DNA of 26,223 nt, taken from IMG/VR virus record IMGVR_UViG_3300035669_000006, positions 1 to 26,223 of that record. One strand, 5' to 3'. The notes under the pieces were generated by a model. The model had not been told where the DNA came from and did no database searches. It saw only the letters and a list, made by a program, of their open reading frames with translations. Shown one piece after another: positions 1 to 26,223 of this stretch. The stretch comes from a virus. The number at the start of each line of letters is the position of its first letter. Positions within the stretch are counted from its first letter, which is position 1. The position numbers and the translations under genes were made by a program.

Positions 1-702
1 GTTCTGTTTCTTTTTGGGTTTGCCGGGTGCCGCGTCGGCTTCGGGCTCAGAGCCTTCCGCCGCTGCGATCCGATCCCAGTAGGCGGTCTGTTCTTCGTCG
101 GCTTTGCGCTGGGTGGCTTCGGTCCGACCGGTGCTGATCTCGCCCAGGGCATCTCGGTAAGCGCTCGCCAGCTCATCGCGATTGGTCCCGTAGGTGGCGC
201 GGTTAGAGCCGAGGCGGTTGGAGGTCGAGCCGGAGTAAAGCTGTAACCCGGCCGAGTTCATCGTCCCCCGGTTGGCCTGCTGGAAGCTCTGCTCTAGAAG
301 GGCCGCCCGGGAGTTCGGATTCGATTTGTAGTCGTTGAATCCGGCGTCGAGGCCGAAGTCCTGTTTGGCGGCCTGTTCTGAGAGATCGAAGTTGGCTCCC
401 GCGTCGAGGTAGCTTTTCCGAGCGCCGCTGACGGTCTGCTCGTAGCGAGAGTCCCAGGGGGTCGGAGTACGGACCGCTGGGGCGGCCGTGGCCCCCGGAG
501 CGGCAGGAGAGGAAGGCTTTGGCATCGTGGCCGGGCGTGATTGACCAAGGCCCATCCGATCAGCAGGGCGCGCGCGGTTCAGGCCGGTGGTGTTTCCGCC
601 CAACGCCGAGGAAGGGGCAGAGGTCCCGCCCGTCGCAGGAGGACGGCGGGCCTGGATGGCGTTAGAGATGATCTGGCGACGCGGACTGTTTTCTCGTGCC
701 AC
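1..702 (-). CDS. Putative phage virion protein, C-terminus beyond window
   Basis: An open frame begins at a GTG (702-700) and runs for 234 codons off the left edge without a stop. A GAGAGG motif lies about 10 bases upstream of the GTG, which supports this start. The N-terminal third is rich in Pro, Ala, Ser and Arg and looks disordered. The middle contains Ser/Asn/Tyr-rich sequence such as QQANRGTMNSAGLQLYSG, and the visible end is charged with many Lys. No enzyme motif is seen. The gene follows the tail fibre in the same direction, 74 bases downstream of it, so a structural or internal virion role is likely. Glycine- and asparagine-rich proteins that end tail modules are common in phages, but I do not recognise the family. 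The function is inferred from position only. Confidence 0.7.
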   Translation of the reverse strand, partial: MARENSPRRQIISNAIQARRPPATGGTSAPSSALGGNTTGLNRARPADRMGLGQSRPATMPKPSSPAAPGATAAPAVRTPTPWDSRYEQTVSGARKSYLDAGANFDLSEQAAKQDFGLDAGFNDYKSNPNSRAALLEQSFQQANRGTMNSAGLQLYSGSTSNRLGSNRATYGTNRDELASAYRDALGEISTGRTEATQRKADEEQTAYWDRIAAAEGSEPEADAAPGKPKKKQN

Positions 703-776
703 TAGAAGATCCTCTCTTTGGGGTTCGGATTGACGTTGTCGAAGCTGGGTGCGCTGCGTGGCTTGGAGGGCAGGGC

Positions 777-2645
777 TCAGTCGGGGTAGAAGGAGATGCC
801 GTCGAGCGACAAATATTCGATGTTGTATTTGGCGATGTTCGGGACGAACGTGACTGCTCCGGCCGGCGTGATATCGACTCGGAGAGGGTGGACCGTGCTG
901 TCGTTGCCTTGACCCGCAAAGATCACGCGTTCGGACGGCCTGAAGCCTGGGGGAAGTTCAAAGATCACGCTTTCCCCAGAGCCTTCCGCGATCGGTCGTT
1001 TCGCAGTGCCGCGAAGATGCACTTTCCCGTCCCTGGCCTTGCGATAGGCGACGTTCATGAACGTGCTGCCCAGGTTCGCCCAGCTATTTTTGAACGCCGG
1101 CGCGGTCCAAGCGCCGGCATACCCGAAGGTCAGCACCGTCGTGTTGAGGGTGATCGGCGCCGCCGTGAGCAAAGCGAACTCCACGCCGCCGTTCTGCGTG
1201 CCGCTCACGATCTGAAAAGTCATGCCGGGCCGGGCTTTTTCAGACGTGTCGAACTCCGACACTCGCTCCATCCACCATTTCGATCCTGCGCTCCCAACGC
1301 TGCCGATTTTGTAGGGGCCCTGGTCGGCTCCCGCCTGGGCGTATTCGCGCATCAGGTAGTAGTCGTTCACCGCCAGGGTTACCCCGTCCTGTGCAGGGAG
1401 GGCACCGTTGGCGTTGGCTTCGATTTTGTTACCGGTGCGGGTATAGGCGGGCAGCGCGGTGACGGTGGCGGCAGCGCAAAGGATCGAGAGTCCGCTAATC
1501 GCCCCGCTTTCGATTTGTTCCGCGCCAACCGAGTTCGGTGCGAGGGTTGGATTCGGGAAGTTCCCCGTCAGGTCCCCGCCCGCTGGGCCTACCGGGGTAG
1601 CCGTGCGCCTGACGAATTCCTGCGAGGTAGCGCCGATGACGATCGGGTTTTCGGTCTGAAGCACCCACTCGGTTGAGCCGTTGGTGGCCCCCGAGAGGAT
1701 CGAGACCGTCATGCCCTGCTTGGCCTCTTCGGTCGTGTCGGCGTCGCTCGTGCGGGTCAGGAGCCACCTCGATCCGACCCCGATTTCCCCGCCGCCGCCA
1801 ATCGTTCCTTCGCCGCCGATGGCTTCGTTTTTGGTGACTTCAAAAAGGCCGTTCTGGGCTTTGGACGCTTGGTCCTTCAGGAGAAGGCGGGTGCCAATTG
1901 GAGGACTCGATTTGCCGTCCACGACCAGCGGGCAATCGCCTTCGAGCGTTTTTTCGGCCGAGGCGGTGATCGTCAGGGCTGCGGTGGTCGCGTAGGTCGC
2001 AGGCTGCTTGATCGACAAACCTGCGGCGGCTGCTGCTGCGAGAGCACGGGCGATTTCTTCGGCTTCGAGCAAGAGCTGCGTGATCGTCTTGCCCGAGTCT
2101 TTGATCGTCTTGCCGCCCGTTCCGCTGAACAGGGCGATGTCCGATTCGGTGGAGCCGGCCGGACCTTTGACCCGTTCGTTGTCAGCGGCTTCACGTTCAG
2201 ATTTCTCGGTCGCGTCAGCCGCTTTCCGAGCGCCTTCCTCGACCCCGTCAGCAGCTTCCCTCGCCGCTTTCTCTATGGAGTCCGCAGAGGCCCGTGAGGT
2301 TGCCTCTTCTTCGTCGGCTTCTACTCGTGCAACTACCTCCGCAAGGTCCGCTGCTTCTCTTCCGGTTTTCTCTCCCGCCAGCTCAGCGTCGGTCGCTGCG
2401 GTGGCCGCGTCCTGCTTCAGCGCCAAGCCGTTGTCTAGCTCGGCCTGGGTTGCCATATCGACGGCGAATTCAGGGTTGGGGTAGGTCCCTTTGAGGACCC
2501 CTCCGGCTTTCCCTGACGGCGGGACGCCTTCGGACTCGATCTCGGTAACGCGGTTATCTAGGGCTTGACCGTCTTGGGAGAGGCCCCGGAAGTTCTGATC
2601 CGAGGCCGCGTCCCTGACGGCCCCGCCTCGAAGCTTCCAGGGCAT
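777..2645 (-). CDS. Tail fibre / receptor-binding protein
   Basis: The 622-residue protein has a tail-fibre layout. Residues about 1-70 form an N-terminal region with heptad-like DNRVTEIESEG. It is followed by an Ala/Glu-rich coiled-coil stretch (about 85-190) with repeated AAD-x-x-EK-x-x-REAAD units. A collagen-like GPAG precedes SxSDIALFSGTGGKTIKDSG, a motif frequent in phage fibres. Two similar beta modules follow (about 200-350 and 385-510), each with a D-T-x-E/S-x-A-x-x-G-M-T pattern. The C-terminal about 100 residues resemble the beta-sandwich heads of phage fibres. The ATG start has GAAAGG upstream. The protein is expected to sit at the tail tip and bind the host surface. Host specificity cannot be read from the sequence. 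Confidence 0.85.
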   Translation of the reverse strand: MPWKLRGGAVRDAASDQNFRGLSQDGQALDNRVTEIESEGVPPSGKAGGVLKGTYPNPEFAVDMATQAELDNGLALKQDAATAATDAELAGEKTGREAADLAEVVARVEADEEEATSRASADSIEKAAREAADGVEEGARKAADATEKSEREAADNERVKGPAGSTESDIALFSGTGGKTIKDSGKTITQLLLEAEEIARALAAAAAAGLSIKQPATYATTAALTITASAEKTLEGDCPLVVDGKSSPPIGTRLLLKDQASKAQNGLFEVTKNEAIGGEGTIGGGGEIGVGSRWLLTRTSDADTTEEAKQGMTVSILSGATNGSTEWVLQTENPIVIGATSQEFVRRTATPVGPAGGDLTGNFPNPTLAPNSVGAEQIESGAISGLSILCAAATVTALPAYTRTGNKIEANANGALPAQDGVTLAVNDYYLMREYAQAGADQGPYKIGSVGSAGSKWWMERVSEFDTSEKARPGMTFQIVSGTQNGGVEFALLTAAPITLNTTVLTFGYAGAWTAPAFKNSWANLGSTFMNVAYRKARDGKVHLRGTAKRPIAEGSGESVIFELPPGFRPSERVIFAGQGNDSTVHPLRVDITPAGAVTFVPNIAKYNIEYLSLDGISFYPD

Positions 2646-2719
2646 GGGTTAGCCTTTCGGGGGTGAAGAGGTTGAGTGGTCGGAGTTGACCTGATCGAAG
2701 CGCCGGAAGAAGGGACCGA

Positions 2720-3055
2720 ATGAAGAGAGCAATCTTCTGCTGCGCCATTCTTGGCCTACTGGCCTTAAGTGGAACGGCTACCAGCGCGTATTACGTGGAA
2801 CATCCAACGATCAGGGAAGGTGAAGCGCGAGACGACGCACTAAAGATCCTGCACGGCTACCCCGGCTGGCGCTACCGTCAGGCTGGGTACGTTGACTGCC
2901 GCTTTGGGCGGCTTAATCGCTATATATGGGCCTGTCGCGTCGGCTGGATATCGGGGCGATCGAACTGCTGGCGAGGGAGATTGCGGATCGAAAATCAGTA
3001 CAAGCAGGGACCGACCATCTACTTTCGCTCGCGGTTCGTGAAGAAGCGCTGTTGA
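2720..3055 (+). CDS. Secreted Cys-rich small protein of unknown function
   Basis: This 111-residue protein lies on the opposite strand to its neighbours. It starts with a clear signal peptide: Lys-Arg, then a hydrophobic core (AIFCCAILGLLALSG) and a likely Ala-x-Ala-type cleavage near residue 23. The mature part is small, basic and aromatic. It has Cys residues spaced in VDCRFGR, WACRVGW and SNCWRGR and a Cys as its last residue, suggesting disulphides in an exported domain. The ATG has GAAGAAGG upstream. Its stop overlaps the TTG start of the metallopeptidase gene (TTGA), so the two are probably co-translated. It could be a chaperone, propeptide or partner of the peptidase, or simply a co-acquired secreted protein. 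No family was recognised with certainty. Confidence 0.7.
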   Translation: MKRAIFCCAILGLLALSGTATSAYYVEHPTIREGEARDDALKILHGYPGWRYRQAGYVDCRFGRLNRYIWACRVGWISGRSNCWRGRLRIENQYKQGPTIYFRSRFVKKRC

Positions 3056-3657
3056 AGCGGCTTCTTTTGGTCGCGGCAGCGGTGCTAGCCCTCGGGGGCT
3101 CCGAGGCCAGCGCAAGGACGACGATCCTCTGCGATCCCTGCTCCTATCCCTATCAGCGCTGGGTGGATGAAGCGAAGGTGCCGACGCCCGATGAAGTGGT
3201 CACCCTGGTTGAAGACTCAACGCCCTGTCGAGAAGGTAGCGCGTGCACTGAAGCCGGTCCTGGGGGCAATATTTTCCTAGACCCAGCCCACTTCTTTGAG
3301 GACCCGTTTTTCGTGGAAAACGCCTTGCTTCACGAGATCGGCCACCGCTTTGACTACACCTTGGCAACGGAAGAAATGAGGGCGGGGTTCATGGCAATCC
3401 TTGGGGACACGCGGGCATGGCGACAGTCGCCCAACTCGCCGCATGAGAACTTCGCAGAGGTCTACTCACTCTGTGCGGCCTACGGTTCGACGTTGCCCGA
3501 CTTCGTCTCTGTCGACTTAGTCCCGAGCGGGCGAGTTGGGCGACGGCAGTACACGCAGCTATGCGTGCTGCTTGGATCTGCGCCACCGAAGCCTATCCGC
3601 CCTTGCCGTCCCTCGGTACGAAAGGGCCTATGTGCGGCACGGCCCGCTAGGAACTAG
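3052..3657 (+). CDS. Secreted HExxH zinc metallopeptidase
   Basis: The start chosen is the TTG at 3052, overlapping the previous stop as TTGA. A signal peptide begins exactly there (KRLLLVAAAVLALGG, with ASA cleavage near residue 21), whereas upstream starts give no sensible N-terminus. The 201-residue product carries LLHEIGHRFDY, with zinc ligands His94 and His98 and catalytic Glu95. About 35 residues later comes SPHENFAEVYSLCA, where Glu132 or Glu136 could be the third ligand as in gluzincins, including the lethal-factor-like group. Eight Cys residues, among them CDPC and a Cys pair near 59-65, suggest disulphides. The product should be exported and may cut an extracellular or envelope protein. 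The substrate is unknown. The gene ends tail-to-tail with the next minus-strand gene, and the two stops share CTAG. Confidence 0.8.
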   Translation: MKRLLLVAAAVLALGGSEASARTTILCDPCSYPYQRWVDEAKVPTPDEVVTLVEDSTPCREGSACTEAGPGGNIFLDPAHFFEDPFFVENALLHEIGHRFDYTLATEEMRAGFMAILGDTRAWRQSPNSPHENFAEVYSLCAAYGSTLPDFVSVDLVPSGRVGRRQYTQLCVLLGSAPPKPIRPCRPSVRKGLCAARPARN

Positions 3658-4259
3658 GTGTGGTGGGTCTGCAACTGGATGTGGATTGCTGATTTGCTCC
3701 CGCCAGGGGTGGCTCCCGAGAGGGCAACCCCGAATACGAAGGGGCCATCACTGGGGATAGCAAAGTCTCCAGAGTTTCCTTGGGAAAGGGTATTAGCGGA
3801 CGGTGATGCAAAAGCCACGGTCGATCCAGTTACGGCCGCTCCCACGGTGTAGGTTCCCGCAGAAATACCCGTGACGGGATACATGCCTACCGTGAAGGTC
3901 CGAGACGGGGCCGTCCCGTTCGTCTCAAGCTGCACTCGCAGTCTCAGTTTTTGCGTAGCGCCCGAGACTTCATAATCGGCTTTGGCGAACTGGAAGAGAA
4001 CAACCCCACGGGTTGATTCGAGCAGCTGCATTTCCGCAGCACGGTTGAAATACAGAGTCGCCGCGGAACCTTCGTTGTAGTAGCCATCGCCCGTAGCCAG
4101 GGTCCGATATACGGATGAGCCAGGGGAAGCAAGGAAGGAATTGAGAATCTTGTTTTCCGAGTTCAGCCCGTCATTGAGGACTTTGATAGCGGCGATGTAC
4201 TTCGGGTCCCCGGTGCTGTTTTTCTCGCCCACTTCCGGGGGCGGAACGGTGCCAGTCAT
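3654..4259 (-). CDS. Putative tail-associated structural protein
   Basis: The 201-residue protein follows the nozzle gene, which it overlaps or nearly touches. Its ATG has AAAGGGAG upstream. The N-terminus contains DPKYIAAIKVLNDGLNSENKI, a helical segment of a type seen before beta-rich phage appendage domains. The rest is Ser/Thr/Gly-rich with alternating hydrophobic residues (KLRLRVQLETNG, FTVGMYPVTGISAG), consistent with a beta-sandwich. No enzyme residues are evident. Position between the tail nozzle and tail fibre suggests a tail appendage or fibre-attachment protein. The family is not recognised. Confidence 0.75.
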   Translation of the reverse strand: MTGTVPPPEVGEKNSTGDPKYIAAIKVLNDGLNSENKILNSFLASPGSSVYRTLATGDGYYNEGSAATLYFNRAAEMQLLESTRGVVLFQFAKADYEVSGATQKLRLRVQLETNGTAPSRTFTVGMYPVTGISAGTYTVGAAVTGSTVAFASPSANTLSQGNSGDFAIPSDGPFVFGVALSGATPGGSKSAIHIQLQTHHT

Positions 4260-4270
4260 CTAGCTCCCTT

Positions 4271-5869
4271 TCATGGATTGATGGTCGAGGGCTTGGAGAT
4301 CTCCCTCAGCAAGTTGTCTACGCGGTGCATGGACCAACTCTGATCGAGGGTCGAGTTGAAGAAGAACATGGAGAAGGTCGTGCCTCGTTCTGCAACGCGG
4401 CGCTGGGTTCCGATCAGTGCGTTTGCGATGTCCCCGATCAGCCCTTCGCCGCCGATGAAGCCTTCGCCGCCGATGGGCGAGCCGGTCGTGCCCGTCATGT
4501 CGAGTTCGACGGTCGAGCCAGCGTTGATGATGAAGTCTGAGTCCAGTCCCATTTCAACAACGCCCGTCCCCCAGACCTTCGATTCCCTGATCGTCTTGCG
4601 GTCCGGGTTGTCAAGGTCAAACCAGCCGGAGCGCCAACGGGAGGAGATCGCGGCCCCGTCGTCGTTGGTGTAGCTCGAGGAATGCCGGCCGACTTTGTTT
4701 GCCCCCGAGGCGTAGCCGAAGACCAACTCCTCGCGGCTGCCGACCCTGAAGCTCGTAAAGCAGGAGGCGGGAAGCGAGTAGAGCGACCACCACTCGAAGT
4801 TCGGGTCGTAGACGAGGACGCGGCTGTTTGCTTCGCTCGTAGGGAAGGCTAGGTAGATCCGGTCTTCCCAGGTGCCCATCGCGCAGTTGGCGATCGAGCC
4901 CGTAGCCAGCGTCCCTCCGGTGTAGAAGGGCGAGGCTTCGCCGGACCAGATCGGCTCGACCGCCGAGGAGATCAGTTCGGGCTCTTGGCCCGTGGTCCGG
5001 TAGACGCCATTGCGGGCCATGAAGTAGACGCCCGTGGGGTGGATGCAGAGGGCGCGCGGGGCGACGAGACCAACGCCGGCGTCGACGGGGCGGAAGAGGA
5101 ATTCAGGGCCGCCCTCGGCGTCACTGCCAACCGCGTAGAAGACGAAGAAGCTGGTTTCCTTGAAGACGAAGACGAATTCCTTCCAGGCGATGCAGGCTTG
5201 GATAGGCTCGCCGTTGCCTGGCATCAGCTGCACCTGGTTTTCTTCGGGTTCGGTCGTGTGCCAGGACTCCGGATCCCCAGGGTCTGAGAACCAGACGTGG
5301 TCCGGGGAAGAGATCGCCCCTCCCGGCCCCCCGGTAGTCGTAGAGAAGCGGGTCGCGACCAACCGATTCCCACCCGAGGGCCACACGCAGAGCGATCCGG
5401 CCTTCGGCATCGCTTTGACACCTTCGGCGTTGACGGTCGCGGTTGGAGCGGTCCATTCGGAGCCGTTCCATTTGCGCAGCGTGTCCGTCCCGTTCCCGGC
5501 GTAGGCGACCTCGGCGTTCGGTTTCCCGAAGCGGGCGAAGTCCCAGACTGCGTTCGTCAAGCCGGTCTCTGAATCAACCACCGCCCCAGCGGTACTCAGA
5601 GCCTCCAGTCGGGTGCCACAGCCCGCGAGAAGCTGTCTCGTACCCGAAGACGTATAGAAGGCCTCCAGGCTCCCTACGGGGTTCGTGAGGGGCTGGGGAG
5701 AGGTGAGCTGCGCGTAGCCCGGCCGTTGCTGGATGGCTCCACGGTCTGAGAAGAGGACATCGAGGGCGTCGATGCAGGAAGCAGGGTCGACGTTGTCCGG
5801 CTTGGAAAGAAGATCCAAGCCTCTGCCGAAGCCCTGCTGTGGGTAGCCCGTCAGGCCGCGGACAGACAT
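4271..5869 (-). CDS. Tail nozzle / tail tube protein B-like (P22 gp10 or T7 gp12 type)
   Basis: The 532-residue protein has the hallmarks of the beta-propeller nozzle or packaged-DNA stabilisation proteins of short-tailed phages. An N-terminal RGAIQQRPGY segment (about 43-52) is followed by repeating beta blades and the family-typical HVWFSDPGDPESW (191-203). Further on are FVFKETSFFVFY and YFMARNGVYRTTGQ. In P22 and T7 such proteins close the portal channel and form the tail tube end. The ATG overlaps the upstream adaptor stop by one base (TGATG), implying coupled translation. An odd low-complexity GGEG-x-IG repeat lies near residue 470. Confidence 0.8.
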   Translation of the reverse strand: MSVRGLTGYPQQGFGRGLDLLSKPDNVDPASCIDALDVLFSDRGAIQQRPGYAQLTSPQPLTNPVGSLEAFYTSSGTRQLLAGCGTRLEALSTAGAVVDSETGLTNAVWDFARFGKPNAEVAYAGNGTDTLRKWNGSEWTAPTATVNAEGVKAMPKAGSLCVWPSGGNRLVATRFSTTTGGPGGAISSPDHVWFSDPGDPESWHTTEPEENQVQLMPGNGEPIQACIAWKEFVFVFKETSFFVFYAVGSDAEGGPEFLFRPVDAGVGLVAPRALCIHPTGVYFMARNGVYRTTGQEPELISSAVEPIWSGEASPFYTGGTLATGSIANCAMGTWEDRIYLAFPTSEANSRVLVYDPNFEWWSLYSLPASCFTSFRVGSREELVFGYASGANKVGRHSSSYTNDDGAAISSRWRSGWFDLDNPDRKTIRESKVWGTGVVEMGLDSDFIINAGSTVELDMTGTTGSPIGGEGFIGGEGLIGDIANALIGTQRRVAERGTTFSMFFFNSTLDQSWSMHRVDNLLREISKPSTINP

Positions 5870-6474
5870 CAGTGGAGCGCTGCCGGGTCTTCTACGACCA
5901 CGTAGTCATCTGGTGAATCCCTCTCCTGATTCATCAGCGACTCGCGCATCCGCTCAAGTTCGGCGTCGAAGTTGGCTTGGCAGGCTTGGGAGAGTTCCCA
6001 GTCGTCCGAGTTGCGATATCCCCGCGCCCGTGCCCCTTCCACGATCAGCGAGTGCCAGCGTTTCGGCAGGAGGGGTTCTTTCGTGCCACTGAGTTCTTCG
6101 GCCACCCTCCAGTAGCGGACCGTGATTTCTTCGCTGGAGACCGGGAAGACGTTGATCTTCTTGCCTTCCGTGACGTAGTAAAGCTCCGGCGTGCCGGGCT
6201 CGGTGAGGTCGGGGTTCCAGTCGTCGGTGATCCGCGCCCGGATCAGCGGCTCCAGCTTGCAGTTGCGGGTCGCGTTGACGACGTACTCGACCGTCTTCAG
6301 GTCTGCGATTTCCAGGGGGGCGGAGCCGGATTTACTCGCCTCAAGGAAGGGCCAATCGGTGTCCTCGCAAATGTCAAGCAGGTAGGCATCGTTCAAGAGC
6401 TGGAGCCGTTCAGCGGAAGTGAGGTAGTGGAACCCTTGCGCGGCTAGTCGGGCGTCCAGTTCTTCTGCGGTCAT
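5869..6474 (-). CDS. Head-to-tail adaptor (gp4 / tail tubular protein A-like)
   Basis: The 201-residue protein starts with a helical segment (LDARLAAQGFHYLTSAERLQLLNDAYLLDICED). A beta-rich middle follows (ELYYVTEGKKINVFPVSSEEITVRYW), then a helical C-terminus ending acidic. This helix/beta/helix layout matches phage adaptor proteins that sit between portal and nozzle. The DAYLLDICEDTDWPFLEA and IxVxPxxSEEITVRYWR patterns are typical of them. Its ATG overlaps the upstream stop (ATGA) and it is coupled to the nozzle gene downstream. The assignment rests on pattern and gene order and is not certain at family level. Confidence 0.7.
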   Translation of the reverse strand: MTAEELDARLAAQGFHYLTSAERLQLLNDAYLLDICEDTDWPFLEASKSGSAPLEIADLKTVEYVVNATRNCKLEPLIRARITDDWNPDLTEPGTPELYYVTEGKKINVFPVSSEEITVRYWRVAEELSGTKEPLLPKRWHSLIVEGARARGYRNSDDWELSQACQANFDAELERMRESLMNQERDSPDDYVVVEDPAALH

Positions 6475-7007
6475 TTCTTCGCTGCCTCAGCGAGCTTCTG
6501 GGCCTTGCTCTTCTTGCCCGCGAAGGACTTCTTGAGGCCCCCCTCCCCCCTGACCCTCTTGGCGGCCAGGAAGTCGGACTTGAGAACGTCGCGGCGCTGC
6601 TCGGTTCGCAGGTCCCTCTCGCGCTTTTTGTGGGGCGAGTCGATGCGAGAGCGATCGAGGAACTTCTGCATGACCTCCGGGCGACGGAGGTCGATGTTGG
6701 CCAGTTCCGCGATGACTCCTGAGTCGGGGTCCCGGTAGCCGCCGTCAGGCGTGGTGATCGGGATGTAGGTCGGGACTGCCGGGGGCGGGTTGTTGCGCCT
6801 CACATGCCAGCGGCCCGGGATGGCTGATGGCGGACACTGGGCGGGATCGATGGTCGGTTTGACCAGAACGACTTCCATCTGCCTCCCGTAGAGGGATTTC
6901 AGCTCGCGTTCCAGCGCCCGTCCGGCCGTGGCCGCTCGGTCTACCCACTCGGCCCGCTCGTGACGAGCCTTGATGTCCTCTGGAATCAGCCCGAAGGGAT
7001 CCTTCAT
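6471..7007 (-). CDS. Basic structural-module protein of unknown function
   Basis: The 178-residue protein is strongly charged. The N-terminal part is helical (DIKARHERAEWVDRAATAGRALERELKSLYG). The centre is proline-rich and contains GRWHVRRNNPPPAVPTYIPI and PDGGYRDPDSG. The last about 60 residues are Lys/Arg-rich and end AEAAKK. It lies between the probable decoration gene and the adaptor. A head-assembly or DNA-contact role would fit the position and charge but is inference. The start at 7007 is an ATG with only a weak Shine-Dalgarno (GGGGCG/AGGG), four bases after the upstream stop. Confidence 0.7.
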   Translation of the reverse strand: MKDPFGLIPEDIKARHERAEWVDRAATAGRALERELKSLYGRQMEVVLVKPTIDPAQCPPSAIPGRWHVRRNNPPPAVPTYIPITTPDGGYRDPDSGVIAELANIDLRRPEVMQKFLDRSRIDSPHKKRERDLRTEQRRDVLKSDFLAAKRVRGEGGLKKSFAGKKSKAQKLAEAAKK

Positions 7008-7010
7008 GCC

Positions 7011-7322
7011 CTAGACGCCCCAGGCGGTGACCCTGACGACGAACCCCGAGACATCTGCTTCGGAGGCGACCTCTGCCGGCGTCTCGTCTCGCAGGTGGAT
7101 CAGGGAGCCGTCGTAGTAGGCGGAGGCGACGTTGACGGTCCCGCCTACGGTCTTGACATCGCAGATCGCGGTCTCGAAGACGTTCAGACCCAGCGACGTG
7201 GCAGCCAGGGTCTCGCCGCCTTCGAGATATTTGTTGTCGAAGGCAACGTCGTAGACAACCTTTTTTTTGTTTCCCTCGATCCGGTAGGGGACCGGCAGGG
7301 CGTTCGTAGCGGTGACGGCCAC
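7011..7322 (-). CDS. Small capsid-associated protein, possible decoration protein
   Basis: The start chosen is the GTG at 7322, preceded by AGGAAGGA. Longer versions would run back over the capsid gene stop and the hairpin. The resulting 103-residue protein begins with VTATNALPVPYRI. It is predicted to be mostly beta strand (KKVVYDVAFDN, LAATSLGLNVFE, VSGFVVRVTAWGV). It lies directly after the major capsid gene, a place often taken by decoration or head-stabilising proteins. No family motif is recognised, so the role is positional inference. Confidence 0.7.
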   Translation of the reverse strand: MAVTATNALPVPYRIEGNKKKVVYDVAFDNKYLEGGETLAATSLGLNVFETAICDVKTVGGTVNVASAYYDGSLIHLRDETPAEVASEADVSGFVVRVTAWGV

Positions 7323-7353
7323 GGTGAATCCTTCCTGTTGAGGACAGCGGAAA

Positions 7354-7381
7354 CGCCCCGGGGGTTTGATTCCCCAGGGCG
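7354..7381 (-). terminator. Strong hairpin just after the major capsid gene
   Basis: Five bases after the capsid stop codon the minus strand has CGCCCTGGGG, an eight-base loop, then CCCCGGGGCG. This gives a ten-pair GC-rich stem with one G-U pair. Only a short GTTT follows, so it may be a partial terminator, an mRNA-stabilising 3' end or an RNA processing site that sets high capsid expression. Confidence 0.55.
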
Positions 7382-7386
7382 CTGGA

Positions 7387-8604
7387 CTACGAGGTGGCGA
7401 GGGCGTTGAACAGGTACATGTCGTTACGACGATCCGCACCGAGGTTGGCGCGGTAGGTCAGCTTCCCGCCGTAGCTGTCCGTTCCCTGTATCCAGGCGAG
7501 CTTTTCGCCGCCCGTGTGTTTGTTCTGCCAGTACGGCCCGCCGCTAGGCGTCTCCAGCATGAACAGGTGCTCCCAGTGGCCCATCGACAGCAGTTCGTCC
7601 GGGCAGTCCGGGTCGGCGAAGATTTCCATCCCGTTCCAGGTGGTGGAATCGTCTGCGCCGGCCGTGAGGCCTTTGTCCGAACCGAAATGAACCTGCTGCT
7701 CCAGCAGTTCGTAGAACTTCTGCTGCTGCAGGAGGCCGGTCAGGAAGAACGTCGGGGATTTCCCCCTCCGCTGCCTGATCCGACGCTGGGCGGTGAGCAG
7801 CGAGGAGATGGTCAGGGTCGTAGTCGTGCTGTTGACCGTCGCCTTCCACTGCCGCTCAAGCGAGGGAGAGAGGCCGCCGAACGAAGCCGTTTCGCTGATG
7901 GCGTTCTGAATCCCGTTCATCTCGAAGGAGGTTTCCCCCGAGCGGCCGTTTTTGTTGGACACGTAGTGGGTCGTGCCCTCGCCCGTCACGTTGCCCGTCG
8001 AGGAGGTGAACGCGTAGTTCACGTCATCCACGGCAGTGACGACGCCGCCGTTGACGATCGTCGCCTCTTCGGTTTTGGTGCCGACGTCGACCTGCTGGCC
8101 CTCGTAGATCCAACCGCGCTCGATGGCGATACGCCCGGAGGTCGTATTGAGATCGACGTTGTTGGTGTTCGAGGTCCGGCACTGGGCAATGCGCCCGGTG
8201 CCATCGCCGTAGGACATGCGGGTGAACTGGCGCTCCATGTCGCTGAGCGCCCGCGTGATCTCCTCATCCGCCGCCGAAACGATGGACCCGGCTTTGTCGG
8301 CCGAGATGTCGAGGATGTCCCCCTGCAGGGCTGCCTGCTGGTGGTGGTGGGTGAGTTTGAAGTTCGCTTCGTTGTAGCCCTGGTTGCCGGCTTCGTTCAG
8401 ATTGCCGCCACCTGAAGGCAGAGACGTGAAGCCGCCATTGCGGGATACGTGAAGCGGAACCTTCGCTTCCTTGCCCTGGGTGTACTTGTCGGTCTTTTTG
8501 AGTTTGTCGAGGAAGCGGTTTTCTTCAAACAGCTGTTCGACAAACCGACGCCGGGTCCAGATTACGTCTAGAGCGGCTTCGAGTGAACTCTCCGTAGCGG
8601 CCAT
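7387..8604 (-). CDS. Major capsid protein
   Basis: The 405-residue protein lies immediately after the scaffold gene and before a small capsid-type protein, the classic place for the coat gene. Its start has a strong AAGGAGAAGG Shine-Dalgarno, fitting high expression. N-terminal helices (AALDVIWTRRRFVEQLFEENRFLDKL) lead into KVPLHVSRNGGFTSLPSGG, then a long helix about residues 105-130 (AADEEITRALSDMERQFTR). The C-terminal half contains RRIRQRRGKSPTFFLTGLLQQQKFYELLEQ and WNGMEIFADPDCP. The last of these resembles the late segment of coat proteins, where a target residue loop returns to the core. An HK97-type fold is expected from family knowledge; no direct motif proves it. Confidence 0.85.
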   Translation of the reverse strand: MAATESSLEAALDVIWTRRRFVEQLFEENRFLDKLKKTDKYTQGKEAKVPLHVSRNGGFTSLPSGGGNLNEAGNQGYNEANFKLTHHHQQAALQGDILDISADKAGSIVSAADEEITRALSDMERQFTRMSYGDGTGRIAQCRTSNTNNVDLNTTSGRIAIERGWIYEGQQVDVGTKTEEATIVNGGVVTAVDDVNYAFTSSTGNVTGEGTTHYVSNKNGRSGETSFEMNGIQNAISETASFGGLSPSLERQWKATVNSTTTTLTISSLLTAQRRIRQRRGKSPTFFLTGLLQQQKFYELLEQQVHFGSDKGLTAGADDSTTWNGMEIFADPDCPDELLSMGHWEHLFMLETPSGGPYWQNKHTGGEKLAWIQGTDSYGGKLTYRANLGADRRNDMYLFNALATS

Positions 8605-8616
8605 GTGGCCTTCTCC

Positions 8617-9321
8617 TTAGGTCTGCTTGGACCTCTCGGCAGCTTCAAAGACTTCAATCCCCAGCTTCTGCCGGGCGTCTTTGTCCTTGAGGTCGATTTT
8701 GGGTTCACCCGTTGCGCCGATCGGTGCAAGCACCGCTTCGTTCTTGGAGTCGAGGTAGCGCTTTTGTGCCGCCTCCTGGATCGCTTTCAGCTTGGCGAAG
8801 CCACCCTCTAGGTCGGGCTTGCCGTCGTGCTGATCGCGATTGGAGAGGGCGTGGTTGACGACGGCGTCGTACTCCGCGTCAGACAGCTTCAGGTTCTCTT
8901 TCTCTTCGAGAGCCTCAACCGTCTTTTCGACGTACTCGGCCTCCAGCCGGTCGAACTCGGCGGCTTGCGCTGCCTCGTCTCTCTGGGCTAGCTCCTGCTT
9001 GATCGCCTGGATCTCGTCCAGCGGATCGGGGGGCAGGTCGAACTCGTCATCCTCGACGGGCTCGCTGTCGTCCTCCAGCTCTATGCGGGCATGCTCAGCA
9101 AGAGCGGCGGCCTGTTTCTCCGGGCCGTTACGCCCTTCGATGTCAGCCAATAGCTCGTTGCGTCGCGTGAACTCTGCCTGCAACTCCTTGTAGCGGGAGT
9201 CCTCGATGTATCCATCCGGCACTGCGGGTGAATCGGAATTGATCGGCGTGTCCGGCGTTGCCGGGGCCGCAGGGGTGGGCGTGTCCTCCACTACGGAAGG
9301 GGCCGCTGGCTCATCAGCCAT
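8617..9321 (-). CDS. Capsid scaffolding protein
   Basis: The 234-residue protein is highly acidic and helical. It has a Pro/Thr/Ala-rich disordered start (about 1-35), a long coiled-coil (EIQAIKQELAQRDEAAQ through VEKTVEALEEKENL, about 105-160) and a short charged C-terminus. This composition between portal and capsid genes is characteristic of phage scaffolding proteins, which guide coat assembly and then leave or are degraded. The ATG has GGAGAG upstream. It ends 12 bases before the capsid start. There is no protease domain. Confidence 0.85.
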   Translation of the reverse strand: MADEPAAPSVVEDTPTPAAPATPDTPINSDSPAVPDGYIEDSRYKELQAEFTRRNELLADIEGRNGPEKQAAALAEHARIELEDDSEPVEDDEFDLPPDPLDEIQAIKQELAQRDEAAQAAEFDRLEAEYVEKTVEALEEKENLKLSDAEYDAVVNHALSNRDQHDGKPDLEGGFAKLKAIQEAAQKRYLDSKNEAVLAPIGATGEPKIDLKDKDARQKLGIEVFEAAERSKQT

Positions 9322-9418
9322 GTGTCTCTCCTTATGTGGCCAGGGCCGCTACGGGCGTATCTGGCGGGTCTACGGGGCCGCATGGCGGCGTGTCCGTCTT
9401 GCCCTTGGGGGCGAAGTC

Positions 9419-11461
9419 TTAGGCCGGGATCGGTGCTTGATCCGGCAGCGGAGTCGTCTTCTGGGGCTTTGAGGCATTCCCCATCCCCAGTGATTCCGCT
9501 TGGATTTCCTGCGCTTCGGCGGCTTGGGCCTGCTGGGCCGCTTCCAACTGCAAGTAAGAGTCGAAGACGGCGTTCAGGGCCTCCTGCTGGGGAGGCTCGA
9601 AGTCGTCGTATTCGGTTCCTTTCATGAAGTCCGCTACTACATCCTTCTGCACCGCGATGTTGTCGAAGACGCGAGGCATCCAGCCTGGGATGAATTCCCT
9701 TGGCAGTCCCGTTTCTTCGTCAACCCCTGGGTTCTCTCCGAAGAACGGCCGGCGGGGCGGGGTGGCGAACAAAACCTCTGGGCCTTCCTTGCACTTCTGG
9801 ATGATCAGGTTGGCCCTCGCTACGTCGCGTTCGTAGGACTGGACCAGTCCCTCGGCGGTGCCGTTGTTGATCGCCGTCATTGCTTCGTGGGGGCTGACCC
9901 AGCCTCTATCTGCGAAGGCGAGAATCTTGGCTTCGATGGACTCGCGGGTGCGCGGTTCAATCGAGCCGACCGAGACCCGAACGTCCACCTCTCCCAGGAG
10001 TTCTGCGCCGAGGAAGTCGGCGATGGGTTCGATGCCTTGTTCACCCCGGACCTTGAGAAGGCGTTTCTCGGTGTAGTGGCGCTGGGCGAGGTAGAGGCAG
10101 TGGCGCATCAGGCGGCCGTGGAACCGGGCGAGGTTCTTGTAGAAGGTCGCCCGGCGGGAGGAGTCTTTTTCGAGGAGGAACTGAATCCCTTTGCCCGATT
10201 CGACCTGGGCGGGAATGTCATTCTGGGCGAAGATCCGCGCCATGTCGGAAATCGCGTCTTCCTTCTGCTTGAACAACTCCGGGGGGATCTGGGGCACGTC
10301 GCGGACTTTGATTTCACCCGAACCCGCGATCCGCACAATTGCCCCAGGCGCGTCGTTCAGCTTGCCTGAGAGAACTTTGCCGTTCTGGATGATGAGTTGA
10401 GGGTTCAGCATCAGGTTCACCCACTCCGCGATCTTGGAGACCGCGTGGTTCAGCTGGCGCTGGGCGTCGATGGCGAAGCGGACTGGGCCGAGATTGCGAT
10501 CCGAGTCGGGATCTTCGGCGTAGTGCAGCTCGTGCAGGACCGGCTCATCCAGAACCTTCCCCTCCCCGTCCCGGCAGGGGTAGGGGCGCTGGGGGATGAT
10601 GACCCGGCCGTTGGCCATCGTCAGCCAGCGACCGTTGGGATTGACCTTGGTTGGCCGCTCCAGGTACTCGGTGACTAGGACAAGCCGCTCTTGCGCTGAG
10701 TCAGGGTCGGACGTTTCGGCCTTCTGGGCGTCGGGGTCGAGCTTCCCGCCCGCGTAGCCGTCCTGTTCCATGACTTCATCCAGGTCACGGGCCTGCTCTA
10801 TCGCGTGCCAGCGCGACTCGTGGAAGCGGACCCCGGGCTCCCAGAAGACTTCGTTGGGACCGTAGACCCGGACCTTGATCTCGCCCTGGCCTACGGTCTT
10901 CTTCTCGCCCGTGGGCTCGCCCTTTTCATCCAAAACATCGGCCTCGAAGTAGGGGCCAACCGTGTTATCGAAGTAGGGCCAGGCGAAGCCTTCGTCAGCT
11001 ACAACCGAGTAGCGGATCGTCCGCTCGGTGGCCTGATCGATGCCCCACTGTTCGTAGCCGTAATAGGCGACTTTCTTAGCGAGGCGGGCGGCGGAGATGC
11101 GCTTCGGGGCGTTGGAGGTCGGCGCTATGTCATAGCCCGGGACCCTCTGAGTGGCGCCTGCTACCTCGGTCTCTACGTGGTCGAAGATGTAGTTGCGGAC
11201 CGAGCGGACGCGATGGCGGGCCTTGCCCCCCCGTTTCTCGTAGGACGAGGTCGTCTCCTGCTCGCGGATGACGTTCTGGGAATCGACCCAAGAGTACTGG
11301 CGGCCACGGGAGAAGCGAAGGCACTCGTTGCGCTTCGGGGCGCCTTCGGCCATCGCGTCTTTGCCGCGCTTCAGACGAGCCTCGATGCCAGGCGAGGGCT
11401 TCAACTCCTCGTTGAGGACCTGGGCTACAGCCTGTTTGACTTTCGTCGGAATGGCGGGCAT
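9419..11461 (-). CDS. Portal protein (P22 gp1-like)
   Basis: The 680-residue protein has the size and sequence pattern of the P22-type portal family. An N-terminal segment with APKRNECLRFSRGRQYSW (about 41-58) leads to RNYIFDHVETEVAG (89-102). The signature GPNEVFWEPGVRFHESRWH (201-219) follows. Further on, FAIDAQRQLNHAVSKIAEWVNLMLNPQLI is the helical stem region, and the C-terminal about 70 residues are acidic and helical. It would form the dodecameric channel at the capsid vertex, bind TerL and pass DNA. It directly follows a short membrane-anchored protein gene, with no spacing. About 97 bases without a gene separate it from the scaffold gene. Confidence 0.9.
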   Translation of the reverse strand: MPAIPTKVKQAVAQVLNEELKPSPGIEARLKRGKDAMAEGAPKRNECLRFSRGRQYSWVDSQNVIREQETTSSYEKRGGKARHRVRSVRNYIFDHVETEVAGATQRVPGYDIAPTSNAPKRISAARLAKKVAYYGYEQWGIDQATERTIRYSVVADEGFAWPYFDNTVGPYFEADVLDEKGEPTGEKKTVGQGEIKVRVYGPNEVFWEPGVRFHESRWHAIEQARDLDEVMEQDGYAGGKLDPDAQKAETSDPDSAQERLVLVTEYLERPTKVNPNGRWLTMANGRVIIPQRPYPCRDGEGKVLDEPVLHELHYAEDPDSDRNLGPVRFAIDAQRQLNHAVSKIAEWVNLMLNPQLIIQNGKVLSGKLNDAPGAIVRIAGSGEIKVRDVPQIPPELFKQKEDAISDMARIFAQNDIPAQVESGKGIQFLLEKDSSRRATFYKNLARFHGRLMRHCLYLAQRHYTEKRLLKVRGEQGIEPIADFLGAELLGEVDVRVSVGSIEPRTRESIEAKILAFADRGWVSPHEAMTAINNGTAEGLVQSYERDVARANLIIQKCKEGPEVLFATPPRRPFFGENPGVDEETGLPREFIPGWMPRVFDNIAVQKDVVADFMKGTEYDDFEPPQQEALNAVFDSYLQLEAAQQAQAAEAQEIQAESLGMGNASKPQKTTPLPDQAPIPA

Positions 11462-11791
11462 CTAGCCGACCGGTCCCTCTGAGTACCCGGCCTCCTCTAG
11501 CGCAGCCTTGGCTCGCTCTAGCTCGACTGCGTCAACCTCGAACTCCGGCAGGGTGGGGAGATCGTCGTCCGAAGGACCGTCGTCGTTCGTCATGTACGGA
11601 GCTGCCTCAGGGACCTGGATGCGATTGAGAAGGTCCCGCCGCTCGCGCATCCAGACCTCGCGCTCCAAAGTGAAGGCACTGAGAAGGGCTGAGCGCTCTG
11701 AGTTGAACTCCCGCCGCTCGCGCTGCTGAGCGATGAGCAGTCCGGCGAGAAAGAGCCAGGCGGCTCCCAGGCTGGCGTAGAGGGCGATCAT
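11462..11791 (-). CDS. Small single-pass membrane protein of unknown function
   Basis: The 109-residue protein opens with one hydrophobic segment (about residues 2-20, IALYASLGAAWLFLAGLLIA). A helical, Glu/Arg-rich stretch (about 22-60) then ends in RRDLLNRIQ, followed by an acidic C-terminus. This layout of N-terminal anchor plus coiled coil also fits an inner-membrane spanin or a holin-associated protein. No lipoprotein partner gene is visible nearby. Its ATG overlaps the upstream stop (ATGA). The short motif DLLNRIQ recurs, as far as I remember, in small proteins near phage terminase genes, but no function is known to me. Confidence 0.75.
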   Translation of the reverse strand: MIALYASLGAAWLFLAGLLIAQQRERREFNSERSALLSAFTLEREVWMRERRDLLNRIQVPEAAPYMTNDDGPSDDDLPTLPEFEVDAVELERAKAALEEAGYSEGPVG

Positions 11792-12093
11792 GCGATCCCG
11801 TAGGTGAAGGTCACGCCATCACCGTTGACGGTCGTGTCGATGTAGACCTGAGCTAGATCCCCTACCGGGAGGGTGACCGTCTCGCCTTTGGCCAGTGCCA
11901 CGCCACGGCGGTCTTCGAGTTTGGCGACGACGGTTTTCCCACCCACCGCGATGACGCCGGTGTTGTCGGTCTCAGCGGTGACGGAGATCCAGTTGCAGCC
12001 CGTGGTGGTTGCGAGAGCTACGGGTTTGCCGCCTTCAGCGACCGTTTGCCGACCATCGCCGAGGGAGCCCGCCGGATTGGCGTTAACCGACAT
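11788..12093 (-). CDS. Small phage structural-module protein, beta-rich
   Basis: The 101-residue protein has Val/Thr/Gly-rich alternating strands, for example WISVTAETDNTGVIAVGG, VVAKLEDRRGVALAKGETVTLP and VYIDTTVNGDGVTFTYG. The spacing suggests a compact beta-sandwich, similar to small head or neck-associated proteins in phages. The ATG has AAGGTG upstream and overlaps the end of the preceding gene by about 11 bases. No catalytic motif is present. The role is a guess from position in the head-assembly block. Confidence 0.75.
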   Translation of the reverse strand: MSVNANPAGSLGDGRQTVAEGGKPVALATTTGCNWISVTAETDNTGVIAVGGKTVVAKLEDRRGVALAKGETVTLPVGDLAQVYIDTTVNGDGVTFTYGIA

Positions 12094-12403
12094 GGGCCAT
12101 CACCTTCTCTTTGGCTTCCTCGTACTCGATGGCCGCTGTCTCGAATTCGGCCAGTGCCTCAAGCTTCTCGGCCTGCTCTTTCACCTGGGCCTGGATGGAG
12201 GCGAAGCGTTCCTCGACCTCTTGAGCGGAGACCATCCCCAGGAGGTTTCGGGCCGTCTCTTCGAACCAGCGCACCGAGAGATAGACGTAGGGGTCGTGCT
12301 CCCGCGACCAACAGCCGGTGTCGATGAATGGCCCCTCGACGTCCCGAGAGGCCAGGCACCTTCCGGGCCTGCGGTCTGCCTGATGGACCAGTTTCGGGTC
12401 CAT
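12083..12403 (-). CDS. Small conserved-looking phage protein, helical C-terminus
   Basis: The 106-residue protein has an N-terminal part containing GPFIDTGCW and DPYVYLSVRWFEE, which reads like a short folded domain. A long Glu/Ala/Lys helix, probably coiled coil, covers about residues 58-103. Its ATG overlaps the upstream stop by one base (TGATG). It lies between small virion proteins in the head block. Function is unknown to me. Confidence 0.7.
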   Translation of the reverse strand: MDPKLVHQADRRPGRCLASRDVEGPFIDTGCWSREHDPYVYLSVRWFEETARNLLGMVSAQEVEERFASIQAQVKEQAEKLEALAEFETAAIEYEEAKEKVMAHVG

Positions 12404-12924
12404 CAGGCAACGAGGCCGAGGTTTTTGAGGATCGTTCCCATCTCTTCGGAGCGGGCCTTCAGGCTTTTGAGAACCGCTTCCTCAGGGGCTCCGTAGGAGG
12501 AGTCGATAGCTTCAGCGGAGACGGCGGTCAGAGCCGAGGCTTTGGCGACTGGGGCGGCGCCATTGAATCCGACTTTGGAGCCGTCGTGGTTTAGCTCTCC
12601 GTCTACTTCGAGTTCGCCTTTGACGTATGCCTTGTCGCCCACGGTGAGGTCATCCACGACCGTGGAGTCCTGCGAGGTCGTGCCGCTGACGTGTTCGACC
12701 AGCACCTTGGAGGTGGACTCGGAGATGATCCACACGACCTGTTCGACCGTGGCTGAGGAACCGACCGCTACTTCGGTGTCTTCGGTGTCCACGTCGGAAG
12801 AGGTCTTGTAGAAGAGTTTCCCTCCTGAGCCGTTAAAGATCTTGGCCTGGCTGGTAGGGCTTGCGTTGATCAGCTTCGCCGTGGTTTTCCCAACGTTGAA
12901 GGTGTCGATGGTTTCAAGGGCCAT
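12403..12924 (-). CDS. Putative head-fibre or virion structural protein
   Basis: The 173-residue protein starts with Asn/Ser/Thr-rich beta sequence (LINASPTSQAKIFNGSGGKLFYKT). It then has DLTVGDKAYVKGELEVDG and LNHDGSKVGFNGAAPVAKA, a motif common in phage fibres and head fibres. A short helix ends the protein (EEAVLKSLKARSEEMGTILKNLGL), which could trimerise it. The ATG has a strong AGGAG. It starts 8 bases after the TerL stop, so it is the first gene after terminase. Confidence 0.7.
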   Translation of the reverse strand: MALETIDTFNVGKTTAKLINASPTSQAKIFNGSGGKLFYKTSSDVDTEDTEVAVGSSATVEQVVWIISESTSKVLVEHVSGTTSQDSTVVDDLTVGDKAYVKGELEVDGELNHDGSKVGFNGAAPVAKASALTAVSAEAIDSSYGAPEEAVLKSLKARSEEMGTILKNLGLVA

Positions 12925-12932
12925 GCTTTCTC

Positions 12933-14477
12933 CTAACTCGCGTCGCCCATCGGCGGCGCCTCGGTTTGAAACTCGCTTAGGTCTAGTGGTGGCTCGTGGC
13001 CATATTCGTAAGAGTCGGGCGGGCGCTCGGCCGGGCCGTCAGGGATGTCCCAGGTGCGCGTCATCACGGCGTAGCGGCCGCTGTCCACGAGATCGAACCG
13101 GGTGTGCTCGTCCTGCGGGACCGCCTGCCATTCGTCCGCTGCGTCCGGGTTGCGTCGGTAGCGTTCGGTCTGCTTGATCAGTTCTGGCACGCCGAGTTCA
13201 GGACGGTCTGGATTCGGGCGCGCGTAGAGCAAGGTCGGGTGGGGCCTCTCGCCATCCTTGGCTTGAAGGCGTTTCTTGATCTCAAGGATTCCCGCGCGCC
13301 GGTCGTTGTTGCCCGTCTGCGCGTAGATCTCCTCACGGGCGTAGTTGGCCTGCACCGCGTCTGCGTGGATGGCGGTCGTCAGGTTGCGGTAGGAGGGGTC
13401 GATTACGAACGTCGGCTCCTTGAGCCCCCACTGCTTGTTGCGGCGGTGGATTTCAGCCGCGATGTCGGGGACGTTCGTGGTGGGGGGGAAGTACTCGGCG
13501 AAGAAGAGGCCGGCGTTGTCTGAGTCCCAGCCGCTCCAGGTGACGCCCGTGTGTCGCAAGCCGGGGTCGATCGACACGACGATCTCCAGTTGGCGGATCT
13601 GCTCAAGCGAGGGGAGATCCACGACGTGTAGGGCTTCGCGGAACTCTTCAAAGAAGAGGCCGCCGAAGTGGACGAATTCGCCGGTTTCCCTTGCGCGGCG
13701 TTCCTCGTCGGTCAGCCCAGACAGGAAGCTCTCGATTGCCTCCGGGGTATTCCAGGGGTTGTCCTGGATGTCCATCGACATGACCGTGATCCCCGGTTCA
13801 TGGCGACGTTCGTAGATCTCGTCATAGGCCCAAGTCGAGATCCCAAGCACGGGGGTCATCCCCAGAATCTCGTCCCCGCCCGTGGAGACCAGCCGGCCCC
13901 TGGCCTCGGAGCGCATCTTGCGCCCGTTGGCGTTGTTCGGCTCCTCATCCCAGTGGATGCGGTGAACAGCCGCCGAGGCCCAGGCGTCTACGTCCTGGTC
14001 GTAGGACTTGAGACCGATAGTCGAGCCATTGACCAGCTTGATCGTTCCGGCTTGGGAAGAGTAGGACTTGTCGAAATTCCCGTCGCGTAGCTGATTCTTA
14101 GGAAGCCATTTGCGGAGCAGGGGCACGATGGTGTCTTCGTGCTTCTTCCCCTTCGGCGCGCCGATCCAGATGTCACAGGGGGGCTCGAACTTCTTGCAGC
14201 CGAGCAGGTGCGGCGGGACGTCCTCACGATCCACTACCTGGATCACGTCATCAACGATGCAGCAGACCGTCTTGCCTGAACGGTTGCCCGCGATCATTGC
14301 CTTGGTCCCGCCCACCGGGGCCTTGACTCGGTTGAAGGCAAGTTGCTTCTCGTGGACTTTGGGCGAGAGGTCGGGATTGTTGTAAGCGAAGAGAGGGTTG
14401 ACCCTCACCGCTTCCGCGACCTCGCGGAGCTTGGCTTCTAGGTGTTTGTTTCCCTGAACCTGCGTCGGAAGGCTCAC
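12933..14477 (-). CDS. terL: Terminase large subunit
   Basis: The 514-residue protein has both activities of the packaging motor. The N-terminal ATPase has Walker A GNRSGKT (64-70) and Walker B IHWDEE (Asp177, Glu178). The C-terminal RNase H-like nuclease has VSIDPGLRHTG (Asp304), FVIDPSYRN (Asp360) and FDLVDSGRYAVM (Asp462/Asp465) as likely metal-binding acids. It docks on the portal and cuts and pumps DNA. The start is a GTG overlapping the lysin stop (GTGA). No clear Shine-Dalgarno is seen, so translation probably depends on coupling. The length is normal for the family. Confidence 0.95.
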   Translation of the reverse strand: MSLPTQVQGNKHLEAKLREVAEAVRVNPLFAYNNPDLSPKVHEKQLAFNRVKAPVGGTKAMIAGNRSGKTVCCIVDDVIQVVDREDVPPHLLGCKKFEPPCDIWIGAPKGKKHEDTIVPLLRKWLPKNQLRDGNFDKSYSSQAGTIKLVNGSTIGLKSYDQDVDAWASAAVHRIHWDEEPNNANGRKMRSEARGRLVSTGGDEILGMTPVLGISTWAYDEIYERRHEPGITVMSMDIQDNPWNTPEAIESFLSGLTDEERRARETGEFVHFGGLFFEEFREALHVVDLPSLEQIRQLEIVVSIDPGLRHTGVTWSGWDSDNAGLFFAEYFPPTTNVPDIAAEIHRRNKQWGLKEPTFVIDPSYRNLTTAIHADAVQANYAREEIYAQTGNNDRRAGILEIKKRLQAKDGERPHPTLLYARPNPDRPELGVPELIKQTERYRRNPDAADEWQAVPQDEHTRFDLVDSGRYAVMTRTWDIPDGPAERPPDSYEYGHEPPLDLSEFQTEAPPMGDAS

Positions 14478-16210
14478 GCCGCAACGCCGTATTTCTCTTC
14501 GAGGCGCTTGAGCGTTGGACTGACTTCATCCGAGGGGGGTTCGCTTGAGCCGACCCCGAGTTCGTCCAGTCGTTTGAACTTGCGACGGGCCTTTTGGGCC
14601 GGGGTGATCGGCTTCTGGGAGAAGCCTGGCTTGCCTTTCGTCGTGCTGGCGCCAGATTCGATGGTGGCCGTCGTGCCGCTTCCCGAGAGGGAGAGGCCGG
14701 GGAAGGAGGTTGAACCGGAGAGATCGGTGATCCCGAGTTGGAGGGCTTGCTGCTTCCCCAGGCCAGGGACATGCCCCACGCTGTACTTCGAGAGGTCATC
14801 GGGCGTGCCCTCGATAAACCCCGCCCCGCCACCTGGATTGGTGGTCGAGGTCCCGAAGTAGCGATTGCCGATCCGCATGAAGGTGTGGACCGGGTTGTAG
14901 AAGACGGTGATCGCGCCAGGGCCGGGGCTGAGGGCCGACCCCATGTCTCCTGAGACCAAGGAGCCTTTCAGCGCCCCGATCTTGTTCAGCACGTAGGAGA
15001 CAGCGCCAGAGCAGTCCAGACCGCCTCCGGTGGGACGAGAGGCCAGGTCTCCGTGACCCCCTCCCCAGACGTAGGGGAGCTTCGCCTTCTCCAGTTCTTT
15101 GGCCGCAACCATCGCCGCCTTAAAACGAGTGACCACCTTCTTGGCGGGCTCGCCTACCTTCGACGTGTTGAGGCCAAGCGACTTGGCGTCTGCCTTGGCC
15201 CTCTGAAGTCTTTTGACTGCCTTGGGGTTCTGCTTGACCCCGATCAGGTCGTGGGTGCCCTCGATCAACTCCTGGTAACCAGGGTTGGAGGCCCAGCCGG
15301 AGTTCGCAATCGCGGCGATCTGCTCTCGGTCCGATCTCCCCTTGGACGCAGGAAGGATGGCCTTGATGCCCTCGGAGGGTCCGAACTCCTGCCCCTTGAG
15401 GAAGCGCACCGTGGCATCGGCTGCGGCCTTCGGGTTGCTCCACGTCGCGTCCCTCGTCAGCTCCCCCGGGCCTGAGTCGAAGTAGCCGATGTTGAGCCAG
15501 TTGTGATTCCCCTCGGCCTCGCGCTGCTGGGCAGCTTCTCCGCTCTGCTCTGCGAGGGTCTGGGCAGCTACGACGCGGGGTGAGAGAGGAGTCTTTTTAG
15601 CCACCCGTCGCGCGAAAGTCTTCTGCCCCTGAGTCAGCGGGCCGGTGAGACCCGTGGTCTTGCGAACGGCTTTCTTCGCCTGCTTCAGCTCGCGCGTTGC
15701 TTTGCGGACCGGCGGGGTAGTGACGAAGCCTTTTTGGTTCGTCTTCAACGCCCCGGTCTTCGCTGCGACCTGGAGGCTCTTGAGCGTCGGCGTCCCGGCG
15801 GTGGGCTTGCCCTTGAAGGTCTTCGGGATTGAGGTCGGTTTCGGCCGACGCGATTTGATCGCAGCTTCGGTCCGGGCTAGACGCCTGTCGGTCTGGGCAC
15901 TTTTGCGTTTCCGCTCAGAGGCGTTCTGGCGAGTCTGGGTCACCGCACGGCGGATGCGCTGTGCCTTGCGATTCGCGGTCCTGGCGCGGCGCGTAGCGCG
16001 CTTGGCAGACACTTGGGACGGGAACCCCGAGGTCGAAACGGTCGTCGTGCCGTTCTTGGTGTTCGTCGTGACGATCGGCGTCGTCTCGACAGTGGGTTCC
16101 GGGACCTTCTTGTAGCCGGCCGGAGCCTTCCCGCTACCGGAGAAGGTTTTCTCCTTGATGTTGTAGGTCCCCTCCCCGGTGGAGACGGTGTTCGGGGTCC
16201 TGAAGGCCAT
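14474..16210 (-). CDS. Two-domain peptidoglycan hydrolase (lysozyme-like plus NlpC/P60-like)
   Basis: The 578-residue protein has three parts. Residues about 1-200 are low-complexity and very rich in Lys, Arg, Thr and Ser. Residues about 208-310 look like a lysozyme/glucosaminidase-type fold: AAQTLAEQSGEA with candidate catalytic Glu221, then GNHNWLNIG and ATWSNPKAAADATVRFLKG. Residues about 375-455 resemble an NlpC/P60 cysteine peptidase: LPYVWGGGHGD, GGGLDCSGAVSY with Cys400, and PVHTFMRIG with His442. It would cut both glycan and peptide bonds of the cell wall. The place directly before TerL and the basic N-terminus suggest a virion-associated lysin, though an endolysin cannot be excluded. 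No signal peptide is seen. Confidence 0.85.
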   Translation of the reverse strand: MAFRTPNTVSTGEGTYNIKEKTFSGSGKAPAGYKKVPEPTVETTPIVTTNTKNGTTTVSTSGFPSQVSAKRATRRARTANRKAQRIRRAVTQTRQNASERKRKSAQTDRRLARTEAAIKSRRPKPTSIPKTFKGKPTAGTPTLKSLQVAAKTGALKTNQKGFVTTPPVRKATRELKQAKKAVRKTTGLTGPLTQGQKTFARRVAKKTPLSPRVVAAQTLAEQSGEAAQQREAEGNHNWLNIGYFDSGPGELTRDATWSNPKAAADATVRFLKGQEFGPSEGIKAILPASKGRSDREQIAAIANSGWASNPGYQELIEGTHDLIGVKQNPKAVKRLQRAKADAKSLGLNTSKVGEPAKKVVTRFKAAMVAAKELEKAKLPYVWGGGHGDLASRPTGGGLDCSGAVSYVLNKIGALKGSLVSGDMGSALSPGPGAITVFYNPVHTFMRIGNRYFGTSTTNPGGGAGFIEGTPDDLSKYSVGHVPGLGKQQALQLGITDLSGSTSFPGLSLSGSGTTATIESGASTTKGKPGFSQKPITPAQKARRKFKRLDELGVGSSEPPSDEVSPTLKRLEEKYGVAA

Positions 16211-16530
16211 TACGCCAGCTTCGGTCCTGAGCCTGCCGGATTCCTCGGTTTCAACGGAGGCGCGGGTTTCAGCGGGCCTCCGTAACCGTTTCGGCGGCGG
16301 TTGTTCTTATCGACTTGCGCTTTGTCTTTCGGGGTCCACTCGCCCGGGGTGTAGTTGGGCCTGTCGCGCAAGTACCTACGGCCGCCGTCTTTGGCCGGGC
16401 TCATCGGGAGCGCTTTGACCTTCGGCTTGCGGCGAGCTACGGGACGGCCGTTCTCAGGACCCCCGTAACGAGGTCCCCCACCGAAGGGAGATCGCTTCAT
16501 CGCGGCCATCGTCATTTTCTGGCGCTTCAT
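16210..16530 (-). CDS. Small basic proline/glycine-rich protein
   Basis: The 106-residue protein is strongly basic (many Arg and Lys) and rich in Gly and Pro, for example SPFGGGPRYGGPENGRPVARRKPK. It is probably disordered. The ATG has AAAGGACCAC upstream. The stop overlaps the lysin start by one base (TAATG), so the lysin is likely translated by coupling. It could bind DNA or RNA by charge, but nothing specific is seen. Confidence 0.65.
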   Translation of the reverse strand: MKRQKMTMAAMKRSPFGGGPRYGGPENGRPVARRKPKVKALPMSPAKDGGRRYLRDRPNYTPGEWTPKDKAQVDKNNRRRNGYGGPLKPAPPLKPRNPAGSGPKLA

Positions 16531-16539
16531 GTGGTCCTT

Positions 16540-16707
16540 TCAGGTTCCAGTCGGGCGCATGTAGAGCTTGTCGGTGGCAATCCCCAGAGCAACCGAGACA
16601 TTGCGGAGTTCGTCGCCCTTACCGTGCTCGGCTTCAATGAGCAGACGGTCTTGCAGCTTTTCCACGATCTCGTACTGCTTTTGGCGAACATCGGAGAGGC
16701 TGGACAT
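16540..16707 (-). CDS. Small helical protein, 55 residues
   Basis: This short gene begins at an ATG with GAAAGGAACGC upstream and ends with TGA; the next gene starts ten bases after its stop. The protein is helical and charged (SSLSDVRQKQYEIVEKLQDRL), followed by GDELRNVSVALGIATDKLYM. The VALGIATDK pattern is, as I recall, common in small phage proteins and in C-terminal parts of small-terminase-like proteins. It fits neatly into the gene train, with good Shine-Dalgarno motifs on both sides. A role next to packaging is possible but unproven. Confidence 0.65.
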   Translation of the reverse strand: MSSLSDVRQKQYEIVEKLQDRLLIEAEHGKGDELRNVSVALGIATDKLYMRPTGT

Positions 16708-16876
16708 GCGTTCCTTTCGTGGGCGACAAACGGCCCGTTGCTTTCACGCGGTAGTAGCCCCGAGTGGGGCGGAGATTCGGAAGAGGGCCAGCGGCTATCT
16801 ACAACCTGCTTACCGCTGGTGTACTGGCGGTCCAAAACGACGCACGAGCGACGCGGAATGTAGACCAGTTAGGGAA

Positions 16877-17245
16877 CTACAGGCCGAGGCGCTTGCGGGC
16901 CTCGCGGCGGGCGACCGGAGTGGTCATGCCCTGGCCCTTGAGCTGTTGGACCAGCGGTTCAAGCGAAGCTTCTGCGGTCTCACGAGAGTCGGTCTGGATG
17001 AAGCCCGGGACAACCTCGACCTCAAACGACTCTCCCTTCCCAACTGCCTCACGGACCTTCGCTTTGTTCTCGCGTTCCTGCGAGGTCTCGTAAGGCGGGG
17101 AGGCGAACCGCCGTGATCGATCCCCAAGCCCGAACGTGTCGCGGATCAGCTTGGCGATGGAGCCGCCGTTGAGAGCGGCCTGCCCGGCCAGTTCCACCTT
17201 TTCATCCTTCGTGAGCCGGAGTTGGTAGACCTCAGTTCGGGGCAT
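16877..17245 (-). CDS. Ribbon-helix-helix-like DNA-binding protein
   Basis: The 122-residue protein starts with EVYQLRLTKDEKVELAGQAA followed by GSIAKLIRDTFGLG. This is a beta strand, helix and helix pattern like the ribbon-helix-helix fold of small regulators and mobilisation proteins. The middle is charged and probably flexible. The C-terminal part is helical and ends RREARKRLGL. It overlaps the upstream gene by 14 bases. Being near the start of the late block, just downstream of the GTCATTA repeats, it could be a regulator of that block. This is inference. Confidence 0.65.
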   Translation of the reverse strand: MPRTEVYQLRLTKDEKVELAGQAALNGGSIAKLIRDTFGLGDRSRRFASPPYETSQERENKAKVREAVGKGESFEVEVVPGFIQTDSRETAEASLEPLVQQLKGQGMTTPVARREARKRLGL

Positions 17246-17534
17246 TTGGAGACCTGAAGGTGGAGACGGTTTTCAATTCCTTCAGTAGCCCCTCTAGTTC
17301 CTGGTCGAGGCGGTTCACGTACTGCTCTACGGTCTCATCCTCTTTGCGCGGCGTGGCCTCACAGATGGCTAGAGAACCGCTTCCCTTGGCCCTTGCAACG
17401 AGGCAGTCCTGCCCTTCAACCCCACGAAGGGCCACTTCGGCAAATAGCCCGAAATCTGCGGTGATGGTGTCTGCCGTCCACGCCTCTTGGATTGCAGCGG
17501 CAGTGATTTGGTCTACGGGGTTCGCAGCAATCAT
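17232..17534 (-). CDS. Small protein of unknown function, first gene of the late block
   Basis: I prefer the ATG at 17534 (100 residues). A TTG 36 bases upstream, which lies inside the GTCATTA repeats, is the alternative. AGAGAAAGG lies about 12 bases before the ATG. The protein reads NPVDQITAAAIQEAW, then FGLFAEVALRGVEGQDCLVARAKG, and a helical end ETVEQYVNRLDQELEGLLKELK. The beta-strand/helix mix suggests a small folded domain, but no family is recognised. It is the first gene after the non-coding region. Confidence 0.65.
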   Translation of the reverse strand: MIAANPVDQITAAAIQEAWTADTITADFGLFAEVALRGVEGQDCLVARAKGSGSLAICEATPRKEDETVEQYVNRLDQELEGLLKELKTVSTFRSPNAPN

Positions 17535-17932
17535 CCGAAAGCCGAACCTTTCTCTTCGGTGTAATGACAACCGTCGTAATGACAGTGGGCTAATGACTTT
17601 GTAATGACAGAACCGCGTTTGTCTGGAAATTGTCAGAGGGGGGCCTATTTTCTGTACAGCGCCCGCGCCGGGCTCGACCCCTCCCCCCTCTCCCTATCGC
17701 GTGTCTTGTGGCCTGGTCTGCGGCTTTCAGGCGTCGAGAGACACGCCTATAGACACACAGCGCTGTGAAGGCCAGTGCTAGAGCCAAGTGGGCTTAGTCA
17801 TTCAGGCTGTAGCTAGGCAGGTGAAGAGGGATGCGCGGGCGCGCTTTGAGGTCGGTGTCAGTCGAGTTGGCGAGTCAATCTCACCTTCGGACCTAACTGC
17901 TTGAGACCGCGCTACGCGCTAAGGCCTGACCC
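17535..17932. promoter_or_regulatory. Non-coding control region, candidate late promoter or origin
   Basis: About 400 bases with no convincing gene separate the small-gene train from the late block. The region contains four direct GTCATTA repeats next to the late genes. It also has a 12-base palindrome CACAGCGCTGTG (17756-17767), an 8-base palindrome CTGTACAG (17652-17659) and a short GC hairpin near 17660-17673. Repeated GACAC/GTGTC pentamers lie around 17701-17756. I could not place a convincing -35/-10 pair. A role in transcription switching or replication is inferred. Confidence 0.5.
17562..17608 (-). repeat. Four direct GTCATTA repeats
   Basis: Read on the plus strand, TAATGAC occurs at 17562, 17577, 17591 and 17602. 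On the minus strand three copies extend to TGTCATTAC and the other is AGTCATTAG. Spacings are 15, 14 and 11 bases. The array lies just upstream of the 17534 start, so it may bind a regulator or act as iterons. Confidence 0.7.
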
Positions 17933-18202
17933 TTATGACTCCGCTATCGGCTTACCGAAGGCTTCGTCTCTGCGCTTACGCCATACCTCGTATTCCTCGG
18001 GGCTTTCCTGCTGACCGTCTGAGCTGAAGTAGGCCCAGATTCTTGCAGGTCTAGCGCCGACGTCTACTACTCGCGTGGGAGAGCCGAGCCATTCGGCTAG
18101 ACGCTTTGCTTTGCGGCCAGCCCCCCAGCGAGTCCAGGCGTTAAAGAGCTTGGGAGAGCCGTTGGGGCGGCAGATTGCGTACCGGCGGCGGATGAGAGCC
18201 AC
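17933..18202 (-). CDS. Small basic protein of unknown function
   Basis: The 89-residue protein begins at a GTG one base after the stop of the HTH gene, whose end supplies AGAGG as ribosome site. It has RRRYAICRPNGSPKLFNAWTRWGAGRKAKRLAEWLG, a basic aromatic stretch, then RVVDVGARPARIWAYFSS and a charged helical tail. The compact layout suggests a small nucleic-acid-binding or folded domain. It is the last gene before the control region. No family was recognised. Confidence 0.6.
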   Translation of the reverse strand: MALIRRRYAICRPNGSPKLFNAWTRWGAGRKAKRLAEWLGSPTRVVDVGARPARIWAYFSSDGQQESPEEYEVWRKRRDEAFGKPIAES

Positions 18203-18203
18203 C

Positions 18204-18773
18204 CTAAGCCTCTGTGTCGTGGGGCTGCTTGTGATCCCCCCGAGGCTCGACCGTTTCCTCTGAGACCGGCTGTAGGTCTAGGACCGTGGCTGGATCTACT
18301 CCTAGGCTCTTGAGTTCTTTCAGGGTGGCCGGCAGATCTATTGAAACGCGCTGGGTGGGCTGATCGTTCAGGAGCTGGGCTTTCTCGGTGTGGACTGCTG
18401 CTGAGACGGCCGTATTCCTGATGCTGCCTGGAAGATCCCTTGGCTCGATGTCGGGAATCTTCTTCTGGAGCTGATCGACCATCTCGCTCTCAGCCTTCAT
18501 CAGCCTTTGGGCGAGATCCATGTGCTGGTCTGCGGCTTTGGCCCTGATTTTGGGGAGGACTTGAGCCCTGATGGCTTGGTAGCGGTCCTCGTACTGGCGA
18601 GACCAGTTCCAGAGCGTCTGGAAGCAGACCTCGATGCCGTCTGCTTTGAGGTCTTTGGCGGCCTTGCGGGAGTTTCCGTTGCGCTCAGCCAGGGCCATCA
18701 GACCTCGCTCAAGGGTGATCTCGTCCTTGCGGGTCTGGGTGTTCCTGGTTTCTTTCTCTACTAGCTCAGTCAT
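18204..18773 (-). CDS. HTH protein, probable small terminase subunit
   Basis: I take the ATG at 18773 (189 residues) because it has a strong ATGGAGGT about 9 bases upstream. Residues about 20-65 form a helix-turn-helix type domain: GLMALAERNGNSRKAAKDL, then FQTLWNWSRQYEDRYQAI. A long helical region follows (about 70-140) with MDLAQRLMKAESEMVDQLQ and SIRNTAVSAAVHTEKAQLLNDQPTQ. The C-terminus is proline-containing and acidic. This layout of N-terminal HTH, central helices and variable tail is known for phage small terminases, which recognise packaging sites. A transposase-like regulator is the alternative. It is separated from terL by about 3.7 kb. Confidence 0.6.
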   Translation of the reverse strand: MTELVEKETRNTQTRKDEITLERGLMALAERNGNSRKAAKDLKADGIEVCFQTLWNWSRQYEDRYQAIRAQVLPKIRAKAADQHMDLAQRLMKAESEMVDQLQKKIPDIEPRDLPGSIRNTAVSAAVHTEKAQLLNDQPTQRVSIDLPATLKELKSLGVDPATVLDLQPVSEETVEPRGDHKQPHDTEA

Positions 18774-19161
18774 GTGTTGGAACCTCCATAAAACCACCCC
18801 TGGAGAGTTGGCTGAGAAGACTTTCCCTCTGGCCCTCTAGTTGCTGATGCAGGGCTTTCTCCATGGGGCTCATCTTGGCCCATCTTTCAGCTTTAAGTCG
18901 GTCCTTCTCCTCTTGCGAAAGCTTTTCATAGACCCTGCGCTCAGCCAGCTTGAAGGCTGCCTCTCGCTTGGCGTCCTGGAGCCTGAATAGGGCGAGATCG
19001 CGAGTGAGGGAAAGGTTCTGTGGCTCTACGGTGAGCCTAATCGCCTCGACACTGCCTCCGTACTCGTCGTGGTAGCAATCCGAGCCGTACTCCGGGTCGT
19101 GCTCCATCTGCTGCAAGCAGACAGGGCAAACCAGGATCTCGTAGCTCACATCTGCCTCCAT
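18766..19161 (-). CDS. Small protein with putative N-terminal zinc-binding motif
   Basis: The 131-residue protein has CPVC at residues 12-15, followed by His21, Cys29 and His31, which could hold a zinc ion. The rest is a long charged helix (about 50-110), including KREAAFKLAERRVYEKLSQ, with a basic/acidic mix suggestive of a coiled coil. Its end overlaps the HTH protein start by 8 bases. A nucleic-acid or protein-binding role is a guess. Confidence 0.7.
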   Translation of the reverse strand: MEADVSYEILVCPVCLQQMEHDPEYGSDCYHDEYGGSVEAIRLTVEPQNLSLTRDLALFRLQDAKREAAFKLAERRVYEKLSQEEKDRLKAERWAKMSPMEKALHQQLEGQRESLLSQLSRGGFMEVPTHD

Positions 19162-19304
19162 TGGCTCAACCTGACAGGCGCGAATTGCGTGAGCCGGAGC
19201 GAAATGGGCATGCTGCGGCTAGGAAAGAGCTTCAGCGATTTACCTGCTCGCCAAATGCGCCTAGGGCGCAGTATTTCTGGCCAGTCGGACGACAAAACGC
19301 TCAC
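19146..19304 (-). CDS. Possible 52-residue basic protein
   Basis: A GTG at 19304 overlaps the stop of the preceding gene as GTGA and has AAGGTG upstream. This is the same coupling used by neighbouring genes. The product contains DWPEILRPRRIWRAGKS, then PISLRLTQFAPVRL, and ends QWRQM. It fills an otherwise empty 140-base gap and overlaps the next start by 16 bases. Composition alone is not conclusive. Confidence 0.4.
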   Translation of the reverse strand: MSVLSSDWPEILRPRRIWRAGKSLKLFPSRSMPISLRLTQFAPVRLSQWRQM

Positions 19305-19813
19305 GCTGCACCTTGCATCTTCGCGTTCTGGCAACTGCGCTGGATCTCGGCCAGAAAGAGTGTCCGGGTCGCCCCCTCAAGTCCACTCAACGTCTCCAAG
19401 AGCATCGACTTGGCTGCCCTGTCCTGCTTTTCTATGGCCGCTTGGCTGTTCTCTCTGCGCTTGGCCATCTCAAGGCGTCCCTGGGCCGCATACGTCGCCT
19501 GAGCAGAAGGATCTAGCACGGGCGCTTCCCAGTCCACCGAGGTGCTGGCTGAGCGGGTGTAGCCGTTGCCTTTGGCTAAGTAGAGGCCCCTGTCGTCTTT
19601 GACCTTGTAGATCGGCTGCCAGGTCTTTGCGTCCCGGCGGTGCTTGCCGGTGATCGTCATGGTGACGATGGGGACTGCTCCGGTGCGAGATCGCTGCGAC
19701 TTGAGAACGATCCGCTCACCAACCGTGAAGGGACAGCCGTTTTCATGGGGCCTGACGATTTCCGGGTATTCCCCGGCCAGAATGGCGCTTCGCTCTGATG
19801 CCTTGAGCTTCAC
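19301..19813 (-). CDS. Possible ASCH/PUA-like domain protein
   Basis: The 170-residue protein starts with MKLKASERSAILAGEYPEIV, then PFTVGERIVLKSQ, VTMTITGKHRR and WQPIYKVKDDRGLYL. A short helix followed by several strands with GERIVLK is reminiscent of ASCH/PUA-like beta-barrels, which often bind RNA or modified nucleotides. The C-terminal half is helical (QGRLEMAKRRENSQAAIEKQ). The family call is tentative. Its ATG overlaps the upstream stop by four bases (ATGA). It lies two or three genes before the probable small terminase. Confidence 0.7.
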   Translation of the reverse strand: MKLKASERSAILAGEYPEIVRPHENGCPFTVGERIVLKSQRSRTGAVPIVTMTITGKHRRDAKTWQPIYKVKDDRGLYLAKGNGYTRSASTSVDWEAPVLDPSAQATYAAQGRLEMAKRRENSQAAIEKQDRAAKSMLLETLSGLEGATRTLFLAEIQRSCQNAKMQGAA

Positions 19814-20112
19814 GATCCCTCCTTGCTCTCAGGTAGTAGGGCTTCAATCTGTTCGGCTGCGATGTAGAGGTCTCGGTCCGGCTTGAGCATCGAGTCCGTG
19901 GCCTCTCGACTGGAAAGCAGACGGCAGCGAGATTCGGTGGCGTTGCGGTGGACCTTGATCGCCGACAGCAACTCTTGGAGCCGCTGATTGTCTTTGGGCT
20001 CGCGGCAAGCGGCATGCGCCTCGCGGAACTTCTCGCGCTCGTCGCCGAAGTAGCGAGTGCCTTCCCACTCTGCTCCGCAGCCACAGGTCTCCCGCACCGT
20101 CTCCCCGCTCAC
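19810..20112 (-). CDS. Small zinc-ribbon-like protein
   Basis: I choose the GTG at 20112 because it overlaps the upstream stop as GTGA and has GGGAG upstream. The 100-residue product begins SGETVRETCGCGAEW. The two Cys (10 and 12) plus His33 and Cys36 (AHAAC) look like a CxC...HxxC zinc site. The rest is helical (NQRLQELLSAIKVHRN, LYIAAEQIEALLPES). Function is unknown. Confidence 0.65.
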   Translation of the reverse strand: MSGETVRETCGCGAEWEGTRYFGDEREKFREAHAACREPKDNQRLQELLSAIKVHRNATESRCRLLSSREATDSMLKPDRDLYIAAEQIEALLPESKEGS

Positions 20113-20294
20113 TGATCGTCTCCCAACTTGCGTTGAAGACGGGTGACACGGCGCTGAAGGTGAATGATCTCTCTTGCCCACTCCAGGGTGCGCCGCTGCC
20201 TGCCGAATCGAGCCGCCCGCAAGCGCCGGTAGCGCGCGTCCCCAAGGTTAGCCTCGGCGTTCTCCAGTCGCCTCTTTCTCCACCGCCTAAGCAC
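20109..20294 (-). CDS. Small, very basic helical protein
   Basis: The 61-residue protein is almost one third Arg and Lys (RRWRKRRLENAEANLG, RYRRLRAARFGRQRR) and ends in a helix with ILE/LEU heptads (EIIHLQRRVTRLQRKLG). The GTG start at 20294 has AGGAG upstream and overlaps the previous gene by eight bases. It could bind nucleic acid or act as a small coiled coil. No family is recognised. Confidence 0.6.
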   Translation of the reverse strand: MLRRWRKRRLENAEANLGDARYRRLRAARFGRQRRTLEWAREIIHLQRRVTRLQRKLGDDQ

Positions 20295-20517
20295 GGTCGT
20301 CTCCTAGTGAGGTGGCCGGCAGGCCAAACTCACGCTCAAGGCGTCGAACGCGGCGGGCGGCGGCGATGCGAGTGCGACCGGAGCTGCCGACCTTCGTCTC
20401 CGGGTTCTGCGCGTACCAGGCCTGGGTGACAGGGGTTCGTCGCTCAAAGGGCTCCGAGGTGTGGTCGTGGTTGACCGGGGGGTCGGAGTGCCGGATGCGA
20501 ATCAGCGAGACCCTCAT
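20287..20517 (-). CDS. Small basic protein of unknown function
   Basis: The 76-residue protein starts at an ATG with a strong GGAGGGGAG right upstream. It has an N-terminal stretch with His and Pro, then TPVTQAWYAQNPETKVGSSG, then a basic helix RTRIAAARRVRRLEREFGLP. It is divergent from the plus-strand gene at 20565, so it may begin its own transcript. The function is not known. Confidence 0.65.
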   Translation of the reverse strand: MRVSLIRIRHSDPPVNHDHTSEPFERRTPVTQAWYAQNPETKVGSSGRTRIAAARRVRRLEREFGLPATSLGDDRA

Positions 20518-20552
20518 CTCCCCTCCCTATGGAGTGGTGAGGCGGTGAGTGC

Positions 20553-20558
20553 GATACT
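20553..20558 (+). promoter_or_regulatory. Possible -10 element of a leaderless promoter
   Basis: GATACT, preceded by TGC as in an extended -10, ends six bases before the ATG of the 20565 gene. That gene has no Shine-Dalgarno, so transcription starting at the ATG would fit. The -35 candidate TGGAGT is weak. Confidence 0.35.
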
Positions 20559-20564
20559 CCCCGA

Positions 20565-20789
20565 ATGCCAACCGAGACCGAGAAGGCGGCCATGAAAGCG
20601 CGCGAGGCCGTCCGGGCGCGCACAGTTAGAGAACAGGAAATGCGAGAGCAGACCGAAGCCTTCGACCGCTTGGGTCTCCCGGTGGCGGATGCGGAGGACG
20701 TTGAGCGAACGGTGGCTTACCTGGAGGCTCTTGACGAAGAACGAGATGCGTTGGCCGCCTTCCGCGACTCGCTGGTCCCGCCGCCGTAG
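20565..20789 (+). CDS. Small acidic/charged helical protein on the plus strand
   Basis: The 74-residue product is rich in Glu, Arg and Ala with heptad-like spacing (AAMKAREAVRARTVREQEMREQ, then VERTVAYLEALDEERDALAAF). It is probably a coiled coil. No ribosome site precedes the ATG at 20565; an internal ATG at 20592 has AAGG upstream and would give 65 residues. The opposite-strand frame here reads less like protein. It runs against its neighbours and meets the next minus gene at a hairpin, so it is probably a separate transcription unit. Confidence 0.55.
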   Translation: MPTETEKAAMKAREAVRARTVREQEMREQTEAFDRLGLPVADAEDVERTVAYLEALDEERDALAAFRDSLVPPP

Positions 20790-20810
20790 GAGAGCCCCCA
20801 TCAGCTCTCC
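20789..20810. terminator. Hairpin between convergent genes, possible bidirectional terminator
   Basis: GGAGAGC, an eight-base loop, then GCTCTCC form a seven-pair stem. It covers the end of the plus gene stop and the stop of the converging minus gene. There is no T-tract on the plus side, so it may be weak. Confidence 0.45.
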
Positions 20811-21055
20811 TCCCCGGACCGGACATCCTCAGCGAACCAGGCTGGCCAGTGCTGGGGCGCGGCCATGCACATTGAGCCGATTTCGATGAAGCGGGCATCG
20901 AGGCCTGGTCGCGAGATGCGGGTGCGGCGGTGAGGCGGAACCTCGGCGCGAGCCAAGACGAAGCTCGGGCCGACCTCCGTGATGACCACGACCCGCCCGG
21001 GCATCCCGGTCAACTTCTCTCGCCACGCCTGTCCAACTGCGGGTTCGGCGCTCAA
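20801..21055 (-). CDS. Small beta-rich protein, unknown function
   Basis: The 84-residue protein starts at a TTG that overlaps the upstream stop as TTGA and has GGAGAGC upstream. It contains VGQAWREKLTGMPGRVVVITEVGPSFVLARAE. This looks like a short beta-barrel (SH3-like) opening, a type seen in small phage and host regulators. No residues point to a function. It ends at the hairpin shared with the plus gene. Confidence 0.65.
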   Translation of the reverse strand: MSAEPAVGQAWREKLTGMPGRVVVITEVGPSFVLARAEVPPHRRTRISRPGLDARFIEIGSMCMAAPQHWPAWFAEDVRSGEES

Positions 21056-21390
21056 AGCTCTCCCTCCCCCTGGTCAGCCGGAAAGCTGCCGTCGGGCTTC
21101 TGCCATCCGTTCGGCTGCGGCTCGTAGGTGCCGTGCGCGAAGGGTGAGGCAGGCCAGCGACGCTGAATCTCGGCGCGGCCGGCGTCCGTCGCCGCGATCT
21201 CCGGTATGTGGCTATCGCGCCCGTTGTGCGGCTCGACGTATTCGACCAGGCCGCGGCGAACGAGGGCGTCGGCAACCTGCACCTCGCCTTTGTGGCGGGA
21301 GACATGCGACCAGCCGTATTTGTGCTGGGCAACCGTCCAGAACTTCAGGCGCATCGGTATCGACAGATCCACCGCCACCGCCGCGCTCAC
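21052..21390 (-). CDS. Winged-helix-like small protein
   Basis: The 112-residue protein has FWTVAQHKYGWSHVSRHKGEVQVADALVRRGLVEYVEPH and then ATDAGRAEIQRRW. Helices followed by GLVEY and TDAGR resemble a winged-helix domain of the MarR type. The GTG at 21390 overlaps the upstream stop (GTGA) and has GGAGGGAC upstream; an ATG at residue 13 is a possible alternative. A DNA-binding role is a guess, and the C-terminal 30 residues look disordered. Confidence 0.6.
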   Translation of the reverse strand: MSAAVAVDLSIPMRLKFWTVAQHKYGWSHVSRHKGEVQVADALVRRGLVEYVEPHNGRDSHIPEIAATDAGRAEIQRRWPASPFAHGTYEPQPNGWQKPDGSFPADQGEGEL

Positions 21391-21773
21391 CGTCCCTCCC
21401 CCTGGTTGGAGGAGGCCGCTCTCGCCATGTCGTACAGATCGAGCAGGGGCATCTGCCTGAGTCGTGGCCTCGCGCGAGCCGGGGTCGATGAGTAGCAGTC
21501 GGCGGCGAGCATCCCCAGCTCATTCCGGCCGAAGCCGCCGCGGTTCGCCAGAGTCTCCAGTGACTGCGAATGACCGTATGCCGGGTACAGAAGCTCAGCG
21601 AGGCCCCACGGGATCGCTCGCACCTGTCCGGCGTCGTCTTGGATCGGGCAGGGTCGCTCGTCGTCAGGCGACTCGTCCAGCAGCGCTCGAAGACGGCCGG
21701 CATTCCGGCTCAACCCGAACTTGTCGAGTTCGATGGCGACGGCGCGAAGCTCGGCTTGCTCGCGCGTCGTCAT
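21387..21773 (-). CDS. Small helical protein of unknown function
   Basis: The 128-residue protein is mostly helical (REQAELRAVAIELDKFGL, RNAGRLRALLDES). A middle segment AIPWGLAELLYPAYGHSQSL precedes RNELGMLAADCYSS and a basic, Ser/Gln/Asn-rich end. Its ATG overlaps the previous stop (ATGA) and has AAGGACGG upstream. No motif or family is recognised. Confidence 0.65.
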   Translation of the reverse strand: MTTREQAELRAVAIELDKFGLSRNAGRLRALLDESPDDERPCPIQDDAGQVRAIPWGLAELLYPAYGHSQSLETLANRGGFGRNELGMLAADCYSSTPARARPRLRQMPLLDLYDMARAASSNQGEGR

Positions 21774-22060
21774 GCCCCGTCCTTCCCATGCTCTGAAGAG
21801 ACATCAGCTAGAGCCCGCTTGAAGGTCTGCAGGTGGCAGAGGAGTTTGTCCGGCTCTCGACGGTCTCGCTCGACTGAGGCGGCGAAGACTTGGCCGGCCG
21901 CTACTAGGGCGGTGCCCTCCCCATGCTCTAGTGGAGGGGAGGCGACAGCAACCGCGTTCACTCCGGTCGGGTGATCGCGTTCCGTGAAGGCGCCGTCGCA
22001 GACTTCGGCCGGGCTGAATAACGGGCGGTGACAGACTGGGCATTGGTAGGAGTCAGCCAT
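21770..22060 (-). CDS. Small zinc-finger-like protein
   Basis: The ATG at 22060 is chosen because it overlaps the upstream stop (TGATG) and gives a clean N-terminus, although no strong ribosome site exists. The 96-residue protein starts with SYQCPVCHRPLFSPAEVCDGAF. Cys7, Cys10, Cys21 and a later His30 could bind zinc. The middle is Gly/Ala/Val-rich and the end helical. Function is unknown. Confidence 0.65.
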   Translation of the reverse strand: MADSYQCPVCHRPLFSPAEVCDGAFTERDHPTGVNAVAVASPPLEHGEGTALVAAGQVFAASVERDRREPDKLLCHLQTFKRALADVSSEHGKDGA

Positions 22061-22284
22061 CAGTCGGCGCCGTATTCCTGGAAGTCGCGGCGGGTCTCCT
22101 CGGGCAACGCCTCCCATTCGGTCATGGACATTCCGGCGAAGTCGATTCCCAGCGATTCGGGGCGAGTGCCAGCCGCGAAGATCTTGTCAAGTTCAGACCC
22201 GATCTCTGCGGCCAGTTCTCTCCACTCGTCGCGGACGATCTCGCAGAACACATCGCCGTCTTCTCGGATCGTTGCTTTAGGCAT
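22060..22284 (-). CDS. Small acidic helical protein
   Basis: The 74-residue protein is acidic and helical: DVFCEIVRDEWRELAAEIGSEL, then DFAGMSMTEWEALPEETRRDFQEY. The ATG has GGAGGGC upstream and overlaps the large zinc protein by eight bases. The compact fold and acidity fit a small inhibitor or mimic, but nothing specific is seen. Confidence 0.65.
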   Translation of the reverse strand: MPKATIREDGDVFCEIVRDEWRELAAEIGSELDKIFAAGTRPESLGIDFAGMSMTEWEALPEETRRDFQEYGAD

Positions 22285-23275
22285 CGTCGCCCTCCTCGGG
22301 GGTGTAGAGCTTTGAGCCTTCGTGGACCCATGAGATCGGGATCAGCACGATCTCTCCTGACGGACGCTTCCTCACGCGAAGCTTCGGGGGCCAGTGATCT
22401 TCATCCTCCCCGCTCCCCTGCTCCAGTGGTACGGAGGGGCGGACTTTCAAGCGCTCCAACTCGCGCAGACGCTCCTCGTCGCGGTCGGGGGCCACCCAGA
22501 GCAGCTTCTCCCGGTCCCCCAGCGGTATAGAGGGCCGGGGTGGCAACGAGAAGCGCGAGGCCAGGTTCTCCAGCTCGTCGCGCATCTGATCGTCGTCAGC
22601 GAGCTTGGCCAGCTCCAGTAGATCGTTGACCGCCTGTTCGCGTCGACCGGCTGGGCCCAGCGGTATAGAGGGGGCGGGGATGTAGCGGCGGTGACCACGA
22701 AGGTGATCGAAGTTGCCGTGGAGCCGCAGCGCTGGGCTGTATCCCGGTGCGATTTTGATCGTCGCCTCCGGCCAGTGGTCCCCCTCTGGCTCCGCCTTTA
22801 ATAGCGCGGCGTCGGGAGTCTCGTTATCAACGTCGGCTTGTGCAAGGTCCACCTCTGGCTCCGGGGTGGCGGGCTGCTTCCCCCCGGTTCCGTCGCAGTC
22901 AGGACACGGGTCGCTGATCCACTCGCCGTTGCCCTGGCGAAGCTCGACACCGCTTCCCTTGCATCGTTCGCAGTTCTCCGGCCGCTCCGGCTCCTCTCCC
23001 TCTGTAGGGGCGCTCCCTGGCTTCATCTCGGTCTCCTGCGCGGACGGCTGGCCATAGTTCTTCGCGCAGCAGTTGTGGCATCGGTCCGTCAGCGTCGAGT
23101 GGACCTCAGCGCCGCACGAACCGCACTTCAGCGTCTCCTCCGTCCCCGTAGGGGCAGAGCAGTCGGAACATCCGGGGCAAGCCTGTCGGAAGGTCTTGTC
23201 GGGGGCCGCGCCGTCCGATTCAGTGACCACCACTTCGCCGCTCCCCCCGCACCGCTCCTGTGGGTCCTTACTCAT
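22277..23275 (-). CDS. Zinc-knuckle protein with DnaJ-like CxxCxGxG motifs
   Basis: The ATG at 23275 is used (332 residues), with GGAGACG upstream. A longer frame upstream has unlikely composition. The N-terminal third has several Cys pairs: CGGSGE (9-14), CPGC (33-36), CGSC (51-54) and CHNC (66-69). CERCKGSG (102-109) and CPDCDGTGG (124-132) are of the type found in the DnaJ central zinc domain. No J domain is present. The second half has DHWP twice and (R/A)PS(I/V)PL three times, followed by beta-like IVLIPISWV. It may act as a holdase-like or RNA/protein-binding factor, but this is inferred from the motifs. It is the largest gene in the small-gene train. Confidence 0.7.
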   Translation of the reverse strand: MSKDPQERCGGSGEVVVTESDGAAPDKTFRQACPGCSDCSAPTGTEETLKCGSCGAEVHSTLTDRCHNCCAKNYGQPSAQETEMKPGSAPTEGEEPERPENCERCKGSGVELRQGNGEWISDPCPDCDGTGGKQPATPEPEVDLAQADVDNETPDAALLKAEPEGDHWPEATIKIAPGYSPALRLHGNFDHLRGHRRYIPAPSIPLGPAGRREQAVNDLLELAKLADDDQMRDELENLASRFSLPPRPSIPLGDREKLLWVAPDRDEERLRELERLKVRPSVPLEQGSGEDEDHWPPKLRVRKRPSGEIVLIPISWVHEGSKLYTPEEGDDA

Positions 23276-23942
23276 GGGCGTCTCCTTCCTTAGTGGGGGT
23301 GTTGGGCTGGGGAACGGCGAGCAGGTGGAAAAGCGGCTGATTGGCGTCCAACTCGTAAGTGACCGGGATGGTGAGCTTGCCCCGCAACATGCCCTCCGGC
23401 TCGTCTGCGTTTTCGAGCCAGCCATCGAGCCCGCAGGTGCCGGGCCGGCCCTCCTCGCCCGGGTCGCAGCCGGTCTCCGGGTGGAGAAGGCGCAGGCCGG
23501 GTTCCAGGCCGTTGCCGTCGAACTCGATCTCGACCCGATGGCCCGTGTAGCGGGGCTGCTCCCGCTCTCGCCGGTCCTGCTCTACGGCAGCGTCAAGAAA
23601 GGCTTCCGTGAAGGTTGCGAGGTCGTGCTGCTCCTGTGGTGGGGAGGGGGTGAGGACGGCGTTATAGAGCGCGTTGTCTGCGTCGTCGCGGTGCTTGATC
23701 TGCTCAGCGCCGAGCGCCACTTTGTCGAGCGAGCAGTGTGCGTCTGAGGTGATCTTCCATTTCTCAGCCTCTGCTTGTGCCTCTGCCAGCTTTGACTCTG
23801 CGGCCTTGGCGGGGATGACGTCTATCAACTCCAACCCAAGGGATCGGAGAGACTCCTCATGTTGAGGTTTTACGACTTCCCACCAGGTGCCCAGAGGGTC
23901 ACTACAACGTTTAACTAGTGTCCAGCGCTTCTCGTCACTCAT
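23268..23942 (-). CDS. Protein of unknown function, MSDEKR N-terminus
   Basis: The ATG at 23942 has a near-perfect AAGGAGGTAA upstream, so it is preferred over longer starts. The 224-residue protein begins SDEKRWTLVKRCSDPLGTWWEVVKPQ. It then has a helical part (AAESKLAEAQAEAEKWKITS, LDKVALGAEQIKHRDDADNAL) and a Glu/Gly-rich beta-like C-terminal part with TGHRVEIEFDG and KLTIPVTYELDA. It shares its first six residues with the next upstream gene. The beta-rich end reads like a small folded domain, but no family is recognised. Confidence 0.7.
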   Translation of the reverse strand: MSDEKRWTLVKRCSDPLGTWWEVVKPQHEESLRSLGLELIDVIPAKAAESKLAEAQAEAEKWKITSDAHCSLDKVALGAEQIKHRDDADNALYNAVLTPSPPQEQHDLATFTEAFLDAAVEQDRREREQPRYTGHRVEIEFDGNGLEPGLRLLHPETGCDPGEEGRPGTCGLDGWLENADEPEGMLRGKLTIPVTYELDANQPLFHLLAVPQPNTPTKEGDAHE

Positions 23943-24076
23943 CGCGTTACCTCCTTGCCGCACTTCGGGCACGGCTTGGGCTGGACGCCGAGACAATCCG
24001 AGAGGCGTACCCCCACCCAGCCGCACGATGCCCACTGCGAGCAGTAAACGGTGACTATCCGCTTCTCGTCACTCAT
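23939..24076 (-). CDS. Tiny zinc-ribbon protein, MSDEKR N-terminus
   Basis: The ATG at 24076 gives 45 residues and has GAGAGGA upstream. It begins SDEKRIVTVYCSQW, then SCGWVGVRLSDC, and ends PKPCPKCGKEVTR. Five Cys residues, including CPKC, suggest a zinc ribbon. It overlaps the previous stop (ATGA-type). The same first residues as the downstream gene suggest a duplicated leader. Confidence 0.65.
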   Translation of the reverse strand: MSDEKRIVTVYCSQWASCGWVGVRLSDCLGVQPKPCPKCGKEVTR

Positions 24077-24309
24077 TTGCCGGTCCTCTCTTCTGCCCAG
24101 TCGGAGAGGCACTTCTGGCACGCAGGGCGCTCGCGCACAGGCCGACCGCTTTCGGTAACGGCGAAGCAGATTGCCTTGGAGTTGCACACCGTTCCCATGT
24201 GCTTGACGCTGCCTGGGCCTGGGAGCGTCCCGTCGGGCATATACAGACCAGAACGAGCCGTGTGCGTGAGAGCGCCGGGCTGCTTGCCGATGGTCACGAC
24301 CTGCTTCAT
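24073..24309 (-). CDS. Small Cys-paired protein
   Basis: The ATG at 24309 overlaps the upstream stop as ATGA and is preferred over a GTG 15 bases earlier. The 78-residue protein reads KQVVTIGKQPGALTHTARSGLYM, then MGTVCNSKAICFAV and RPACQKCLSDW. The Cys spacing (42, 48, 64, 67) could make a zinc ribbon. The family is unknown. Confidence 0.65.
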   Translation of the reverse strand: MKQVVTIGKQPGALTHTARSGLYMPDGTLPGPGSVKHMGTVCNSKAICFAVTESGRPVRERPACQKCLSDWAEERTGK

Positions 24310-24932
24310 GCCTGACCGGCCCACTTCGAGAGACGCTGTTGAAGTTCTTCGGTCCCCATCGTCCCGACGCGATTGCGAAGCAGGTCCGCGACCAGCCGCG
24401 CCTCCTCCTTGGAGAGGACGCCTGGAGAGGCTTCGACTTCTTCGCGGCGCTTCTGGTTGATGCAGGCCGAGTCGAGCATCGCCCGCTCGCGCTGCTTGAG
24501 GCTTGAATACGTCTCGCCGTCCGGGCCGACCCAGTCCTCGATCACAGGCCCGAACTGTTCAGCCCGTTCCTTCTCCCAAGCTGCATGGAGGCTGGGTAGG
24601 GCAGCGGTGAGGGCGTTGCGGAACCGCAGATCAATCGGGAGACCATCGCCGACCGCGTGCGGCTGTGCATCCTCACGCCATCGCCGCGCCGCAGCCTCGA
24701 AAGCCTCATCCGGTACTTCGGGGAGGGAGCCAGAAGATGGCATCGGCAGGGAAGCGGGGAGACCGACGCTCGGGTACTCGGCATCGCGGGTGTCCGTCTT
24801 GAAGGCGTCCCGGAAGGCGGTCAGCACCTCGCCGAACTCACCTCGCACTGAGAGCCAGGCATCGAACTCAAGCAGCGTCTGACGGTTGACCGCTACCTGT
24901 TCAGGGAGGGAGTGCTGGGTGGGGTCGGTCAC
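24306..24932 (-). CDS. Mostly helical protein of unknown function
   Basis: The 208-residue protein begins at a GTG that overlaps the previous stop (GTGA) and has AGGGGG upstream. It is largely helical: PEQVAVNRQTLLEFDAWL, then PDEAFEAAARRWREDAQP, IDLRFRNALTAALPSLHAAW and ERERAMLDSAC-like segments. It ends ARLVADLLRNRVGTMG and QQRLSKWAG. No enzyme motif was found. The proline- and serine-rich loop (about 58-75) separates the two helical parts. Confidence 0.65.
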   Translation of the reverse strand: MTDPTQHSLPEQVAVNRQTLLEFDAWLSVRGEFGEVLTAFRDAFKTDTRDAEYPSVGLPASLPMPSSGSLPEVPDEAFEAAARRWREDAQPHAVGDGLPIDLRFRNALTAALPSLHAAWEKERAEQFGPVIEDWVGPDGETYSSLKQRERAMLDSACINQKRREEVEASPGVLSKEEARLVADLLRNRVGTMGTEELQQRLSKWAGQA

Positions 24933-25189
24933 GAGTTCCCCCTGACGTTGATCGCATATTCGACGCGGTCCGCCAAACAGCCGGGTCCGCTGTGAATCGC
25001 CTCCCGCAGCTTCGCTACCTCGTCTACTAGGGCGAGCTGGGTGTGGATCTGGGCGGCCTGGAGGGCGTCGGTAACAGTTGGGGTTCCGCCTACCTCAGCA
25101 GTGAGGTCCGCGGAGGCTTGGAGGAGGCGCGTCGCCTCTTCCCGGTGATCAACGGCCTCTACCTGCTCGCTGTTCGTTGGGTCAGCCAT
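24929..25189 (-). CDS. Small helical protein of unknown function
   Basis: The ATG at 25189 is used (86 residues). A TTG two codons upstream, with GAGG five bases before it, is an alternative. The product is Ala/Glu/Leu-rich and helical (EQVEAVDHREEATRLLQASADLT, AAQIHTQLALVDEVAKLREAIHS). A short C-terminal tail contains CLADRVEYAINVRG. No family is recognised. Confidence 0.65.
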   Translation of the reverse strand: MADPTNSEQVEAVDHREEATRLLQASADLTAEVGGTPTVTDALQAAQIHTQLALVDEVAKLREAIHSGPGCLADRVEYAINVRGNS

Positions 25190-25634
25190 TCGCAATCCGT
25201 CCTCTCCTGAATTTCACGGCGTCGGGGTGAGAAGCCGAGACCCGGACCCACGGGCAGAACTGGCCGTCCTCGTCCCAGAAGTCCGTCAAGTCCTCGGCGG
25301 GCTTCGTGGTGGCGCACTCCTGCGGCGGCGCGGTGACCTCTCCCCCCACGTTGTAGGACGGCGCGGTCCAGTGCGGGCCGTCCTCGCACTCGCAGCGGTC
25401 CTGTCGCCATTCGGCCTCGGCCGTCTCGGGGTCGTAGGCCATGCAGTAGGTCTCCATGCGGACCTCGGTGAAGTTGCAATCGAGGGCCGAGGCCATGCTG
25501 GCCTTGTCCTTCGCGTAGCTCTCCGTCGCCGGCCAGATCGTCGGCTCCCACTGGTAGTCAGGCTGGGTCATGTACCGGTCACCAGGGCGAGGCTCTTTGC
25601 GCCAGTCGATCTCGGGCTTTGTCGCAGTCGCCAT
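25182..25634 (-). CDS. Protein of unknown function with Cys/Trp-rich segment
   Basis: The start is the ATG at 25634, which overlaps the previous stop (TGATG) and has GGGGAGC upstream. The 150-residue protein has DWRKEPRPGDRYMTQPDYQWEP, then ALDCNFTEVRMETYCMAYDPETAEAEW and RCECEDGPHW. The acidic, aromatic, Cys-containing pattern suggests a metal or disulphide site. A further segment is DFWDEDGQFCPWVRV. No known family. Confidence 0.65.
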   Translation of the reverse strand: MATATKPEIDWRKEPRPGDRYMTQPDYQWEPTIWPATESYAKDKASMASALDCNFTEVRMETYCMAYDPETAEAEWRQDRCECEDGPHWTAPSYNVGGEVTAPPQECATTKPAEDLTDFWDEDGQFCPWVRVSASHPDAVKFRRGRIANG

Positions 25635-25852
25635 CAGCGCTCCCCTTTCGTCTCTTGGTTGGTCTCGGTTACGTCTTCCCAAGGGGTGGTGGTGACGGTG
25701 CGGGACTGGATCGGTAGCGGTGCTTCACCCTCAAGCAATCCGAATGTGGCTTCCTCTTGGGCACGCGCGAGCGAGGCGACCACCAGTAGTTGCACTCCAG
25801 CCCTCCCGACAACCCTGTACTCCGTGATCCTCTCGTGGTCGTGCTTACTCAT
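25634..25852 (-). CDS. Small protein of unknown function
   Basis: The 72-residue protein starts SKHDHERITEYRVVGRAG and has VQLLVVASLARAQEEA, then a Thr/Glu-rich end. It overlaps its upstream neighbour by eight bases. No clear motif is seen; the beta-like start (EYRVVG) and short helix could form a small domain. Confidence 0.6.
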   Translation of the reverse strand: MSKHDHERITEYRVVGRAGVQLLVVASLARAQEEATFGLLEGEAPLPIQSRTVTTTPWEDVTETNQETKGER

Positions 25853-26108
25853 TTGGGCACCTCCGGGTGGCCGCGAGGGCAGTTCGGAGGAACCGGCGCT
25901 TGTACTTGCGGAGCTTGCGGCGGGCGCCCCACTTGGTCGCAGTCTGGCCGCCGGCCGATTCGTTGAAGCCGTCCCGTCCTTTGAAGGCAGCGCCGGTCAC
26001 ACCCTCGATGTCCCACCAGTAGCCGCCTGCGTGGCACGGGCGAATGTCCTCCGAGAAGAACACGTCCCTTGCCGTCACCGTCTCTGCCTCTTTAGGGCTA
26101 GGTGGCAT
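25845..26108 (-). CDS. Small basic protein of unknown function
   Basis: The 87-residue protein starts at an ATG with an AGGAGGTGA ribosome site, the best in this section. It begins PPSPKEAETVTARDVFFSEDI, contains HAGGYWWDIEGVTGAAFKG, and ends with a basic helix (RRKLRKYKRRFLRTALAAT). The basic helix may bind nucleic acid. No family is recognised. Confidence 0.65.
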   Translation of the reverse strand: MPPSPKEAETVTARDVFFSEDIRPCHAGGYWWDIEGVTGAAFKGRDGFNESAGGQTATKWGARRKLRKYKRRFLRTALAATRRCPNE

Positions 26109-26223
26109 CGGGGGTCACCTCCTGCGTCTCAACGTTCCACTCGAAGCCGCTGGCTTCTATCGCCATTTGAAGGCCCTCGGGCAGATCGCCCGTGAGCGAG
26201 TCCAAGGCGTCTTCGATCTCTTC
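26098..26223 (-). CDS. Partial acidic protein, N-terminus beyond window
   Basis: An open minus-strand frame enters from the right edge and ends at TAG (26098-26100), overlapping the next start by 11 bases. The visible 41 residues are acidic (EEIEDALDSLTGDLPEGLQ) and end TQEVTPDAT. Nothing more can be said about its function. Confidence 0.55.
   Translation of the reverse strand, partial: EEIEDALDSLTGDLPEGLQMAIEASGFEWNVETQEVTPDAT

Follow-up and report, generated by a model that had tools for sequence, protein, structure and literature searches.

A Predicted Exported Gluzincin-Type Peptidase in an Opposite-Strand Slot of the Tail Operon in Podovirus-like Phages

The Two-Gene Cassette and Its Phage

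Two genes, designated ORF1 (2720..3055) and ORF2 (3052..3657), lie on the plus strand in the window, which is the whole 26,223-nucleotide stretch of the IMG/VR virus record that was analyzed. The cassette fills a gap of 1 kb separating minus-strand genes at 777-2645 and 3654-4259. ORF1, the first cargo gene, encodes a small exported-looking, cysteine-containing protein of 111 amino acids. ORF2, the second, extends from a TTG codon at 3052 to a TAG codon ending at 3657 and encodes a predicted exported zinc peptidase of 201 amino acids, with a mature form of about 180 residues. An RBS-like sequence, AAGAAGGG, is present at 2707-2714, 5 nt ahead of the ORF1 start, and a second, GAAGAAG, is found at 3040-3046, 5 nt ahead of the TTG of ORF2. 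The TTG start of ORF2 (3052-3054) overlaps the TGA stop of ORF1 (3053-3055). At the other end, the convergent stops of ORF2 and the neighboring structural gene overlap in the tetranucleotide CTAG (3654..3657), and the same 4-nt overlap also occurs in loci L005, L006, L007, and L010. No promoter-like site was found ahead of the cassette using the sigma-70 consensus only.

The N-termini of both proteins resemble Sec signal peptides (residues 1-21 of ORF2 and about 1-22 of ORF1) as judged by our own heuristic rather than SignalP. The predicted signal peptide of ORF2, (M)KRLLLVAAAVLALGGSEASA (3052..3114, plus strand), is much like those of the L029 peptidase and the unrelated L049 hydrolase described below. 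The preliminary description of this DNA had proposed a pair of signal-peptide genes on the plus strand of a minus-strand tail module, linked by a TTGA start/stop overlap. The ORF coordinates, the flanking gene strands, and the heuristic agree with it on each of these points.

The 26 kb record represents a podovirus-like phage with a P22/SU10-type portal, an SU10-like adaptor, and a terminase. All other called genes of the window except one are located on the minus strand. The gene at 777..2645 (minus strand) matches PHROG tail families and is annotated as a tail-fibre or minor tail gene. The gene at 3654..4259 (minus strand) encodes a short, adhesin-like, mosaic structural protein, whose homologues with exchangeable C-termini are found at the same place in relatives. 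Homologues of the fibre gene likewise border this site. The virion structural or tail adaptor gene at 4271..5869 (minus strand; phrog_3287) follows. Distant relatives of the terminase and capsid proteins are found in phages of Arthrobacter, Microbacterium, and Cellulosimicrobium, and the host of the window phage is therefore likely to be an uncultured actinobacterium. The record of the window and those of its nearest relatives, all of which are possibly partial, revealed no integrase.

The ORF2 Family and Its Predicted Fold

Thirteen further members of the ORF2 family were identified, all on phage or phage-like contigs. Twelve were obtained from scans of viral contigs and reside on contigs of 26 to 135 kb; the 13th came from a scan of genome contigs, and the phage-like contig that bears it had been assigned to a Betaproteobacteria MAG from groundwater. 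Locus L033 (JACQGO010000112.1) is a podovirus-like contig in a Betaproteobacteria MAG; it carries, at the matching position in the gene order, a peptidase that has diverged, and its placement reflects either mis-binning or a proteobacterial host. Identity between family members falls to about 21-25%. Judged from the 13 further proteins that keep the frame, the reading frame and motifs of ORF2 exceed chance.

The window protein was aligned with the 12 viral members; residue numbers refer to the full-length protein, which equal the mature numbers plus 21. Pro46, His94, Glu95, Gly97, His98, Arg110, Glu132, Phe134, Ala135, and Cys141 are invariant in all 13 sequences, and Trp37, Cys65, Asp101, Phe113, Trp123, Tyr138, and Cys171 are nearly so. 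A PYQRWVDEA-like segment shortly past the signal peptide is typical of the family. The predicted zinc-binding and catalytic motif, HEIGH, is formed by residues 94-98 (3331..3345, plus strand) and is followed by Asp101, which is conserved in 12 of the 13 proteins. The probable third zinc ligand is Glu132 (3445..3447, plus strand) of the E-x-F-A-[ED] motif. A downstream glutamate within HENFAE (residues 131-136) had been anticipated together with the HExxH motif, and this part of the assignment stands. The invariant candidate is the first glutamate of that segment; Glu136 is replaced by Asp, Ser, or Asn in some relatives.

Neither ORF1 nor ORF2 matches a family in Pfam, NCBIfam, or PHROGs. Searches of cultured-phage records with tblastn returned weak, unrelated matches to ORF2, none of them convincing, and plasmids returned no match. 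Two scans were made of cellular genomes, one per species for 85,000 species: the first detected no relative of ORF2, and the second detected one, on a phage-like contig. Within 274 genomes from the class of that Betaproteobacteria MAG, the same contig and one marginal short match were recovered and nothing else. Phages had been expected to carry exported metallopeptidases only rarely. This agrees with the cultured-phage records, but members of the family turn up repeatedly in tailed phages of metagenomes, podovirus-like and myovirus-like ones among them. No prior description was found in the literature searched, the coverage of which was partial.

A compact AlphaFold2 model of ORF2 was obtained on the family alignment with a pLDDT of 87.2 and a pTM of 0.81. 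The HExxH motif is borne by helix 64-82, and Glu132 (mature residue 111) sits on helix 109-123, both in mature numbering. A Foldseek search using this model gave a best E of 4e-3, which is not decisive alone. When the model was compared using VIA-align, the catalytic domain of lethal factor was aligned over 133 residues with a Z of 8.0 and an rmsd of 3.6, and the PPEPs were among the best neighbors with Z values of 6.3-6.9. A second model, made with L005 as the query, repeated this result, with a Z of 8.9 for the lethal-factor domain and 7.0-7.9 for the PPEPs. A Z of 8-9 barely exceeds the scores reached by models without a clear match. The best structural neighbors are gluzincins that share the layout of an HExxH helix plus a Glu helix. 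We take ORF2 as having a gluzincin-type zincin fold (MEROPS clan MA(E)-like) on the strength of these models. The exported HExxH peptidase of the gluzincin type that had been proposed from the motifs is thus supported by family conservation, a confident AlphaFold2 model, and gluzincin neighbors in two fold comparisons, and structure prediction places the two helices of a zinc-peptidase fold around residues 94-136.

Assignment to family M34 was considered but not adopted. The ATLF profile matches the ORF2 family with E values of 0.12-0.33, under the cut-off and not significant, and a profile search of the PDB gave an E of about 0.1; the lethal-factor sequence matches have overall E values of 0.1-1 and are likewise not significant. 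With respect to the overall catalytic-domain fold, M34, the PPEPs, and lethal factor are the best neighbors, with a Z of only 7-9. In PPEP-3, Tyr190 is located seven residues before the Glu ligand, Glu197 (PMC12828418). A Tyr at this position is absent in all 13 aligned ORF2 proteins. Because the sequence matches are not significant and this Tyr is missing, ORF2 was not filed in M34. From its sequence and model, ORF2 is best described as a member of an unnamed, new family of compact gluzincins.

Since the oxyanion Tyr of the PPEPs is missing, the activity of ORF2 could differ or be lost, although no metal ligand varies. A zincin fold that is catalytically inert and acts as a decoy for binding only would account for the absence of this Tyr in every aligned member. 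The HExGH motif and the third-ligand Glu are nevertheless invariant at identities of about 21-25%, which is unusual for a dead fold, and an inert protein is considered very improbable.

The Insertion Slot and the Distribution of Its Cargo

Related phages were gathered using the adaptor gene as the query (37 loci), and the junction of the short structural gene with the fibre gene was read in each. The junction is empty in six relatives (L052, L057, L060, L061, L063, and L066). In L052 both flanking genes are homologous to those of the window and lie 3 nt apart, which constitutes a clean empty junction. In three phages (the window, L004, and L029), a peptidase gene occupies the junction and is encoded on the strand opposite to its neighbors. 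In L047, whose adaptor is 79% identical to that of the window, the slot gene (L047:8334-8885, minus strand) encodes an exported-looking, metzincin-like protease with a HEYGHMLGLGHD motif and a match to Pfam M10 (E 1.3e-4) just under the curated cut-off. In L049, with an adaptor 70% identical, the slot gene (L049:8306-9022, minus strand) encodes an exported-looking, alpha/beta-hydrolase-like (esterase-like) protein with weak Pfam matches (E 0.009). Small exported-looking Cys proteins stand alone in the slot in L048 (L048:3042-3401) and L067 (L067:8232-8600), both on the minus strand; these two are clearly alike and have no family match. The slot gene of L055 also encodes a small exported-looking Cys protein.

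When the same heuristic was applied, 12 of 15 slot genes had a signal-peptide-like N-terminus at the listed start; the figures for sense late genes and antisense ORFs were 1 of 242 and 17 of 192, respectively. On this sequence evidence, the junction is an insertion slot, within the tail operon, for predicted exported proteins encoded on the opposite strand. An insertion where relatives have adjacent genes, as expected for a moron, is seen with the clean junction of L052 and the five other empty junctions. In L050, L056, L058, and L059 another opposite-strand gene adjoins the adaptor. Its coiled-coil product has the conserved segment CFGE.P..RYG and an N-terminus that is hydrophobic in several of these loci and exported-looking, by the heuristic, in L058 and L059.

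The signal peptide of the L049 hydrolase, MKRSLLLAAVLLALAASEARA, closely resembles the segment MKRGLLLAAVVLALGASEASA that serves as signal peptide in the L029 peptidase, and the corresponding DNA segments are 71% identical (47/66). The coding sequences of the window and L049 behind the signal were aligned at 47% (131/280). Because signal peptides are biased in composition, these values suggest, rather than establish, a common descent for the signal segments of L049 and L029, with possible reuse in cargo swapping.

Identity of the window with L029 is 62-90% for the core genes, 46% for the fibre gene, 35% for the short structural gene, and 48% for the peptidase, and is undetectable for ORF1. The genes bordering the slot are probably host-contact genes, and the slot diverges with them. 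The shared divergence fits selection imposed by the host surface as well as frequent exchange, and the tree does not discriminate between the two. Horizontal exchange of the peptidase between phage types is suggested by the pairwise identities of the window protein (43% to L002 and 40% to L029) but is not claimed, as the tree lacks resolution and no alternative was rejected by AU tests.

The distribution of ORF1 bears on the proposal that the small protein is an inhibitor or partner of the peptidase. In such a two-gene module, ORF1 would inhibit, chaperone, or target the peptidase and be co-translated with it via the TTGA overlap. A positional counterpart is encoded in L029 (5531-5935) by a gene for a small exported-looking Cys protein directly upstream of the peptidase, with an ATGA overlap, and in L005 (L005:5653-6462) the peptidase follows a signal peptide and a small Cys-containing domain within a single fused reading frame; the fold of that domain was predicted with low confidence. 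Each arrangement occurs in 1 of 13 other carriers. No relative of ORF1 was detected in the collections searched or in the records of ORF2 carriers, homology of ORF1 with the L029 protein is not detectable, and the small exported-looking proteins encoded by the window, L029, and L055 could not be shown to be homologous. A check for the same pair elsewhere therefore returned no conserved homologous partner. Since the partner is missing in most carriers and small proteins occupy the site without a peptidase (L048, L055, and L067), an inhibitor or obligate partner is unsupported, and a partner role for ORF1 is judged unlikely. The sequences argue, with reasonable likelihood, for ORF1 as an independent exported cargo of the slot. 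A weak match to ORF1 with two stops was observed at 573-767 (plus strand), in a gap separating minus-strand genes. Its score of 69, against a maximum of 67 in 400 shuffles, may be due to chance, there is no DNA similarity, and a decayed copy is not claimed.

Outside this clade, the peptidase is encoded on the opposite strand beside a structural gene in L005, L006, L007, L009, L010, L018, and L033, and the convergent stops overlap in several of these loci. The structural neighbors in these carriers belong to a mosaic family with exchanged C-termini. Genes for an endolysin, a holin, or another cell-wall hydrolase are located within about 3 kb of the peptidase in L005, L006, L007, L012, and L023, and in L023 the peptidase is on the same strand as an amidase and downstream of it. 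These neighbors are consistent with an accessory role in lysis, in which the peptidase would digest an envelope protein layer and aid lysis or release. The cassette is, however, opposite to the late-gene strand in the window and its relatives, the lysin-like gene of the window is >10 kb away, and the slot is empty in many relatives, so that an aid to lysis or dispersal ranks third among the benefits considered and is improbable. In L006, a glycosyl hydrolase family 26-like gene (L006:3274-4290, minus strand) adjoins an endolysin-like gene.

An integrase or a resolvase-type recombinase is encoded in at least four carriers (L002, L005, L012, and L018). Together with the moron-like placement, the empty sites, and the other exported-looking enzymes of the same slot, these genes are compatible with lysogenic conversion, in which the peptidase would serve the lysogen (nutrition, competition, or surface remodeling) and not the phage directly. 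The records of the window, L004, and L029, which are possibly partial, contain no detectable integrase, and the scans of 85,000 species provided a single relative, on a phage-like contig. A contribution to lysogen fitness is ranked second and is rather doubtful.

Proposed Function and Comparison with Known Systems

ORF2 is probably an exported zinc-dependent endopeptidase that is carried with ORF1 as moron cargo and acts at or beyond the host surface. We infer zinc binding, activity, export, and separate transcription from the features described above. The cassette would be carried in the opposite-strand slot, where the tail operon has its 3' end, and transcribed apart from the late genes. The ORF2 product would exit the infected or lysogenised cell through Sec, be stabilized by disulfides, and cleave a protein on the surface of the host cell or beyond it. 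The most likely benefit, itself put forward tentatively, is the shaving or alteration of a protein on the host surface, which would prevent the adsorption of superinfecting or progeny phage. This proposal derives from the slot location and the shared divergence only.

For the lineage as a whole, the convergent end of the tail operon may be kept as a dedicated secretion slot that accepts, in exchange for one another, small secreted proteins and unrelated exported enzymes (gluzincin, metzincin, and alpha/beta-hydrolase), some of them behind a signal segment that is reused. Such a swappable module of exported effectors could diversify with the adhesins to remodel host surfaces. The slot contents suggest phages that remodel the world outside the host cell. 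The analysis adds an unnamed family of predicted exported viral zinc peptidases. Of greater importance, a single slot in related phages holds different exported-looking proteins, including two unrelated metalloproteases. The slot offers a direct and testable approach to the ways in which phages that infect little-known bacteria change the host exterior, and it marks a genomic location at which to seek further effectors of this kind.

Phage morons, or lysogenic-conversion genes, include lom and bor of lambda. The slot genes resemble morons as extra genes in separate orientation among late genes that are adjacent in relatives, with exported products. What differs is that one slot here holds several kinds of predicted exported enzyme, among them a hydrolase and two zinc peptidases that are unrelated to each other. 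The metzincin-like protease of L047 shares its HEYGHMLGLGHD motif with the matrixins (Peptidase_M10); it belongs to a different zincin subclan from ORF2, is unrelated to it, and was found in one sister phage only.

PPEP-1, PPEP-2, and PPEP-3 are secreted zincins, and PPEP-1 cleaves adhesion proteins. Like ORF2, for which export is predicted, they are small zinc peptidases with an HExxH helix and a third Glu ligand, and most of the domain can be aligned. They differ from the ORF2 family by identities of only 11-17% and by the Tyr at Glu-7; unlike the PPEPs, the ORF2 proteins are phage-borne, have about 130-180 residues in the mature form, and contain conserved Cys residues. The catalytic domain of lethal factor (MEROPS M34, Pfam ATLF) is the best neighbor over 131-133 residues and has the HExGHxxD and E-x-F-A-[ED] patterns in common with ORF2. 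Compared with lethal factor, ORF2 is a single small domain, so that the translocation domains are missing; the Tyr before the Glu is also absent, and there is no sign of action on animals.
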